64,000 nt of DNA from Ruminococcus sp. (lineage in GTDB: Bacteria > Bacillota > Clostridia > Oscillospirales > Ruminococcaceae): NCBI RefSeq assembly GCF_016287535.1, contig NZ_JAEFAJ010000013.1:1-64000 (forward strand), written 5' to 3'. Made by a program: the position numbers and the translations under genes. Below, in pieces: positions 1 through 64,000 of the stretch. Position 1 is the stretch's first letter, and each line of letters begins with the position of its first letter. The notes beneath the pieces were generated by a model. The model saw nothing but the letters and a program-made list of their open reading frames with translations, was not told the DNA's origin and searched no databases.

Positions 1-181
1 ACTTTACTCCGGCGTATTCCGCAACGAGCCTTTCGACCTCGTTGATATTCTCTCCTGCTGTTGTGATCCAGTTCTTTTCAAACGCATCATTCACCCACTT
101 CTGCTCGTCACCGTGCATAGTAGGAGATGATAGCCAAATTTTGTTCCCGAATGGTTTTATATTGCCTTTATTTACAAACAT
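1..181 (-). CDS. DegT/DnrJ/EryC1-type sugar aminotransferase, N-terminal part (runs off the window)
   Basis: The minus strand reads ATG at 181 and stays open to base 1, giving 60 codons. The peptide has a KIWLSSPTMHGDEQKWV start followed by AFEKNWITTAGENINEVE, the typical opening of PLP-dependent sugar aminotransferases (LegC/PglE-like members of the DegT/DnrJ/EryC1 family). These enzymes transfer an amino group to a nucleotide-linked keto sugar used in surface glycans. An AGAGG Shine-Dalgarno lies about 7 bases before the ATG. The catalytic lysine and most of the protein lie outside the window, so the exact substrate cannot be told. The frame is missing from the ORF track because it has no stop inside the window. 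Confidence 0.8.
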   Translation of the reverse strand, partial: MFVNKGNIKPFGNKIWLSSPTMHGDEQKWVNDAFEKNWITTAGENINEVERLVAEYAGVK

Positions 182-329
182 TTACTGCCTCTTCTCCTAT
201 CCACCCGCTGCTGTAAGTGCTACCGGTTCCGGCGACGTCTGAGCGTCTGCTGATCACAGGAGCATTTTCACCAGCAGGTAATGTTATTTTTCCTGCAGAC
301 AGAACTCTGCCGCCCGCATATCCAGCCAT
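168..329 (-). CDS. possible 53-residue ORF overlapping the aminotransferase start
   Basis: An ATG at 329 opens a 53-codon frame containing GKITLPAGENAPVISRRSD and ending in a TAA 14 bases inside the aminotransferase gene. The start is preceded by GGTGG, a weak Shine-Dalgarno. I do not recognise the peptide. The overlap could mean translational coupling, but the frame may equally be a gene remnant or chance. It is too short for the supplied track. Confidence 0.22.
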   Translation of the reverse strand: MAGYAGGRVLSAGKITLPAGENAPVISRRSDVAGTGSTYSSGWIGEEAVNVCK

Positions 330-418
330 TTTACCACCAAATATACAGACGACCGGCTATTTGATATTTTCAACAAAGCCATGATAATAATATGTCATAT
401 TAAACCTTATCCTGCCTG

Positions 419-586
419 TTAATACGGCAGCAGTTTACTTCTTTCCAACTGCTCTTTTAGTAAATGCGATTCTATGTATATTTTTGATGCCTGAGATTTC
501 TGATTATTTTTCAAAGACAAATACTTCCCCGTATTTTGCCGATGCTCATAAACGCAATCAAAATAAACACATTGTAAAGTATCCAA
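419..586 (-). CDS. possible 55-residue ORF with TTG start, or remnant
   Basis: The minus strand is open from a TTG at 586 to a TAA at 419 and reads like a plausible basic peptide (for example YLSLKNNQKSQASKIYIES). There is no ATG in frame and no good ribosome site, so it may be the tail of a decayed gene. A TATAAT-like box lies just upstream. I do not recognise it. Confidence 0.15.
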   Translation of the reverse strand: MDTLQCVYFDCVYEHRQNTGKYLSLKNNQKSQASKIYIESHLLKEQLERSKLLPY

Positions 587-924
587 AACCTGTACTTTTT
601 AATTATACCCTTTGACAGAAAAAAAAGCAAGCGGAAAAATCGGGGAATTCTGAGACCATAAACATTTTTGTCATTTTTCACAAAAATATTATTTTACTCG
701 TTGTCAATGTGTCACAAAAGATTATACAATTCGGATTTTTTAGCATTTCGTTTAAAATTTGTATAACTTAATTAAAGTAAATAATACATATGTTAATTCT
801 TTTGCAGTTCATATAATTTATATATGCCGGTCACGGACTCCTGCTTTAAGCACCTCATACATACCTGAAATAGTACATTGGTACAGGCAGTACCGCATAG
901 AATCTCCTGAAAGGAGATGTTTCA
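587..924. other. AT-rich intergenic region without a convincing gene
   Basis: No convincing frame on either strand. A weak promoter candidate for the 925 gene (TTGTCA, 16 bp, TATACA) lies at 701-728, and AT tracts fill the rest. Confidence 0.5.
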
Positions 925-1185
925 ATGTCAAAAAACGGTAAAAAAAAGCTCTCAATGCTGGAAATGTCGGAATATGACATTATAAGCGAAACCGAAAACG
1001 AAACGGAGTTTACAGGCATTATCATGGTCCGGCACAGCGGAACAAAGGTGATATGCCGCATACCAAAGCACAGCAAATCCGAAGAAATGAAGCTTTCGGC
1101 AGATATCGCCTATGCGCTCATGCAGACAGCCCGTCCGGGAGAGGACATAAGTCATTTAAAAAGTATCGAGATACTCAGGGAATGA
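925..1185 (+). CDS. small hypothetical protein (86 aa)
   Basis: A strong ribosome site (AAAGGAGA) precedes the ATG at good spacing, and this is the only long frame here, so I treat it as real. The protein starts with a basic stretch (SKNGKKK), then a mixed beta-like region (FTGIIMVRHSGTKVICRIPK) and a helical end. There is no signal peptide, membrane segment or metal motif. It stands alone on the plus strand, facing the convergent cotJ genes. I do not recognise the family. Confidence 0.65.
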   Translation: MSKNGKKKLSMLEMSEYDIISETENETEFTGIIMVRHSGTKVICRIPKHSKSEEMKLSADIAYALMQTARPGEDISHLKSIEILRE

Positions 1186-1262
1186 AGCGATACGGCGAAA
1201 TATCCGGCTTGGGGATATGTACAACATGGATATGATACTTTTTTCTCATACTGCCACATATA

Positions 1263-1511
1263 TTAGCTCCTTTCCCATGGCCAGGGGTCGCCGATCCATG
1301 TCCATTTTTCCGTACTGGCGACCTGTTCGGGCGTTATCGGTCCGTACAGTCTCGCAAACTCATCTGCAGCTTTTCTGCGCAGCTCCCTGTATTTCTGGAA
1401 CATCGCAAGAGCACGGCGGCAGTTGGGATGAGTATCAAGGTACAGATCAAGCTCTTTCAGCGTAAAATCATATTTTTTGATCTTGTTCAAAAGAGTTCTT
1501 CTCTCATTCAT
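1263..1511 (-). CDS. cotJB: spore coat protein CotJB
   Basis: The 82-residue protein has the CotJB signature: LYLDTHPNCRRAL near residue 27, a YGPIT segment, and a C-terminal tryptophan-rich WTWIGDPWPWE. CotJB belongs to the CotJ set of inner spore coat proteins in Bacillus and Clostridia. The start codon overlaps the stop of cotJA by four bases (ATGA), which indicates translational coupling. The usual third member, cotJC (a manganese-catalase-like protein), does not follow: the next gene downstream is the convergent small gene at 925. Presence of cotJ genes hints at sporulation ability now or in an ancestor but does not prove it. Confidence 0.85.
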   Translation of the reverse strand: MNERRTLLNKIKKYDFTLKELDLYLDTHPNCRRALAMFQKYRELRRKAADEFARLYGPITPEQVASTEKWTWIGDPWPWERS

Positions 1512-1762
1512 CTGCCGTCACCTCCTCCGGTAAACGGCAGATCAAGCTGAGGGAAAAGTGTTCCTCTGTTTATCGCCTCATCATCGCTGTAAGTCTCTCC
1601 CCACTGCTGAAATGGCACATATGCCATGGCAAGGGGAGTATTTTCAGCAAAAAGCTTATCACTGCCCGTCACGTTATCCCTGTCATTCACAGCAGGTCCT
1701 GAAATATTCTCCCGTTCGCGGAAGAACATACCTTCTATATTATCAAAAAGATCAAGATTCAT
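1508..1762 (-). CDS. cotJA: spore coat associated protein CotJA
   Basis: The 84-residue protein ends with PLAMAYVPFQQWGETY followed by NRGTLFPQLDLPF, the conserved core of the CotJA family. The first 40 residues are variable and polar. An AAAGGAGG ribosome site sits just before the ATG. It is the first gene of the cotJA-cotJB pair and overlaps cotJB by four bases. In Bacillus the CotJ operon is expressed in the mother cell late in sporulation; no sigma-E/K-type promoter could be assigned here with confidence. Confidence 0.85.
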   Translation of the reverse strand: MNLDLFDNIEGMFFRERENISGPAVNDRDNVTGSDKLFAENTPLAMAYVPFQQWGETYSDDEAINRGTLFPQLDLPFTGGGDGR

Positions 1763-1848
1763 GACCGAGTCCTCCTTTCCGCACGGAGAACCTGTGCAGA
1801 AGTCCTCCGCACAGTTTATAATATGAGCTCAGCCGCAAACAGGTTACA

Positions 1849-1888
1849 AAAAAAGCCATAAAGGAGATGTATCCTCCCTTATGGCTTT
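1849..1888 (-). terminator. intrinsic terminator after mgtE
   Basis: On the minus strand AAAGCCATAAGGGAG pairs with CTCCTTTATGGCTTT and is followed by a T run. It lies just past the mgtE stop codon. Confidence 0.85.
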
Positions 1889-1919
1889 AACATTTCCTGA
1901 GTTCTGCGTTCCGCACCGC

Positions 1920-3344
1920 TCATGCCAGATGAAGTACAATAATAAGCAGTATCCAGCTCATTCCGTAATATGTCACAACAGCAACAAGATCGTTTACCGT
2001 AGTGATGAGCGGTCCGGACGCTACCGCCGGATCTATCCTTATTTTCTTGAAAAACAGTGGTATAAGAGTTCCGACAGCGCTCGATATCAGCATGGCTATG
2101 ACCATTGATATGCCGATACAGCCGGAAACCGCGAATGAAAACGCTCTGTCTTTACCTTTGAAAACCATAATATACATCCCAACCATGAAGAATGAGAGGA
2201 TACCGAGCAGCAAGCCGTTGAAAAAGCCCACTCTCATTTCCTTTATAACAAGCTTCATTTTCTGCTTTACGGTGAGGTTTTCATCCATGAGAACACGTAT
2301 AGTCACAGCAAGTGACTGGGTCCCGACGTTTCCTGACATATCGAGAATGAGAGACTGAAAAGCCATTATCAGCGTCAGCTGCGCCACCACCTTCTCAAAA
2401 ACACCGACTACTCCCGATACAAACAGTCCCAGCACAAGCAGAGCAAGCAGCCACGGAAGTCTCTTCACCATACTCTGTTTTAACGGTTCGTTAAGATCCT
2501 CCTCTGCGGTAAGACCTGCGAATCGCGCATAGTCCTCGCCCATCTCGTCGTCAACGACCTCAATAAGACTCTGTGCGGTAATAACACCGAGCAGCTTATT
2601 GCTGTTGTCAAGAACGGGTACAGAGTATTCCGAATAATCCTTCAGCCTTTCGATACAATCGTCGATGGATTCATTTGCATACACATACGGGAAGGAAGTA
2701 GCTGTAAGGCTTTCGAGAGAGACGCTGCTTCTTGCGGTGATAAGATCCTTCAACTCAATTGCTCCGCAGAAGCAGCCTGCTTCATCAACAACGAACAGAG
2801 TAGCGATATTATCGTTCTCCTCAGCCTGTCTTACAAGCTCGTTCATTGCCGCTTTGATAGTCAGATTCTCACGTATTATTATGCAGTTGGTGGTCATGCG
2901 GCTTCCGATCTCGTCATCATCGAATGATGATATAAGATTTATCTCCTTTTTCACATCATCGTCAAGGAGCTCAATGATGAGTTCGCGTTTATTCCTGCCG
3001 ATCGAACGAAGAATATCAGCAGCTGTATCGGTTTCAAGCTCAGCCACAACATCAGAAGCTTTTTTATTCGGCAGCTCATTGAGGTAAGCTCCTGCTTTAT
3101 CGTCATCAATGTATTCAAATATCTCCGCAAGCATAGAGACAGTACACACACGGAAAAGCTTTTTCCTCTCAGTTTCATTCAGCTTTTCGATAACGTCGGC
3201 TATGTCGCTCCCGTGGTAGTCACTAAGCATACTGAGCATAGCCTTAGGCGAAGTATTTCCCTTTATGATACCGATTATCTCGCTCTCATAATCAGGCTTT
3301 ACAGCAGTTTCGGCAGAAGAGCCTGCAAGCAGCTTTTTCTCCAT
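1920..3344 (-). CDS. mgtE: magnesium transporter MgtE
   Basis: This is a full-length MgtE-family divalent cation channel. The N-terminal MgtE helical domain (LNELPNKKASDVVAELETD, ADILRSIGRNKRELII) is followed by two CBS domains (about residues 130-260) and a C-terminal five-helix pore domain with DMSGNVGTQSLAVTIR, GPLITTVNDLVAVVTYY and similar conserved pore segments. MgtE imports Mg2+ across the membrane and is gated by Mg2+ binding to the N and CBS domains. The track starts at 3353, but the AAAGG ribosome site touches that ATG; the ATG at 3344 is correctly spaced, so I use it. A leader of about 200 bases with a terminator-like hairpin and a small ORF precedes the gene. Confidence 0.93.
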   Translation of the reverse strand: MEKKLLAGSSAETAVKPDYESEIIGIIKGNTSPKAMLSMLSDYHGSDIADVIEKLNETERKKLFRVCTVSMLAEIFEYIDDDKAGAYLNELPNKKASDVVAELETDTAADILRSIGRNKRELIIELLDDDVKKEINLISSFDDDEIGSRMTTNCIIIRENLTIKAAMNELVRQAEENDNIATLFVVDEAGCFCGAIELKDLITARSSVSLESLTATSFPYVYANESIDDCIERLKDYSEYSVPVLDNSNKLLGVITAQSLIEVVDDEMGEDYARFAGLTAEEDLNEPLKQSMVKRLPWLLALLVLGLFVSGVVGVFEKVVAQLTLIMAFQSLILDMSGNVGTQSLAVTIRVLMDENLTVKQKMKLVIKEMRVGFFNGLLLGILSFFMVGMYIMVFKGKDRAFSFAVSGCIGISMVIAMLISSAVGTLIPLFFKKIRIDPAVASGPLITTVNDLVAVVTYYGMSWILLIIVLHLA

Positions 3345-3401
3345 TTTCATCATCCTTTACTATATTATTGATTTGAATAATTGTAGTAAAGTCAAATGGG
3401 C

Positions 3402-3433
3402 ATAAAAATCCCCTGTCCGGCGGTCAGACAGGG
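3402..3433 (-). terminator. terminator-like hairpin in the mgtE leader
   Basis: On the minus strand CCCTGTC and GACAGGG form a stem followed by GATTTTTAT, about 60 bases before the mgtE start. A terminator between promoter and gene suggests attenuation control. Confidence 0.7.
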
Positions 3434-3447
3434 CAAATGACAGCGCT

Positions 3448-3540
3448 TCAGAAAAGGCGGCAGACGAAGAAGAGACCGCCGCGATCATAAGATAAGCGCT
3501 TTTTTCGCCCGTTTGACCCGAAACTATCTCCGTTTGCCAC
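3448..3540 (-). CDS. putative 30-residue leader peptide upstream of mgtE
   Basis: A GTG start at 3540 is preceded by a strong GAGGTGAGG site and opens a 30-codon frame (VANGDSFGSNGRKKRL..., ending DRGGLFFVCRLF) that stops 15 bases before the terminator-like hairpin of the mgtE leader. The arrangement is like that of leader peptides whose translation controls attenuation of Mg2+ transporter genes in enterobacteria (mgtL, mgtP). The alternative is that the GAGGTGAGG is part of a structured RNA and the frame is chance. No database match was possible. Confidence 0.35.
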   Translation of the reverse strand: MANGDSFGSNGRKKRLSYDRGGLFFVCRLF

Positions 3541-3704
3541 TTTTCCTCACCTCACTTTTATTGAAATACCAGCAGCAAAGCCTGAAACAGAGTTCCTGTT
3601 AAGCAATGCCGGATAACTATTTTACCTGATATTATTATATCATTTTTTTCACAATAATGCAATAGAAAACAAAGATTGTTCACATCTTTCCACTCAGATC
3701 AGGC

Positions 3705-3744
3705 TCACATATGCACTGACAATTATCTGTCAATGCATATGTGA
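3705..3744. repeat. 40-bp near-perfect inverted repeat
   Basis: TCACATATGCACTGACA and TGTCAATGCATATGTGA face each other around six bases with a single mismatch. No T run follows on either side, so a terminator is unlikely; an operator or a remnant of a mobile element is possible. Confidence 0.7.
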
Positions 3745-3908
3745 AAACAGACATATCAGCATACAGACAACAGATGATACAGCAGTTTCCATTTCTCTCT
3801 CAAAAAAACATATCTGCAGGAAATGGACATTTCAGTCCCTTATATGTGGATTATTTTTCTTCCCAAAGCAAAAAGTGGTCAGTGCTTATGTAAATAGCAA
3901 TATTCGGC

Positions 3909-3937
3909 TTGACTTTTTAGTGTACATTTTATAAAAT
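3909..3937 (+). promoter_or_regulatory. promoter candidate for the BspA-like gene
   Basis: TTGACT and TAAAAT (or TATAAA) are spaced 17 (or 15) bp apart, some 165 bases before the start codon. The long leader between them holds no obvious structure. Confidence 0.5.
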
Positions 3938-4104
3938 TTACTTGTTTACGGAATACAAATTGTTTAAAGCCGCATATATTATACTACCATTAACACATTT
4001 TACTTGTTTTTTAATTTACCTGAGATTGTTTCGTAAATAAACAGCTCAGAATAATGCACTGTTTGTTCTGAAACTGTTAAATTATATAACAAGGAGATGT
4101 AGTA

Positions 4105-5541
4105 ATGGAAAAGAATCTGATGAAGAAAACCGCGGCAGCGATCATGGCTGTTGCACTGACAGGCAGCGGAATGTATGCCCCCGTTGTAAACAAGGCAATT
4201 TCAGGCAGTTCTCTGACTGCATACGCCGAAGAAGCAGCATCAACCGCAAGCTTTGACGAAGAAACCGGCATACTGACCCTCAGCGGAAATGTTCTGAGCA
4301 ATGATGTCAAGAAGTGGAAAGGAAATGATAATGTAAAAAAGGTAGTCTGCGCGGAAGGAACCAAGCTTCCTGCTGACTCATCTTCACTTTTCTCTAATTT
4401 CCGTGCAGAGGAGATTGACCTGTCCAACGCTGATACATCTGAAGTAACAACCATGGCAGATATGTTCTACAGATGCGTCAACCTCCGTTCTCTTGACCTC
4501 AGCAGCTTCAACACAAGCTCTGTAGTCAATATGGGTTATATGTTCACAGGCTGTTCTTCGCTTGTATCGCTTGACCTCAGCAGCTTTGATACTTCCAAAG
4601 TCAAAAAAATGACTGATATGTTCCACACCTGCTCTTCCCTCGAGTATGTTGACTTCAGTGGATTTGACACATCATCAGTCACAGACATGAAGTATATATT
4701 CTATGGCTGTGATGCTCTTAAACCCAATATGATCTTCCTTAAAGGACAGAGCGTAACCCTTGACAGCTATCTCGGCGCAAACATCTATATAGAGCCCTGC
4801 GCCAATCTTGCAAAGGTAGTTTTCAGCGGACCGAACGGTGACATCACATATTCAGGTTCACAGTTCGACGGCTTGACCCAGGATGACGGAAGATACAAAT
4901 TCACATATCTTGTAAACGCAACTCAGGCAAATGAGAATATCACTGTAAAGGCTTACGATAAGGACGGAAGACAGCTTATCGTATGCAAGTCCGCCAATCT
5001 GCTCAGCAGCCGCTCACAGGTTGAATACAGCGTAAGCAAATATATATCCGATGTAAAGAATACCGGATCAATAATGAGCGTCCAGAAGATTGCAGACCTT
5101 GTAAACGGTCTTGACAACTACTGCAAGGCAGCTGAAAATTACTTCAACAAAACCGATAATGTTATTGAGGGCATTGACAATATCGATATGAACGACGTCA
5201 ACAAATACGCCCCCGGATTCGGTACGGACATTTCGCTTTCACTCGTTCTCAATTCAATGGTGGCTGTAAGATTATATACAGACAGCAGCGATGTAGAGAT
5301 CAACAGTGACAAAGCCACAGCAAAAACCAAAAACGGACTGCAGTATTATGAGCTTTCAGATATCCCCGCTCATTCACTCTGCAATATGTATACTGCTTCA
5401 ATAAACGGCACCAAATATGATTTTGGTCCTATGTCATACGTTTATCGCGTTCTTAACAACAATGACGCAAGTCCTGCACTTACCAGCATGGCAAAGGCAA
5501 CTTACGTTTATGCAAATGCCGCTAAGGCTTATAAAAACTAA
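4105..5541 (+). CDS. secreted BspA-like leucine-rich-repeat (DUF285) protein
   Basis: A signal peptide (basic start, hydrophobic segment, AYAEEA cleavage region near residue 40) is followed by a short Ig-like stretch and about four DUF285/BspA-type repeats (ADMFYRCVNLRSLDLSSFNT, then two similar units with GYMFTGCSSL and TDMFHTCSSL) at residues 100-215. The C-terminal 270 residues lack repeats and are predicted to be globular and mainly beta, ending in a helical YVYANAAKAYKN. DUF285 proteins are surface or secreted proteins thought to bind other cells or macromolecules. There is no LPXTG or dockerin motif, so attachment is unclear. An AAGGAGATG ribosome site precedes the start. A 31-residue peptide gene follows 22 bases downstream, probably in the same transcript. 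Confidence 0.85.
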   Translation: MEKNLMKKTAAAIMAVALTGSGMYAPVVNKAISGSSLTAYAEEAASTASFDEETGILTLSGNVLSNDVKKWKGNDNVKKVVCAEGTKLPADSSSLFSNFRAEEIDLSNADTSEVTTMADMFYRCVNLRSLDLSSFNTSSVVNMGYMFTGCSSLVSLDLSSFDTSKVKKMTDMFHTCSSLEYVDFSGFDTSSVTDMKYIFYGCDALKPNMIFLKGQSVTLDSYLGANIYIEPCANLAKVVFSGPNGDITYSGSQFDGLTQDDGRYKFTYLVNATQANENITVKAYDKDGRQLIVCKSANLLSSRSQVEYSVSKYISDVKNTGSIMSVQKIADLVNGLDNYCKAAENYFNKTDNVIEGIDNIDMNDVNKYAPGFGTDISLSLVLNSMVAVRLYTDSSDVEINSDKATAKTKNGLQYYELSDIPAHSLCNMYTASINGTKYDFGPMSYVYRVLNNNDASPALTSMAKATYVYANAAKAYKN

Positions 5542-5563
5542 TTATACGAAAGGAATAACCGAC

Positions 5564-5659
5564 ATGAAAGAAAAATATACTGCTCCTGAAATGGAGATCA
5601 TTACATTTGAAAGTGAAGATATTATTACAGTAAGCGAACCTGAGCTTGAGCACCAGTAA
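5564..5659 (+). CDS. 31-residue acidic peptide of unknown function
   Basis: ATG at 5564 with an AAAGGAA ribosome site opens MKEKYTAPEMEIITFESEDI and ends ITVSEPELEHQ. The pattern (KxKYxxPxMEIIxFxxEDIIT) resembles tiny, mostly unannotated peptides that I recall in other ruminococci and clostridia; this is a recollection, not a search result. The residues before EDIIT could act as a leader and the tail as a core, as in ribosomally made peptides, but no modifying enzyme lies next to it. It sits between the BspA-like gene and a strong terminator, so it is very likely co-transcribed. The start is internal to a longer track ORF (5417-5659) whose first part overlaps the BspA-like gene in another frame. 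Confidence 0.6.
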   Translation: MKEKYTAPEMEIITFESEDIITVSEPELEHQ

Positions 5660-5676
5660 AATAAGATTTACAAGAT

Positions 5677-5718
5677 AAAGGAGCAGCATAAAAAGCTGCT
5701 CCTTTATCTTTTTATATG
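5677..5718 (+). terminator. strong intrinsic terminator
   Basis: AAAGGAGCAGC and GCTGCTCCTTT pair around seven bases, followed by ATCTTTTTAT. It also can serve the convergent MutS-like gene. Confidence 0.9.
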
Positions 5719-5736
5719 AACTAACCCAGGTATTTA

Positions 5737-7458
5737 TCAGCTGGTCAGCATTTCATAGGTAACTCCGTATTTTTCAGCAATATCCCTCGCATATGACAAG
5801 CCCTCAGGCATAGCGACCTCGACCTTGAAGGAACGCTTTCCGTTTTCATTTTTCACGATCAGCGACGCCACTTTGCAGCTTTCGCTTTCCTTGTTGAATT
5901 CGTCCATCTCAGCTGCCAGCTTATGCATATGAGTATTATATATGACCCTGGCACCTTTTTTCAGCAGAGCTCTCACCGAATCCCGCGCGATATAGAATCC
6001 TTCTTCAAACGACGTCGTCGCAAAAGTCTCATTTAGAAGTATAAGGCTCTCTCCTGTACACTCGGAATATATTGACCTGAACCTGACACATTCCTCGCCA
6101 AGTCTTCCAAGGTCAAGAGTTTTTTCCTCATCTGCCGGAAAATGAGTGTATATACCGTCCACAGGCTTATACTCAAACGAACCGGCAGGTACAAAGATAC
6201 CGCCCTGAGCCAGTACGAACATGATACCGACAGCCTGAGTAACAGTAGTTTTTCCGCCGCGGTTGGCGCCTGTCAGGATATATATACTGTGTTCCCTGTC
6301 AAAAACCAGATCGTTGTACACAAGTTCATCTTCACTTTTCAGACTGACTGCCAGTTTAAGGTTATAAAACTCTTTCGCGACCATTGAAACGCCCTCATTC
6401 TCAGAGAGACCAGCCTCGCAGAACTTAAAGCCCTTTTCCGTATACCTTTCAATAAACTCAGCAAATCTTATGTAATACATAAATTCCGGTATAACATTTG
6501 AAATATCAACGATAGCTATATCGGAATATTCACTGAGAACGTCCCTTAGCTTTTTTATAAGAGATGAAAGCATTTTACTGAGGGTCCTGTCAAGATAGAA
6601 TGTAGAGCCAGCCGAATCCTCTCCCTCAATATTCTTTACCAAAGTCGATCTTATCCTGCCGTCAACAAAGGGAGTTCGTGTTGTAGCTATCATTCCGCCT
6701 GTATTTTCAATGAACTTAGCAAAATTACGCTGATGTTCGGCAGCGACCTGATGATAGTGCATATCCCCGTCCCAATCAGAGCTGTCCTGTATTTTGTCCT
6801 TTTCGGCAATTGCGTCGGCAAAATTGCTTATCACATTCGACTTTTTAAACGGCTTGCTGTTGACTGAGACGAGTCCCATGCTGACCGCTTCAAACCTTGA
6901 ATTAACATTTATTCCGAGTGTGACGCTCTGAATGTTACCAGCCTTGTTTTTCAGTTCTGCTATATCTTTTTTCATTTCACTGAAACGGGCTTCATCATAG
7001 AGAGCGTCAAGATAGTTCCTGAAGCTCACAAGTCCCTCTGAGCTGATATCCGCCTCCGAAAGACAGGCTCTCATTTCCTCCACACATTTTATATAGTCGC
7101 TGAGTTCGTCAAGCCTGTGCATAAGCAGCCAGAATCCCAGCTTTTCGCCTGTGTCCATAGTGCCGGAGTTGAATTTCCTTATATACTCGATCCTGTCAAA
7201 AAGCTCAGACAGCCGCTTTCTTAGTTCCGGTAATCTGAGTATATCGGCAAACACTTTCTGACGGTAATATGCAACTCTCTTATCTGATGTCATATTTGAA
7301 ATTACATTCATTATGATATTCTGTTCTCTTTTGTCGTTTGACAGTTCATGAAATAAAGCGTCGAGTCCGAGATCATGGCAGGTTATTTCAGAAAGCTGCC
7401 TGTAAGCCACATTTTCAAAACAAGGGAAAAGTATACTGAACCGCTTATTTCCGTTCAT
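5737..7458 (-). CDS. MutS-family ATPase (not canonical MutS or MutS2)
   Basis: The 573-residue protein carries a C-terminal MutS-type ATPase domain: Walker A in TGANRGGKTTVTQ, Walker B/D-loop in ESLILLNETFATTSFEEG, and a helical connector in the first half resembling the MutS core/clamp. The N-terminal mismatch-recognition domain with its Phe-x-Glu motif is absent, as is the Smr nuclease tail of MutS2. The Walker B acidic pair is LNET rather than the usual LDEx, so one aspartate is Asn. Such MutS-like proteins are common in Firmicutes and have no agreed function. The ribosome site AAAGGAGG fits the start. It is a single-gene unit ending at the bidirectional terminator. Confidence 0.8.
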   Translation of the reverse strand: MNGNKRFSILFPCFENVAYRQLSEITCHDLGLDALFHELSNDKREQNIIMNVISNMTSDKRVAYYRQKVFADILRLPELRKRLSELFDRIEYIRKFNSGTMDTGEKLGFWLLMHRLDELSDYIKCVEEMRACLSEADISSEGLVSFRNYLDALYDEARFSEMKKDIAELKNKAGNIQSVTLGINVNSRFEAVSMGLVSVNSKPFKKSNVISNFADAIAEKDKIQDSSDWDGDMHYHQVAAEHQRNFAKFIENTGGMIATTRTPFVDGRIRSTLVKNIEGEDSAGSTFYLDRTLSKMLSSLIKKLRDVLSEYSDIAIVDISNVIPEFMYYIRFAEFIERYTEKGFKFCEAGLSENEGVSMVAKEFYNLKLAVSLKSEDELVYNDLVFDREHSIYILTGANRGGKTTVTQAVGIMFVLAQGGIFVPAGSFEYKPVDGIYTHFPADEEKTLDLGRLGEECVRFRSIYSECTGESLILLNETFATTSFEEGFYIARDSVRALLKKGARVIYNTHMHKLAAEMDEFNKESESCKVASLIVKNENGKRSFKVEVAMPEGLSYARDIAEKYGVTYEMLTS

Positions 7459-7590
7459 TGAAGAGCCCCCCTCCTTTTACTTGATCAATATGCCCCCAAT
7501 AACCGCTGCAGGGCATTTACTGAGTATATAATACATTATAAACTATGCTAATAAATTAGTCAATGAATTTTCAGTAAATAAACATCAGCA

Positions 7591-7617
7591 ATAAGCCGCA
7601 GCAACTAAGCTGCGGCT
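7591..7617 (-). terminator. hairpin after the GNAT/YcxB-like gene
   Basis: AGCCGCAGC and GCTGCGGCT pair around six bases just after the stop codon. The T tract is weak (TATTGCTGATG), so termination may be partial. Confidence 0.5.
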
Positions 7618-7622
7618 CTGCC

Positions 7623-8624
7623 TTACTTCATTATTCTTATTCCGCCCGTTTTCTTCTTTATGAAGCTAATCAGAGCTTCCTTATCGGGAATATCACGGTA
7701 CATTATATGTATTCCGCCCACGTGTCTGTCCCTGGTGGGATATCCGATAAACATATAATCCTTTTTCAGAAACATATAATGGAAGTGCTTATACAAAAAG
7801 AACTGGGCATTGCTTCTGTCGGGATAAAAAGCAATAAGTCCTTCCTCATAAAAAAGCAGCTGTGAATCTATCGGGCCTGCTTTTGAGTTCTCTTTTTCCT
7901 GCTCTTTTGTCTCCCTGAACTTCTTCATGTCCATTATCGCTCTTATCCTGAACACCACAGCGATAATGGCAGGCGACAGATAAAAAAACTCCTTCTTCCA
8001 TGCAAACATTGCCACTGAAAACAATATAAGTGCAGCGTCCAGGAAGTAGCTCGTTATACGGCTGCGCCGCCTTGTGTCAAATGCAGCGAACTCCGCCTCT
8101 TCCGCCGAAAGACGTGTGTGGATATCAAAAACAGGCTCAGTATAGCTCTGGCCCAGCTCTGCCGGCAGTTCTGCCCTGACCGCTTCCGCAAGCTTCTTTC
8201 CCGAAAGGCATATGCAAAGCAAAGCTCCGATATTCTCAAAGCTGCCGGGAGGAATTATACCGAAACACACAGAGCTGAAGAACGAAAGCTCCTCATATGG
8301 TACAGACTCATCATAACAGGCAAGCAGATAATCTCTTCCTTGCTCCTTTGCCCTGCGTATAAGCTCTGTAACAAGCGCTTTTTTTATTTCATCGCTTTCA
8401 GCGTGTACACCGGTGATAAGCGGAGTATCCGTCCCCCCTGTCCTTGCTGGAGCACAGCCGATAAAGCCGTTAATACCGCCGCTGCCGTCCTCCGAAACCA
8501 GTGAAAGCTCTGAAATGATACCGCCTGAGCTGCGCAGCCTTGCGGTATATGTATCATCTCCGCCGAAGCCGCTCACTATCCTGTCAATTGCGGCAGCGTC
8601 GCCGCTGTTTTCCGGACGTATCAT
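7623..8624 (-). CDS. GNAT-like domain fused to a membrane YcxB-like domain
   Basis: Residues 1-150 resemble a GNAT acetyltransferase (MIRPENSGDAAAIDRIV start, LITGVHAESDEIKKALVTEL in place of the acetyl-CoA loop), but the classic R/Q-x-x-G-x-G/A signature is not seen, so it may be inactive. Around residues 190-230 lie two hydrophobic segments (SYFLDAALILFSVAMF, FFYLSPAIIAVVF), followed by a C-terminal YcxB-like PH-fold domain (QLLFYEEGLIAFYPDR... FLYKHFHYMFLKKDYMFIGYP). The start overlaps the stop of the upstream exporter gene by four bases (ATGA), indicating one operon. Both the domain pairing and the function are inferred from sequence patterns only. Confidence 0.6.
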   Translation of the reverse strand: MIRPENSGDAAAIDRIVSGFGGDDTYTARLRSSGGIISELSLVSEDGSGGINGFIGCAPARTGGTDTPLITGVHAESDEIKKALVTELIRRAKEQGRDYLLACYDESVPYEELSFFSSVCFGIIPPGSFENIGALLCICLSGKKLAEAVRAELPAELGQSYTEPVFDIHTRLSAEEAEFAAFDTRRRSRITSYFLDAALILFSVAMFAWKKEFFYLSPAIIAVVFRIRAIMDMKKFRETKEQEKENSKAGPIDSQLLFYEEGLIAFYPDRSNAQFFLYKHFHYMFLKKDYMFIGYPTRDRHVGGIHIMYRDIPDKEALISFIKKKTGGIRIMK

Positions 8625-9115
8625 GATCTTGCAGCAGTGAACGCGCCAAATCCGAGAAGAGTCGCGGCGGTTATGATAACAGCTGCAAGGACAACTCCGA
8701 GAGTTACAGCAAGTATGCTCTTCTTGAAATCAAGATCAAGAAGACTTGCCGCAAGAGTACCTGTCCATGCGCCTGTGCCGGGAAGCGGTATACCCACGAA
8801 AAGAAGCAGAGCCCAGAACATACCCTTGCCTGCCTTTTCCTTCAGCTTTTCGCCGCCGTGATGTCCTTTTTCAAGGCACCACGTAAAGAACTTGCCGATA
8901 TACTTCTTATCCTTGCCCCATTCAAGCACCTTTCTCGCAAAGAAGAATATTATCGGAACGGGCAGCATATTTCCTATCATACAGATAGCTACGGCATAAG
9001 ACCATTTTACGCCCATGCCGACGCCGATGGGTATTCCGAGCCTCAGCTCTACAAGGGGTACCATGGAAATAAGAAACGTAAGAATATACTTTAACATAAC
9101 AAAACTCGCTTTCAT
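8621..9115 (-). CDS. small multidrug export protein (PF06695-like membrane protein)
   Basis: The 164-residue protein has four hydrophobic segments and the family pattern ISMVPLVELRLGIPIGVGMG near the N-terminus and FVGIPLPGTGAWTGTLAASLL around residue 110, which mark the COG2426/PF06695 putative small multidrug export family. It acts in the cytoplasmic membrane; the name rests on weak evidence and the real substrate is unknown. The listed ATG lacks a clear ribosome site; the internal ATG at 9097 (MLKYILTF) is an alternative. It is the promoter-proximal gene of a two-gene operon with the GNAT/YcxB-like fusion. Confidence 0.75.
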   Translation of the reverse strand: MKASFVMLKYILTFLISMVPLVELRLGIPIGVGMGVKWSYAVAICMIGNMLPVPIIFFFARKVLEWGKDKKYIGKFFTWCLEKGHHGGEKLKEKAGKGMFWALLLFVGIPLPGTGAWTGTLAASLLDLDFKKSILAVTLGVVLAAVIITAATLLGFGAFTAARS

Positions 9116-9134
9116 TAAAAATCATATACAATTT

Positions 9135-9163
9135 ATTATCTCATATCTCAGTGAAATAGTCAA
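9135..9163 (-). promoter_or_regulatory. sigma-A-type promoter for the exporter operon
   Basis: On the minus strand TTGACT and GATAAT are spaced by 17 bp, 20 bases before the gene start. Confidence 0.6.
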
Positions 9164-9182
9164 GTATTTTTTTCGCAAACAG

Positions 9183-9211
9183 TTGACGAACATGAAAATA
9201 TGAACTATAAT
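9183..9211 (+). promoter_or_regulatory. sigma-A-type promoter for the first PBP gene
   Basis: TTGACG and TATAAT separated by 17 bp, 47 bases before the start codon; divergent to the promoter at 9135-9163. Confidence 0.75.
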
Positions 9212-9258
9212 ATTATTAATTCGTCTTACGAAAAATACATATCAAGGAAAATGATAAT

Positions 9259-10704
9259 ATGAAAACGAACAGATTCACAGCACTTGCAGCTTCGGCTGCT
9301 CTGCTTGGCTCATTTGCTTCATGCGGCTCCTCACCTGTCGGCAAGGCAGACCTTGGCGAAAAACCGAAAGCTACCACAGCGACTTCCTCAGTTACCACAG
9401 AAACCGCAACGGAAGCAGTCACAGAAGAAAAGACCACTGCCGCCGGCGCAAAGGGAAATATCTTCGATTCAAAGGGACACCTTCTTGTTTCCGATTCTGA
9501 AGACGGCAAAAAAAGAGTCTATACCAATGACTATGCCGTTTCCTTTGCGAATATAATCACTTCAATGTCCGACGGCTATGACACAGCCTTTGACAAGATC
9601 CTCACCGCCCCTGCCGGCGAAAACGGCTGTCAGTCCATAAAGCTCACTATCGACGGTGACGTTCAGAACGACATATACAGCTACATGGAAAGCATAAACC
9701 TCAGAGGCGCAGTAGTAGTCCTCAGGACAGACGGCTCCATAATGGCACAGGTAAGCTACCCGTCATACGAGCCCAACGCTGTTGAAGATCAGAAATACAA
9801 TGAGGATCTCGCGTGGGGAGAAACAGGCAACAAGGCTTTCAGCAACTATGAGCCCGGTTCCTGCTTCAAGATAATGTCCGAGGTACTGGCTGATAAATAC
9901 GGTATATACTCCCTCTATGACGACGGTACATGGGATTTCGGCAACGATCATCCCATTGTCAACTGGGATCACAAGACCAACAAGAGCAGCTACCCCATAC
10001 CTAACCGTTCACTTAATTCCGCATTTATCAACTCCAGCAACATCTTCTTCGCAAAAGCTTTCGAGAATATCGGAGAAGAAAATGTTATCAGCGATCTCAG
10101 GACGATATTCCATTTCGGAGCTGAGGATTCCGATGATATCCACTGCGACTTCGGTGACCTCAGCAATAATATAGAGATCGAAGATATAGACGACCTCCGC
10201 AGAAGCGCTTTCGGACAGGCAAAGGTACTCACCTGCCCCATATTCCTTGCGGCGCTCGGCAGAGAGGCTGCATTCGGAGATATGGTCACTCCCTTCGTAA
10301 TGAAGGATATAGTGGACAGCTCAGATCCGGACAGGAAAACAGGCAGCGGCTCAAAGGCAAATGACGTTATTGCGTCGATACCTCCGGAATGCAGGGACAA
10401 CCTCCTCAGTGTCATGGGCTCGGTAGCTTCTGATATAGGAGTATATCCCCCAACGGGCTACAGCTTCTACGCCAAGACCGGCACAGCAGAGGGATGGCTC
10501 GGCGACTTCCTGTACATAACAGGCTGCGCTAAAAATTATAACGACAACGGTTCTCAGAGCTGGGACAACTACGACAGCTATGGTGAAACAGGCTCGTATG
10601 TAGTTGTAATGGAGATACAGAATCCTGCCGAGCACGGCTTTGAGTTCGCCTCACAGTCAGCAGGCGTTTACCGAGAGATACTCAACAGGGTGATTGGCAA
10701 ATAA
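9259..10704 (+). CDS. lipoprotein penicillin-binding transpeptidase, copy 1
   Basis: A lipoprotein signal (LLGSFASC lipobox, Cys22) and a Thr/Ala/Glu-rich linker lead into a class B PBP. The short KGNIFDSKGHLLV resembles the RGxIxDRxG motif of FtsI/PBP2-type proteins, but the usual pedestal domain is largely missing. The transpeptidase domain has all three motifs: SxxK at S201 (EPGSCFKI), SxN at S259 (NSSN) and KTG at K406 (YAKTGTAEG). It is therefore predicted to cross-link peptidoglycan outside the membrane, anchored by lipid instead of a transmembrane helix. The neighbour at 11271 is a full-length paralog, suggesting a duplication. SpoVD-, PbpA- or BlaR-like roles cannot be distinguished. 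Confidence 0.82.
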   Translation: MKTNRFTALAASAALLGSFASCGSSPVGKADLGEKPKATTATSSVTTETATEAVTEEKTTAAGAKGNIFDSKGHLLVSDSEDGKKRVYTNDYAVSFANIITSMSDGYDTAFDKILTAPAGENGCQSIKLTIDGDVQNDIYSYMESINLRGAVVVLRTDGSIMAQVSYPSYEPNAVEDQKYNEDLAWGETGNKAFSNYEPGSCFKIMSEVLADKYGIYSLYDDGTWDFGNDHPIVNWDHKTNKSSYPIPNRSLNSAFINSSNIFFAKAFENIGEENVISDLRTIFHFGAEDSDDIHCDFGDLSNNIEIEDIDDLRRSAFGQAKVLTCPIFLAALGREAAFGDMVTPFVMKDIVDSSDPDRKTGSGSKANDVIASIPPECRDNLLSVMGSVASDIGVYPPTGYSFYAKTGTAEGWLGDFLYITGCAKNYNDNGSQSWDNYDSYGETGSYVVVMEIQNPAEHGFEFASQSAGVYREILNRVIGK

Positions 10705-10708
10705 CATA

Positions 10709-10745
10709 AAGCTCCCACGGGCATCCGCCCACGGGAGCTTTTTTT
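10709..10745 (+). terminator. intrinsic terminator between PBP copy 1 and the TfoX-like gene
   Basis: AAAGCTCCC and GGGAGCTTT enclose an inner GGGC/GCCC stem and are followed by seven T. It probably acts in both directions. Confidence 0.9.
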
Positions 10746-10753
10746 ACAGCATA

Positions 10754-11071
10754 CTATCGTTTCTTTTTCTTAGGTTCCGGCAGCTCGTCAGCGATCGCCT
10801 CAAAAAGCTCTTTAAGGAAGGACCTGTTGTCAATATCCTCCACCAGCAGCATTTTGCTGCCGCCTTCATAGGGAAGTTCATAAGGTGCGTCCGGCATAAG
10901 CCTTTTCGCGGAAGCTGTCGGTTTTACAAGGAAGCGGTCATCATATATCCCCCCTGCGACCCTGCCGCGGTAATAAAAAATATACTCTCCCATCATGGTC
11001 CTGTATGATATATCCCCGATATCTGACAGCTGTTCAAGTATGAATTCAAGATATTCCCTGCTTGAAGCCAT
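10754..11071 (-). CDS. TfoX/Sxy N-terminal-domain protein
   Basis: The 105-residue protein matches the TfoX N-terminal domain: DISYRTMMGEYIFYYRGRVAGGIYDDRFLVK followed by a PYELPYEGGSKMLLVEDID segment. In Gammaproteobacteria TfoX controls competence genes, but stand-alone N-domains are widespread and their role in Firmicutes is unknown. The tail is basic (EPKKKKR). A GGAGGTAA ribosome site precedes the ATG. The gene lies on the minus strand between the two PBP paralogs and is transcribed alone. Confidence 0.82.
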   Translation of the reverse strand: MASSREYLEFILEQLSDIGDISYRTMMGEYIFYYRGRVAGGIYDDRFLVKPTASAKRLMPDAPYELPYEGGSKMLLVEDIDNRSFLKELFEAIADELPEPKKKKR

Positions 11072-11204
11072 ATGATTACCTCCGTTATCTTTTGATATTA
11101 GCGTTATATTGAGTTCACATTAATTATATTCTGCATGAGAAGCTGTGTCAATACATAATATAATAAACAAATGTAAATTTTCTTGTTTTATTATTTGAAA
11201 TATA

Positions 11205-11233
11205 TTGACGTATCGTGGAAAAGAATGTATAAT
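11205..11233 (+). promoter_or_regulatory. sigma-A-type promoter for the second PBP gene
   Basis: TTGACG and TATAAT separated by 17 bp. The first copy has the same -35 and -10 hexamers, suggesting similar control. Confidence 0.75.
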
Positions 11234-11270
11234 TAAGGTATGACTTTCCCGCATCTTCAAAGGTGCGAAA

Positions 11271-12752
11271 ATGCAAATCTTTCTGAGGACGGTAATCAAA
11301 ATGATTTTCAGGGGAACAAGGCTTCTGCCGCTGCTGGCTGCAGGCGCCGCGGCAATGTCGTTTCCGTCCTGTTCGGCAAAGGTCGGACAATTTGAAGTCC
11401 TTAACGGCACCGGAGCAGTACAGCAGAACACAACAACTGCTGCAGAAACGACAACTACTACCACGACGACAGCACTGGTATACAGGGGAAATATTTACGA
11501 TACCAATTTAAATCTAATTACATACGGCACCTACGCCAAGGGAGAGGACGATGAGCGTATTTACGGTGAAAACTGCGCCTACTCCTTCAGCAATATAATC
11601 AGCGAGGCTTCAGACGGCCTGGATGAATCGCTGAAGGATCTGCTTAAAACTGTAAATCCCACGAGTATAACCGCAGATCATGAAGTCGGCAGATCGGTCC
11701 GTCTCACCATAGATTCCGACATACAGACCGCGCTATGCTCATATATGGCAAATATGGGTATGTCAGGCTCAATCGTTGTACTCAGGACAGACGGTTCGAT
11801 ACTCGCTGAGGTCTCCTATCCCAATTACGACCCGGAGCTGTATTTCTCTGATGAGGAGTACAGGAACTCGCTTTGGTCGGGAGCTCTTGAAAACAAGGCA
11901 TTCATGAACGCTTCCCCCGGCTCCTGCTTCAAGATAATGTCAGAAGTCATCGCCGACAAGAACGGTATCACCTGTCTATATGACGACGGCGAATGGACCG
12001 ACAGCGGAGCTACAATAGTCAACTGGGATCATGAAACAGGCGGATATCCCATACCCGAAAGAACGCTTTATTCAGCCTTCGTGAATTCAAGCAATATCTT
12101 CTTCGCAAAGGTATATGACAAACTCGGTACGGAAAAGGTACTTGACGAACTGAACGGACTTTTCCATTTCTGCGATCCTGTAAGCTGTGATTTCGGTACT
12201 ATCGAAAACCAGATAAAGATAGAATGTCTCGATGATCTGCGCAGGAGCGCGTTCGGACAGTCTCACGTAAAGACCTGTCCCATATATCTTGCCGCTCTTG
12301 GCAGAGAAGCTGTATTCGGAGACATGGTAAAGCCCTTCGTCGTTCAGCAGATAGTTGATACCACAGATCCTTCAAAGGAATGTGCAAAGGGCTCCTCACC
12401 CTATGAGACAATAGCGAGCATACCTGCGGAATACCGTCAGAATCTTCTTGACTGTATGGGAGCAGTTGCCGGTAATCTTGGCATATACGTTCCGGAGAAT
12501 TATGAATTCTACGCAAAGACCGGAACTGCCGAAACAGGACGCGGCGATTTTCTTTATATCACAGGCTGCCTGAAAAATGCGGCGGACCGCACAGGCGAAA
12601 AAATAAAATATACTGACTACAGCAATTATGGTTCGGACGGCTCATACATAATAGTTATGCAGCTTCAGAATCCGGCTGATTTCGGATTTGACTTCGCAAG
12701 TCAGACAGGATATCTCTATCAGGGCATAGTAAATACAGTTCTTTCATACTGA
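11271..12752 (+). CDS. lipoprotein penicillin-binding transpeptidase, copy 2
   Basis: This is a paralog of the gene at 9259, aligned along its length: lipobox (MSFPSC), a linker with a run of Thr (TTTTTTTT), YRGNIYDTN, the SxxK motif in SPGSCFKIMSEVIADK, the SxN motif in NSSNIFFAK and KTG in YAKTGTAETG. It should be a membrane-anchored D,D-transpeptidase acting on peptidoglycan. The track start at 11271 has AAAGGTG at short spacing; the ATG at 11301 would give a signal length closer to copy 1, so the start is uncertain by ten codons. It has its own promoter and is followed by a terminator. Confidence 0.82.
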   Translation: MQIFLRTVIKMIFRGTRLLPLLAAGAAAMSFPSCSAKVGQFEVLNGTGAVQQNTTTAAETTTTTTTTALVYRGNIYDTNLNLITYGTYAKGEDDERIYGENCAYSFSNIISEASDGLDESLKDLLKTVNPTSITADHEVGRSVRLTIDSDIQTALCSYMANMGMSGSIVVLRTDGSILAEVSYPNYDPELYFSDEEYRNSLWSGALENKAFMNASPGSCFKIMSEVIADKNGITCLYDDGEWTDSGATIVNWDHETGGYPIPERTLYSAFVNSSNIFFAKVYDKLGTEKVLDELNGLFHFCDPVSCDFGTIENQIKIECLDDLRRSAFGQSHVKTCPIYLAALGREAVFGDMVKPFVVQQIVDTTDPSKECAKGSSPYETIASIPAEYRQNLLDCMGAVAGNLGIYVPENYEFYAKTGTAETGRGDFLYITGCLKNAADRTGEKIKYTDYSNYGSDGSYIIVMQLQNPADFGFDFASQTGYLYQGIVNTVLSY

Positions 12753-12758
12753 CACAAG

Positions 12759-12786
12759 GAGCGGCTTAATGCCGCTCTTATTTTAT
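12759..12786 (+). terminator. intrinsic terminator after PBP copy 2
   Basis: GAGCGGC and GCCGCTC pair around TTAAT and are followed by TTATTTTAT. Confidence 0.75.
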
Positions 12787-12788
12787 AC

Positions 12789-12817
12789 TTTACAAATACG
12801 GTAAAAAGTTGTATAAT
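12789..12817 (+). promoter_or_regulatory. promoter for thrH-nadE
   Basis: TTTACA and TATAAT spaced by 17 bp, 35 bases before thrH. Confidence 0.65.
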
Positions 12818-12852
12818 ATTAAGGTAAGATTTTTTTAACGGAGGAATTCATT

Positions 12853-13458
12853 ATGTATATAACTTGTCTTGACCTTGAAGGAGTTCTTGTTCCCGAAATA
12901 TGGATAGCTTTTTCGGAGGCAAGCGGCATTCCCGAACTCAAAAAGACAACCCGTGACGAGCCCGACTATGACAAGCTCATGAAATGGCGCCTTGGTATTC
13001 TCAAGGAGCACGGTCTCGGACTTAAAGAGATACAGGACACTATCGCAAAGATCGAACCAATGGAAGGCGCAAGGGAGTTCCTTGACTCTCTCCGCGAGCT
13101 GGGACAGGTCATCATCATCAGTGATACCTTCACACAGTTCGCTGCACCTCTTATGAAGAAGCTCGGCTGGCCGACTATCTTCTGCAACAGCCTTGAAGTC
13201 GCAGAAAACGGCGAGATAACCGGATTCAAGATGCGCTGTGAGAAGTCCAAGCTCACAACGGTAAAGGCTCTCCAGTCCATCGGATATGATACTATCGCAA
13301 GCGGCGACAGCTACAACGACCTTGCCATGATAGAGGCAAGCAAGGCAGGCTTCCTTTTCCGCAGCACAGAGCAGATCAAGAAGGACCACCCTGAGCTCCC
13401 GGCATTCGAGACATACGACGAGCTTCTTGCTGCTATAAAGAAGGCAATGGCAGAATAA
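12853..13458 (+). CDS. thrH: bifunctional phosphoserine phosphatase/homoserine phosphotransferase ThrH
   Basis: The 201-residue HAD-family protein begins ITCLDLEGVLVPEIW, where the usual DxDxT nucleophile motif reads DLEGV, a hallmark of ThrH. Motif II is IIISDTFTQF, and motif IV is IASGDSYNDLAMIEAS. In Pseudomonas ThrH dephosphorylates phosphoserine and can pass the phosphate to homoserine, linking serine and threonine synthesis; the enzyme is cytosolic. A GGAGG ribosome site precedes the ATG. The nadE gene follows 53 bases downstream, probably in the same transcript, though no metabolic link is obvious. Confidence 0.9.
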   Translation: MYITCLDLEGVLVPEIWIAFSEASGIPELKKTTRDEPDYDKLMKWRLGILKEHGLGLKEIQDTIAKIEPMEGAREFLDSLRELGQVIIISDTFTQFAAPLMKKLGWPTIFCNSLEVAENGEITGFKMRCEKSKLTTVKALQSIGYDTIASGDSYNDLAMIEASKAGFLFRSTEQIKKDHPELPAFETYDELLAAIKKAMAE

Positions 13459-13511
13459 CATGACCGGGCTGCGCGCTGCGGTCAAGGTACATGAACAGCG
13501 GAGGTATATTT

Positions 13512-14261
13512 ATGAGCTACAGTTTCAATGCAGAAAAAGTGACAAAGGAAGTAGTTGAATGGGTACGCGACCTGTTTGAAAGGACCGCTTCTCCCACAAC
13601 CAACGCCGTTATCGGCATATCAGGCGGCAAGGACAGCTCCGTAGCCGCAGCGGTATGCGCAAAGGCTCTTGGAAAAGACAGAGTTATCGGAGTGCTTATG
13701 CCTCAGGGCGAGCAGGCTGACATCTCCTACAGCCATCTGCTTGTTGATACACTCGGTATAAAGAGCTATACAATCAACATCGGCGACACTGTAAGCACTT
13801 TCATGAACGAGCTTAAAAAGCACGTCGAACCAACTAATCAGGCTGTTATCAATACTCCTGCACGTATACGCATGACTACACTCTACGCGGTTGCAGCCTG
13901 CCATAACGGCAGGGTTGTAAATACCTGCAATCTCTCCGAGGACTGGGTAGGCTACTCCACAAAATTCGGCGACGCTGCCGGAGATTTCTCACCGCTTTCG
14001 GACCTCACGGTAACTGAGGTATTGCAGGTAGGCGAGGTCCTCGGACTTCCCCGTGAACTGGTACACAAGGTACCGATAGACGGACTCTGCGGCAAGACAG
14101 ACGAGGAGAATCTCGGCTTCACCTATGCGATGCTGGACAGATATATCCGCGGCGAGGACGATCTCAGCGCTGTACCGGAGATAAAGGAGAAGATAGACCG
14201 TCTTCACAGAGCAAATCTGCACAAGCTCCAGCTTATGCCCAAATTTGAATTCAAAGCATGA
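13512..14261 (+). CDS. nadE: ammonia-dependent NAD+ synthetase
   Basis: The N-type ATP pyrophosphatase signature SGGKDSSVAAAVCAKALG lies near residue 40, followed by GVLMPQGEQADISYS, NTPARIRMTTLYAVA and NTCNLSEDWVGYSTKFGDAAGDFSPL, all typical of NadE. The enzyme converts deamido-NAD+ to NAD+ with ammonia in the cytosol. There is no N-terminal glutaminase domain, so free ammonia is the nitrogen donor. The track start at 13491 has no ribosome site; the ATG at 13512 follows GCGGAGG at correct spacing, giving 249 residues, which fits the family. The gene ends at a strong terminator. Confidence 0.93.
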   Translation: MSYSFNAEKVTKEVVEWVRDLFERTASPTTNAVIGISGGKDSSVAAAVCAKALGKDRVIGVLMPQGEQADISYSHLLVDTLGIKSYTINIGDTVSTFMNELKKHVEPTNQAVINTPARIRMTTLYAVAACHNGRVVNTCNLSEDWVGYSTKFGDAAGDFSPLSDLTVTEVLQVGEVLGLPRELVHKVPIDGLCGKTDEENLGFTYAMLDRYIRGEDDLSAVPEIKEKIDRLHRANLHKLQLMPKFEFKA

Positions 14262-14278
14262 GTGATATACAAATATAA

Positions 14279-14317
14279 GCCATAGTATTTCCGTTTCGGA
14301 GATACTATGGCTTTTTT
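14279..14317 (+). terminator. intrinsic terminator after nadE
   Basis: GCCATAGTAT and ATACTATGGC form the stem, followed by six T. Confidence 0.9.
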
Positions 14318-14369
14318 AATAAACGAGTTTACGAGCGGCAACGCGGAAGCGTTCGAGCTGTCTCAGATC

Positions 14370-14404
14370 AAAAAACACCCCGTCCATTACTACGGACGGG
14401 GGTG
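14370..14404 (-). terminator. intrinsic terminator after the LRR_5 gene
   Basis: On the minus strand CACCCCCGTCC and GGACGGGGTG form the stem and a T run follows. Confidence 0.88.
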
Positions 14405-14412
14405 TGGAATTA

Positions 14413-14871
14413 TCAAACCGCTATTGCTTTGTCAAGCTGATGCAGCGAGTGCCTTATCTGCTGCCATCTTTCGTCATCGAGCTCGGCATTGAGTACAAAC
14501 TTGTAAACCTTGCTGTCATGTCTGACATGAACAGTTGTAAGATTATCACAGCCTGCGAAAGCGTGTCTGCCTATTTCCTTCAGTGTTGAAGAAACTGTCA
14601 GTTCCCGCAGATTATGACAGCCCTTGAACGCATACCAGCCTACCCTGACAGTACTTTCAGGAAGAGAAATGCATTTAAGGTTCTCACAGTCATTGAATGC
14701 TGTATCCGAAATCACCTTTACCGAATCGGGTATCAGTATCCTTACAAGATTAGTACAGCCATTGAAAGCGCCTTCTCCGATAATGTCGACACTATCGGGA
14801 ATGAAGATCTCGGTGACGTTCTTCTCGTCTTTGTACCTTTTAAGTACGCCTCTTCTGATCTTGTAATTCAT
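14413..14871 (-). CDS. short leucine-rich-repeat (LRR_5/BspA-type) protein
   Basis: The 152-residue protein is made almost wholly of four LRR_5 units of about 23 residues: IIGEGAFNGCTNLVRILIPD, VISDTAFNDCENLKCISLPE, RVGWYAFKGCHNLRELTV and EIGRHAFAGCDNLTTVHV. It lacks a signal peptide or membrane segment, so it may stay in the cytosol or be part of a larger family by recombination. LRR_5 domains mediate protein contacts. A strong AAGGAGA ribosome site precedes the start. It is flanked by terminators on both sides and forms its own unit. Confidence 0.85.
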   Translation of the reverse strand: MNYKIRRGVLKRYKDEKNVTEIFIPDSVDIIGEGAFNGCTNLVRILIPDSVKVISDTAFNDCENLKCISLPESTVRVGWYAFKGCHNLRELTVSSTLKEIGRHAFAGCDNLTTVHVRHDSKVYKFVLNAELDDERWQQIRHSLHQLDKAIAV

Positions 14872-15010
14872 TTTCTATTCTCCTTATCGAATTGATCGAT
14901 ACATATCCCCGAACCCTCTTTTTCTTTTATTGGTTCATTTTTATTATAACATAAGTAATTATAAAAGTCAATGTTGACAAGGACTTTTTCCCTATATTTA
15001 GTAACTTGCA

Positions 15011-15041
15011 CAAAAATATCCTCCCCTGATTGAAGGGAGGA
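15011..15041 (-). terminator. intrinsic terminator after the ABC permease
   Basis: On the minus strand TCCTCCC and GGGAGGA pair around nine bases and are followed by TATTTTTG. Confidence 0.8.
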
Positions 15042-15063
15042 CATAATAAAGACATTATTTAAG

Positions 15064-17793
15064 TTACTCTATAGATTTAAGTGATTCCGCCATATTTATA
15101 CGCTCCAGTTTCAGCTCCATGAAGAGATCAACAGCAAAGTTGAAAAGGAAAGTGAGAATTATACTGTAAACGAAGCTCACAGGCAGTATCTTTACACTGA
15201 AATCCACAAGATCCACCTTTATCTGCGCCATTACAAAACGGTGCAGAAATACGCCGGCAACGCTTCCCGCCGCAATTCCCATAGCCGTAAGCGCAATGTT
15301 CTCACGGAGCACATAAGCCGAGGTCTCCCGCCGGAAGAAGCCAAGCACCTTGATCGTAGCGATCTCGCGGACACGTTCTGTTATATTTATATTTGTAAGG
15401 TTATAGAGAACAATGAAAGCAAGTCCCGCAGCACAGATAATTACTATCAGCACTATATAATCAAGGCTTCCCATCATTTTGCTCAGTCTCACCTTCAGGA
15501 CGTCAAATCTCAGCAGCTGCATAACATGGCTGTTTTTTGAGATCGCCGCATAAGCCTGATCCTCGTCCGCTCCCTCTTTGAAGTTGATAAAGGCGTAGTT
15601 CAGCGGAGTTTTTTCGCCGAGCTGCTTATCCATTGTATCCTTGCTGATGAATACCACGTTGTAAACATGATTTTCAAATACTCCGGTTACCTTGACATTG
15701 AGTTCACGCATATTTTCATCTCTGAGTCTCATGGTACCACCCTTTTTGATACCATAGCGTTCAGCGATACTGTGGCTTACAACTGCTTCTCCCTCGGCAG
15801 GCGGAGCAATGGAGGCGCCGTTGATATCCTTCAGGACAAAGTATTTATCCATATTCTCAAAGCTCTCTGCCGCGTTGAGAGTCACGCTCTTTACTCTTTT
15901 TCCGTAAAGCAGGTCCCACGCACCGGTGTAAAGCAGGGTATGATCCTCGGTATTCTCGCTGAACACTGTCATCAGATCATCAGGCACGCCCTCATCCATA
16001 TTTCTCAGGGCAGCAGAAGCATCAGCCACCTCTATCTCGTCATACTGAGTATCCGCAAAGCCTGCGATAGAGTCCTTTATACCGAAGCCTGTGAGCAGCA
16101 GCGCCATGCAGCCGCCGATACCGAGTATCATCATAAAGAGGCGCTTTTTATAACGGAATATATTTCTGATAGATACCTTTTTAAGAAACTTCAGCCTCTT
16201 CCAGATAAAGCCAACACGCTCCAGAAGCACTCGCTTTCCCGCCTTAGGAGCCTTGGGACGCATAAGAGCGGCAGCTGTCTCGGAAAGCTCTATCCTGCAG
16301 CTGAACCATGTAACTCCGACTGAACATATAAGCGACACCACAAGTGCGATGACCGCAAGCTTTACACTGAAAAGATAACGTATCGGCAGTTTCAGGTACA
16401 TCAGCTCATAGGATTTCCATATTATTTTCGGGAACACGTATGTACCCGCTCCGTATCCGAGGATACAGCCAGTAATGGCGGCTGTCCCAGAGTAAAACAT
16501 ATATTTGCCCATTACCGTTCTTTCGGAATAGCCAAGCGCTTTGAGAACTCCTATCTGAGTTCGCTGTTCCTCAACCATACGGCTCATTGTGGTCATACAG
16601 ACCAGAGCAGCCACAAGGATAAAAAACACAGGGAAAACTCTTGCGACCTGCGCCACGATATCCGAATCGCTTTCAAAGCAGGCATATCCGATATTGGTAT
16701 TTCTTCCAAGCACATAGGTATCAGGCTTTTTAAGCTTTTCAAGTTCATTTTCGCCCTTGCGGAGTTCCTCCTCCGCATCGCTTATCTGCTTTTCAAAGTC
16801 CGCAAGAGAGCTCTCATAGTCCGCGAGCCCGCTTTCGTAATCAGCAAGAGCCGCATTATACTGCTCCATACCCGAAGCATACTGCTCCGGCATGATATCC
16901 TTTATCTGCTCCAGCTGAGAAAGCTGTTCATCAAGCTGCGCCTTTCCGTCGTCAAGACTTCTTTTGGCTTCATCAAGCTTTTCCTGACCGTCGCTGCGAT
17001 TCTTTTCAAGCTCTTCCCTGCCGTCGCCGAGCTTTTTCTCAGCTTCACTGTATATCTCATCAAAACGCAGGTCAGCACGTGTCTGGGATATTTCCTTCCA
17101 CTGCTCTTCCCTGCCGTCCATATAGTCGTCATACTCGTCAGAATAAATGTCAAGATCCTGATCAAATCTTACATAAGCTTCTGTATAGACGTCAAGGTCG
17201 AAGGCTTCTGCCGGAAGGTAAACGAAACCTCTTATCTCACCGTTTCCGACAGAAGAGTTTCCTCTCTCAAAATTGATATACACCGGAGAATCAACAGCTC
17301 CGACTACATTAAATATATCGTGCTTCAGGGCATTTTTCACCGTATCAGTATTATCATCCGAAAGATAAAGCTTGTTGCCCACAGTGCCTTTCCCTGATTC
17401 TATAAGGCATTCGTCATCACCCTGCGGCATTCTGCCCTCAACCAGCTTTATGCCGTTGATATTCTCCGTTATGGAATGGAGCCTCATAACATATTCGTTC
17501 GTTCCTGCCGTCATTATATCAAGACTGTAGGCTCCCTCAGCATACCTGACATCATCGCGGCTGCGGAAATCTGCGATATCCTCTTCCTGCCAGCCCAGAG
17601 CCGAGAGAAGCCTGTAATCGTAGAACTGATTCTCATTAAGGAACCTGTTGACCGTGTCGACCATAGCCGGAGTAGTGATCCTGACACCTGAAAAAAATCC
17701 GACGCCGAGAGCGATAATAGCCATTATTGCAAAAAAACGTCCGAATGTGCCGCGTATCTCCCGAAGCGCGGTCTTTCTTACTGCTCTTCCCAT
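15064..17793 (-). CDS. FtsX-type ABC transporter permease with coiled-coil periplasmic-side domain
   Basis: The 909-residue protein has the layout of large MacB/FtsX-type permeases: one membrane helix near residue 25, a big extracellular domain, three helices around 385-520, a second extracellular domain, and three helices near the C-terminus. The first extracellular part holds a long heptad-like coiled coil (LGDGREELEKNRSDGQEKLDEAKRSL through about residue 355). FtsX-domain proteins work with a LolD-like ATPase to move lipids, peptides or to transmit force to the envelope. The ATPase gene ends 4 bases upstream, so the two form one transporter. No two-component system is adjacent, so the substrate cannot be inferred. 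Confidence 0.85.
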   Translation of the reverse strand: MGRAVRKTALREIRGTFGRFFAIMAIIALGVGFFSGVRITTPAMVDTVNRFLNENQFYDYRLLSALGWQEEDIADFRSRDDVRYAEGAYSLDIMTAGTNEYVMRLHSITENINGIKLVEGRMPQGDDECLIESGKGTVGNKLYLSDDNTDTVKNALKHDIFNVVGAVDSPVYINFERGNSSVGNGEIRGFVYLPAEAFDLDVYTEAYVRFDQDLDIYSDEYDDYMDGREEQWKEISQTRADLRFDEIYSEAEKKLGDGREELEKNRSDGQEKLDEAKRSLDDGKAQLDEQLSQLEQIKDIMPEQYASGMEQYNAALADYESGLADYESSLADFEKQISDAEEELRKGENELEKLKKPDTYVLGRNTNIGYACFESDSDIVAQVARVFPVFFILVAALVCMTTMSRMVEEQRTQIGVLKALGYSERTVMGKYMFYSGTAAITGCILGYGAGTYVFPKIIWKSYELMYLKLPIRYLFSVKLAVIALVVSLICSVGVTWFSCRIELSETAAALMRPKAPKAGKRVLLERVGFIWKRLKFLKKVSIRNIFRYKKRLFMMILGIGGCMALLLTGFGIKDSIAGFADTQYDEIEVADASAALRNMDEGVPDDLMTVFSENTEDHTLLYTGAWDLLYGKRVKSVTLNAAESFENMDKYFVLKDINGASIAPPAEGEAVVSHSIAERYGIKKGGTMRLRDENMRELNVKVTGVFENHVYNVVFISKDTMDKQLGEKTPLNYAFINFKEGADEDQAYAAISKNSHVMQLLRFDVLKVRLSKMMGSLDYIVLIVIICAAGLAFIVLYNLTNINITERVREIATIKVLGFFRRETSAYVLRENIALTAMGIAAGSVAGVFLHRFVMAQIKVDLVDFSVKILPVSFVYSIILTFLFNFAVDLFMELKLERINMAESLKSIE

Positions 17794-17797
17794 AGCG

Positions 17798-18502
17798 TCA
17801 CCACTCTATATCCGCGATATCAACGACATTATCATTGATCCGCACTCCCGATACAGTACCGCTTTTTACTGTTATGATACGGTCAGCCATAGGAGTTATC
17901 GCCTGATTGTGGGTTATGACCACAACTGTCATACCGTTCCGGCGGCAGGTATCCTGCAGCAGCTGCAGGACCGCTTTTCCGGTAGTATAATCAAGAGCGC
18001 CCGTAGGCTCGTCGCACAGGAGCAACTTAGGGTTCTTGGCAAGAGCACGTGCAATTGCCACACGCTGCTGCTCGCCGCCGGAGAGCTGTGCAGGGAAATT
18101 CTTGGTGCGCTCTGAAAGCCCAACCTGCTCAAGCACCTTCCTTGCGTCAAGAGGATCCCGGCATATCTGCGCGGCAAGCTCGACATTTTCAAGCGCAGTC
18201 AGATTCTGCACAAGGTTATAGAACTGAAAAACAAATCCCACATCATAGCGCCTGTATGCGGTCAGCTTCCTTTTGCTGAGAGCAGATATTTCCGTACCGT
18301 CAAGAAAGACGCTTCCGCTCGTAAGGGTATCCATACCGCCGAGGATATTGAGTATAGTCGTTTTTCCTGCGCCGGAAGCTCCCACGATAACGCAGAACTC
18401 CCCCTTGTTTATCTCAAAATTCACATCATTCAGAGCGTGTATCTCGACTTCGCCCGTCTTATATGTCTTTTTAACATTTTTAAACTCAACGTAAGCGCTC
18501 AT
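17798..18502 (-). CDS. LolD/MacB-type ABC transporter ATP-binding protein
   Basis: All ABC ATPase motifs are visible: Walker [11 protein letters not shown]-loop in [19 protein letters not shown], signature LSGGEQQRV, Walker [13 protein letters not shown] and the H-loop in VVVITHNQ. It powers the large permease encoded 4 bases downstream. The track start at 18517 puts its own ribosome site inside the gene; AAAGGA directs initiation to the ATG at 18502 ([10 protein letters not shown]), so I use that. A complex inverted repeat lies just upstream of the gene. Confidence 0.9.
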
Positions 18503-18527
18503 ATTTTTTCCTTTCATCGTTATATAT

Positions 18528-18641
18528 GCCGCCGTGTACGGACGCTCGCGTCCGACGGTTTCACTGCATCAAAATATGTGCTCCTTCATTATCAAGCGTG
18601 AAACCGTCAGGCGGAGCAAAGCTCCGCCTGTACACGGCGGC
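18528..18641. repeat. 114-bp nested inverted repeat able to form a four-way junction
   Basis: The outer arms GCCGCCGTGTAC/GTACACGGCGGC and inner arms GACGGTTTCAC/GTGAAACCGTC are perfect inverted repeats. Between outer and inner arms each side carries its own hairpin: GGACG-CTCG-CGTCC on the left and AGGCGGAGC-AAA-GCTCCGCCT on the right. Single-stranded DNA or RNA could fold as a cross of four helices. It sits between divergent genes (ABC ATPase and GH30) and looks like a MITE- or REP-like element. Confidence 0.85.
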
Positions 18642-18760
18642 TCCGCATAAAACCGTATCTCATTTTCAAAATTATAGCATATTTAAAGTGATATGTAAAG
18701 CCGAATTATATCCGCTCCCCAAAACGGGTCATAATTTCATCAAAAACATCATTTTTTATG

Positions 18761-18789
18761 TTTACAGCACACAAAAAATGCGTTATAAT
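18761..18789 (+). promoter_or_regulatory. promoter for the GH30-dockerin gene
   Basis: TTTACA and TATAAT spaced by 17 bp, 40 bases before the start codon at 18829. Confidence 0.65.
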
Positions 18790-18828
18790 GTTAGTAATAT
18801 ATATTCACCCCTGAAAGGAGCGAAAAAC

Positions 18829-21426
18829 ATGAAAATGATAAAGCGGATCATCTCCGCAGCCGCTTCGCTGTGTATGCTTACAGCTCTGACAAACGCCTTC
18901 CCGGCAGCAGATACCGCAGCGGCAGCAACAATAGTGAGCATATCCCCCTATGACGTATACGACATCAACGGCGGAAAATTTGAGGGCTGGGGCACATCGC
19001 TTTGCTGGTGGGCGAACCGCATAGGCTATTCTGACAGCCTTTCTCAGAAGGCAGCCGGGATCTTTTTCAGCACCGACGGACTGGGACTGAACATCGCCCG
19101 CTTCAATATCGGAGGCGGCGACGACCCTTCCCACACTCATATAACCCGTACCGACTCAAATATGCCCGGCTATACGAAGTACAATAACGGCTCCGTAACC
19201 TACGACTGGAGCGCTGACGCCAATCAGCGCAATGTGCTCAGACGATGTATTGACGCCGCAGGCGACGATATGATAGTGGAGATGTTCTCAAACTCTCCCC
19301 CGTATTATATGACCAACAGCGGCTGCAGCTCCGGAGCAGTGAACTCCGGCGAGAACAATCTCCGTGACGACAAATACAACGATTTTGCCGAATACTTAGC
19401 CGAGGTAACAGCCCACTACGAAAAGGACTGGGGCATACACGTACAGAGCATAACACCCATGAACGAGCCCTACACCGACTACTGGGGAGCCTACAGCAAC
19501 AAGCAGGAGGGCTGTCACTTCGATCAGGGCTCCTCTATGGACAAGATATATCAGGCGCTTTCAGCCTCGCTGAAAAAGCGGGGTATCAACGATATCATCA
19601 TAAGCGCCTGCGACGAATCTGTAATAGATACTCAAATAAGCTCATGGAACAAGTTGTCCGACACCACAAAGGCTCTTATAGGCCGTATCGACACCCACAC
19701 CTACGGCGGCAGCCAGCGTGCAGAGCTGAAAAATACTGCTATAAAGGCAGGCCGCAACCTGTGGATGAGCGAGGTGGACGGCGGCTCCACCGCAGGAAGC
19801 AATGCCGGCGAAATGGGAGCTGCACTGTGGCTTGCCGACCGCATAACCCTCGACTGCAACGAGCTCAACTGCTCCGCGTGGATACTCTGGCAGGTGATCG
19901 ACAATCATATATCCTCCGTGGGAATGAACGGAAACAAGGACAAGGGCATGATAAACACTCAGGGCGGCTACTGGGGACTTGCCGTTGCCGACCATGATAA
20001 TAACAATATCATACTCACAAAGAAGTATTACGCAATGGGTCAGTTCTCACGGTATATCCGCCCCGGAATGACAATGCTGAAATGCGGCGGGAACTGCGTG
20101 GCCGCTCTCGACACCGAGAACAATAAACTGGTCATAGTTGCCACAAACGACGGCTCTTCCGATAAGGACCTTGTATTCGACCTTTCCGGCTTTGATTCCG
20201 CCGGGACCTCTGCCTCAGCCATACGCACCAGCAATTCCGAGAACTGGAAGGATATAGGAAATATCAGCGTATCCGGCGGAGCGCTTGAAGTTTCACTTGC
20301 CAAGCAGTCCGTTACCACCTTCATCATCAACGGAGTAAAGGGCGGCGGTGCCCTAACGGACAGGATAACTGTCACCTCAGGCATGGTAAGCGGTTCCGAC
20401 TCATGGAACAGCGACTCCTCCACAGACTGCACAAAGGCTTTCGATGGAAATATCTCCACATTTTTTGACGGAGTTTCCGACGGCTGGGTACAGGCAGACC
20501 TCGGTCAGCTCTATGACCTGTCCGCACTGGGCTATGCTCCGAGAGCCGGATATGAATACCGTATGGGAGACGGACGCTTCCTTGCATCGCAGGACGGTCA
20601 GAACTGGACGACACTATATACCGTAAAAAGCAAGCCAACCTCCGGTATGCACTACGTCACAGCTCTTTCCGGAGATACCACAGCACGTTATATAAGGTAT
20701 GAGGTACCTTCCGGAGCGCCGAAGAACGACTACAACAATGACAGCGCCTACTGTGCGAATATCGCCGAGATATCCCTGTACGGAACTCCTCACGGTCAGT
20801 CCTCAGCTGCGAAATACGACAGGCTCGCTCCTGTTTCCGGCAGCGGAAGCTCCTCATGGAAGGACACTGCCTCAGTTACCTTTGAAAAGGCTTACGACGG
20901 AAACATGAACACCTATTTTGACGGGCTTGAGGGCGGATACGTCACTATGGATCTCGGAAAGAACTGTCAGATAAAAAATATCGCCTACTGTCCACGCGAG
21001 GACTACGAAGCCCGTATGATCGGCGGATATTTCAGCGTATCCACAGACGGTATGAACTGGAAGAAGATATATACTGTTGAAAGCAAGCCTGCCTTCCGTA
21101 TGAACTTCACACCGGAATTTGACAATGTTACCGCACGGTACGTCCGATACGAGGTACCCACGGGAGCTCCGGCAAGTCCGCTGAACAGGGACAGCGTATA
21201 TCTCTGCAATGTGGCAGAAATAGCGGTTTACGGTCTTTACAGCTCGGTGCTCAGAGGTGATGTCAACAGCGACAGTCAGGTAAATGTTGCCGATCTTGTA
21301 AAGCTGCAGAAATACCTTCTCGGCTCTGAAAAAGAAGTCAATGCAGAAAATACAGATATCAACAATGATTCAGTTTTAGATGTATTTGACCTCATTGCGT
21401 TGCGTAAGCTTCTCATAAGTCAATAA
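18829..21426 (+). CDS. secreted GH30 glycosidase with two F5/8-type C modules and a dockerin
   Basis: The 865-residue protein has a signal peptide (1-33), a GH30 catalytic domain to about 500, two discoidin/CBM32-like modules (about 504-655 and 660-805) and a C-terminal type I dockerin (GDVNSDSQVNVADLVKLQKY, then a second Ca-binding repeat). The opening GWGTSLCWWANRIGYS is typical of GH30 members active on beta-1,6-galactan; the acid/base is E213 (ITPMNEP) and the nucleophile E315 (WMSEVDG). It probably trims arabinogalactan or similar side chains outside the cell as a cellulosome part. The track ORF begins 101 codons early, inside the inverted repeat; the true start has a GAAAGGAG site. Subfamily and substrate are inference. 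Confidence 0.87.
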   Translation: MKMIKRIISAAASLCMLTALTNAFPAADTAAAATIVSISPYDVYDINGGKFEGWGTSLCWWANRIGYSDSLSQKAAGIFFSTDGLGLNIARFNIGGGDDPSHTHITRTDSNMPGYTKYNNGSVTYDWSADANQRNVLRRCIDAAGDDMIVEMFSNSPPYYMTNSGCSSGAVNSGENNLRDDKYNDFAEYLAEVTAHYEKDWGIHVQSITPMNEPYTDYWGAYSNKQEGCHFDQGSSMDKIYQALSASLKKRGINDIIISACDESVIDTQISSWNKLSDTTKALIGRIDTHTYGGSQRAELKNTAIKAGRNLWMSEVDGGSTAGSNAGEMGAALWLADRITLDCNELNCSAWILWQVIDNHISSVGMNGNKDKGMINTQGGYWGLAVADHDNNNIILTKKYYAMGQFSRYIRPGMTMLKCGGNCVAALDTENNKLVIVATNDGSSDKDLVFDLSGFDSAGTSASAIRTSNSENWKDIGNISVSGGALEVSLAKQSVTTFIINGVKGGGALTDRITVTSGMVSGSDSWNSDSSTDCTKAFDGNISTFFDGVSDGWVQADLGQLYDLSALGYAPRAGYEYRMGDGRFLASQDGQNWTTLYTVKSKPTSGMHYVTALSGDTTARYIRYEVPSGAPKNDYNNDSAYCANIAEISLYGTPHGQSSAAKYDRLAPVSGSGSSSWKDTASVTFEKAYDGNMNTYFDGLEGGYVTMDLGKNCQIKNIAYCPREDYEARMIGGYFSVSTDGMNWKKIYTVESKPAFRMNFTPEFDNVTARYVRYEVPTGAPASPLNRDSVYLCNVAEIAVYGLYSSVLRGDVNSDSQVNVADLVKLQKYLLGSEKEVNAENTDINNDSVLDVFDLIALRKLLISQ

Positions 21427-21429
21427 ACA

Positions 21430-21460
21430 TTAAAAAGGCACTCATCAGAGTGCCTTTTTC
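21430..21460. terminator. bidirectional terminator between GH30 and TraX-like genes
   Basis: AAAAAGGCACTC-ATCA-GAGTGCCTTTTT is symmetrical with A and T tracts and can stop transcription from both sides. Confidence 0.9.
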
Positions 21461-22237
21461 TTATGTACTGATAATAACGCAGACTATCCATATTATCAGA
21501 TAATGCAGCGGGTAGAAGCCGTAAAAGAACCACTTTGCCAGCGTTGGGTGTTTTCCCTTCCTGCCGTTGTAAAAAACAGTCATGCACAGGTATGCAAGCA
21601 CAAACATCAGCATCATGACCGCTATCTGTATGATAAGTCTGTCCGTGGGTATCTTGCCGAGACTGAACAGGTTCGGCAGGAAATGCAGAGCTGTAAGGCT
21701 CATATAGGCTATAAACCTCGCCTTTGGCTTTTCACGGAAGATATGCAGGAACAGTATGAACAGAACTCCGAATATGATCCAGTCTGAATATATAAGCAGC
21801 GTCATTCCGTCACACAGTATTACAAGCGCTATCCTCTGCCACAGCTTGTACTTACTTTCCCATGCCATTATGGCAAGCAGACCGAAAAACAGCGTGAATA
21901 TAACATTCGTGTGCCACCATCCGCTGGACCTGTGACAGCACAGCCAGTCAAAGGGCTGAGTTATGCAGGCAAACAGAAGAAGCCTCTGCGCGTACTTTTT
22001 CCTGTCGCGGGTATATTTGTAGCCGTCTGCGATAAAGAAAAACATTACAGGCGGACAGAAAAGCGATGTATATATTATGATGTATTCCCACAAAGGAAGA
22101 GTATAGTATGCTTCGATACCGCCGTACTTATACTGCACCGCCCAGCCGATAAGATGTCCCCAGAACATAATGAATACCGCAAGATATTTCATCATGTCGC
22201 GGTTAAATATTTTGTAATTGCAGTCAGTGTTGCCCAT
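21461..22237 (-). CDS. TraX-family membrane protein
   Basis: The 258-residue protein has about eight hydrophobic segments and the TraX pattern: MKYLAVFIMFWGHLIGW at the N-terminus, then CPPVMFFFIADGYKYTRDRKKYAQRLL and a C-terminal FFYGFYPLHYLIIWI. TraX was first known as the enzyme that N-acetylates F pilin, and the family belongs to the membrane acyltransferase-like proteins. In Firmicutes its substrate is unknown. The gene begins 19 bases after the stop of the EFR1 gene and shares its direction, so they are likely co-transcribed. Confidence 0.8.
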   Translation of the reverse strand: MGNTDCNYKIFNRDMMKYLAVFIMFWGHLIGWAVQYKYGGIEAYYTLPLWEYIIIYTSLFCPPVMFFFIADGYKYTRDRKKYAQRLLLFACITQPFDWLCCHRSSGWWHTNVIFTLFFGLLAIMAWESKYKLWQRIALVILCDGMTLLIYSDWIIFGVLFILFLHIFREKPKARFIAYMSLTALHFLPNLFSLGKIPTDRLIIQIAVMMLMFVLAYLCMTVFYNGRKGKHPTLAKWFFYGFYPLHYLIIWIVCVIIST

Positions 22238-22256
22238 AGCAAGTTTTTCCAGCTCC

Positions 22257-23009
22257 TTATACCTTTACATTGGGATTGGTATACTGCCCGTGCTTCTTTG
22301 TAGCTCCGTTCCAGAACTGTATAGCGAACTGCGGACAATGGTGCAGGCAGCGGAAGCACAGAGCGCAGCGCTCCTTCACCCAGACAGGCTTGCCGTCCCT
22401 TATCTCTATAGCCTTTACGGGACATTTCTCGGCACAGAGACCGCAGCCGCTGCAGCTGTCCTCAACGTACAGATTCTTTGTCATTCTCACCTTTGCGAAT
22501 ACCTTGTCCGTGTACTTGTGAAAGGCGTAAGGAGTCCTCATGGTAAGGAAGCAGCCCTTTTTCCTGTCAAGTATCTTCGATATGACGCTGTTTATATTTT
22601 TTTCGGCAGCCTCATTCTGCCGCGCGACCTTTTCCTTGTTGCTTAGATTGAAGGTAACTGTCCAGTTATCAGGCATTTTTATACTGTACACCGCACTGAG
22701 TCGTATGCCATTCTCTTTAAGGATATGCCTTGCTTCCTCGCCGCTGCAGCCCACTGTAGTACCGTAGGTGGAAGCTATGAACACATAATGCTTTCCCTGT
22801 CTGTGGAGCCTCAGCTTCTGTAGGTATTCCCTCATAAGTATCGGGAGAGCCCACCAGTGGGTAGGAGTTACTATGCCGAAGCACTCCCCGTCTTCAAGAG
22901 AAATATCGTAGCATTTGTCCTCTATGGACACAGCCCTGTCGTTCAGAGCTGCGGCTATCCTTTCTGCCGCGTATTTACTGTTTCCTGTAGCTGAAAAATA
23001 TACGATCAT
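22257..23009 (-). CDS. EFR1-type flavodoxin-ferredoxin protein
   Basis: The N-terminal half is flavodoxin-like (IVYFSATGNSKYAAERIA with the FMN phosphate loop SATGNS; WWALPILMREYLQKL), and the C-terminal part carries two 4Fe-4S clusters (CSGCGLCAEKCPVKAIEI and CALCFRCLHHCPQFAIQF). EFR1-family proteins are thought to shuttle electrons in anaerobes; no partner is fixed. A GGGGGA ribosome site precedes the start. It sits between a rubredoxin/flavin-reductase gene and a TraX-like gene, all on the minus strand. The combination with rubredoxin suggests redox housekeeping or oxygen defence, which is inference. Confidence 0.88.
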   Translation of the reverse strand: MIVYFSATGNSKYAAERIAAALNDRAVSIEDKCYDISLEDGECFGIVTPTHWWALPILMREYLQKLRLHRQGKHYVFIASTYGTTVGCSGEEARHILKENGIRLSAVYSIKMPDNWTVTFNLSNKEKVARQNEAAEKNINSVISKILDRKKGCFLTMRTPYAFHKYTDKVFAKVRMTKNLYVEDSCSGCGLCAEKCPVKAIEIRDGKPVWVKERCALCFRCLHHCPQFAIQFWNGATKKHGQYTNPNVKV

Positions 23010-23053
23010 AATATATCCCCCTTACGCAAAAGCTGTACTGTATACTGCCCTCA

Positions 23054-23836
23054 TCAGCTCATTTTTTCAAAGAGCTCCGTACCAACTCCGCAGATAGGAC
23101 AGACAAAGTCCGCAGGCATTTCCTCGCCGACGTACTCATAGCCGCATACCGTACATCTCCAGACAGTTTCGCCGCTCTCTGTCTTTCCCACAGGCACAGC
23201 GTCCTCATGAGCACCCTGTGTGACCTTCTCGAAGTCAGCCTTTCCGTGCTTGCATATGGGGCAGATAAAGTCATCTGGAAGCTCCTCACCCACATATTCG
23301 TAGCCGCATATAACACATCTCCAGATAGTCTGGCCGTCTGAGGTGGTCCCTACAGCTTCAGGCTTCGGCTTTATATTACTCTGATAGTATTCATAGGTTG
23401 CGGAAGGAATATCGCTCAGCACCTCCATACCGGTTACCTCGGCAATGAACATGGTATGTGTGCCGAGGTCGATGCTGTGCCACACAGAACCGGATATATA
23501 TGCATTCGTACCCTTTGTGACTATCAGGCAGCCGTTTTCTGCACGTCTGCATCCCTTAAAGTCAGCAAATTTGTCCACATCCCTGCCGGACTGGAAACCA
23601 AAATGCCTGAAAAGCTCAAAATCAGCGTCTGTGCTTATAACGGAAGCTGTAAATTTTCCTGTCGTCATTATAAGATCGTGGGTATAGTTGGTCTTTGCAA
23701 CTGTCAGACTCACCTTGTTCGGTGAAGACGTCACCTGTGCGAGAGTGTTTGTGATACAGCCGTTGTCTCTGCCGTCACTGTTTGCTGTCACAACGAAAAG
23801 TCCGTAGCTTATTTTATACATTGCTTTCTTGTCCAT
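23054..23836 (-). CDS. flavin reductase-rubredoxin-rubredoxin fusion (high-molecular-weight rubredoxin type)
   Basis: Residues 1-150 form an FMN-binding flavin reductase-like domain (YKISYGLFVVTANSDGRDNG, GSVWHSIDLGTHTMFIAEV). Two rubredoxin domains follow, each with paired CxxCG: WRCVICGYEYVGEELPDDF-CPIC and WRCTVCGYEYVGEEMPADFVCPIC. Hrb proteins usually carry one rubredoxin and pass electrons to flavodiiron proteins that reduce O2 or NO; a second rubredoxin copy is less common. The two domains are so alike that a recent internal duplication is likely. An AGGAGG ribosome site precedes the start. No flavodiiron gene is adjacent. Confidence 0.88.
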   Translation of the reverse strand: MDKKAMYKISYGLFVVTANSDGRDNGCITNTLAQVTSSPNKVSLTVAKTNYTHDLIMTTGKFTASVISTDADFELFRHFGFQSGRDVDKFADFKGCRRAENGCLIVTKGTNAYISGSVWHSIDLGTHTMFIAEVTGMEVLSDIPSATYEYYQSNIKPKPEAVGTTSDGQTIWRCVICGYEYVGEELPDDFICPICKHGKADFEKVTQGAHEDAVPVGKTESGETVWRCTVCGYEYVGEEMPADFVCPICGVGTELFEKMS

Positions 23837-23953
23837 GCTTCATACCTCCTGCTTTACGGATATTTATTCGGCGCCCGGAAGCGCTTCATCTTATAATAAT
23901 TTTACCAAAACTGCTTCTTACATTCAAGTATATTTTGTAAACAATTCCACTCC

Positions 23954-23981
23954 TTGACATTTAGCGTAAAAGTGGTATAAT
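23954..23981 (+). promoter_or_regulatory. promoter of the thi operon
   Basis: TTGACA and TATAAT spaced by 16 bp, just upstream of the TPP riboswitch. Confidence 0.75.
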
Positions 23982-23989
23982 AGATATGA

Positions 23990-24075
23990 AAAAGGGAGCT
24001 TGTGTAACAGGCTGAGAGGGAGTTTCAAACTCCGACCTTACCTGATTTGGATAATGCCAACGTAGGGAAATACTT
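23990..24075 (+). promoter_or_regulatory. TPP riboswitch (THI element)
   Basis: The conserved core is present in order: AGGCTGAGAGGG, a variable P3 stem GGAGTTTCAAACTCC, then ACCTGATTTGGATAATGCCA and CGTAGGGAAA. It binds thiamine pyrophosphate and is followed by a terminator hairpin, so thiD-cytX-thiC should be shut off when TPP is plentiful. Confidence 0.96.
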
Positions 24076-24086
24076 ATGTAAGAATA

Positions 24087-24117
24087 GGTGTGTCTCTCTG
24101 CGGGCACACCTTTTTAT
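24087..24117 (+). terminator. expression-platform terminator of the TPP riboswitch
   Basis: GGTGTG and CACACC pair around a 12-base loop and are followed by five T and ATTTT. Confidence 0.85.
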
Positions 24118-24133
24118 TTTCAAGCTCCGCTTG

Positions 24134-24245
24134 AAAAGTTGAGAGTTGAAAGTTTAGAGTTAAGAGTTAATATGTGCCCTTATGGACAAATACTTCCAGA
24201 GTATTATATTCAACTCTCCATTCTCAACTCTAAACTCTCAACTTT
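24134..24245. repeat. 112-bp MITE-like inverted repeat inside the thi leader
   Basis: The left arm AAAAGTTGAGAGTTGAAAGT... and right arm ...TAAACTCTCAACTTT are imperfect inverted repeats built from GAGAGTT/AACTCTC units around 38 unrelated bases. Short hairpins flank it (TTTTCAAGC-TCC-GCTTGAAAA before, a GGGACA/TGTCCC pair after). It lies between the riboswitch terminator and thiD. Confidence 0.7.
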
Positions 24246-24337
24246 GCAAAGTGGGACACCGGGGGCACCACCTTGTCCCGCTATACAAAATTAATGCTGG
24301 GGCATAAGCCCGAAATCGCAACAAAGGAGAAATGAAA

Positions 24338-25144
24338 ATGAAAACAGCATTAACGATCGCAGGAAGCGATTCCTGCGGAGGCGCCGGCATTCAGGCTGAT
24401 ATTAAAACTATGACCATGAATGGTGTTTACGCAATGAGCGCAGTAACCGCTCTCACTGCACAGAACACGACCGGCGTAACAGGTATAATGGAGGTATCGC
24501 CTGAATTTCTGGCTATGCAGCTTGACGCTGTGTTTACGGACATTCGTCCCGACGCAGTCAAGACGGGCATGGTCTCCTCCGAAAAGCTTATCCGTACTAT
24601 CGCAGCTAAGCTGAAAGAGTACAGGGCTGAGAATATCGTCGTAGATCCCGTTATGGTAGCTACAAGCGGCGCAAGACTAATTGCCGAGGAAGCTGTGGAG
24701 ACTCTGAAATCAGAGCTCCTGCCCCTTGCAGCAGTTGTTACCCCAAATATCCCGGAAGCTGAGATACTTGCGGATATGAAGATAGCTTCACAGGACGATA
24801 TGGTAAAGGCTGCTCAGGTCATCGGCGAGAAATATGGCTGCGCTGTACTCTGCAAGGGCGGTCACAGTCTCAATGACGCAAATGACCTTCTCTGGAACAA
24901 TGGCAGCTGCACATGGTTCAACGGAAAACGTATAGACAATCCCAATACCCACGGTACAGGCTGCACTCTTTCAAGCGCTATAGCCTCAAATCTGGCAAAG
25001 GGCTTCACCCTTGAAAAAGCGGTGGAACGCGCAAAGGACTACATATCCGGCGCACTTGCCGCTATGCTCGACCTCGGGAAAGGCAGCGGACCCATGGCTC
25101 ACGCCTTCGCGCTTACGGGCGAATTTGCAGAGGAGGCGGAATAA
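24338..25144 (+). CDS. thiD: hydroxymethylpyrimidine/phosphomethylpyrimidine kinase ThiD
   Basis: The 268-residue protein is a standard ThiD: ALTIAGSDSCGGAGIQADIKTM at the start, VVDPVMVATSGARLI in the middle, and the anion hole NTHGTGCTLSSAIASNLAKG near residue 210. It phosphorylates HMP and HMP-P in thiamine synthesis. The track begins at an ATG only two bases from the ribosome site; the second ATG, at 24338, has proper spacing. It is first in a TPP-riboswitch-controlled operon, and its stop overlaps the start of cytX by one base. Confidence 0.95.
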   Translation: MKTALTIAGSDSCGGAGIQADIKTMTMNGVYAMSAVTALTAQNTTGVTGIMEVSPEFLAMQLDAVFTDIRPDAVKTGMVSSEKLIRTIAAKLKEYRAENIVVDPVMVATSGARLIAEEAVETLKSELLPLAAVVTPNIPEAEILADMKIASQDDMVKAAQVIGEKYGCAVLCKGGHSLNDANDLLWNNGSCTWFNGKRIDNPNTHGTGCTLSSAIASNLAKGFTLEKAVERAKDYISGALAAMLDLGKGSGPMAHAFALTGEFAEEAE

Positions 25145-26337
25145 TGGGACAGAAACGCACCTCTGTATACGAAAACGGACTGATATGGTTCGGCGCAGGA
25201 GTTTCCATAGCTGAAATTATCACGGGAACATATTTTGCTCCTCTGGGCTTCGGAAAAGGACTCCTTGCAGTGATCACGGGTCATATCATAGGCTGCTTCA
25301 TGCTTTTCCTCGCAGGACTTATCGGTGGAAGAACAAGAAAAAGCGCTATGGAGACCGTAAAAATGAGTTTCGGCAGCAAGGGCGGTATATTCTTCTCGCT
25401 GCTCAATGTTCTACAGCTCGTAGGCTGGACGGCAATAATGATATACGACGGCGCACTTGCCGCAAACGGCATATTCGGCGCAGGAAAATGGATATGGTGC
25501 CTTGTAATCGGCGGACTAATCATACTCTGGATACTCATAGGCATCAAAAATCTCGGCAGGATAAACACTGTAGCTATGGCTGCCCTTTTCATACTCACCC
25601 TTATACTCTGTAAGGTCATATTCTTTGATGGCAGCGAGCTTCCCATATCCGAGGAGAGCATGAGCTTCGGCGCGGCTGTTGAGCTTTCAGTGGCAATGCC
25701 CCTTTCATGGCTTCCACTCATAAGCGACTACACAAGAGAAGCGGAAAAGCCCTTTGCTGCCACAGCGGTAAGCGCAATAGTTTACGGCATAATCAGCTGC
25801 TGGATGTACGCTATCGGCATGGGTGCGGCTATTTTCACAGCAGAATCCGATATCGCTCAGATTATGGTGAAGGCTGGTCTTGGCATCGCAGGACTTCTTA
25901 TAGTGGTATTCTCAACCGTTACCACTACCTTCCTTGACGCTTATTCGGCTGGTATCTCCGGAGAGTCCATACTCTCAAAGCTAAAAGGCAAATGGATCGC
26001 CGTTGCTGCCGCCGTTATAGGTACTGTGGGAGCCGTCCTCTTCCCCATGGACGATATAACAAATTTCCTGTACCTTATCGGCTCGGTATTCGCTCCTATG
26101 ATAGCCGTTCAGATAGCAGACTATTTCATACTCAAAAAGGACAGCTCCGACAAGAGCTTCGATATCATAAGCTGTATCGTATGGGTGCTTGGTTTTGCAC
26201 TCTACAGGTTACTTATGACAAAGGATATACCTGTTGGAAACACCCTGCCCGATATGGCAGCAACTATTATCCTGTGCATCGCAGCAAAGAAGCTCTTCGC
26301 AGGCGCAGGCAACAAAGCAGAACCCAAAACTGAATAA
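25144..26337 (+). CDS. cytX: CytX-type hydroxymethylpyrimidine transporter (NCS1 family)
   Basis: The 397-residue protein has about twelve hydrophobic segments and the NCS1 opening LIWFGAGVSIAEIITGTYFAPLGF; SLLNVLQLVGWTAIMI and SWLPLISDYTREAE are conserved in the cytosine permease/CytX branch. Placement between thiD and thiC under a TPP riboswitch marks it as the HMP importer rather than a purine or cytosine carrier. The start codon overlaps the thiD stop. Imported HMP would be phosphorylated by the neighbouring ThiD. Confidence 0.9.
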   Translation: MGQKRTSVYENGLIWFGAGVSIAEIITGTYFAPLGFGKGLLAVITGHIIGCFMLFLAGLIGGRTRKSAMETVKMSFGSKGGIFFSLLNVLQLVGWTAIMIYDGALAANGIFGAGKWIWCLVIGGLIILWILIGIKNLGRINTVAMAALFILTLILCKVIFFDGSELPISEESMSFGAAVELSVAMPLSWLPLISDYTREAEKPFAATAVSAIVYGIISCWMYAIGMGAAIFTAESDIAQIMVKAGLGIAGLLIVVFSTVTTTFLDAYSAGISGESILSKLKGKWIAVAAAVIGTVGAVLFPMDDITNFLYLIGSVFAPMIAVQIADYFILKKDSSDKSFDIISCIVWVLGFALYRLLMTKDIPVGNTLPDMAATIILCIAAKKLFAGAGNKAEPKTE

Positions 26338-26417
26338 ATGCTGAGAGCCGGAAGCTGAAAAAAGCGTAAGGCTCACGTTCTCGGCATTCCGGCTCCGGCA
26401 GAACCGGAGGAAATAAA

Positions 26418-27731
26418 ATGAGAAATTATCATACACAGATGGAAGCGGCTAAAAAGGGCATAATAACTCCCGAAATGAAGACAGTCGCTGAAAAGGAATA
26501 CATAGACGCAGAGGAGCTACGTGCACTGGTGGCAAAGGGCGAGGTCTGCATTCCCTGCAATATCAACCACAGATCAATATCCCCTGAGGGTATCGGCACT
26601 AAAATGCGTACAAAGATAAACGTGAACCTCGGTATCTCAGGTGACGCAAAAAACTATGACGTTGAGATGGAAAAGGTGGATATGGCTTTGAAATTCGGAG
26701 CAGAGGCTATAATGGACCTCTCCAACTACGGCAAGACAAACACTTTCCGCAAGGCTCTCGTTGAAAAGTCACCTGCCATGATAGGCACAGTTCCCATGTA
26801 TGACGCTATCGGCTACCTTGAAAAAGATCTCCTTGAGATAACCGCCGAGGACTTTCTTCGGGTAGTACGCGCTCATGCTGAGGAGGGCGTGGACTTCATG
26901 ACCATACACGCCGGCATAAACCGCCGCGCTGTTGAAGCCTTCCGCAGAGACAAGAGAAAGATGAACATAGTTTCAAGAGGCGGCTCACTCCTCTTTGCAT
27001 GGATGATGATGACAGGCAATGAAAACCCGTTTTATGAGTACTATGACGAGGTCCTCGATATACTCCGCGAATACGACTGTACCATATCTCTCGGCGACGC
27101 TCTCCGCCCCGGCTGTATAGATGACTCCACAGACGGCGGTCAGATAGCAGAGCTCATAGAGCTGGGAGCTCTTACAGAAAGAGCATGGGCTAAGGACGTT
27201 CAGGTAATGGTAGAGGGTCCCGGACATATGGCTATGAACGAGATAGCGGCAAATATGAAGCTGCAGAAGCGTATCTGCCACAATGCTCCGTTCTACGTTC
27301 TCGGACCTCTCGTTACGGATATATTCCCCGGATACGACCATATAACCTCGGCTATAGGCGGCGCTATCGCTGCTGCCAGCGGTGCGGACTTCCTGTGCTA
27401 CGTTACTCCCGCCGAGCATCTCCGTCTTCCCGACGCGAATGACGTAAAGGAAGGCATTATTGCAAGCCGTATCGCCGCTCACGCTGCCGATATCGCAAAG
27501 GGCGTCCCACACGCTACAGACCGCGACAACGCTATGGCTGAGGCACGTCATGAGGTGGACTGGGAGAAGATGTTCGAGATAGCCGTTGACGGCGAAAAAG
27601 CAAGGGCTTACTTCGAGAGCACTCCCCCTGCGGACAGGCATACCTGCTCTATGTGCGGAAAAATGTGCGCGGTAAGGACTACAAATATGATACTAAACGG
27701 CGAAAAAGTCGAATTCTGCACGAAAAAATAA
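26418..27731 (+). CDS. thiC: phosphomethylpyrimidine synthase ThiC
   Basis: The protein has all ThiC landmarks: [75 protein letters not shown] split over two segments, and the C-terminal cluster motif CSMCGKMC (CX2CX3C) that holds the radical-SAM 4Fe-4S. It turns aminoimidazole ribotide into HMP-P. It lacks the long N-terminal region of proteobacterial ThiC, as usual in Clostridia. An 80-base gap with a GCCGGAA/TTCCGGC hairpin separates it from cytX. thiE, thiM and thiamine thiazole genes are not in this window. Confidence 0.96.
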
Positions 27732-27737
27732 TATTTC

Positions 27738-27765
27738 AAGGCGCACATATATATGCGCCTTTTTC
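27738..27765 (+). terminator. intrinsic terminator after thiC
   Basis: AAGGCGCA and TGCGCCTT pair around eight bases, with T run. Confidence 0.88.
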
Positions 27766-27940
27766 ATTTCCGGCACTCACCGTTTTGAAGCACCCTCTCA
27801 TAAGGGGGGCAAAATGAACCCTTATTCAACGTAAAACCATTGAATATTGAAAAAATATTTTTCAACTTCGTATACTCATACAATTTGTGCTGTTCACAAT
27901 TGTTGGATATGCACTAAAAAAAAAAATTGTTAGTTTTTTC

Positions 27941-27969
27941 TTGATTACCATTTTAAAATATGATATAAT
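27941..27969 (+). promoter_or_regulatory. promoter for the oxidoreductase-GtrA operon, with a long leader
   Basis: TTGATT and TATAAT spaced by 17 bp. The transcript would have a leader of about 175 bases containing a CGTGATAT-AA-ATATCACG hairpin at 28106-28123. The stretch 27766-27940 holds no gene that I can see. Confidence 0.65.
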
Positions 27970-28149
27970 ATATTTTATAAAAACGACGTATTACCATGCC
28001 TTTTTCGGCTGGGACCTGTTTTTTCACACAATATGAAATATCCGGGTTTTTATTTCGTCTATTATTATAGGTGTCGGCGTCAGTATCATGGGGAAGGATA
28101 ACAGACGTGATATAAATATCACGACACTGTAAAGAAAGGATCATACATC

Positions 28150-29706
28150 ATGAAAAAAGTCATAATAATCGGTGCCGGACCGGCAGGTCTGACCGCCGCC
28201 TATGAGCTTCTTAAAGACGGCTCCGGCGAATTCGATGTGACTGTTCTTGAAGAAACATCAGCTATAGGCGGTATCTCCAAAACCGTAAACTACAAGGGCA
28301 ACCGTATGGATATGGGCGGTCACCGTTTCTTCTCAAAGATACCGGAGGTCAATCAGTGGTGGAGCAATATGCTTCCTATGCAGGGCTTTCCCTCTTCCGA
28401 CGATAAGTACCTGAAAAGGCACGTGAATGTAGAGGAAGGCGGTCCCGACCCTCAGAAAGAAAACCGCGTAATGCTCAAAAGACGCAGAGTATCACGTATC
28501 CTCTTCAATGACAAGTTCTATGATTATCCTATCTCGCTCAAGCCCGAAACATTAAAGAATTTCGGTCTGCTCACAACTGTAAAGGTAGGATTCAGCTATA
28601 TCGGCGCCGTTCTTCACAAGCGCCCAGAAAACAACCTTGAAAACTTCTATATCAACTGCTTTGGAAAGAAGCTCTACTCCATGTTCTTTGAATACTACAC
28701 CGAGAACCTGTGGGGCAGACACCCCAGCGAGATAGACGCCTCATGGGGTGCTCAGCGTACAAAGGGTCTGTCTGTGGTAGGTATCATCAAGGACTTCTTC
28801 GGAAAGCTCTTCAAGGTCAAGAACCGTAAGGTGAATACCTCTCTTATCGAGGAATTCAAGTACCCTAAGCTCGGTCCCGGACAGCTCTGGGAAGTAACAG
28901 CTGACGAGATAAAGAAGCTGGGCGGCAATATCATCATGGAGGCTGCCGTTAAGAAGCTCCATAAGAATTCAGATAATCAGATCACAGGCGTAACTTATGT
29001 AAAGGACGGTCAGGAGGTTGAGCTCAGCGGAGACTGTGTTATCTCCTCAATGCCTGTCAAGGATCTTGTTGCAGGCATGAACGACGTTCCTGAGGAGGCT
29101 GCGCGTATCGCAGCAGGTCTCCCCTACAGAGACTATATGACCCTCGGCGTTCTCGTTCCAAAGCTCAAGCTCAAGAACAAGACCACTATGAAGACAGTTG
29201 GAAATATCGTTCCCGACTGCTGGGTATATGTTCAGGACAGACGTGTAAAAATGGGACGCTTCCAGATCTACAACAACTGGTCTCCCTACATGGTAAAGGA
29301 CCTCGGACATACAGTCTGGGTAGGTCTTGAATACTTCGTTACAGAGGGCGACAAGTTCTGGAACATGACCGAGGAGCAGTTCTCCGACTTCTGCGTTAAG
29401 GAAATGGTAAAGCTCGGTCTTATCGACAGCGCAGACGAGGTAATAGATACCCACATGGAAAAGGTCAAGAAGGCTTATCCCGCTTACTTCGATACCTACG
29501 AGGAAATGGACAAGCTCATAAAGTACCTCGATACTATCCCGAATCTCTACTGTGTAGGACGTAACGGTCAGCACAGATACAACAATATAGACCACTCAAT
29601 GGTCACTTCCTTTGAAGCTGTAAAGGCTATAAAGAGCGGCAGCACTGACAAGTCCGCTATCTGGAACGTCAATACAGAAAAGGAATACCATGAGGAGAAG
29701 AAGTAA
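28150..29706 (+). CDS. NAD(P)/FAD-dependent oxidoreductase of the UDP-galactopyranose mutase/amine oxidase superfamily
   Basis: The 518-residue protein starts with an FAD-binding Rossmann motif ([18 protein letters not shown]) and has [19 protein letters not shown], the second flavin-contacting GGH motif found in UGM-like and protoporphyrinogen-oxidase-like proteins. It ends with a GxxG-type flavin motif ([19 protein letters not shown]). The exact substrate is unknown; related genes often sit in cell-surface polysaccharide clusters. Here it overlaps by one base a GtrA gene and is followed by a large membrane protein, which supports a role in modifying a sugar or lipid-linked sugar. An AAAGGA ribosome site precedes the start. 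Confidence 0.8.
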
Positions 29707-30185
29707 TGGACGAGATAAAGCAGATATTCCGCGACAGACAGTTCAAGAAGCTGTTTGTGGGCGATACGGACAATACTCTGATACAGTTTTTCCGCTATCT
29801 TTTCGTGGGAGGACTGGCTACAGTCGTGGACTGGGGACTTTCCTTCATACTCTTCAAGTTCGTTTTCGGGGAGAGATTCGCAGTCGCTGCCAATTCCCTT
29901 TCCTTCATTGCCGGTCTTGTAGTCAACTACCTTATCAGTACCCTTTGGGTCTTCAGGACCTCCAAGGTAAGCAACAAGCTTGTGGAATTCATCGGCTTTG
30001 CGGCGATAGGCGTTGTAGGACTCCTTATCACTGTATTGATAACATGGGGCTTCAAGCTCTGGCTGGCAGACAGAACGAGCGCTTATCAGATGATAGCGAA
30101 AGTAGTGTCTACTGCCGTAGCCTTCCTGTGGAACTTCTTCGCAAGAAAGATTCTTCTCTATACCAAGAAGGAAAGCAAAAAATGA
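29706..30185 (+). CDS. GtrA-family membrane protein
   Basis: The 159-residue protein has four membrane helices and the GtrA pattern QFFRYLFVGGLATVVDWGLSF followed by NSLSFIAGLVVNYLISTLWVF and FLWNFFARKILLY. GtrA proteins are thought to flip polyprenyl-phosphate-linked sugars across the membrane for glycosylation of surface polymers. The start overlaps the stop of the oxidoreductase gene (TAATG), so the two are coupled. A hairpin (GAGGCGCA/TGCGCCTC, 30197-30217) with a weak T tract lies before the next gene and may reduce read-through. Confidence 0.9.
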   Translation: MDEIKQIFRDRQFKKLFVGDTDNTLIQFFRYLFVGGLATVVDWGLSFILFKFVFGERFAVAANSLSFIAGLVVNYLISTLWVFRTSKVSNKLVEFIGFAAIGVVGLLITVLITWGFKLWLADRTSAYQMIAKVVSTAVAFLWNFFARKILLYTKKESKK

Positions 30186-30241
30186 TTCAATAACATGAGG
30201 CGCAGCTATTGCGCCTCTAATTCTATCGGAGGTATATTATC

Positions 30242-32194
30242 ATGGATAATGAACTCAATAAAACCGGACATAACAACGATACAGAAAACGACGCTGCCGA
30301 AGCCATCGCAGAGTTAACAGACCTTACAGAGATCAGCACCGAAGGTGCGGAGGAGGCACTTGACCTTACCGAATTCGCTGTTGATACCACGGAGGCTGCG
30401 GAGACTGCTGCCGGAACAGTAGCTGAGACTGCCGCTGAAAACGCTGCGGAAGCTGCGGCAGTTACTCAGGAAAGTACGGCTGAGAGCACGGAGGGTAAGG
30501 CTGAAACGGCTGCCGCCGAAAAGAGCAAAGACAAGTACCGCTTCGACATACTCAGCAAGCTGATAATATGGGTGGTCACAGTTTTCCTGTTCTTAGGAGC
30601 TGTGTTTACCACAGGCTATTATGTTACTACCACCTCAAGGGGAGAATTCCACGCAGACTGTACAGATACGATAATGTGGGCGAACGCTTCTGCTGAAAGC
30701 GGTCATCTCTACGACAAGGATTTCAGCTACGCCTGCTTCCTTCCCTTCGGTACAAATACTATCATGAGACCCCTGCTCCATTTCTACGGTCTCAGCATGA
30801 AAACTCATATCATAGGCATGACCTGCTTCTTTATCCTGCTGACCCTTTTCATGGTGCTCCTGATGAGGGAGGTAACAGGAAATCTGCCCATATCTCTTGC
30901 AGGCACGGCTCTGTTCCTGGCACTTACCCTGTCAACTGCGAAAATGCGTGAGATCTTCTGGGGACATACGATATACTATACTCTCGGAATACTCTTCCTC
31001 GTTATAGGCTCCTACCTTTATTCAAGGGTGCTCGCCCATAACGTCAAGGCAAAGAACCTCCGGAAAAACGGAAAGAGCTCAAAGGTAAGAACGATACATG
31101 AGCTTATCGTATTCGGTATACTTTGCATATTCATGCTGCTGACAGGCATGGACGGCATCACAGGCATTACTCTCTTCACTATACCGCTCGTATGCGCGAT
31201 AATCGCAGAGCAGTTCGTAAACAACAAACAGAAGCTCATCGGTGCAAAAACAGGCATAGTCGCTTCAAGAGCGGCGATACTGTTTATCATGGCTTTCATA
31301 GGTGTAAAGATCAACGACAGCTGCCTCGGTGATCTCACCGCAGGCTATCAGGACGCCAATTCCACCTTCTCTGATATGAACACATGGATAGATCATATCC
31401 ATAACCTTCCATTGGCATGGATGAAGCTCCTTGGCGTTGAAAATATGCCGAACACCATGTTTACCAAGGACGGCGGCATACCAAATATCATTTTCATAAT
31501 GGCTTCCATAATAATTGCGGTAATGCCCATAATCGCCACCTGCTGCTACAAGCTGTACAGCAACGACCGCAGGGGCAGAATGATGCGTATATGGGTATGG
31601 ATACACTGGGCAGTTACTGCCGTTAACCTCATGGGCTATGTATTCGGTGTTCTTTCGGCTGCTGACTGGCGTATAATCCCCATGATCGGTACTGCTATGA
31701 TACTCAGCATACTCTTTGTCTGCTGGGCTGTCTCTACACAGGCAGATCAGGCGAGAATATGTTTCCTGCTTTTAGTACCCGTTATTTCCGCAGGATTTAT
31801 GAGCTGTCAGACAGTAAACAAGATGCCAAAGGACAATTACAAGAAGAACACACAGTATATCCTCTCAGACTTCCTGAAAGAAGAAGGCGTGACCAAGGGC
31901 TACTCCACATTCTGGAACGCTAACTCAATAACCGTTATAAGCGGAGAGACTATAAAGGTGCGCGACGTTGAAGTAGATGAGAACGGAGTAAGAAGCCGTC
32001 ACTATCAGTCATCAAAGAGATGGTATGTTGACGATCCTCTTCAGAGTGAATACTTCCTGCTCGTATCAAGCTACGAATATGATCTTCTTGAAAAGTCTGA
32101 ATTCTTCAAGACAGTGCAGCCTGTCCGCACTGCCGAAACAGTTGCAAACGGAATAAACTATACTCTTCTTGTCTACGATCATAATATAGTATAA
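30242..32194 (+). CDS. large polytopic membrane protein, possible GT-C glycosyltransferase
   Basis: The first 95 residues are cytoplasmic, acidic and rich in Ala, Glu and Thr (for example ETAAGTVAETAAENAAEA). About eleven hydrophobic segments follow, beginning at residue 102. Between the first and second helix lies an extracellular loop with CTDTIMWANASAESG, comparable in position to the acidic loop of GT-C glycosyltransferases. The C-terminal 100 residues are extracellular (QSSKRWYVDDPLQSEYFLLVSS). I do not recognise a named family. Its place after a flavin oxidoreductase and a GtrA flippase makes a lipid-linked sugar transferase the best guess. A GGAGG ribosome site precedes it and a terminator follows. 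Confidence 0.65.
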   Translation: MDNELNKTGHNNDTENDAAEAIAELTDLTEISTEGAEEALDLTEFAVDTTEAAETAAGTVAETAAENAAEAAAVTQESTAESTEGKAETAAAEKSKDKYRFDILSKLIIWVVTVFLFLGAVFTTGYYVTTTSRGEFHADCTDTIMWANASAESGHLYDKDFSYACFLPFGTNTIMRPLLHFYGLSMKTHIIGMTCFFILLTLFMVLLMREVTGNLPISLAGTALFLALTLSTAKMREIFWGHTIYYTLGILFLVIGSYLYSRVLAHNVKAKNLRKNGKSSKVRTIHELIVFGILCIFMLLTGMDGITGITLFTIPLVCAIIAEQFVNNKQKLIGAKTGIVASRAAILFIMAFIGVKINDSCLGDLTAGYQDANSTFSDMNTWIDHIHNLPLAWMKLLGVENMPNTMFTKDGGIPNIIFIMASIIIAVMPIIATCCYKLYSNDRRGRMMRIWVWIHWAVTAVNLMGYVFGVLSAADWRIIPMIGTAMILSILFVCWAVSTQADQARICFLLLVPVISAGFMSCQTVNKMPKDNYKKNTQYILSDFLKEEGVTKGYSTFWNANSITVISGETIKVRDVEVDENGVRSRHYQSSKRWYVDDPLQSEYFLLVSSYEYDLLEKSEFFKTVQPVRTAETVANGINYTLLVYDHNIV

Positions 32195-32199
32195 AGCAA

Positions 32200-32232
32200 A
32201 GCAGCCGCAGTTCAATATGAACTGCGGCTGCT
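32200..32232. terminator. long hairpin between convergent genes
   Basis: GCAGCCGCAGTTC and GAACTGCGGCTGC are perfectly paired around AATAT. The T tract is short, so it may act as a weak terminator in both directions. Confidence 0.7.
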
Positions 32233-32256
32233 TATCTTGTGATATTTTTTCAGTGA

Positions 32257-32457
32257 TCATTCAGCAAGCTTCTGGTTGATAGCGTTTACAAGCTCGTCTG
32301 CGTTAACACCGTGTACCATTGCAGCTTCCTCAATCGTCTCGCCCTGTGAAGCGGGACATCCGAGACAATGCATCCCTATGCTGAAAAGAATTGGTGATAC
32401 GTCCTTATCAAGCTGGAGAAGCTCTCCGATCTTTGTTTCCTTTGTTACCTGTGCCAT
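32257..32457 (-). CDS. DUF1858/hybrid-cluster-associated redox disulfide protein
   Basis: The 66-residue protein (true start at 32457 after a GGAGG site; the track starts 14 codons too early) contains KIGELLQLDKDVSPILFSIG and the CxxC motif HCLGCPASQGETIEEAA, which define the small disulfide domain found next to hybrid cluster proteins. It probably acts in redox or metal handling in the cytosol. It is divergent from a TetR regulator with operator-like palindromes between them, so it is the likely target of that regulator. No hybrid cluster protein gene is adjacent. Confidence 0.85.
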   Translation of the reverse strand: MAQVTKETKIGELLQLDKDVSPILFSIGMHCLGCPASQGETIEEAAMVHGVNADELVNAINQKLAE

Positions 32458-32492
32458 TTTTTGACCTCCGTTATATACTCTTTGAAATGGTC

Positions 32493-32521
32493 TTGACAAA
32501 TGTCAGCTCCATTGTTATAAT
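32493..32521 (+). promoter_or_regulatory. promoter of the TetR gene
   Basis: TTGACA and TATAAT spaced by 17 bp. The -35 box lies inside the first operator-like palindrome. Confidence 0.8.
32494..32505. promoter_or_regulatory. operator-like palindrome 1
   Basis: TGACA-AA-TGTCA overlaps the -35 box of the tetR promoter. Confidence 0.7.
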
Positions 32522-32532
32522 ATTATCATAGT

Positions 32533-32550
32533 CATTGACATTTGTCAATG
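32533..32550. promoter_or_regulatory. operator-like palindrome 2
   Basis: CATTGACA-TT-TGTCAATG is a perfect inverted repeat sharing the core of palindrome 1; it lies just after the predicted tetR transcription start and contains a TTGACA for the divergent gene. Confidence 0.75.
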
Positions 32551-32588
32551 CTGTTCCCGTAACTTTTACAAAGAGAGGTATTTTGTCC

Positions 32589-33140
32589 ATGTATCAAGGC
32601 AGCAACAAATCTGCGCTTCTGTCACAGAAGCTCATATCAGACGCCCTCCTCAGACTGCTTGAGGAAAAGTCATTCAGCGAGATCAGCATCAGCGACCTCT
32701 GCCGTGAAGCTCAGGTCTCAAGGCAGACCTTCTATTCACTCTTCAGTACAAAGGAAAACGTGATACTTTACGAACTCAGCCATAACTGCTGCTTTATGCC
32801 TGAGGAGAGTTCAGCTACCTGCCATTCCGCAGTATTCCGCGGATTCTGTGAAGAGTACAGCCGATATATAATCGACAAGAAGCATATCATTTCCCTGCTG
32901 GTACGGAACGATATGATACATTTCCTTTACGATGTACAGTACCGTTCTCTCATGGACTGCAAATACTTCATCAGCGATGTTTCTGATGAAAGCCGCGTCT
33001 TTATTGTTGATTTCATTGCCAGCGGTATGAACAGCATTGCTAAAAACTATATACTTACAGGCGCAAAGGCTGATGTGAACTTCCTCAAAAAGCTTATGTT
33101 CAGTCTGTTCGGCGGTCTGTACTTCAAGAACTATAAATAA
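32589..33140 (+). CDS. TetR-family transcriptional regulator
   Basis: The protein has a typical TetR helix-turn-helix: KLISDALLRLLEEKSFSEISISDLCREAQVSRQTFYSLFSTKENVILYEL, with a variable ligand domain of about 130 residues. The track begins at 32535 inside the second palindrome; the promoter position and GAGAGG site favour the ATG at 32589, giving 183 residues. It should bind the two TGACAwwTGTCA palindromes and repress itself and the divergent DUF1858 gene. The inducer is unknown; the C-terminal domain has three Cys in NCCFMPEESSATC, which could sense metal or redox state. Confidence 0.88.
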   Translation: MYQGSNKSALLSQKLISDALLRLLEEKSFSEISISDLCREAQVSRQTFYSLFSTKENVILYELSHNCCFMPEESSATCHSAVFRGFCEEYSRYIIDKKHIISLLVRNDMIHFLYDVQYRSLMDCKYFISDVSDESRVFIVDFIASGMNSIAKNYILTGAKADVNFLKKLMFSLFGGLYFKNYK

Positions 33141-33143
33141 TAT

Positions 33144-33182
33144 GTCCTCAATGAACCGTCTTACGGCGGTTACTGAGGACAC
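33144..33182. terminator. hairpin between convergent tetR and transporter genes
   Basis: GTCCTCA and TGAGGAC close a stem with inner AACCG/CGGTT pairing. There is no long T run. Confidence 0.5.
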
Positions 33183-33187
33183 TCCGG

Positions 33188-34300
33188 TCATACTCTCATT
33201 ATTATAAGCTGAAAGCCGAGAAGCAGAAGGAACATAAACACATTCACAGCAGTAAAGATCGTCATATACCGTCCTGCACGTGCGTCCTCCGAGCCCTTAT
33301 ATATCTGAAATGCGATAAGGCTCGCCATTGACGCTATGATAGTTCCGAAGCCTCCGATATCAACTCCGAGCAGCAGGGACGTTCCCTTGTCTGTGAACTC
33401 CGCAAGCATTACTGCCGCAGGCACATTGCTTATCAGCTGTGACAGCAGAGCAGCTATTACGATCTCCCTACCGGTAAGGATATGCGAAAAGAAACCGCTT
33501 ACAGCCTCTATACGCGCGATGTTTCCTACGAATACAAAAAAGCACACAAATGTGCCGAGCAGAATATAATCTATCTTCAGCAGCAGCTTTGCGTCGCATA
33601 CTGCCATCGCAAGCACAGCAGCCAGCAGGCAGACCCAGTCCGGCACTATTCTGAATACCGCCGCTATACATAACAGGAACAAACCTGTATATACTGCAGC
33701 TTTTATCACAGGTATCCTTTCGTTCCCGCGTTCGGGAGCCTTGCACTGTTTCGCAGGCAGAAGAAATGATATTCCCAGTACAGCGGCGAGTCCGAGAGCT
33801 CCCACAGGGAGCATCGTTTTCACAAATGTCATCGCCGTCAGTCTGAATTTATCGTACAGGAAAAGATTCTGCGGATTACCGACAGGCGTCATCATGCTTC
33901 CGAGATTCGCAGCCGCCGATTCAAGCACAATTGTCAGTATCAGGCTCTTCCCGTCATTTATATTCTTGTATATAAGCATCGTCAGCGGTACAAATGTTAT
34001 CAGCGCAACATCATTGGTAACAAGCATGGCGCTGAAAAAGCATATAAGTATCATTACTGCTCCAAGTCTGCGTACAGTGCCTGTTTTCTGCAATATCAGG
34101 CGTGTTGCAGTATCGAATATTCCTATGCTGCGCAGTCCTGCTACAGCTGCCATAAGAGCAAAAAGTTCGATAAGCACAGTCCTGTTGCAATATCCTGCAT
34201 ATTCTCTGTCAGGCGGAACAATGAACATCGTTGCCACCGCAAGAATAAATGCTATTGTCAGTACAGGCTGAGCCTTTATAAATTTCCAGACCTTTTCCAT
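33188..34300 (-). CDS. SLC13/ArsB-NhaD (CitMHS-like) ion transporter
   Basis: The 370-residue protein has about eleven hydrophobic segments and family patterns of the ion transporter superfamily: LVTNDVALITFVPLTML, SAAANLGSMMTPVGNPQNLFLY and LISNVPAAVMLAEFTD, which form the two inverted re-entrant loops. Members carry citrate, arsenite, sodium or other anions; no specific residue decides between them here. The protein is shorter than most (usually 420 or more). I place the start at 34300 (MEKVWKFIKAQP), after an AAGGACGG site, instead of 34324. It is a single-gene unit. Confidence 0.78.
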   Translation of the reverse strand: MEKVWKFIKAQPVLTIAFILAVATMFIVPPDREYAGYCNRTVLIELFALMAAVAGLRSIGIFDTATRLILQKTGTVRRLGAVMILICFFSAMLVTNDVALITFVPLTMLIYKNINDGKSLILTIVLESAAANLGSMMTPVGNPQNLFLYDKFRLTAMTFVKTMLPVGALGLAAVLGISFLLPAKQCKAPERGNERIPVIKAAVYTGLFLLCIAAVFRIVPDWVCLLAAVLAMAVCDAKLLLKIDYILLGTFVCFFVFVGNIARIEAVSGFFSHILTGREIVIAALLSQLISNVPAAVMLAEFTDKGTSLLLGVDIGGFGTIIASMASLIAFQIYKGSEDARAGRYMTIFTAVNVFMFLLLLGFQLIIMRV

Positions 34301-34388
34301 AAAACCGTCCTTCCAATCATTCATGCCTAATGATTATACCACTTTTTTCTCACATCGTCAACAAAAAAATATTCTTATCCGTAAGGTA

Positions 34389-34417
34389 TTGACAAATAAA
34401 ATATATCAATGTATAAT
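34389..34417 (+). promoter_or_regulatory. promoter of the nitroreductase gene
   Basis: TTGACA and TATAAT spaced by 17 bp, 32 bases before the start codon. Confidence 0.85.
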
Positions 34418-34448
34418 TTTTAATATATAAATTATTCAGGAGAATACT

Positions 34449-35036
34449 ATGGACTCTATTAACAAAAGAAGAAGTATAAGAAAATACAAACCGCAGCCAG
34501 TAGATAAAAAAATCATAAATGAAATAATAAGCGCAGGGCTCCTTGCTCCTTCAGCAAAAAACAGACAACCCTGGAAATTCATCGTATACACTGACAGACA
34601 CAAGGACGAACTTCTGGCAGAAATGGAAAAAGGGCTTATAAAAACAAAAGAGAAGCTCTCAGGTTTGCCGGACTCAGAGAATATGTTTTCAGACGCTTTC
34701 AACACACTGAGAATAATGAGGGAAGCTCCGGTAATAATAATGGTACTGAACACCAACGGCGGTTCACCTTTTGCGCCTGCAGATACATTTTCGCGTATTA
34801 CTGAAATATGCGACAGCCTGTCAATAGGAGCCGCCGTTGAGAATATGCTGCTGAAAGCCACAGAACTCGGTATCGGAACTCTGTGGATAGCAAATACCAG
34901 CTATGCGTACAATGAGCTTGTAAATTACATCGGCACGACCGCTCAGCTCACAGGCGCAGTCGCCCTTGGCTATGCAGACGAGGCTCCTAACCCAAGACCG
35001 CGTAAAAGCATTGACGATGCTGTGGAATACAGATAA
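34449..35036 (+). CDS. nitroreductase-family FMN oxidoreductase
   Basis: The 195-residue protein begins with the nitroreductase signature INKRRSIRKYKPQPVDK and continues ISAGLLAPSAKNRQPWKFIVY, with the FMN-binding SIGAAVENMLLKATELGIGTLWI near residue 125 and GAVALGYADEAPNPRPRKSIDD at the end. Such enzymes reduce nitroaromatics, quinones or flavins with NAD(P)H; the natural substrate is not evident. It has its own promoter and terminator and no functional neighbours. Confidence 0.9.
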   Translation: MDSINKRRSIRKYKPQPVDKKIINEIISAGLLAPSAKNRQPWKFIVYTDRHKDELLAEMEKGLIKTKEKLSGLPDSENMFSDAFNTLRIMREAPVIIMVLNTNGGSPFAPADTFSRITEICDSLSIGAAVENMLLKATELGIGTLWIANTSYAYNELVNYIGTTAQLTGAVALGYADEAPNPRPRKSIDDAVEYR

Positions 35037-35040
35037 GAAA

Positions 35041-35082
35041 AGTCCGGAAGCAGTCATTTCGACCGCTTCCGGACTGTTTTTT
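35041..35082 (+). terminator. intrinsic terminator after the nitroreductase gene
   Basis: AGTCCGGAAGC and GCTTCCGGACT pair, followed by GTTTTTTAT. Confidence 0.9.
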
Positions 35083-35091
35083 ATACTATCA

Positions 35092-37947
35092 TCATTCAAA
35101 AGACTTTATCTCGCCCATGATGAATTTTCTGAGCAGCGTGAGATCATCACCGTCAATGACCTCATCTCCGTTTATATCGGCTGCTCCGAAGCGCTCTGAG
35201 TCGCCGTTCAGAACCGCTCTGCGCATTTGTGTAAGGTCAAATATATCAACAACTCCGTCGCCGTTGAGATCGCCGGGGATATACTCCTCATCAGGCTTGT
35301 TGGGCTTCCACCAGTTTATATTGAAGAGATATCCCTCTTCTCCAGTGAATACCAGATAAACATCATGCCTGCCTGCGGTCTCCTCGATATTGCAGGTCTG
35401 AGTTGACCATTTCTGCCAGTCGCCTGTGCCCTTTACGTCCATTCTGCTTATTAGCTTTCCGTCGGGAGCGTCAAGACGTACTTCTATAGCAGCCTCCGCA
35501 CCGTTTGAAGCAAGCCGGAAATCAGCTGTTTTTGCGTTTGTGAGGTCTATATCCCTGAAACCGATGTAATCACCGTTCTCAATAAAACCAACATTCAGTC
35601 CGCCCTCCGCGCAGTTCTCTGTCTCTGTACCTGAATTGTAATCACAGTCCTCAGCCTGTATCACATTCTCTTCGCCGGCACTTCCTGTTCCGCTCAGTCT
35701 GAGAATATGTTCAGACTTGCTCAGTATCTTTCCGTTTGCGTCAAGTATGTATATCCTGTACTCCCCCTCTTTTGAAGGTGTCTTTACAGAACCGGTGTTT
35801 CCGTTTGCCTTTGTCATGTCAGTTCCCGCCTTGAAGCTGTCAGTACCGTCTGGAGCTATCCATACAGTACCGTCCGTTTTTCTTACAGGGAGTTTGCTGC
35901 CGCAGGTCGTCTCACAGCTTGCGGGGAATACATAGTCCGCAGCTGATCTGAGCCATGCAGGCATAAGTCCGCGGTATTCGTCCGAGATACCCGAATTCAG
36001 ACATATCTTATACTGCCTGAATGGCCATACGTTATCAGATACTACTATCGGAGTATCTATATCGCTGTAAGGCGGGTTCTTGCCCATTTTGTTCACTGTT
36101 GCGTATGTGCGCTTTATGGTGAGGTGGTGCTTGTCGCCGTACTCCTCGCAGTTTATGGTATAGGTCACGTTTGGACTTATTTCAAGAACATTGTCGTTCT
36201 CCTCGATATAAGTGGTTCCCTCATCGTTGTGAAGCCCGTATGTAGGAGCCCCGAAGCCGCCTGCCGGGATACCCTGGATATAGTTCTCATTTATTACAGT
36301 ACCCGGCATCTGACCGATAGTATAGATACCGCCGCTGTCGTGGAGACGGTTCAGAGAATTGATAACTCTGTTATAGCATATCTGATTGTCACGGCAGGTA
36401 GTGCTGTCCTTGAAGTTGCACCAGCCCCAGCCGAGGTGGATACCGTTGTAAGCGGTCTTTTCGACTGTATTGCTCAGTATCCTGACTGAATCCACAAAAT
36501 ACGCGGTAATTGCCGCACAGCCTCCGAAGCCATGTACTACACTGATATCGTAGAGAAAATTCTGTGTTATCAGATCGTTTTTGCATATTCCCTCAACGCC
36601 CCACGGGAACTTCTCACGGTTACTGCCGTCACCGTCGCCTATGTAGATATGCTGAGGATGACCGATAGTGATACCGCTCGATGTGATATCGGTGACGAAG
36701 TTTCCGCTGACTTCAGAGTCTATTACGTCATTTGTCATGGAGATACCGTCAGCGCCGGTATGCTTTACAATATTACCCGTGAGTCTGATACCGGAGCTGT
36801 TCGTAATATGTACAGCGGCTGGCAGAGTATCCACCATTTCGTATTTCTTGCTGTGCCAGTCTGAATCAGCAAAGGCTGTATAGCACTGAGCTGCCTGACA
36901 GGTGGTTTTTCCGTGGGAGCCTGCAACGTCAGTCAGCTGATAATCCGTATTCGCAAAGGTTATACCGCTGAACGTGATATCCTCAACACGGTCGCTCGTT
37001 GACTTACCCGCTATTTTTACAAGTCCGTCAGCTATCGGAGCTTCAACATCAGCCGTCGTCATATCCTCGCCGCTTCTTGGATAATAGTACAATACCTTCT
37101 CCGTCTTGTCGAAGAAGAACTCTCCCTCGCTGTCAACGAATGAAAATGCATTGTAAATAGTATGAGTCCCTCCTGTGGTGAAGCCTGCTCCCCAGCCTGG
37201 AGTCTGAGCGATAGCGCCGTAAGGCTGCTGCATGAGGAGAATCATACTGCCGCCGTCATACTTTATATCACGTGAGCAGACGATATTCTCATTCCAAGTA
37301 GTGCCGTTTACTACCTCAAGGTCATCAAAGTTTGAAGTTATACGAGGCATTGAACCGGCGTCATATACTATTCCGTCGCTCTTTCTGCCCGAATCCCACG
37401 CCCAGTCAGCCTGTCCTGCCTGAACATAGTAATCTCCGTAGCCGCCCTTTGCCTGCACCTGTACGCTGCCCATATCCGCCCGCCTGTCATTGACATAAAG
37501 GTTGCGGAGCTTTGTATCACGTTCAAGCGGAGCAGACCACAGCTTATCGTTGTACTTCTTCCAGCCGGTGACCTTCTGCGCACCGTTGATAACGGGCGTT
37601 TCTCCCTTATACGCCTCATATCTTATCCTGCAGCCGTTTCTGCCGGAGTCTCGCGTGTCAAACTCCACGGGCTGCGTGACGCGGTAATCTCCGCCCCGAA
37701 GATAAACAATTATGTCGCCTGTCATACTGCCGTTTATCTTCCTTACCTCGTCACGCGCCCTTTCAAGTGTGGCAAACGGCGAACCAAGTGTACCGTCTCC
37801 GCTGTCGCTGCCGTCAGGACTTACATAAAATACCGCCTGTAAGCCGTCATCAGCGCAGACTGATCCTGTGGGAACGCCCGTGCCCGTCGCTGAAAGCGCT
37901 GCGGCAATACTTATGACAAGGGCTGTTCCTCTCTGTGGGATGCTCAT
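35092..37947 (-). CDS. secreted right-handed beta-helix glycosidase (GH141-like) with CBM6 and dockerin
   Basis: The 951-residue protein has a signal peptide (1-32), then AVFYVSPDGSDSGDGTLGSP with FATLERARDEVRKIN, typical of secreted beta-helix glycan enzymes and close in pattern to GH141 (fucosidase or xylanase). The parallel beta-helix runs to about residue 640 (ITNSSGIRLTGNIVKHTGAD, DSVRILSNTVEKTAYNGIHL). A CBM6 module occupies about 762-885 (NVIQAEDCDYNSGTETE... HDVYLVFTGEEGYLFNINWW), and a type I dockerin closes the protein (GDLNGDGVVDIFDLTQMRRA, ADINGDEVIDGDDLTLLRK). It should act in the cellulosome on hemicellulose or pectin. An AAAGGAGG ribosome site precedes it. The family number is a tentative call; the beta-helix, CBM6 and dockerin are clear. 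Confidence 0.75.
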   Translation of the reverse strand: MSIPQRGTALVISIAAALSATGTGVPTGSVCADDGLQAVFYVSPDGSDSGDGTLGSPFATLERARDEVRKINGSMTGDIIVYLRGGDYRVTQPVEFDTRDSGRNGCRIRYEAYKGETPVINGAQKVTGWKKYNDKLWSAPLERDTKLRNLYVNDRRADMGSVQVQAKGGYGDYYVQAGQADWAWDSGRKSDGIVYDAGSMPRITSNFDDLEVVNGTTWNENIVCSRDIKYDGGSMILLMQQPYGAIAQTPGWGAGFTTGGTHTIYNAFSFVDSEGEFFFDKTEKVLYYYPRSGEDMTTADVEAPIADGLVKIAGKSTSDRVEDITFSGITFANTDYQLTDVAGSHGKTTCQAAQCYTAFADSDWHSKKYEMVDTLPAAVHITNSSGIRLTGNIVKHTGADGISMTNDVIDSEVSGNFVTDITSSGITIGHPQHIYIGDGDGSNREKFPWGVEGICKNDLITQNFLYDISVVHGFGGCAAITAYFVDSVRILSNTVEKTAYNGIHLGWGWCNFKDSTTCRDNQICYNRVINSLNRLHDSGGIYTIGQMPGTVINENYIQGIPAGGFGAPTYGLHNDEGTTYIEENDNVLEISPNVTYTINCEEYGDKHHLTIKRTYATVNKMGKNPPYSDIDTPIVVSDNVWPFRQYKICLNSGISDEYRGLMPAWLRSAADYVFPASCETTCGSKLPVRKTDGTVWIAPDGTDSFKAGTDMTKANGNTGSVKTPSKEGEYRIYILDANGKILSKSEHILRLSGTGSAGEENVIQAEDCDYNSGTETENCAEGGLNVGFIENGDYIGFRDIDLTNAKTADFRLASNGAEAAIEVRLDAPDGKLISRMDVKGTGDWQKWSTQTCNIEETAGRHDVYLVFTGEEGYLFNINWWKPNKPDEEYIPGDLNGDGVVDIFDLTQMRRAVLNGDSERFGAADINGDEVIDGDDLTLLRKFIMGEIKSFE

Positions 37948-38144
37948 AAGTAATTCCTCCTTTTATACCATGCCTTGTTTTTTTATTATGGACATGATAT
38001 TTTAAATTTTAATTCCCCTTCTACGTCATCATTCCATTTGTGCACGATGAACATATTTATATTCTGTAAGTTGATTATATCATTTCAAAACAGACAATAA
38101 TACAACTTGCATGACTTTTTTAGCAAAATTTAAACTTCACCGCC

Positions 38145-38173
38145 TTGATTTTTCTCCGGACCTGTGTTATAAT
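38145..38173 (+). promoter_or_regulatory. promoter of the MATE gene
   Basis: TTGATT and TATAAT spaced by 17 bp, 27 bases before the start codon. Confidence 0.75.
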
Positions 38174-38199
38174 AAGCACTATTCAACAGGAGGATATAT

Positions 38200-39597
38200 A
38201 TGTTTTCAGGATTCAGAAAAAAATTCATCGGCAGCAAAGGCTTCTATAAAATGGTGCTCTCCATGGCAGTTCCTATGATACTGCAGATGGCTGTTACCAA
38301 TCTGGTAAGCCTTATAGACAATATAATGGTCGGCAGGCTCGGCACTGAGCCTATGAGCGGCGTTTCCATAATCAACCAGTTTGTTTTCGTTTTCAATGTA
38401 ACTGTTTTCGGAGCCGTTGCGGGCCCAAGCATATTCGGCGCTCAGTTTTTCGGAAAGGGTGACCATGAAGGTCAGAAATATACCTTCCGCTTCCGACTGC
38501 TGGTATGCGGGTTCATAATCGTCGCAGCCTCGGTCATATGCCTGTGCTTAGGAGCTCCGCTTATCTCGCTTTTCATAAGCAGGGAGAGCGAGGCGGCTCA
38601 GGCATCAATGATACTAAAAAGCGGTCTCGACTACCTAAAAATAATAGTAATCGGTTTTATCCCCTTTGGTATCGGTCAGGCTTACTCCAGTGTGATACGT
38701 GAATGCGGATACACCAAGGCTCCCATGGCGGCAGCAATGTCCGCAGTTGGTATAAACGTGCTCCTTGACTACTGCCTTATCTTCGGAAAATTCGGTATGC
38801 CGGAACTCGGAGTAAAGGGTGCTGCATGGGCAACTGTCATAGCAAAGACCTTTGAAGCTCTGGTAGTTATAGTATGGGCTCATACCCACCCTCAGAAGAA
38901 CAGATACATCACCGGTCTTTTCCGCGGATTCCATATACCTGCAAAGCTTATGTCAGACATCACAAAAAAGGGCATACCCATGCTTGTGAATGAGTTTCTC
39001 TGGTCGCTTGGTATGTCTGTAGTAATGCAGTGCTATTCCGTAAGAAGCACTGACGTTGTGGCTGCTCGCAACATCTCCAGTACCATGACCAATCTCTTCT
39101 CATCAGTATACATTCAGATGGGAGCCTGCATCGCTATAATCGTCGGCGCAAGACTTGGCGCCAGCAAACTTGCGGAAGCACGTGACCTTGACAACAAGCT
39201 GCTTTTCTTCGCGGTAGCCGCTGCTTCCATCGTTGGCCTGGCAACTCTGCCGCTCGCCCCCGTTTTCCCGAAGCTGTACAATACCGAAGACTCCGTCCGC
39301 TCCCTCGCCGCATACATGATAATGATACAGGCTCTTGCAATGCCTCTGTGGAGCTACACCAACGCCTGCTACTTCACTCTCAGGAGCGGCGGAAAAACCG
39401 GAATAACCTTCCTGTTCGACTTCGGCTTCACGTGGCTGCTCATGATACCGCTTGCAGCAGTGCTTGCCTACTGCACTGACCTTGATATACGTATCATATT
39501 CGCAGTAGTTACCTTCTCCGAAGTAGTAAAGGTTACGATAGGCTATTTCATGGTACGCAGCAATGTATGGGTAAAGAATATCGTAAACGATATATAG
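38200..39597 (+). CDS. MATE-family efflux transporter
   Basis: The 465-residue protein has twelve predicted helices and MATE patterns: MAVPMILQMAVTNLVSLIDNIMVGRLGTEPMSGVSI at the start and GIPMLVNEFLWSLGMSVVMQCYS at the beginning of the second half, reflecting the internal two-fold repeat. MATE proteins export drugs or metabolites in exchange for Na+ or H+. An AGGAGGA ribosome site precedes the ATG. It lies between two dockerin enzyme genes on the other strand and has its own promoter, so co-regulation is not implied. Confidence 0.93.
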   Translation: MFSGFRKKFIGSKGFYKMVLSMAVPMILQMAVTNLVSLIDNIMVGRLGTEPMSGVSIINQFVFVFNVTVFGAVAGPSIFGAQFFGKGDHEGQKYTFRFRLLVCGFIIVAASVICLCLGAPLISLFISRESEAAQASMILKSGLDYLKIIVIGFIPFGIGQAYSSVIRECGYTKAPMAAAMSAVGINVLLDYCLIFGKFGMPELGVKGAAWATVIAKTFEALVVIVWAHTHPQKNRYITGLFRGFHIPAKLMSDITKKGIPMLVNEFLWSLGMSVVMQCYSVRSTDVVAARNISSTMTNLFSSVYIQMGACIAIIVGARLGASKLAEARDLDNKLLFFAVAAASIVGLATLPLAPVFPKLYNTEDSVRSLAAYMIMIQALAMPLWSYTNACYFTLRSGGKTGITFLFDFGFTWLLMIPLAAVLAYCTDLDIRIIFAVVTFSEVVKVTIGYFMVRSNVWVKNIVNDI

Positions 39598-39602
39598 TCA
39601 TT

Positions 39603-39645
39603 AAAGAGAAACACCGCGGCACATTTGAGCTGCGGTGTTCTCTTT
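39603..39645. terminator. hairpin between convergent MATE and GH43-CE1 genes
   Basis: AAAGAGAA(A)CACCGC and GCGGTGTTCTCTTT form a long stem after the MATE stop. No T run on the plus strand. Confidence 0.6.
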
Positions 39646-39675
39646 GAGGAAATCAACACATTGTCGGACAGTAAA

Positions 39676-42600
39676 CTATGCCTTGAAAACCGCACGCACA
39701 AAATTGTAGATATGTGCATGAATCGAGTTGTCACCGTGATATCCGCCGTTTACGTAATGCCATACGTGTGGAACGCCGTTCTTGGTGAAACTCTCATGGT
39801 AACCGTTGGGAGTGGAGTATACTACCTCGTCATTGCTTCCTGCCGTCAGCAGAACAAGATGAGGCTCCTCCCCGCTCTTCCACTTAAAGTCTCCGGTAAC
39901 TCCGGGAGCCGGGCATATAGCGCCTATGTAACTGAACAGGTCGGGACGCTGCATACCGATGAGCAGTGATTCGCGTCCGCCCATTGAGAATCCGGTAATG
40001 GCAGTATTCTCTCTTCCGGTCTTAACGCTGTATGTTTTTTCGATATAAGGCATGAGATCCTTTGTAAGATCGTTTATGAAATTGTCATATGCTGCATTGT
40101 TGGCGTCATCCATCGCAGAACAGTCAGCCTGTGTTGCACTGGAGTATATATACGGGAACACAACTATCATTTCCTCAGCCTCACCTTCGGCAATAGCGTT
40201 ACCGATTATCTGACGGGTATACATAGTACCGTTTCCCGTTGTTATCATTCTGTCCTGATTCTCCCAGTAACCGTGCATAACGTAGAGAACGGGATACTTC
40301 CTGTTCTCGCTGTAGTTTGCCGGCAGCAGGATATTGTAAGGCTTGTTGCGATTACAGGTCGTGGAATAATATGTACCGCTCTTTACAGTGCCGTACTGTA
40401 CTCCTGCCTTTTCCTGATGTGAGGAATCAGGCTCCTTATTGAGAAGCTTAGTTTCGACAAGCTTTGTATAATCAGCCATTGAATAGCCGGTCGTGTCATT
40501 TCCGTTGTTGTCATCGGTCTGAGAAGTTTCCGCCTTTGAGAACTCCTTTGTCACACCGAGAACGAACTTCTGAAGCTGAACAAGGTCTGCAGTCTCAAAT
40601 GCACCGTTCTTGTCAACATCAGCTGCCTTCTCGGCACTGCTGTCCGCGAACTTACGGCTTATCAGAGCCTTTCTCGCAGCTATCATATCAAAGCTGTCAA
40701 CTCTTTCATCGCCGTTTATATCGCCGGGGATCACCTTTGATGCCTTTGGTCCGTTCACGACTGTTCCTGCAACACCGCCGACCGCCTCGTCAACAAAGAA
40801 GCTGTAATTTTCGGAATCTGTCTCAACGTACATCTGTAAACCAGAAGCGCCTTCGGGTATCCTGTAATTCGTATTTGCAAGCTGTACCCACTCGCCCTTG
40901 GGAACATCTTCAGCGACAGCTATCTTATCGTACTGCACCTCTCCGTCAGCCTCATACTGAAGAGTAAGGTAGAACTTTTGTGAAGCAGGTCCTTCCGTAT
41001 ACTTTACTACTGTACTGAAGCTGTACTCCTGTCCTGCCTTGAAAACGCTTGACGAAAGGGTCTTTGAAGCGCCGTTCCAGCTTGCCTCTCTGCCCGAGCA
41101 GTAAAGCGAACCGCTGCCGTCATAAGCCTCGGACTTGTCAGCGGCGACCTTTGCGGAACCTCTTCCCGCCCATGCTTCTGTGCCGCTCTCAAATGTATTA
41201 TGGAAGTAATATCCATTCTCATCGGGCTCTATTACAACGGGTGTACCGCTGAGAACCTTGCTGCCGTTGCAGCCGTTCCACGTCTGACGCTCATACTCGA
41301 AGAAGTCGATATCGGCATAACCGCCTGTGGTCTTTGTAGGATAGCTGTAGATACCGCTGCGGTATCCGGTGAAGAGCTTCAGATCGTATGACATCGAGAG
41401 CTCCTGACCGAGCTTGTTCCAGTTCATACCGTCGTATGAATAATAGAAATTAGCCTTGTCTATGTTATTGGAAGAACTTCCGTCCGAGCCAACATTGGCG
41501 AATTTAAAGTCCACCTTGAGGTATACCTCGTCGCCGCTCATATTCTGCTCCGCAACTATCTTGTCGGAGCTGTTTCCAATATCGTTTCCGCCGTTGACGG
41601 ACATATATACCTTCTTTGAGCCGCTGTCATCAACACGGACGCCGATACAGCCATACATAAGCTGAAATGCCGAAAGACCTGCATAGTCTCCGGGCTTCAT
41701 ATTTGAAGCGTCAAGCTTTATATAGCTGCTGCAGGCAGGACCTTCAGTACGCATAGTAAGGGTGTTCCTTGCGTTAAGCAAATTTGTAGCGATATTCTTG
41801 TTCTTGAGTCTCAGCCAGCCTTCACGCTCTGTTACCGACCACGCACTGTTGTCAGGATTGTGGTTCCACTGCCATTCAAGAGCGAGATCGTTGGACGAAT
41901 AGTCAAAGCTGTCGTCGCCTGCAAGGTCTGTACCTGTACCGGAAGCGATATCAAGAGTAAGCGGAGCCTTGCCGTTGACTCCCATCATAGGCCAGTCATT
42001 CTGCCATGTAACGGGAACGAGTACGGGTATTCTTCCTACAGAGCCGTGATCCTGAAAGAGAAGACCGTACCACTTTCCGTCGGGAGTATCAACGATACCT
42101 CCCTGTGCCACACCTGCACCGTATGAGCCGAGTGACGAATCGAGAAGAGTCTTGCTCTCCCAGCTGCCTGTGAGGCTCTTTGAACGGTAGCAGAATTCAA
42201 GTCTGCCGTGACCTGACGGCCATGCGATACCGAGTATATAATAGTAACCGTTTATCTTATGGATATGCCAGCCCTCACCTGCAAGGTTATCAAAGTTGGT
42301 CTTGAAGAGCTGCTTTTCGAGTCCGCCGGACTTCCAGCCTGTCATATCAGAATTGAACTCCTTGATGCTACAGGTTCCGCCGGCTCCGTAAACGAGATAG
42401 TTCCTTCCGTCGTCATCGAAAAGGATAGAAGCGTCGTGGTACATACCGTTGAGTTCAACGCGCGACCACTCGCCGTTCTCTATATCATCAGTGGAGCAGA
42501 TATAGGATTTATTTGAACCATAGCTTCCGAAGAAAGCATAGTATTTGTTATTCTTTTCATTATAGCGAAGACTTGTCGCCCACTGTCCGTGAGCATAATC

Positions 42601-42921
42601 GTGCTTGCCGTTTTTCAGGTTCTGGACGTCGCCGTTTGCATATGTATCAAAAACATAGTTGCATATCTCCCACGAAACGAGGTCCTTGGACTTCATTATC
42701 GGTGCGCCCGGACTGAAGAACATTGTTGTGCTTACCATATAATATGTGTCCCCGACTCTTATAACATCGTCGTCAGGTACATCCGCCCATATTATAGGAT
42801 TTGACACCGACGCGGCCGCCTCTGCCTTCGGTGCTCTGATACCGCCTGTCACGGACGGCATCACGACAGCTGCTGACAACAATAAAGCAGCCGCTGCCTT
42901 CCATTTTTTGCCTAAATTCAT
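39676..42921 (-). CDS. cellulosomal GH43-CBM22-like-dockerin-CE1 multi-enzyme
   Basis: The 1081-residue protein (start at 42921 after AGGAGG; the track begins seven codons early) has a signal peptide, a GH43 five-blade propeller (about 40-335) with the three catalytic acids in VPDDDVIRVGDTYYM, YHDASILFDDDG and LAGEGWHIHK, a beta-sandwich accessory domain (to about 540), a CBM22-like module (about 555-705, NTFESGTEAWAGRGSAKV), an internal type I dockerin (about 720-785) and a C-terminal CE1 esterase (nucleophile S979 in GFSMGG). It should release arabinose or xylose and acetyl or feruloyl groups from xylan. An internal dockerin means the two enzymes hang on either side of the scaffold contact. 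Substrate details are inferred from the families. Confidence 0.88.
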   Translation of the reverse strand: MNLGKKWKAAAALLLSAAVVMPSVTGGIRAPKAEAAASVSNPIIWADVPDDDVIRVGDTYYMVSTTMFFSPGAPIMKSKDLVSWEICNYVFDTYANGDVQNLKNGKHDYAHGQWATSLRYNEKNNKYYAFFGSYGSNKSYICSTDDIENGEWSRVELNGMYHDASILFDDDGRNYLVYGAGGTCSIKEFNSDMTGWKSGGLEKQLFKTNFDNLAGEGWHIHKINGYYYILGIAWPSGHGRLEFCYRSKSLTGSWESKTLLDSSLGSYGAGVAQGGIVDTPDGKWYGLLFQDHGSVGRIPVLVPVTWQNDWPMMGVNGKAPLTLDIASGTGTDLAGDDSFDYSSNDLALEWQWNHNPDNSAWSVTEREGWLRLKNKNIATNLLNARNTLTMRTEGPACSSYIKLDASNMKPGDYAGLSAFQLMYGCIGVRVDDSGSKKVYMSVNGGNDIGNSSDKIVAEQNMSGDEVYLKVDFKFANVGSDGSSSNNIDKANFYYSYDGMNWNKLGQELSMSYDLKLFTGYRSGIYSYPTKTTGGYADIDFFEYERQTWNGCNGSKVLSGTPVVIEPDENGYYFHNTFESGTEAWAGRGSAKVAADKSEAYDGSGSLYCSGREASWNGASKTLSSSVFKAGQEYSFSTVVKYTEGPASQKFYLTLQYEADGEVQYDKIAVAEDVPKGEWVQLANTNYRIPEGASGLQMYVETDSENYSFFVDEAVGGVAGTVVNGPKASKVIPGDINGDERVDSFDMIAARKALISRKFADSSAEKAADVDKNGAFETADLVQLQKFVLGVTKEFSKAETSQTDDNNGNDTTGYSMADYTKLVETKLLNKEPDSSHQEKAGVQYGTVKSGTYYSTTCNRNKPYNILLPANYSENRKYPVLYVMHGYWENQDRMITTGNGTMYTRQIIGNAIAEGEAEEMIVVFPYIYSSATQADCSAMDDANNAAYDNFINDLTKDLMPYIEKTYSVKTGRENTAITGFSMGGRESLLIGMQRPDLFSYIGAICPAPGVTGDFKWKSGEEPHLVLLTAGSNDEVVYSTPNGYHESFTKNGVPHVWHYVNGGYHGDNSIHAHIYNFVRAVFKA

Positions 42922-42990
42922 TTTAATACCTCCTGAATTCAATTTCGTTATTTTTGCCTAACATATCCCCGTTAACGCAAATGAATTATC

Positions 42991-43017
42991 ATGCTCAATT
43001 TATACTGTATTGAGCAT
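42991..43017. promoter_or_regulatory. AT-rich inverted repeat upstream of the GH43-CE1 gene
   Basis: ATGCTCAA and TTGAGCAT face each other around eleven bases, 70 bp before the gene. It could be an operator for xylan control or a leader hairpin. The remaining stretch to 43205 is AT-rich with no gene visible. Confidence 0.4.
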
Positions 43018-43205
43018 TTTTACATATTGGTGCTGCTTTCAACACTTCTCCTTGTCTATTTTAACATTTGTTCTTAATTTGTTCAACCGATTTTTTGAGG
43101 AATAGGTGGATAAAATGAATGTCATACCACTTTTTGAATAAATTAGTGCATAATTTTTTTATAATTATCAAAATACCGACATATTTGTATACTTTTGTGC
43201 TTGTA

Positions 43206-43250
43206 ATATAAAACTCCCCGAAGCAGTATCATATACCGCTCCGGGGAGTT
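43206..43250 (-). terminator. intrinsic terminator after the four-gene ABC unit
   Basis: On the minus strand AACTCCCCGGAGC pairs with GCTTCGGGGAGTT and is followed by TTATAT. Confidence 0.75.
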
Positions 43251-43263
43251 AAAATCAAAATTG

Positions 43264-44610
43264 CTATCTGAGCATATCATTTATGGTCCTGCGCTGTTCA
43301 AAGGCAAAAATAACGGATATTATCAGAATATATCCCAGCACCGCCGCAGGCACGAGCCTGAGACTTATCACGGCAAAACGGAAAGCTGATACATTTATGC
43401 CGTCTCCGAGCATCTTCGTAAAGCATATATCAGACACCAGAAGGAAAATGGCAGACAATCCCAGCGCGATAACAGAAGCCGCTACAGCTGTGATAAAATG
43501 CTCTATAAGCACTATGCTGAACAGCTCCTTCTTTTTTATGCCTATTGCCCTCAGCATTGCGAAATACTGTTCCTGCTCCTTCATACCGTTTGAGGATACG
43601 CTTATTATCTGCATACACATTGCCAGCGATATGAATAATACCAGCAGAAAAATGATGAATCCCGAAAGCCTTTTTACATTGAAGGTCAGGAGATACTGAC
43701 TTCCGGCACTTTCTTCGTAATCCAGCTCACTGCTGAGCTGACGTTCATCTATACTCTTTATCACCGCCGGCAGATCGCTGTAATTTTCAGGATAAAATGC
43801 CGCTTTCACGGGAGCTCCCCCCATTTCCGAGATAGTCTCCGCGCTGCAGCAGAGCAGTACCTGAGCAGTATACGCTCCAAGATCATAATTCAAACCCTCA
43901 GGCAGTATCCTGTAAAAATCAGAATCAACTATCCCGGTGAGCGTATAGCCGGTTATGTATGGCACACCGTCAATGCACAGAGATATCCTGTGTCCGAGCA
44001 CCTGCGAGTAATCAGTTATCCCGAAATGACTTATGATATAGTCCGACATCATCATCTCGTTTACAGCTGTCATCTCTCTGCCGGCTTTTACAAGCTCCCT
44101 GCCCTTATTATAAAATCCGAATACCTGCTTCTGTATGTCACTGAAGATGCTGTGACCTGCAAGGAAACAGTTCACTCCAAGCATTGCGTGCTTTCTGATA
44201 TTCCCCTTGAAGCTGAAGGTGCGGTCATCGCTTCCCTTGAATTCACTCTCCTCTGTTTTGAGAGTAACACGTTCAAGATTAATATATTCGACCATATTAT
44301 TTCCGCTTCCGGCTGTAACATCAGCGACCGCGCTTATAATGGGCTTTGAAAGCTCCGGTATCCCGTATATCTTTTTTATGACCGTATCACTTTCCGCTTC
44401 CTCCGCCTTTTCCAGTGTGTACGTGAACCGGCAGTCATACATATCGCCGTATATCAGCTTATTATAATAATTTGTTATCCCCGCTGATATCAATGCGGTT
44501 ATCAGCATGACTGAGATGATGAATGAAAGATAACGCACCAGTGATGAAAAACAGGAGCTTTTGGCACCGAGATCATATGACGCGGCTTTAAGTCTGTTCA
44601 ATATTTTCAT
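43264..44610 (-). CDS. FtsX-type ABC transporter permease A
   Basis: The 448-residue protein has an N-terminal helix (ISVMLITALISAGITNYY), an extracellular domain of about 260 residues and three C-terminal helices with the FtsX core pattern KEQEQYFAMLRAIGIKKKELFSIVLIEHF. It is the last gene of a four-gene minus-strand unit and lies 17 bases after a second permease with the same layout. Together with the ATPase they probably form a heteromeric exporter or peptide-sensing transporter of the MacB type. The ribosome site GGAGAA precedes the ATG. Substrate unknown. Confidence 0.8.
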   Translation of the reverse strand: MKILNRLKAASYDLGAKSSCFSSLVRYLSFIISVMLITALISAGITNYYNKLIYGDMYDCRFTYTLEKAEEAESDTVIKKIYGIPELSKPIISAVADVTAGSGNNMVEYINLERVTLKTEESEFKGSDDRTFSFKGNIRKHAMLGVNCFLAGHSIFSDIQKQVFGFYNKGRELVKAGREMTAVNEMMMSDYIISHFGITDYSQVLGHRISLCIDGVPYITGYTLTGIVDSDFYRILPEGLNYDLGAYTAQVLLCCSAETISEMGGAPVKAAFYPENYSDLPAVIKSIDERQLSSELDYEESAGSQYLLTFNVKRLSGFIIFLLVLFISLAMCMQIISVSSNGMKEQEQYFAMLRAIGIKKKELFSIVLIEHFITAVAASVIALGLSAIFLLVSDICFTKMLGDGINVSAFRFAVISLRLVPAAVLGYILIISVIFAFEQRRTINDMLR

Positions 44611-44627
44611 ATCAGTTCTCCGAATAC

Positions 44628-45758
44628 TTATTTCTCATGCAGCAGCTCAATGATATTATTGTTTCTGAGCCTTTTTCTGAACCTGAGCATTATTACCGCA
44701 AGACAGAACTGCACAATGATAAAGTCCGCTGAAATAGGCAGAAACGCGATACCCGTCACGCGGTCCGGACCTGAGAAGATACCATCGGCATATCCGTTTA
44801 TCATACGGAGTATGACAGACGACAGTACAGCCGAGACCACAAGCATTATCAAGACTATGATTTCTGATATGCTCAGCAGTATCTTCAGTATATCTTTGCC
44901 TGACATTCCTATCGCCGACTGGACCGCATAAAACTTCTTCCTTCTTTGCAGGTATATGTCCATAAAGCTGTATACCGAACCAGCGAGCGCGATCAGCAGT
45001 ATCATATTTACGGAATACAGCGTAATATACAGCATTCTTACGGTACGGAGCGTCTCTTTCGAATAAATGACATATCCGTTTTTTTCAAGACAGCTTCTCA
45101 TACCGAAAATTTCCCTGAGCGACTCCGGACTTATCTCATAATTGCAGCTATAATCCGGGAACTCCTCAAAAAATGCCCTCAAAGCGCCCTCAGAGATATA
45201 GCACTCCTCTCTTGACGGCTCAGACCTGTAAATACAGCTTATCTCCGCTCTTACAGCCTTTTTAATATTTCTGCTGCGATATATCATATCTATGCTTTCA
45301 CCTGTGCTGAGTCCGTTCTTTTCTGCCATCTCATCAGAGATCATAACATAGCTGTTTTCAAAAAAATCCCGCTCTGCAGCGTCGTCATTAAACTGCTCTT
45401 TTATAAATGAACGGTCATTGTCGTTAAGATAGTCACGGAACATTACTCCGCCGTATACATTGCCTGAAACTGTTTCAACAGGGAAAGGAGCATCACAGCT
45501 TTCCACCCTGAACCCGATATTCTTCTCTTCAAGGACAGCCTTTATATCATCCGGATAAGTATATCCCGTTACGAAAAATCGGTCGAGCATATTTTCATGT
45601 ACTACACCCGAAATATGCTCAGGCAGATATACTGCCGCGTCCATTACCGCTACGGAAACAGAAAAAAGCAATGTGACAATGATGCCAAATATAAGAAAAA
45701 GGTATTTTTCGTTTCCTATCTCTTCACCGGCAACATAAAAACTACTTCCTGTCTTCAT
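44628..45758 (-). CDS. FtsX-type ABC transporter permease B
   Basis: The 376-residue protein has the same topology as permease A: an N-terminal helix (YLFLIFGIIVTLLFSVSVAVM), an extracellular domain, and three C-terminal helices including the FtsX-like stretch RKKFYAVQSAIGMSGKDILKILL. Its start overlaps the end of the ATPase gene by 17 bases, in a different frame, which points to coupling. No good ribosome site is visible for its only early ATG, consistent with coupled re-initiation. It likely pairs with permease A. Confidence 0.78.
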   Translation of the reverse strand: MKTGSSFYVAGEEIGNEKYLFLIFGIIVTLLFSVSVAVMDAAVYLPEHISGVVHENMLDRFFVTGYTYPDDIKAVLEEKNIGFRVESCDAPFPVETVSGNVYGGVMFRDYLNDNDRSFIKEQFNDDAAERDFFENSYVMISDEMAEKNGLSTGESIDMIYRSRNIKKAVRAEISCIYRSEPSREECYISEGALRAFFEEFPDYSCNYEISPESLREIFGMRSCLEKNGYVIYSKETLRTVRMLYITLYSVNMILLIALAGSVYSFMDIYLQRRKKFYAVQSAIGMSGKDILKILLSISEIIVLIMLVVSAVLSSVILRMINGYADGIFSGPDRVTGIAFLPISADFIIVQFCLAVIMLRFRKRLRNNNIIELLHEK

Positions 45759-46416
45759 CTGTTATGACCCCGTCCCTGAGCGTTATTATCCTGTCAGCGT
45801 ACTGTGCGTCCTCCATGCTGTGAGTTACCATAAGTATGGTCTTTCCGGCATCGCTCAGCTTTCTGAGCAGTTCCATTACCCTTTCAGTATTTACCGAATC
45901 AAGGTTTCCGCAGGGTTCATCAGCAAGTATTATATCAGGATCGTTCGCAAGCGCCCTCGCTATGCATACTCTCTGCTTCTCACCGCCTGAAAGAGTCTCC
46001 GCGGGCTGTCCGGATTTTTCGCTTATATCAACATATTCCATACATTCTGATATGCGCTTTTTCCTTTCAGCCTTAGGAACGTCAGAAATAAGCAGCGGCA
46101 TCTCTATGTTCCTGAAAACATTGTACCTCTCTTCAAGATAAAACGACTGAAAAATATATCCCAGCTTATGGTTCCTTATTTCTGCACGCTGTATGTCCGT
46201 CATTCTGCCCGTATCAGAGCCTGCAATGTCAATAGTCCCGCTGTCAGGGACCTCGATCAGTCCGATCATGTTCAAAAGAGTCGATTTGCCGCTTCCGGAT
46301 TTACCTGTCAGCGCGACGAATTCTCCCTTTTCAATGTGCAGTGAAACATCATTTATTACTGTGGTCTCTGTATTGCCGTTTCTGAATCTCTTTGTAACAT
46401 TCCTGCAGGTTATCAT
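45742..46416 (-). CDS. LolD/MacB-type ABC transporter ATP-binding protein
   Basis: The motifs are Walker A GKSGSGKSTLLNMIG, signature LSGGEKQRV, Walker B ILADEPCGNLD and H-loop MVTHSMED. A GAGGG site points to the ATG at 46416 rather than the track start at 46437; this places the start four bases after the stop of the upstream gene. It drives the two FtsX-type permeases encoded directly downstream. The spacing and overlaps of all four genes suggest a single transcript with strict stoichiometry. Confidence 0.9.
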   Translation of the reverse strand: MITCRNVTKRFRNGNTETTVINDVSLHIEKGEFVALTGKSGSGKSTLLNMIGLIEVPDSGTIDIAGSDTGRMTDIQRAEIRNHKLGYIFQSFYLEERYNVFRNIEMPLLISDVPKAERKKRISECMEYVDISEKSGQPAETLSGGEKQRVCIARALANDPDIILADEPCGNLDSVNTERVMELLRKLSDAGKTILMVTHSMEDAQYADRIITLRDGVITDEDRK

Positions 46417-46420
46417 CGTA

Positions 46421-46924
46421 TCAGCCCTCGTATTCAAAACTTACACTTCCGCAGCGTATTACCCTTTCATCTTTATAAACATCAAGCCATATCTCATAGT
46501 CATTCTTTTCATCATACACGATCAGGTACAACTCGCCCATATCCCCTTTTTCATAATCAGTCGCATCAAATGTATAACCATTGAAGGCAGAATCATAATC
46601 AAGAGTCTTCTGAATTTCCTTTGCCCTTTCGTTCATTCTCTTATGCTTTGTCTCAAAATCTTCACTCTCAGTATCTCCGCTGTTATTTATTTCATTATAT
46701 GCCTTATAAACAGCTGCTGACTTTTCATATGATGAAAAATCAACATTTGTAAACGTGATATTCTTTTCATCGAGTGTTATATATGATTCCATGCCATTGT
46801 AATCATATGCGGAATATTTCCCGTAAGCCGGATGCAGACTGTTTTTGTACCAGACATAGCCTGTGATCCCTCCGGCAGCAAGAACGATTGCGGATATGGC
46901 TGAAATAATTATTTTTTTATTCAT
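46421..46924 (-). CDS. membrane-anchored hypothetical protein of the ABC unit
   Basis: The 167-residue protein (start at 46924 after AGAGGC; the track start is 14 codons upstream) has one N-terminal membrane helix (KIIISAISAIVLAAGGITGYV) followed by an extracellular domain with beta strands (ESYITLDEKNITFTNVDF, ELYLIVYDEKNDYEIWLDVY). It is the first gene of the ABC unit and may be a binding or accessory protein. I do not recognise the family. No lipobox is present. Confidence 0.65.
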   Translation of the reverse strand: MNKKIIISAISAIVLAAGGITGYVWYKNSLHPAYGKYSAYDYNGMESYITLDEKNITFTNVDFSSYEKSAAVYKAYNEINNSGDTESEDFETKHKRMNERAKEIQKTLDYDSAFNGYTFDATDYEKGDMGELYLIVYDEKNDYEIWLDVYKDERVIRCGSVSFEYEG

Positions 46925-47079
46925 GATAATGCCTCTGTTTCTGAAAATTAAATACAATATTATCAATATATCATAAAAATCAATTTATGTCAATATATCC
47001 GCAAAGCCGCCGTATACCGGCATATCACGGCACAATTATCCAAACGACATTTTTCATATCCCTTCCGTTTTTTCTGCGG

Positions 47080-47108
47080 TTGACATTTAAGCCGCAATAG
47101 TGTATAAT
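47080..47108 (+). promoter_or_regulatory. promoter of smpB
   Basis: TTGACA and TATAAT spaced by 17 bp, 24 bases before the start codon. Confidence 0.88.
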
Positions 47109-47132
47109 TTTTTTCAGACAGGAGATGATAAA

Positions 47133-47597
47133 ATGCGCTCAAAAGGTACTAAAACCATTGCAGAAAACCGCAAAGCCAGACATGACTATTTCGTACTCGA
47201 ATCCTACGAGGCAGGCATTGAGCTCGTGGGAACAGAAGTAAAATCCATTCGCCAGGGCGGCGTGAACCTCAAGGACTCATGGTGCTCTATCGACAAGGGC
47301 GAGCTTTTCGTCCGCGGTATGCACATCTCTCCTTATGAGAAAGGCAATATCTTCAACCGCGACCCGCTGAGAGTAAGAAAGCTCCTCATGCATAAGCGCG
47401 AGATAAATAAACTCTATGGCACTCTAAAACAGGAGGGACTGTCACTGATACCGCTGAGTCTTTATTTCAAGGATTCAAGGGTAAAAATGCAGCTCGGTCT
47501 CTGCAAGGGCAAAAAGCTCTACGACAAACGCGCCGACATCGCTAAACGTGACGCGAACCGCGAAATTGACCGCAATATAAAAGCACGCAACCAGTAA
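47133..47597 (+). CDS. smpB: SsrA-binding protein SmpB
   Basis: The 154-residue protein shows the SmpB core: [53 protein letters not shown] and the basic tail [22 protein letters not shown]. SmpB binds the tRNA-like part of tmRNA and brings it to stalled ribosomes. The true start at 47133 follows AGGAGATGATAAA; the track start at 47100 would include the promoter. The tmRNA gene lies 1.2 kb downstream on the same strand, separated by an S66 peptidase gene. Confidence 0.95.
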
Positions 47598-47613
47598 CGA
47601 AAGGACTTGCGTT

Positions 47614-48735
47614 ATGATATATCCCAAGCCTCTTAAAAAAGGCGACAAGGTCGTTGTAATATGTCTTTCAAGCGGTATACTCGGCGAGCCGTACTGCTCT
47701 CACGAAAAAGAGCTCGGTATAAAAATGCTCCGTGGATTCGGTCTTGAACCCGTTTTCACAAAACACGCTCTTATTGGTACAGATTATATAATGAAACACC
47801 CTGAGGCACGGGCTGCCGATCTGAAGGAAGCCTTCCTTGATGACTCCGTAAAGGGTATCATCTGCGCTATCGGCGGTATAGATACATTCCGCACTTTTCC
47901 TTATCTCATGGAAGATGAAGAATTCAAAAAGGCGGTTCAGCAGCACCCTAAGTTCTTCCTCGGTTTTTCCGACACTACCAGTAACCATCTGATGTTTCAC
48001 AGGCTCGGCTTGCAGACCTTCTACGGTCAGGCTTTCATGTGCGACCTTGCAGAGCTTTCAGGAGATATGCTTCCCTACTCAAAGGCTCATTTCGGGAGCT
48101 GCTTTGCACCGTATCACGGAAGAAAGATAACTCCCTCCGACGTATGGTATGAGGAAAGGACAGACTTCTCCGCAGCTGCTGTCGGCACTATGCCCGTTTC
48201 TCACAGGGAAGAGCACGGCTATGAGCTTTTGCAGGGCAGTCACTTTTTTGAAGGAGAGCTTCTCGGCGGCTGTATCGACAGTATGGGAGAAATGCTCATT
48301 TCAGGCAGTATCGACAGGTACGGCGAGTTGCTTGCAGACGAATTCGAGAAATGTCCGCAGCTCAGAGATGACTTTGCAAATCAGAGCGAAATAACGCGCA
48401 GATATAACATTTTCCCCAACGCCGAAGAGTGGCGTGGAAAGATACTCTTTGCCGAAACGAGCGAGGTCATGCCGGCTCCGGAAATGCTTGCGGAATACCT
48501 CAGCACTCTGAAACAAAAGGGCGTTTTCGATAATATAAACGGTATCATCATCGGCAAGCCCATGAACGAAAAATACTTCGAGGAATACAAGTCAGTATGG
48601 CGCGATATCGTCAATAACAGTAAGCTTCCCATACTCTATAATGTCAACTTCGGTCATTCCGCTCCGAGAGCTGTACTTCCCTATGGGGCTGCTGCCCGTG
48701 TTGACGCTGACAGACAGGAAATAACCCTTTTGTGA
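47614..48735 (+). CDS. S66-family (LD-carboxypeptidase/MccF-like) peptidase
   Basis: The 373-residue protein has the S66 pattern: VVVICLSSGILGE at the start, ICAIGGIDTFRTFPYL, the nucleophile serine in FLGFSDTTSNHLMF, the catalytic Glu in EGELLGGCIDSM and the His in VNFGHSAPRAVLPYG. S66 enzymes cut the L,D-bond of murein peptides in the cytosol during recycling or, in MccF, inactivate microcin C-type toxins. The protein is longer than LdcA of E. coli (about 300) and closer to MccF-like members. It follows smpB by 16 bases and precedes tmRNA. Confidence 0.87.
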   Translation: MIYPKPLKKGDKVVVICLSSGILGEPYCSHEKELGIKMLRGFGLEPVFTKHALIGTDYIMKHPEARAADLKEAFLDDSVKGIICAIGGIDTFRTFPYLMEDEEFKKAVQQHPKFFLGFSDTTSNHLMFHRLGLQTFYGQAFMCDLAELSGDMLPYSKAHFGSCFAPYHGRKITPSDVWYEERTDFSAAAVGTMPVSHREEHGYELLQGSHFFEGELLGGCIDSMGEMLISGSIDRYGELLADEFEKCPQLRDDFANQSEITRRYNIFPNAEEWRGKILFAETSEVMPAPEMLAEYLSTLKQKGVFDNINGIIIGKPMNEKYFEEYKSVWRDIVNNSKLPILYNVNFGHSAPRAVLPYGAAARVDADRQEITLL

Positions 48736-48762
48736 TATTACATATAACGACAATGTTTGCAG

Positions 48763-48791
48763 TTGACAAACGGCTGTAAATATTGTATAAT
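48763..48791 (+). promoter_or_regulatory. perfect consensus promoter of the tmRNA gene
   Basis: TTGACA, 17 bp, TATAAT. The mature tmRNA starts about 48 bases downstream, so a 5' leader of about 40 bases must be removed, as expected for RNase P processing. Confidence 0.9.
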
Positions 48792-48839
48792 ATTATTCGG
48801 AGCATTTCAGCTCCCACTACCTGTACCCTCATTGACTAT

Positions 48840-49209
48840 GGGGGCGTAAAGGTTTCGACGGGGGTCTTGAAGTGTGATAAGCGAGCGGAGAATGGCATGA
48901 TCTCCATAACCTGTGCCACGTTTAAATATAAACGCAAGAAATAACATTACAGTTTCTAGAAATAGCGAACTGGTAGCTGCATAAGTCAGCTTCTGTCCAC
49001 CGGGAGAGTACCGCGGCTCCCGCTTGGGCATCAATGAGCGGTGAACGACTGTCGGAAGTGTCCGTGTCCGTCAGTTGTATACGGACTACCTGTGATAACA
49101 GCCCGTTTATCGGCGGTAATTGCAGGGAATCATAATAGGTAAAATACGCTCGTAGAAAGTTGCATGAATGGGCTTTCGGACAGGAGTTCAATTCTCCTCG
49201 CCTCCACCA
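48840..49209 (+). ncRNA. ssrA: transfer-messenger RNA
   Basis: The 5' end GGGGGCGTAAAGGTTTCGACGGGGG and the 3' end GGAGTTCAATTCTCCTCGCCTCCACCA form the tRNA-like domain; the acceptor stem pairs GGGGGCG with CGCCTCC and CCA is encoded. The tag frame starts at the GCA at 48934 and reads ARNNITVSRNSELVAA before TAA at 48982-48984, ending in the usual LVAA degradation signal. Pseudoknot segments follow. It rescues stalled ribosomes with SmpB encoded nearby. Confidence 0.97.
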
Positions 49210-49213
49210 AGCA

Positions 49214-49234
49214 AGGTGCTGTGCATCGTTTTTT
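49214..49234 (+). terminator. weak terminator after tmRNA
   Basis: GGTGC and GCATC pair around three bases, followed by six T. Confidence 0.5.
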
Positions 49235-49365
49235 CCCGGTTTATAGCGTCTTTTTTCATTTATTCCAAGTATCGGATCTGATTATGTATGTTTCACTTTC
49301 AAAACGATGAGCAGCACTTTTTCAGCGACAGTGTCACACGAAAAGATAAGCCGCTATATATGCAG

Positions 49366-49403
49366 AAAGGACGTCTCTTCCGGAGACGTCCTTATTCTTT
49401 TTT
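49366..49403. terminator. terminator at the end of the SipW/McrB operon
   Basis: AAGGACGTCTC and GAGACGTCCTT form a perfect stem with T tracts on both strands, closing the minus-strand operon. The stretch between it and tmRNA holds no gene. Confidence 0.85.
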
Positions 49404-49404
49404 A

Positions 49405-49632
49405 TCAGCCGAGAGACCTGAGCTTCTTCTGAAGCTCTATCATGTGGTTACGGCAGGCGGTTATTTCGCCTGTATATTTATTGAACCACTCTACGTCCGT
49501 TTCATCAGGCTGCTCCTGCAAAAGAATTGCCTGTACAAGTGCTGACTGGGAACGGGAACGCTTTCTCTCGATCTCCTTGATAGTGCTCATGCAGAGCTTT
49601 ATTTCCTTTTTAAGACGTCTTTTTTCGCCCAT
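49405..49632 (-). CDS. small helical protein at the end of the SipW/McrB operon
   Basis: The 75-residue protein is basic and almost wholly alpha-helical (KRRLKKEIKLCMSTIKEIERKRS, then a C-terminal helix EITACRNHMIELQKKLRSL), probably a coiled coil. There is no signal peptide or membrane segment. An AGGAGG site precedes the ATG. It is the last of seven genes in the operon and sits 18 bases after its neighbour, so it may be a cytosolic partner of the coiled-coil parts of the fusion protein. Family unknown. Confidence 0.65.
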   Translation of the reverse strand: MGEKRRLKKEIKLCMSTIKEIERKRSRSQSALVQAILLQEQPDETDVEWFNKYTGEITACRNHMIELQKKLRSLG

Positions 49633-49650
49633 AATAAATCCTCCTCTGCA

Positions 49651-50103
49651 TCAATAGCCCTGCTTGTCTATGGAATCGACAAGGGCTTTTGCCTCATCAT
49701 ACCCTTTATCAAGACCGTCAAGTATATCCTGAAGAGCTGTTTCAAGCTCGTCAAGCTTACTTCTCATCTGCTCCGGGTACTTCATAATGCAGGTATTTAC
49801 CTCGTTGATAACCTTTTTTTCATCCCCGAGGTCATCTATCAGGAACACAAATGAGGTCGCACCGCTCATATCACTGAGAATACGTCTGTATCTCAGTTCC
49901 ATATCTCCTTCGCCGTTCCTGTAGGAGCCGATGTCTTCAATAACATCTCCGAGACTTGTACGGTACTGATTCCTGTAGGTCTCCTGCACCCGTCTGACTT
50001 CATCCATGTACAGGGCAATGAATACGAGCAGTGCAATGAATGTTATAATGAACAGAATGATCGCACTAATCATTCTCCTCTTCATCAGTTTCTCTTGATT
50101 CAA
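49651..50103 (-). CDS. single-pass membrane protein of the SipW/McrB operon
   Basis: The 150-residue protein has one N-terminal helix (MISAIILFIITFIALLVFIALYM) followed by an extended helical domain (DEVRRVQETYRNQYRTSLGDV... DELETALQDILDGLDKGYDEAKALVD). The listed start is a TTG that follows AGGTG at good spacing; the ATG at 50085 is an alternative. Its first 38 bases overlap the end of the giant fusion gene, evidence of coupled translation. The helical tail may contact the coiled coil of the fusion protein. I do not recognise the family. Confidence 0.65.
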   Translation of the reverse strand: MNQEKLMKRRMISAIILFIITFIALLVFIALYMDEVRRVQETYRNQYRTSLGDVIEDIGSYRNGEGDMELRYRRILSDMSGATSFVFLIDDLGDEKKVINEVNTCIMKYPEQMRSKLDELETALQDILDGLDKGYDEAKALVDSIDKQGY

Positions 50104-53023
50104 TCGTATTCACCTCGTTTTCGGTGCTGTAGCCTATCTCCTCAAGGCGTTTCTTTTCCTTTTCGATAGCCGCACGCATTGCAGCTTCATGTTTTTCCTC
50201 AGGAGTAAGAGCTTCCTTCTCAGCGGTTTCCCTGCCGATCTTCACAACAGTCCTTGCCTCATAAACCGCAATAACCGTCATCGGTATAACCACAAGCAGC
50301 AGAAGCAGTTTCCTCATATTTACAAATGAACTGAGCCATATGAAGAACCTTGCCTTGCCGGTGTATTTGCCGACTATGTTTTCAGGCTTTACCGAAACGC
50401 TGTCATCGACCGGATTGGCGTCGCCTCTTGTTATGTAGCTTCCGTCGCTGTTCTTCCCGACTATCCTGTGAGTAACGAGAAGTCCGCGGATATCGCTCTG
50501 CTCAGAGTAGAATGAGATTATATCCCCTTCCGAAAGAGCGTTCACATCTGTCTTTTCAACTATGATATACTCACCTGTGTATATTGAAGGCTCCATGCTT
50601 CCGGTGACTACCCTGAGTATGCTCTTTCCGAAAACATTAACTGCCCTGCCGTGTGCTGAGCACACCATTACATATACAACAAAGGCAAGTGCGAGCAGTG
50701 TGATGACTGCAACTATGATATTTGATATCCTTGATGAGTTGTCCTCCTCATCAGTCTCCACGGAGCTGATTTCAAGATTTTCGATACTTTCGGCACTTGC
50801 ACGTATGCTCTCCTCAAGCTCTCTCTTCTCTTTTCTGCGGGTCTCAACAGCACGGCGAAGCTTCTCAAGGGCATTAACATGGTATTCCCTGTACAGGCGC
50901 TTCATTTCCTTATCTATTGCCAGCTGCTCCTCAGGAGTTCTTACAGGCGGGGTATATGCAGGTCTCGGCTTGTTCTTGTCAGCAATGCGCTTCTTGCGTT
51001 TGAACTTCATATCGCTGATAAAACGCATTATCCTGTACCGGGCAGCCTGCCCGTACTTCCTGTAGTAGACCTCCATATCCTTTCTTTCCTGCTTTTCGTG
51101 CTCATTTGCCTCCTGCTTTGCCTGCTTTTCAGCAAGGAGCTGTTTATAGCGCGGGTTGTCGGTATCCTTTGGTATGATTCCGAATACCACCGCAAGCAGA
51201 TGTCTTATCAGTCTGATAAGCACATATAATGGATTCCACGAATATTCGCGGTATATCTCCCTGAAAGGTTTGTTTTCAAAACGCTGTCTGTCCGCCTTCA
51301 GGCGCTGAGCGCGTTCTGTTTCGGCGCGTTCCTTTTCACGCCGCTGCTGCTCCAGCTTTTTTCTTGCCGCAACAGCTCTCGGATCCTCGAAGCTCTCGCC
51401 TTCCTCGTTTGATTCAAGTTCAGCCTTTGCTTCCTCGATCTCTTCTTCTGTGACTTCGTCATAAGCCTGCTTTTCAAGCTCAGCCTCGTCAGGCTCCCTG
51501 TTTAGCGCTTCCTCGTCCAGACCCTCAGCTTCACCGAGCTCGTTTCTGGCGATCTCCTTATTATGGCGTATCTCCTCACGCTCTGCGGCAAGTCTTTCTT
51601 CCTCCTCGCGTCTGAGACGTGCTTCCTCCTCGCGCTTGCGTATCTCCTCAAGTCTTGCAAGGCGTTCTGCTTCAAGCCGCTGGCGTTCGCGTTCCTCCGC
51701 TTCCTGCTCGGCGCGCTTCTGCTCCAGCATTTCCTGAACGCGGCGCTCCTCTTCTTCCTTGGCTATGCGGATACGCTCCAGTTCTGCCTGTCTTGCTTCC
51801 TCGATACGCTGCATCTCGGCGAGCCTTGCCTCTTCCTCCTGACGGCGCTTTTCTTCCTCCGCACGCTCGGTCTCGAGCTTTGCGAGATACTCTGTCTCCA
51901 GCTTTATAACTAAAGATAGCTCCTGAAACATCTCCGTCAGATTTTCGGGAAGATGCTTCTCCATTTTGAAATCGCCGTCCGCAGCGATATATCCTGCTGT
52001 AGTCTCGGAGGAAACACTGTAATCCGCTGCAAGGGTCTTGTCGAATTTCTTCAGGAACTTAGGCGCTATCGGCTTGCCCGTCTGAGTCTTCAGATGAGTC
52101 AGCTTATCAGCTGTATCCACGTTCATGTACGAACGGAAAAGCAGCAGATTCAGCACTACAAGCTTGTAGAAATCGTTTACATAGTCCTCCTGCGGCTGCA
52201 TCGCAGTATTTTCTACGTTTATCTCATAGCCAACCTTGTCGTAGCTCTCTATATACTGCCAGAGCGTCAGGCAGGCTTTCAGATCCACGTTTTTCATGAT
52301 CGCGTTGGTACGCATTACAGGCGGTCGTATATATGTATTTCCAAGAGCTTTGCAAAGCTCCGAGCCCTTGTAGCCCTCAATAGCTGTTTTCAGCTTTTCG
52401 ACACGCTGCCATACGGTATATCCGTTGGCGTCATAGGAATCGAGATTGTCTATTGTCTCTATCTTCAGATCTATCTTCATCTTTCCGCCCGAACCGTCAT
52501 CTATCACCGTATCGTAGCCGAGAGTATAGACCTCTTCGTCCTTTGATACCTGTGCAAGCTTCTCATAGCGGGTATTTATGAAGATGTAAAGTCTGTCGAT
52601 AAGGGTGTTTATGAATTTGTTCTCGTAGGTCAGCAGACTTTCTTCCTTATGTACGTTCAGTATCTTCGACGGAGTTATCTTTCCCGTCTTCCTGTCAACG
52701 CTCTGGATAAGGTCTGTATGCTGCGCAAGGTGCTTGACCGATTCTATGGTGGTCTTTCTTGACAGCGCTATAGGTACTATCTCCTCCACGTCTTCTATAG
52801 TACGTCTCGGACTTCTCAGGAAATTATCAACATGGATAATGCCGTTCTCTATAGCCTCTACCCACGATACATCTATCGCCTTCTCCATAAGTTTACGGTT
52901 GAAGGCAAATGTGTTACGGCTCGCATTCAGCAGGGAATCAAGTGCATTGTATAACTCATCACTGCCGAATACCTCAGTAAGTATCGAAAACTCACTGTAC
53001 CACTTGCTGTATAAGTCGTTCAC
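50066..53023 (-). CDS. DUF2357-like domain-coiled coil-SipW-type signal peptidase fusion
   Basis: The 985-residue protein starts with GTG after an AGGTGAGG site. Residues 1-350 resemble the DUF2357-type helical domain that accompanies McrB-like ATPases in type IV restriction loci (for example KEESLLTYENKFINTLIDRL); I see no PD-(D/E)xK nuclease motif. A Glu/Arg-rich coiled coil spans about 380-500, with more charged helical sequence to about 760. One helix follows (about 773-793), then a complete S26B/SipW-type signal peptidase: serine S809 in VTGSMEPSI, histidine H852 in LVTHRIVGK, and the GDANPVDD acidic box; a last helix lies near 900. It should be a membrane enzyme with its long arm in the cytosol. 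No such fusion is known to me. Confidence 0.75.
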   Translation of the reverse strand: MNDLYSKWYSEFSILTEVFGSDELYNALDSLLNASRNTFAFNRKLMEKAIDVSWVEAIENGIIHVDNFLRSPRRTIEDVEEIVPIALSRKTTIESVKHLAQHTDLIQSVDRKTGKITPSKILNVHKEESLLTYENKFINTLIDRLYIFINTRYEKLAQVSKDEEVYTLGYDTVIDDGSGGKMKIDLKIETIDNLDSYDANGYTVWQRVEKLKTAIEGYKGSELCKALGNTYIRPPVMRTNAIMKNVDLKACLTLWQYIESYDKVGYEINVENTAMQPQEDYVNDFYKLVVLNLLLFRSYMNVDTADKLTHLKTQTGKPIAPKFLKKFDKTLAADYSVSSETTAGYIAADGDFKMEKHLPENLTEMFQELSLVIKLETEYLAKLETERAEEEKRRQEEEARLAEMQRIEEARQAELERIRIAKEEEERRVQEMLEQKRAEQEAEERERQRLEAERLARLEEIRKREEEARLRREEEERLAAEREEIRHNKEIARNELGEAEGLDEEALNREPDEAELEKQAYDEVTEEEIEEAKAELESNEEGESFEDPRAVAARKKLEQQRREKERAETERAQRLKADRQRFENKPFREIYREYSWNPLYVLIRLIRHLLAVVFGIIPKDTDNPRYKQLLAEKQAKQEANEHEKQERKDMEVYYRKYGQAARYRIMRFISDMKFKRKKRIADKNKPRPAYTPPVRTPEEQLAIDKEMKRLYREYHVNALEKLRRAVETRRKEKRELEESIRASAESIENLEISSVETDEEDNSSRISNIIVAVITLLALAFVVYVMVCSAHGRAVNVFGKSILRVVTGSMEPSIYTGEYIIVEKTDVNALSEGDIISFYSEQSDIRGLLVTHRIVGKNSDGSYITRGDANPVDDSVSVKPENIVGKYTGKARFFIWLSSFVNMRKLLLLLVVIPMTVIAVYEARTVVKIGRETAEKEALTPEEKHEAAMRAAIEKEKKRLEEIGYSTENEVNTIESRETDEEEND

Positions 53024-53047
53024 TTGTCCTCACCTGCTTTTTCCGAA

Positions 53048-54619
53048 TCAGAACAGCTTCTGGAGTCTTTCAAGGTAAGCTATGGATTCGTTCATTTTAT
53101 TCTTGCCGAATGTCTTGGTCATGTAGGCACAAAGTTCACGAAGCTCTTCTCTCAGCATGGCGAGATTGAGAGATTCAAATTTACGGAATATCTTTGTAGC
53201 GAGTATGTAGTCGATACCGTCAAGCTCGTCGCCGCCGCAGGCTACATATACCGGCACAAAGAGGTTCATCTGCTTCAGGATACGGTTACCGAAGGCAACT
53301 CTCAGCTTCTCTATTACCCAGAGGTCAAGCTGTTGTATCTTCTTGAGATTTTCCTGTGATATGGGATATTTGTCGAACGCATCCCTGAACAGCTGATCAA
53401 GGTGATCGAAGCCAAGGTTCATAGGCGGCGTATCGGGCGCATCAAACGCTACGCCCTTTGAGTCAAGATTGATAGGCTGAGCACGGTCGTAAACCTTATC
53501 GGAAATAGCGAATGTGGAGTCATCGTTGTTCGCTGTTCCGATATACCATATATTCTGCGGGATGCGTATCTTGCCCTTGTCAAGATTCTCAGGGTCAGTG
53601 CTCCATACATTGGGAACAATATCAAGTTCCCACTCGTCTGCGTTCGGCATTTCGAGGATGGAGAGCATTTCCGCGAAGTAATACTCGACACGGGCGATGT
53701 TCATCTCATCGAGAAGGATAAGGTTTACATCGTTGTTATAGCCTGACGAATAGATTCGTTTGAGCACCTCTGTCTCGTTGAAGTTCTTGGTAAATTCGTT
53801 GAAGTATCCGAAAAGCTCCGTTCTGTCACGCCATGAAGGCTGTACGGAAGCTATGGTCGTATCCACCTGCAGGAACTTACCGAAGGAGTACGGGAGAGAG
53901 GTCTTACCTGTACCGGAAATACCCTGAAGGATTATCAGCTTGGTCGAAGCCATACCGGCCATGAACAAGCGTACTACCTTGGGCTCATAGTACAGATGCA
54001 TTCTTGAACACGCAAAATTTCTGAAATTCTCACAAATACCTACAAGGTCGATATCGTTGTCATACTCAGGCGGAGTATATGTCTTGTAGAAGGTATCCAC
54101 TTCGATGAGCTTTGAAAATCTGTGCTCTGTCGTCTGGACAACGCCGCTCTCCACAACTGCCGGCTGAGCTTCTCCGCCTTCTCCTTCCGCACCTGCCGCA
54201 TTTCCGTCAGCAAACGACAATGCACCAGAGCCTGCGGGAAGCCCCATCTGGGCGACCTTCATAGCCATGATCTCGTCCTTTTCCTTTGCCATCTTCATGA
54301 CCTTTCTCTGCAGCTCGGATATCTCCTCAAGGAGATCCTCATTGCTGACGAGGGAATGTCTGAAGCGTATATATTTTCGTATACCGAAGAATATGAGCAT
54401 TGCCAGGAGAACGTATATTGCTATTACGACCACTATCGCAAATATGGACAGTACCCAGCCTAAGGCACCGTAATTCTGAGAATGTTCCTTGAAGATATCT
54501 ATGTAGTTCTTTATGTTGAAGATCTGCTTGATACCGTGACCGAAGCCGCGTATTATCTCTGCATAACCCTTCAGCATCTCAGAAATAAATGCAAAAAACC
54601 ATTTTAGAAATTCATTCAT
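53048..54619 (-). CDS. membrane-tethered McrB-like AAA+ ATPase
   Basis: The 523-residue protein (start at 54619 after GCGGAGA; the track start would overlap the signal peptidase stop) has a hydrophobic helix near residue 55 (VLSIFAIVVVIAIYVLLAMLIFFGI), a short coiled coil (ELQRKVMKMAKEKDEIMAMK), then an AAA+ domain: Walker A GISGTGKTS at about 233-241, SWRDRTELFGYFNEFTKNF, Walker B VNLILLDEMNIARVEYYFAE, and sensor-like IGTANNDDSTFAISDKVYDRA. These match McrB-type ATPases, which drive GTP- or ATP-fuelled DNA restriction. Membrane anchoring and pairing with a DUF2357-signal peptidase fusion argue for a different job at the membrane. Confidence 0.85.
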   Translation of the reverse strand: MNEFLKWFFAFISEMLKGYAEIIRGFGHGIKQIFNIKNYIDIFKEHSQNYGALGWVLSIFAIVVVIAIYVLLAMLIFFGIRKYIRFRHSLVSNEDLLEEISELQRKVMKMAKEKDEIMAMKVAQMGLPAGSGALSFADGNAAGAEGEGGEAQPAVVESGVVQTTEHRFSKLIEVDTFYKTYTPPEYDNDIDLVGICENFRNFACSRMHLYYEPKVVRLFMAGMASTKLIILQGISGTGKTSLPYSFGKFLQVDTTIASVQPSWRDRTELFGYFNEFTKNFNETEVLKRIYSSGYNNDVNLILLDEMNIARVEYYFAEMLSILEMPNADEWELDIVPNVWSTDPENLDKGKIRIPQNIWYIGTANNDDSTFAISDKVYDRAQPINLDSKGVAFDAPDTPPMNLGFDHLDQLFRDAFDKYPISQENLKKIQQLDLWVIEKLRVAFGNRILKQMNLFVPVYVACGGDELDGIDYILATKIFRKFESLNLAMLREELRELCAYMTKTFGKNKMNESIAYLERLQKLF

Positions 54620-54663
54620 AATAATCTCCGCAGATCCGGGTATCACCGCAGATCTTTGCCGGA

Positions 54664-55569
54664 TCATCCGGCATTGTCATCAGTTTTTTCCGCTATCTCT
54701 GAAAGTTCCTCTGCTGCCTCTTCTTTTAGATCTTCTGCTTTTTCTTCTATCTTTTCGGCAGCGCCGGAAGTTATCTCCTCTGCCTTTTCCTTAATTGCTT
54801 CCGCTTTTTCTTCAAGCTTTTCTGCGGCACCGGAAGCTGCTTCCTCTGCCTTTTCCTTAATTGCTTCCGCTTTTTCTTCAAGCTTCTCTGCGGTATCGGA
54901 AACCTTTTCCTTTACCGCTTCAGCCTTTCCGGCGATATTGTCGGCTTTTTCTCCCTTGCTTGCAAGGTATTCCTCAATAGCGCGGCGCTTGATCTCTTCC
55001 TCGTCAAGCTGCTCCGCAGCAGCCGGACGCCTTACCTCAATAAGTGCAACGATGAACTTGTAAAGCTCGAAAAGGAAGAATATCGCCATCGGAATGAGTA
55101 TACAAATAAAGAAGCCCTTCTTTGTACGCAGGAAAGCCATAAACTTTCCCAAGCCCACTATCTTTGTATTTGTCCATTTACCGATGATGTCGCTTGCGTA
55201 TGCAGGAGCTGTATCGTCGATAGGATTGTTATCGCCTCGTGTAACAAAGCTCCTTGCGCCCTCATCGGCATTGACGCTTACGATCCTATGGGTGTTCTTT
55301 ACTCTTACCCCGTCTATGACAGTCCAGAAGGTAATGACATCACCCTCTTTAAGACTGTTGAGATCATCGATCTCCTTACAGATTATAAGATCATTCTTAC
55401 TGAAGGTAGGTTTCATTGAATCTGATTCTACCGTCATCGGAATGTAACCGAAAAGATTTGCCACACCGTTGTTCCTGCCGGATGAGAATACTATTATTGT
55501 TATCAGAAGCGCAAATATAAGCACTATCCATGCGATCACATTTGCTCCGACTCTAAGTACCTTTTTCAT
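54664..55569 (-). CDS. SipW-type signal peptidase I with Ala/Glu/Lys repeat tail
   Basis: The 301-residue protein is an S26B (ER/SipW-type) signal peptidase: N-terminal helix (VIAWIVLIFALLITIIVF), serine S51 in VESDSMKPTF, histidine H94 in KNTHRIVS, the acidic GDNNPIDD box, and a C-terminal helix (FFICILIPMAIFFLFELYKF). After the helix comes a cytosolic tail of about 110 residues containing repeats of EKLEEKAEAIKEKAEE-type units. SipW enzymes cleave TasA-like and other surface proteins. It lies between the membrane protein gene (25 bases away) and the AAA gene. Such a tail is unusual for signal peptidases. Confidence 0.88.
   Translation of the reverse strand: MKKVLRVGANVIAWIVLIFALLITIIVFSSGRNNGVANLFGYIPMTVESDSMKPTFSKNDLIICKEIDDLNSLKEGDVITFWTVIDGVRVKNTHRIVSVNADEGARSFVTRGDNNPIDDTAPAYASDIIGKWTNTKIVGLGKFMAFLRTKKGFFICILIPMAIFFLFELYKFIVALIEVRRPAAAEQLDEEEIKRRAIEEYLASKGEKADNIAGKAEAVKEKVSDTAEKLEEKAEAIKEKAEEAASGAAEKLEEKAEAIKEKAEEITSGAAEKIEEKAEDLKEEAAEELSEIAEKTDDNAG
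54710..54907. repeat. 66-bp tandem repeat in the signal peptidase gene
   Basis: Two nearly identical 66-bp units (54776-54841 and 54842-54907) and a more divergent third unit before them encode 22-residue Ala/Glu/Lys-rich helical repeats. Confidence 0.85.
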
Positions 55570-55594
55570 ATTGATTATACTCCTTTTATTGAAA

Positions 55595-56308
55595 TTAAGT
55601 TGATTCGGTTATCTTGAAGTTCATTCCGAGCTTCAGTGTACCGCCGATTATATCATCAATACAGTCGGGATCATTTCCCTCCAGCCATATAACAACGGTA
55701 AATTTGTCTTTTTCATTTGCCTTAAATCCCTCAGATGAGGTCCTCATGACTATACCTGATGTCAGAAACTCGCTGTCGCAATCGCTTTCCATGCCTCCGC
55801 CGTTGGACTTGGTCTTTCCGTAAACAGTCTTCTCGCCGTTCTTGTATACCGCAATTCTGACGGCTTCATCGACCTTCTTCGTGACATTTTCAATGACCAT
55901 TTCGCCTGTATAGCTGATGGTATCATCTCCCGAATTTATAAGATAGAAGGTATAGGCTATGTAATTATCGCCGTTATGACTTCCGTTTATCTTGTCAATA
56001 TTTTCGGGAAGGTCTCTGCCGCTTATGTTCGTCATATCGTAAACGATGTTAGCATTGAGCACTGCTATAGACCTGTCATATTCGGGAGTTTCCGACAGTG
56101 TAAGTCCCTGATGCACCATGTCGTACTTGTTGACCTTTACCGTAAAACTTCCGAACTTATCATAGAAATAGGATATCGCATACGCAACAGCCACAATAAG
56201 CACAAGAATTATCACCAGCAGGCCGAGTATCCTCATAAGGACGACATGACGCTTGACCTCTTTTGCAGTTCTTCTGAGTTCAAGGACATCAATCAATTTA
56301 TCATCCAC
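55595..56308 (-). CDS. membrane-anchored protein with TasA-like extracellular domain
   Basis: The 237-residue protein starts with GTG after GGAGAG. It has a short cytosolic end, one helix (ILGLLVIILVLIVAVAYAISYF), and an extracellular beta-rich domain: NYIAYTFYLINSGDDTISYTGEMVIENVTKKVDEAVRIAVYKNGEK and the end FTVVIWLEGNDPDCIDDIIGG. This layout and the closing motif recall the TasA/camelysin-like proteins processed by SipW, but the usual cleavage region after the helix is not obvious. It could be a substrate or a fixed structural part. The signal peptidase gene follows 25 bases downstream. Confidence 0.7.
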   Translation of the reverse strand: MDDKLIDVLELRRTAKEVKRHVVLMRILGLLVIILVLIVAVAYAISYFYDKFGSFTVKVNKYDMVHQGLTLSETPEYDRSIAVLNANIVYDMTNISGRDLPENIDKINGSHNGDNYIAYTFYLINSGDDTISYTGEMVIENVTKKVDEAVRIAVYKNGEKTVYGKTKSNGGGMESDCDSEFLTSGIVMRTSSEGFKANEKDKFTVVIWLEGNDPDCIDDIIGGTLKLGMNFKITEST

Positions 56309-56373
56309 AGTGAACTCTCCAATCCTTATATATTAGTTCTGCGTAAAAGCGCAGAAACTGTTTTTCCGTATGT

Positions 56374-57132
56374 TCAGTTTTCGGATTTCTTTCGTACATA
56401 TCTTTCCGTCATGTACTTGCCGGAAAGGTTTCCTGCACAGTACGCACATTCAAACGAATAGAGCATTTCCGCCTGATGGCTGTTGAAAACGCCGTCGGCT
56501 ATGGGCTCTGATCCGATATCATTCACAAAGGAAATGATCGACCTTACCGCGTTGTCAGAACGCTCTCCCCTGCCGATATAATTTGCCACCTCCGGGCTGA
56601 GCATTACGAAGTCGACAGGATAATCCGAGAGGCGCATAAGAGGACATGAGCTTCCGCCGAAATCCGTAAGCATAAAGTGAAATCCGAGGTTACGCATCGT
56701 CTGTATCGTTGAAGGTACCTGTTCGTCAGTTTCCGTAAGTAGCTTCGAGGAAAGCTCAAAACAGATACGGCTCGTGGCGACCTGATAGCGTGCGGCATAG
56801 TCGGCTGCAAACTTTGTGGTCCTCTTTTCACGCAAAAGACGTACAGGAAGATAGACTGACAGCCAGTTGAATCCAATATCACGCTCATAAAACGATGAAT
56901 TTGCTTCAAGAGCCTGTATAAGCTCCAACCGGAACAGCTGATCCGCCTGATTTGTCATTTCAGCTACATCACGGTACGTGTCGGGTGAAAGTACGCCTAA
57001 ATTAGGCGAATTCAGCATAGTCTTCGTCTGGATGAAAGCGGTCTGACCGCTTGATATCTCCCTGATATTCCGATAATTGAGCTCAACGGCGCGGAGACCG
57101 TCAACCGTTGCCTTTAAATTCTTTTCTGCCAT
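56374..57132 (-). CDS. degenerate EAL-domain protein
   Basis: The 252-residue protein aligns by pattern with EAL c-di-GMP phosphodiesterases: VELNYRNIREISSGQTAFIQTKTML in the EAL position, LSPDTYRDVAEMTNQADQLFRLEL, ICFELSSKLL, NLGFHFMLTDFGGSSCPLMRL and IGSEPIADGV. The catalytic residues are lost: EAL reads IQT, and the DDFG motif reads TDFGG. It is therefore probably a binding or scaffold protein. It opens the seven-gene SipW/McrB operon with its own consensus promoter. It may sense c-di-GMP or only hold partners together; both are inference. Confidence 0.78.
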   Translation of the reverse strand: MAEKNLKATVDGLRAVELNYRNIREISSGQTAFIQTKTMLNSPNLGVLSPDTYRDVAEMTNQADQLFRLELIQALEANSSFYERDIGFNWLSVYLPVRLLREKRTTKFAADYAARYQVATSRICFELSSKLLTETDEQVPSTIQTMRNLGFHFMLTDFGGSSCPLMRLSDYPVDFVMLSPEVANYIGRGERSDNAVRSIISFVNDIGSEPIADGVFNSHQAEMLYSFECAYCAGNLSGKYMTERYVRKKSEN

Positions 57133-57174
57133 ATCCTCCCCCCTCTTCCTTAAAATTCTTCTTTTATTTGTTTT

Positions 57175-57203
57175 ATTATACCATATTTACAGTGCAATGT
57201 CAA
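57175..57203 (-). promoter_or_regulatory. perfect consensus promoter of the SipW/McrB operon
   Basis: On the minus strand TTGACA, 17 bp, TATAAT, 43 bases before the EAL-like gene. Confidence 0.9.
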
Positions 57204-57337
57204 TGAAATAACTATTAATTCTAACAAAAAAACAGTATTTTTTTACAAAAAGTAAATATCATATAACAAACTACTTTCCGTATGCCGTTTCCGGCACAGA
57301 AATATACAATTTCTTCATGATGCCGCCGCTAAAACAT

Positions 57338-57372
57338 TAAAAATAACCCGCCGGACTATCGCCCGACGGGTT
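57338..57372 (-). terminator. terminator of the putative ncRNA
   Basis: On the minus strand AACCCGTCGG and CCGGCGGGTT pair and are followed by ATTTTTA. Confidence 0.8.
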
Positions 57373-57626
57373 GAGGTATAGAATATGAGCAAGCTGTCGA
57401 TTAATAAAGTTTGTTTCGCTGCACCGTCAGCACCAAACTGACGGTGCATAAAACTGAAGGTTTTATGTGCCTATGATGAATCTTTTATTATGGAACTCTC
57501 TGCCATAACTGCTTAGAGCTCACAGACCATTTTTACAAGGCTTTTCATAAACCTGATCCGTTCGGATCAATAAATAGAGGGCATTTTTTAAGTGATCTGG
57601 GGGATCGACTTATACCTTTTGTTTAC
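57338..57626 (-). ncRNA. probable structured non-coding RNA of about 290 nt
   Basis: A perfect promoter lies just upstream and a terminator at its end, with no credible ORF between. The two ends can pair (AGGTATA with TATACCT, then GTCGAT with ATCGAC), enclosing hairpins TGATCC-GAAC-GGATCA, CATAAAAC-CTTCA-GTTTTATG and GCACCGTCAG-loop-CTGACGGTGC. It lies between the giant surface protein gene and the EAL-SipW operon on the same strand. I could not match it to a known RNA class; a 6S-like RNA, riboswitch leader or unknown class remain possible. Confidence 0.6.
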
Positions 57627-57632
57627 AATTAT

Positions 57633-57661
57633 ATTATACCTCGCCCACACTGATTTGTCAA
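57633..57661 (-). promoter_or_regulatory. perfect consensus promoter of the putative ncRNA
   Basis: On the minus strand TTGACA, 17 bp, TATAAT. Confidence 0.85.
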
Positions 57662-57823
57662 TATTTTCTCTAAGAATTCATATATAGTCAAAAACTTTCA
57701 GCATTATATACAATGAGATACCTTTTGTTTGTGCCTTATAGTCAACTGCACATTACATCAAGTATATTATCATCTTTTTTCTCAACCAAATATCCCTGAA
57801 ACAGCTGGCTGCTTTTTCATGAA

Positions 57824-57870
57824 GAAAAAGCAGCGGCTCAGGAAGCAGGTATGCCGCCTCCCGAGCCGCT
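57824..57870 (-). terminator. terminator after the giant surface protein gene
   Basis: On the minus strand AGCGGCTCGGGAGGC pairs with GCTTCCTGAGCCGCT and a T run follows, just past the stop codon. Confidence 0.82.
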
Positions 57871-57889
57871 TATACACTATTTTTTCAGA

Positions 57890-60800
57890 TCATTCGATAA
57901 TGCTCGTCAACAGTTTTGCGTGTGTGTAGATAACATGATCGTCATCCTTGGAACCCTCCATATTCTCCGTTGCGGCAGTATCAGTAAACATCTCGATCTC
58001 AAGCTTTATCATGTAATTTGAATAATAATAAGAGCGCTCATTTTCATCAGTTTTACCGAATTGGTCTCCTATTATCACATTGAAGCTAACTGGTATCTGA
58101 TATACATTTGTATCCGGATCATAATCGAAGTAATTGCTCGGATTAGTCACAGTATACACTATCTTCTTCGGATCTGACGTGTTTGGAGTTGGCGCGGATA
58201 CAGGCTCCTCGCCTTCCTCCTGCTCCGCTCCGGAGATTGCCAGTCCATCAATATATTCAGCGATGTCAAGCGCTGTTCCGTAGTTTTGCTTCCGGCTGAC
58301 CGTAAACGTCAGCTTCATGCTTTTCATGTTCTGAACATTATCAGCTGCTGACAGATCTGATACGTCATAGACAGCTTTCAGCTTTACCGGAACATATCCG
58401 TCATCTGTAAGACTTTCCGGATCAATATCATTTGCGTTGATACCGAACTGGTAGAACTCACCGTGATCATTGTCTGCGTCGTCCGAATTCAGCGTGAGTA
58501 TCGCATTGGTATTGATAGTACAGTAATATGAGTATGTTGTCTCCCACATAGTACCTGCCTTTACCGCGACATTCTTACTGTATACCGCTGCCTCCGGAGT
58601 AGACGCTACATTCGACGAACCGCCGATAAGGGTTCCTATGCTGCTTTGACTGAGATTTGAAGAGTCACGTGTCGGGAACTGAGCAGCAAGCTTATCTTCT
58701 TCTGTATATGAAAGCTCAAATGTGGCAGAGATATTGTATTTCTTACCGGCACTTTCACAAGCCTGCTTCATATAATTCTTCAGGTTCGTATTTCCGCGGA
58801 GCTCTATATGATTTGCCGTGGTCATCTCATTTGTATTGGGATCAGACATTCCGGTGCTCGTAGCAGGATTGACATCGATCCGGTAATCAATTCTGCGTAC
58901 ATCCGTGTCGGTACTGTCATCATGTTCGATATGTCCGATCGTATACTCCGATACGTGAATATCAGAAGGACGTGAGGCTATACCTTGTACCGACGATGAA
59001 GCCGACTGCTTTTTGAACATTATCAGGAAACTCTGATAAACCTCTACATTGGACAGTCCGAAGCTTGATCTAAGGGTATTTTTAAGTGCTTCGTTCACGC
59101 CGACATCTACGCTGAATGTAGCCCATATCTTATCATTTGTCTTGTTTGATATCAGTGACATTTCTGTTCTGGTGTTCATATCACTGATACTGAAGTTTTC
59201 ATTTACAAAAATGTCACCTGTTATGATATGCGAAGCATAATTGTCAGATGCAAGAGTAGGATAATCACTGTTTCCGAAGCTTCCTCTATCGTCAAATTCA
59301 AGATGATACAGCTCAGCATTATTTGAAGTATCGTTTTCCGTGAAAAATGTTATATAATAGTCGTCCTGTATCTTTCCGTCCTTTGTATTTGCATTCGTAT
59401 CGCCGGCAGTGTTTATTGAAGACTTGTACGAAAGAGTGATCACATAACCTCCGGTATTACCACTGGAATTATCAATAGCATAATAATTTGTGCCGTCGGA
59501 AATGATCGCATCTTCCTCAGATTGTACTGTTTTAAACTTTACATTCGCATTTTCATCCGCATTAGTTACTGTAACATCAAAGTAATCATTGAGGACAGGC
59601 GGTGAATAATGAGCTGAATTCGCATTGCTGAGTTCTTTTCTGAATGATGTGAAATTGAAATTGTATGAAGTCGAATTCCGCCACGTTCCTGCTCCGACAT
59701 CAGTCTTCGACGCATAATAATAGCTGTTTTTGCGGTTAACATCGACAAGCACCATTTGCGTTCCATCCGGCAGACCGCCTATATGATCTGTGACACGAAT
59801 TATCCTGTCAAACGAGGTATGCAGCAGATCTTCGCCGGATTCAAGTGACGACTGCCAGCCTGCAAGGTCACGGTCATAGGTCCACTGGACCTCAAGAGTA
59901 ACAGGATTTCCGATATTATCTATCAGCGTATTACCTGTTCCGCTGCTTCGTTTATTCTCATAAGGAGCTATCCTGTAATTTGTGCCGGAAAGGAATGACG
60001 AATGGAAGTCATAGTACAGCATTTTCTTGATAAGCACCGGTACATACAGATGATAGGCGATCTTCCTGTTGGCAGAAGTGTCACCGGGATCGTAGAACTG
60101 AACATCTATCAGGGTAAAACGTGCCCCGACCTCGTTGTCGTACATTCCTTTCTGAAGCTGGAATTCACCGCTTCTGTTCAGCAGGTACGAACCGTTTGCA
60201 TTTCCGTTTGTGTCATATTCACCTGAACAATAGTCAAATCTGCCGGTGCCGGCGTTCCAGACGCAGGCTCCGAGCTGAATATTGAACACATCTGAATTGC
60301 CTTCTGCAAAATCAAAGGATGTATTTGTCAGGTATTGCAGATAATTATTGAAGAACTCTGTTGTAGTCTCCTTCGTAGCATCGTCCCATACAACAACAGG
60401 GAAATTGACTGTTACGCCATCGCCTGCCTTCAAGCCCATTTCCTTTTGATATGACGAATACTTGCCATAGGTATTGAGCTTGCTTATCAGCGAAGCCTTT
60501 GCGCTGCCGCTGCTGTCGCCGGTCTTAGTATACTTCTTTGCGTCCGTAGCGTTAAGTATCGCTCCTATAGTGGAATTTGCATAGGTTATTGACCTGTTGT
60601 AGCCGACGGCATCGCCTGTCAGGAACTGCGTTCCGGAGATATATTTCTTTGGATTTGTAGTAACATAAGGCGGGAGGTTTGTTCCGGGCTTTGTCTTGTT
60701 GACTGTTTCTGTCTTTGTAACGTAGTACAGCTCATGATCCTGAGAATTATTGCAGTAAGATGTAAAGTCTGCTATTTCTGCGGCAGTAGGGGTTCTTGGT

Positions 60801-63800
60801 GATTCTGCACTTGGAGTACTAAAGGTAAATGTTCCATTTGTTTCACTAACCGTGCCATAGTCCCATGCTTTTAGCGCTTTTTCATCAGGAACGGAATAAA
60901 TTATGAAATCGCAGTTACCATTTGGATTGTCAGCATAGTATCTTATACCGCCGCCACCATTGGAGTGCAATAGGTATTCCTTAGCTGTTCCTTTTTTCTT
61001 AAAACGAAATGTCTTTTTTCCATTAGAATCTGTTCCATTACTTACTTCAAATAATTCAGCATTATTTTTACTAAAAGCAGCACGTGTAGTATTTGATGCG
61101 TGATAAATGTAGTATTTCACATTTTGTGATATACCGTTGATTTCCTCCTCCACAACTTTATAAATCTTATAATAGTCAACTCCATTCTCCGTTGCTTTTT
61201 CAAAATAATAAACCTCTGCATCTTTTAGATCCATACTTTGTGCAATAACTTGTCCTTGTTTAGTTGTGGTGTTCTTTTTATAAAACTCTGTAATAGTTCC
61301 AGTAAGATATCCCATTTTTTTATTATTACAATCATCAAGTAAGTTATTCTGTCCAACACAGTAGATATAAAATCCATTTGTCGTTTTGCCATTGACAGTT
61401 GCACCATAAGCAGCAAATCCATCTATACTTGAAAGCGCAGTAGGATTATTGACCAAATACGCAAGCTTTGTACCCGCGCTATAGCTTGTTCCATTTGTAC
61501 CCTGTTCGTTATAGTGGTCAGTCTTGGGATTTTGCTCACCCGCGATTTCTCGTTCATGAGCATTGCTCATTGATGGTATACCGCCGCTGGCAACAGGGAT
61601 AGCGTATTTCGTTACAGTATCATCACGTCCGTCCGGCACAGTATCTATAACATTGGTTCCACCGGTATCGACATTGGAGAACAGTTCGTTTCCAACTGTC
61701 GTTGCCATATTATTATAGTCTGCAAATACAACATAGCCTCCTGATCCGTATTCGCCTCCGGCGTTATTTTGTCCGACCAGCTCAGCGATCATGGTGTTTG
61801 CGCCCTTGATGTCCTGCCTGCTGAATCCTGCGAGCTTAATGAAAGGAATTGTACCTGTTCTTCTATTTGTGATTTTTGATTGATCACCTTCGCTTGTATT
61901 ATAGGTACAGTTCTCACTTTTGGTATTGATTGAACCGCAGATATAACCAGCTTTGTATGAAGGCTCCTGGTTTTCTTCCAATGGCGTATACTGATCAAAA
62001 GCAATATCACTTGCAAGAATATTATATCCTACAACAGGCTCGTTCATCTCACCTATCAGACCGCCCGCCATGTCATCTGTTTTCATCGTGCAGTCGGTTA
62101 CCTTGATATTGTTCAGATACAGATAAACAGAATCATCATAAGCTCCTCTGAAACCGATAATGCCGCCTGCGCCCTTTTTGCCTGCGATAGTATAGCCGCT
62201 GATAGAGCAATTGTTGAATTCAAATTCACGGCTTCCGTTGCTTTCATTCTCTCTCGGGTCGGAGCTTCCTATCATACCGCCTGCAAAATCAGTGGTACTC
62301 TCGATCGTAGAGTTAAGCGGACTCAAAAGATGTGTATTGACAACTTTAGCAGGCGTTCTTGTCGTTGGGAACGCAACAAGTCCTGCCGCACCGAACTTTG
62401 CAACTACACTAAGGTTATAGAAGGTACAGCCTTCAATTGTAATACCTGCACACTTATTCATTATTCCAACAACACCGGCAGTAAAGATATCTGTATTTTC
62501 ACATTCAACTTCTTGCCGCTGCTCCGGTGTTCCGATAACAATGTTTTTGAAGAAATTAGAGCTTCTGTCTGTATCATTATCAGCAGCACTTGCACCTACA
62601 TTAGCTCTCATCATGCCGACAAATCCTCCGACACCGAAGTCGTAGTAGTTTCCGCCTCTTGAATTTGTATTGTCACAAACTACCTCTGTGAGGTTAAAGG
62701 TGTTGCCGCCCATATCGACCTTAGCGTATCCGGCATTGAGCTTGCCTATCATTCCACCTGTGCTCGCCCTGCCGTGAACCTTTATCTTATCAGAATCATA
62801 GTTCGTATCAGCATCTACATCATATTTAAGCGTGGTAGGCGAACCATCCGGACCATTTGTAGTTGTTTGATATCCAACAAGTCCTCCGGTATTACGAAGA
62901 CCGAAAACATCAATATTTGTCAGCGCCATATTCTCGATCGTAGTATTCTGAACTGCTGTTCCGATAAGCATTCCTGCTGACAGATACTGCCCGTTGTTCA
63001 GAGCATTTGGAGATTTGGATGTAACAAAGCTTCCGTCCTTTTGGCTGACAAGATCGGTCTTTACATTGCCTGTCAGGAAGAGATTCTGATATGCGCCTGC
63101 AAAACTAATATAATTGATAAATCCAAGACCGCCGTCAATACCTGCCTTTGGAGGATAGGCTGTATCAAAATTCGTGTCATAGTAGTAGTAGCTTGTGTTC
63201 TGCGAAATAGTCTTGCCGCTGCCGTCAAAGGTCACTATCTTTATCCTGTAAGCATCGACGCTGTTAAACAGATTTCCGATACCCTTAAAGCCGTCAGGAA
63301 GAATAATATCACCAGAAACCTCGCTGTCGATCGTAAGCGTCAGGCTATTGTTGTCGGCAAAAATTTTCCCTGTTTTATTATATGCGCTTGAAAGATAGCC
63401 ATATTGAGCAGATTTATGTAAGCCTGAATCTAAAACATCATTTTTGGCCTTATTATTATAATCATTGCAGCTTGTACTTGTTCCCTCGGAAGTTCCGATA
63501 TCGGAGTAGTCTGCCGATCTTGAGACTTTATAAGCCTGTTTGTAGCCAAGAGTTTCTTTTTCAATTCCGCTGTTGATAATAAGCGACATCAGGAAAAGGT
63601 CCTGACCGCTGTCAATATTTACATCATCTGATTCATTATTATCTATTGTATCAGATGTGTCGATATCAGTTATAGAATAATGCTTTCTGCCGTTTTGCAG
63701 AGTAACAGTATTTCCGGATACAGGGCTTCCGCTTCCGAAAGCTCTCTCGCCGTTCTCATAAGGAGCATAAGCTTCTGATTCAGTAACGGCAAATCCGTTG

Positions 63801-64000
63801 ATAACACGTCCGATGTATGGATTTATGTAAAGCCATGCCATATTGTCAAGATACTCGGTCGTTGCTGTATAATCTGAATCAGCAGAAACATAATCCTGAG
63901 ATTCGCCGCTTGGTTTATAAGCTGTATCAGGAGTTCCGTTTATAAGATCATCATATAATCCGGCTTCCGCATAAGCAGCCGCAGCGTCGCCCATATTTCT
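57890..64000 (-). CDS. giant surface protein, C-terminal 2036 residues (N-terminus outside the window)
   Basis: The frame is open to the window edge. The visible part is extracellular in character: low Cys and rich in Asn, Asp, Thr, Gly and Tyr. Residues about 350-800 contain Gly-rich GLUG-like units typical of beta-helix adhesins (NTGGLVGYQTTT, STGGMIGKLNAG, GVGGFVGMMRAN, GAGGIIGFRG, MAGGLIGEMNE). The rest is predicted beta-sandwich; there is no LPXTG, dockerin, SLH or C-terminal helix visible, so attachment is unclear. A stretch around 60.8-61.5 kb is richer in AT than the flanks. It is next to the SipW/McrB operon and is its best candidate substrate, which is inference. Confidence 0.75.
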   Translation of the reverse strand, partial: RNMGDAAAAYAEAGLYDDLINGTPDTAYKPSGESQDYVSADSDYTATTEYLDNMAWLYINPYIGRVINGFAVTESEAYAPYENGERAFGSGSPVSGNTVTLQNGRKHYSITDIDTSDTIDNNESDDVNIDSGQDLFLMSLIINSGIEKETLGYKQAYKVSRSADYSDIGTSEGTSTSCNDYNNKAKNDVLDSGLHKSAQYGYLSSAYNKTGKIFADNNSLTLTIDSEVSGDIILPDGFKGIGNLFNSVDAYRIKIVTFDGSGKTISQNTSYYYYDTNFDTAYPPKAGIDGGLGFINYISFAGAYQNLFLTGNVKTDLVSQKDGSFVTSKSPNALNNGQYLSAGMLIGTAVQNTTIENMALTNIDVFGLRNTGGLVGYQTTTNGPDGSPTTLKYDVDADTNYDSDKIKVHGRASTGGMIGKLNAGYAKVDMGGNTFNLTEVVCDNTNSRGGNYYDFGVGGFVGMMRANVGASAADNDTDRSSNFFKNIVIGTPEQRQEVECENTDIFTAGVVGIMNKCAGITIEGCTFYNLSVVAKFGAAGLVAFPTTRTPAKVVNTHLLSPLNSTIESTTDFAGGMIGSSDPRENESNGSREFEFNNCSISGYTIAGKKGAGGIIGFRGAYDDSVYLYLNNIKVTDCTMKTDDMAGGLIGEMNEPVVGYNILASDIAFDQYTPLEENQEPSYKAGYICGSINTKSENCTYNTSEGDQSKITNRRTGTIPFIKLAGFSRQDIKGANTMIAELVGQNNAGGEYGSGGYVVFADYNNMATTVGNELFSNVDTGGTNVIDTVPDGRDDTVTKYAIPVASGGIPSMSNAHEREIAGEQNPKTDHYNEQGTNGTSYSAGTKLAYLVNNPTALSSIDGFAAYGATVNGKTTNGFYIYCVGQNNLLDDCNNKKMGYLTGTITEFYKKNTTTKQGQVIAQSMDLKDAEVYYFEKATENGVDYYKIYKVVEEEINGISQNVKYYIYHASNTTRAAFSKNNAELFEVSNGTDSNGKKTFRFKKKGTAKEYLLHSNGGGGIRYYADNPNGNCDFIIYSVPDEKALKAWDYGTVSETNGTFTFSTPSAESPRTPTAAEIADFTSYCNNSQDHELYYVTKTETVNKTKPGTNLPPYVTTNPKKYISGTQFLTGDAVGYNRSITYANSTIGAILNATDAKKYTKTGDSSGSAKASLISKLNTYGKYSSYQKEMGLKAGDGVTVNFPVVVWDDATKETTTEFFNNYLQYLTNTSFDFAEGNSDVFNIQLGACVWNAGTGRFDYCSGEYDTNGNANGSYLLNRSGEFQLQKGMYDNEVGARFTLIDVQFYDPGDTSANRKIAYHLYVPVLIKKMLYYDFHSSFLSGTNYRIAPYENKRSSGTGNTLIDNIGNPVTLEVQWTYDRDLAGWQSSLESGEDLLHTSFDRIIRVTDHIGGLPDGTQMVLVDVNRKNSYYYASKTDVGAGTWRNSTSYNFNFTSFRKELSNANSAHYSPPVLNDYFDVTVTNADENANVKFKTVQSEEDAIISDGTNYYAIDNSSGNTGGYVITLSYKSSINTAGDTNANTKDGKIQDDYYITFFTENDTSNNAELYHLEFDDRGSFGNSDYPTLASDNYASHIITGDIFVNENFSISDMNTRTEMSLISNKTNDKIWATFSVDVGVNEALKNTLRSSFGLSNVEVYQSFLIMFKKQSASSSVQGIASRPSDIHVSEYTIGHIEHDDSTDTDVRRIDYRIDVNPATSTGMSDPNTNEMTTANHIELRGNTNLKNYMKQACESAGKKYNISATFELSYTEEDKLAAQFPTRDSSNLSQSSIGTLIGGSSNVASTPEAAVYSKNVAVKAGTMWETTYSYYCTINTNAILTLNSDDADNDHGEFYQFGINANDIDPESLTDDGYVPVKLKAVYDVSDLSAADNVQNMKSMKLTFTVSRKQNYGTALDIAEYIDGLAISGAEQEEGEEPVSAPTPNTSDPKKIVYTVTNPSNYFDYDPDTNVYQIPVSFNVIIGDQFGKTDENERSYYYSNYMIKLEIEMFTDTAATENMEGSKDDDHVIYTHAKLLTSIIE

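Follow-up and report, generated by a model that had tools for sequence, protein, structure and literature searches.

Seven ORFs run along the minus strand from 57132 to 49405 of the window (the whole 64,000-nucleotide stretch of Ruminococcus sp. DNA that was analyzed), with gaps between them that are short or replaced by overlaps, and all seven are real, as an earlier note on this DNA had proposed (Table 1). Chance was excluded as the source of this gene set, since it is conserved in 80 loci of other genomes. A TPP riboswitch (23982-24085, plus strand) and a tmRNA gene (48840-49209, plus strand) also lie in the window, and both are ordinary.

Table 1. Positions in the window of the gene set, its domains, and neighboring features.
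Feature	Position	Strand	Basis or remark
Degenerate EAL-domain protein, 252 aa	56374..57132	-	Pfam EAL E 2e-28; catalytic positions replaced
TasA-like protein, 237 aa	55595..56308	-	Profile match to STYAWF pilin-like family; marginal fold hits
SipW1 (SipW-type signal peptidase, variable helical tail)	54664..55569	-	NCBIfam SipW E 2e-29
McrB-type AAA+ NTPase, N-terminal TM helix and coiled coil	53048..54619	-	PDB profile match, motifs
McrC-SipW2 fusion, 985 aa	50066..53023	-	Pfam, NCBIfam; fused state also in relatives
DUF2357 (McrC N-terminal) part, residues ~1-310	52094..53023	-	Pfam PF09823 over residues 67-163; model confident to ~310
McrC long helix/coiled coil, residues ~362-496	51536..51940	-	DSSP of predicted model
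SipW2 signal peptidase domain, residues 766-944	50192..50728	-	NCBIfam SipW E 2.4e-27
150-aa helical protein, one N-terminal TM helix	49651..50103	-	ORF, hydropathy; kept beside SipW2 in relatives
75-aa helical protein without TM helix	49405..49632	-	ORF, hydropathy; kept in relatives
Promoter-like site of the set, TTGACA-17-TATAAT	57175..57203	-	12/12 positions, ~40 bp upstream of first gene; consensus match only
Terminator-like hairpin between second promoter and set	57345..57372	-	Strong hairpin
Second promoter-like site	57633..57661	-	Strong; downstream element common to pilin-gene promoters
Terminator-like hairpin after giant gene	57832..57870	-	17-pair stem with T tail
Giant surface protein	57890..64000, continues past window	-	Starts near contig position 69697; neighbor, outside core set

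Proteins encoded by the set

The E. coli McrB was the PDB match of the McrB family profile (E 9e-5, profile positions 211-388), and the window protein carries the motifs GISGTGKT (Walker A), LLDEMN (Walker B), and GTANNDD. A simple pattern search found GTANNDD or GTINNDD in 84 of 92 McrBs (the remaining 8 matched off-target first), and the NND column is invariant in our alignment A1; N-N-D-D also spells NxxD and is read here as NxD followed by D. Hydropathy places a TM helix at the N terminus of every McrB listed, and a conserved helical segment comes after it. Together, these features identify the protein as an AAA+ NTPase with a single predicted N-terminal TM helix. Its ORF is open to 54667, but homologue alignment favors a start at 54619 (MNEFLK...), which is most likely that of the gene.

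The DUF2357 part of McrC was matched above the Pfam gathering score (E 8e-7), and the domain was likewise matched in 45 of 50 aligned McrC homologues. Foldseek with the McrC model returned nothing below E 1e-3; the E. coli McrC (6ut6_G) stood out by probability alone, as a local match with a probability of 0.80 and an E value of 0.33, and comparison of the McrC profile with PDB sequences yielded only coiled-coil proteins. A nuclease domain is absent from the window McrC and from every relative scanned, including ten full-length relatives, and no DNA-binding domain was found in the McrB/McrC pair. McrC proteins encoded separately from SipW2 have no strong TM helix by hydropathy, although many contain one moderately hydrophobic stretch, while SipW2 contributes two TM helices by the same measure. 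The AAA+ and DUF2357 parts are thus expected to be cytosolic and the peptidase domains to lie outside, a sidedness that derives from hydropathy.

SipW1 and SipW2 both score under the SipW equivalog cutoff but exceed that of TIGR02228, the archaeal-type signal peptidase model. Most relatives retain the Ser, His, and Asp active-site motifs. In the EAL-domain protein, QTK stands in place of the EAL motif and TDFG in place of DDFG, and other residues occupy the K and E positions; these sites are likewise altered in aligned relatives, and the protein is probably catalytically dead. The TasA-like protein consists of one N-terminal TM helix followed by a predicted outer beta-sandwich (model pLDDT 74). 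It has no match in Pfam, NCBIfam, or PDB sequences and belongs to no recognizable TasA/camelysin family; a helicase, the sole PDB-sequence match of its profile, was set aside as spurious. Its profile does match that of the STYAWF pilin-like family (E 1.3e-11), whose genes lie further up the contig, and its model gave marginal fold hits to pilins (E ~5e-3), including the archaeal bundling pili 7ueg. We regard the TasA-like label as the weakest of the set's identities, and the protein as a candidate SipW substrate or fiber subunit.

Most of what the earlier note had read from the ORFs was borne out by these searches, the likeness to DUF2357 included: an inactive EAL protein, a membrane-tethered McrB-like AAA+ protein, a single gene combining a DUF2357-like part, a coiled coil, and a signal peptidase, and two small helical proteins, both of which are conserved in relatives. 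The helical repeat tail that it gave to the first SipW-type peptidase is present here but differs in length between relatives. Of its membrane protein with a TasA-like domain, the TM helix stands, whereas the domain lacks a TasA family-model or PDB-sequence match and is supported by the STYAWF profile and the marginal folds.

Conservation of the set and joining of McrC to SipW2

A scan of species-representative genomes gave at least 479 confirmed relatives, the best 80 of which, from Ruminococcus, Eubacterium, Lachnospiraceae, and other Clostridia, were used for gene order. In these 80 loci, the order EAL, TasA-like, SipW1, McrB, McrC, SipW2, 150 aa, 75 aa is near-constant, so the genes stay together across Ruminococcus, Eubacterium, and Lachnospiraceae and not just among close relatives, as the earlier note's reading demanded. 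Cultured carriers include Ruminococcus flavefaciens, R. albus, R. bicirculans, Eubacterium ruminantium, and E. uniforme, and McrB was matched at E 1e-50 or better in 21 of 391 sampled genomes of the class. A phylum-wide search at E 1e-20 returned, beyond the window itself, AAA-domain matches only (~80-116 bits); these were taken for generic McrB relatives and left out of the counts.

More distant families of Clostridia have looser sets, in which SipW genes and either TasA-like or pilin-like genes are usual and EAL genes frequent. In loci L205-L207, from one such family, McrB and McrC are surrounded by three to four SipW-type genes. Elsewhere in the Clostridia, TM-anchored McrB and McrC relatives that keep the NNDD motif occur without SipW (L212-L216); in L212-L215, a single McrC is flanked by two different McrB genes, and in L214 and L215, the neighbors of McrB and McrC are a ribosomal-protein-like gene cluster and a >1300-aa protein.

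Of 84 loci, 31 encode McrC and SipW2 as a single polypeptide and 53 as separate genes, and a second, slightly different sample contained 39 fused and 33 separate cases; the fused and split labels, like the gene starts, are computational, and many of the loci come from metagenome assemblies. The label of one locus, L055, is doubtful, as a separate SipW2 gene comes after its "fused" one. Where the two genes are separate, their median spacing is -4 nt, i.e., they typically overlap or nearly touch. Mapped onto the McrB tree, the two states require 8 changes, against a mean of ~25 for shuffled labels, and at least 4 of the 8 are forced by well-supported branches; a single fusion event is therefore not supported. 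Repeated joining or splitting is expected of partners that work together, and the covalent link would imply direct contact between McrC and the signal peptidase.

The co-occurrence of the genes was followed in 60 genomes, where strong McrB and McrC matches were found in the same 16. The TasA-like gene was present in 15 of the 16 genomes with the system and in none of the 44 without it (Fisher p 3e-13, shared ancestry ignored); the one exception, G004, has a partial McrB at a contig edge. McrBC-type genes are common and also found on plasmids, and the pair might on that ground be taken for a passenger in a fiber operon. We give this next to no credence, given the near-complete co-occurrence with the TasA-like gene, the repeated joining of McrC with SipW2, and a gene order fixed across families with genes overlapping.

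Upstream region and pilin-like partners

Between the second promoter-like site and the hairpin that precedes the set (57345-57661, minus strand) lie ~280 nt without a convincing ORF, ~80% identical in a close relative (L092). No Rfam family matched this unit, which is possibly a small RNA or a decayed leader. Just downstream of the promoter-like site is the element TTGTAAACAAAAGGTATAAG (57609-57628, minus strand). In the R. flavefaciens group, the same element occurs 65-100 nt upstream of pilin genes of the A7 type, two of them in this genome (G000 C2:74361-74389 and C41:32463-32491, the latter contig bearing the second pilin gene with the element), and further sites are found in G006, G007, G010, and G019. 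These positions hint at shared control of the gene set and the pilins.

Pilin-like families also follow the system across the 60 genomes: A7 was found in 11 of the 16 genomes with it versus 1 of the 44 without (Fisher p 1e-7), and A5 in 8 of 16 versus 1 of 44 (Fisher p 4e-5), shared ancestry being ignored in both tests. In G035, the pilin-like genes are on another contig than McrB, so this co-occurrence goes beyond linkage. G007, from the same genus, carries the promoter element together with the two pilin-like families (C21:11574-16416) and has no McrB or McrC match, which reflects either an assembly gap or a fiber that manages without the set. Profile comparison found families A5 and A6 to be unrelated.

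Four smaller proteins are encoded upstream of the giant surface protein, and three of them have SipW-class sites (YAWF, IAWF, and YSWF) just past a hydrophobic stretch; in the window, such a site was found in none of 41 other ORFs of at least 150 aa. At least one SipW-class pilin-like gene besides the core is present near 38 of 49 long loci. In the first version of the motif control, 7 of 119 control ORFs matched, although this control is not clean, since the systems themselves lie beside some of the control loci. The earlier note had suggested that the set exports or assembles the giant surface protein, and the window and several relatives do have giant genes close to the set. The giant protein, however, has no SipW-class cleavage motif, is not adjacent to the set in many loci, and belongs to a separate transcription unit, with a terminator-like hairpin of its own and a promoter-like site before the set. 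It would be a poor sole client, and we consider this explanation very improbable; the TasA-like protein and the SipW-class pilin-like proteins appear to be better candidates.

A possible role in fiber biogenesis and relation to known systems

In McrBC, the McrB hexamer holds the finger of McrC in its pore, and a model based on rotation has been put forward (PMC7680126). At this locus, the McrC nuclease is replaced by a membrane peptidase, and the simplest reading is that the McrBC type of coupling has been turned to the SipW-dependent processing or assembly of surface subunits. We think it reasonably probable that the set acts in surface-fiber biogenesis, and a motor from defense would then probably have been put to the making or control of fibers. 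In our best reading, an NTP-driven McrB ring would work via McrC on the signal peptidase. McrB would form this ring as in McrBC, here below the membrane, and the DUF2357 finger would occupy the pore. NTP hydrolysis by McrB would displace McrC, and SipW2 would receive this movement, or a gating signal, through the coiled coil. At the outer face, the TasA-like protein and the pilin-like subunits would lose their SipW-class signal anchors to cleavage by SipW1 and SipW2 and then polymerize. The degenerate EAL protein would probably be a regulator, perhaps a c-di-GMP receptor. The fiber reading draws on the constant gene order, the co-occurrence of the system with TasA-like and pilin-like genes, the joining of McrC to SipW2, the retained peptidase motifs, the TM helix of McrB, and the lack of a nuclease domain in McrC. 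Weighing against it are the weak TasA-like identification, co-occurrence statistics that leave shared ancestry uncorrected, the two pilin-like families of G007 in a genome with no McrB match, and the five related loci (L212-L216) that have McrB and McrC but no SipW. The ATP drive suggested in the earlier note is conjectural: characterized McrB proteins use GTP (PMC7680126), and according to the CoCoNuT study (PMC11090510), no McrB with an NxD motif has been characterized.

Sequence alone cannot tell a motor from a switch. That McrB-McrC is a mechanical assembly motor, in which the McrC stalk is joined to the peptidase that releases the subunits, seems possible but less likely than not. It is unlikely, in our judgment, that the pair is instead an NTP-dependent sensor that toggles the peptidases or relays a cytosolic signal, for instance c-di-GMP, to subunit processing while the fibers assemble themselves. 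That possibility draws on the degenerate EAL protein within the set, on the extra EAL-containing genes beside several distant relatives, and on the TasA-type fibers of Bacillus, which assemble by donor-strand exchange without a known motor, so that a motor is dispensable in principle (PMC9674648); it leaves unexplained why a ring NTPase and a pore-inserting partner have been retained.

A role in antiphage defense resembling that of the CoCoNuT relatives, in which the peptidases and pilin-like proteins would be membrane effectors or receptors, seems to us improbable. McrBC ancestry and the patchy presence of the system within the genus are compatible with it, as are the grouping of CoCoPALM with restriction systems in the literature (PMC11090510) and the match of McrB, in its AAA part only, to the PADLOC candidate-defense model PDC-M26A (E 6e-39). 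Against it, none of the McrC proteins scanned has a nuclease domain, the rest of the set's proteins have no strong PADLOC match, the genes that constantly accompany the pair encode signal peptidases and a TasA-like protein, and unlinked pilin genes co-occur with the system. Should fiber biogenesis be the function, a restriction motor would have been recruited to it in fiber-degrading bacteria of the gut and rumen; should the motor reading hold as well, the set would represent a new class of Gram-positive fiber-assembly machine with SipW-class beta-sandwich subunits.

Type IV pilus assembly ATPases likewise are ring NTPases that act on a membrane partner handling processed subunits, but the likeness is one of analogy only, as the proteins and subunits of this locus are unrelated to them. 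The tapA-sipW-tasA operon of Bacillus subtilis (PMC9674648) also places a SipW gene beside genes for membrane-exported beta-sandwich fiber proteins, which here are predicted; a second SipW enzyme and an AAA+/McrC pair set the locus apart from that operon, Bacillus having no known motor. The McrBC systems of E. coli and Thermococcus (PMC7680126, PMC6624300) resemble the locus in pairing a DUF2357 protein with an AAA+ domain that bears McrB motifs, but the locus is membrane anchored, has NxD instead of NxxD, and contains no nuclease or DNA-binding domain that we could find; a type IV restriction system of the McrBC type was rejected because the PD-(D/E)xK nuclease is absent from the window McrC and ten full-length relatives. 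CoCoNuT systems share the NxD branch of McrB and the coiled coils, and their McrC often lacks an active nuclease (PMC11090510); the HEPN, other nuclease, or RNA-binding domains of CoCoNuT were not found in the set.

The closest counterpart is CoCoPALM, named in two sentences by Bell et al. (2024, eLife; PMC11090510), the single fitting description that our literature search found, and the search found no function for it. As characterized in those sentences, CoCoPALM combines an McrB NTPase bearing TM and coiled-coil helices (FtsB-like) and an NxD motif usually followed by D/E, a coiled-coil McrC (DUF2357), and signal peptidases. The TM and coiled-coil helices, the motif, the coiled-coil McrC, and the signal peptidases are all present here, and because every published feature that could be tested agrees, we filed the locus as CoCoPALM; the assignment goes by these features. 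The membrane complex joining McrB and DUF2357 with SipW that the earlier note had called new is thus supported as a membrane system but not as a new kind. The main text of that paper is silent on the TasA-like, EAL, 150-aa, and 75-aa genes and on SipW-class pilin-like partners, and the signal peptidases that it mentions are linked, whereas here a second SipW is part of the McrC polypeptide itself. What is new is therefore the McrC-SipW fusion variant and the link to fibers, in a system that was already known, and the locus offers a testable function for CoCoPALM, with named candidate clients, a covalent McrC-peptidase, and cultured carriers.
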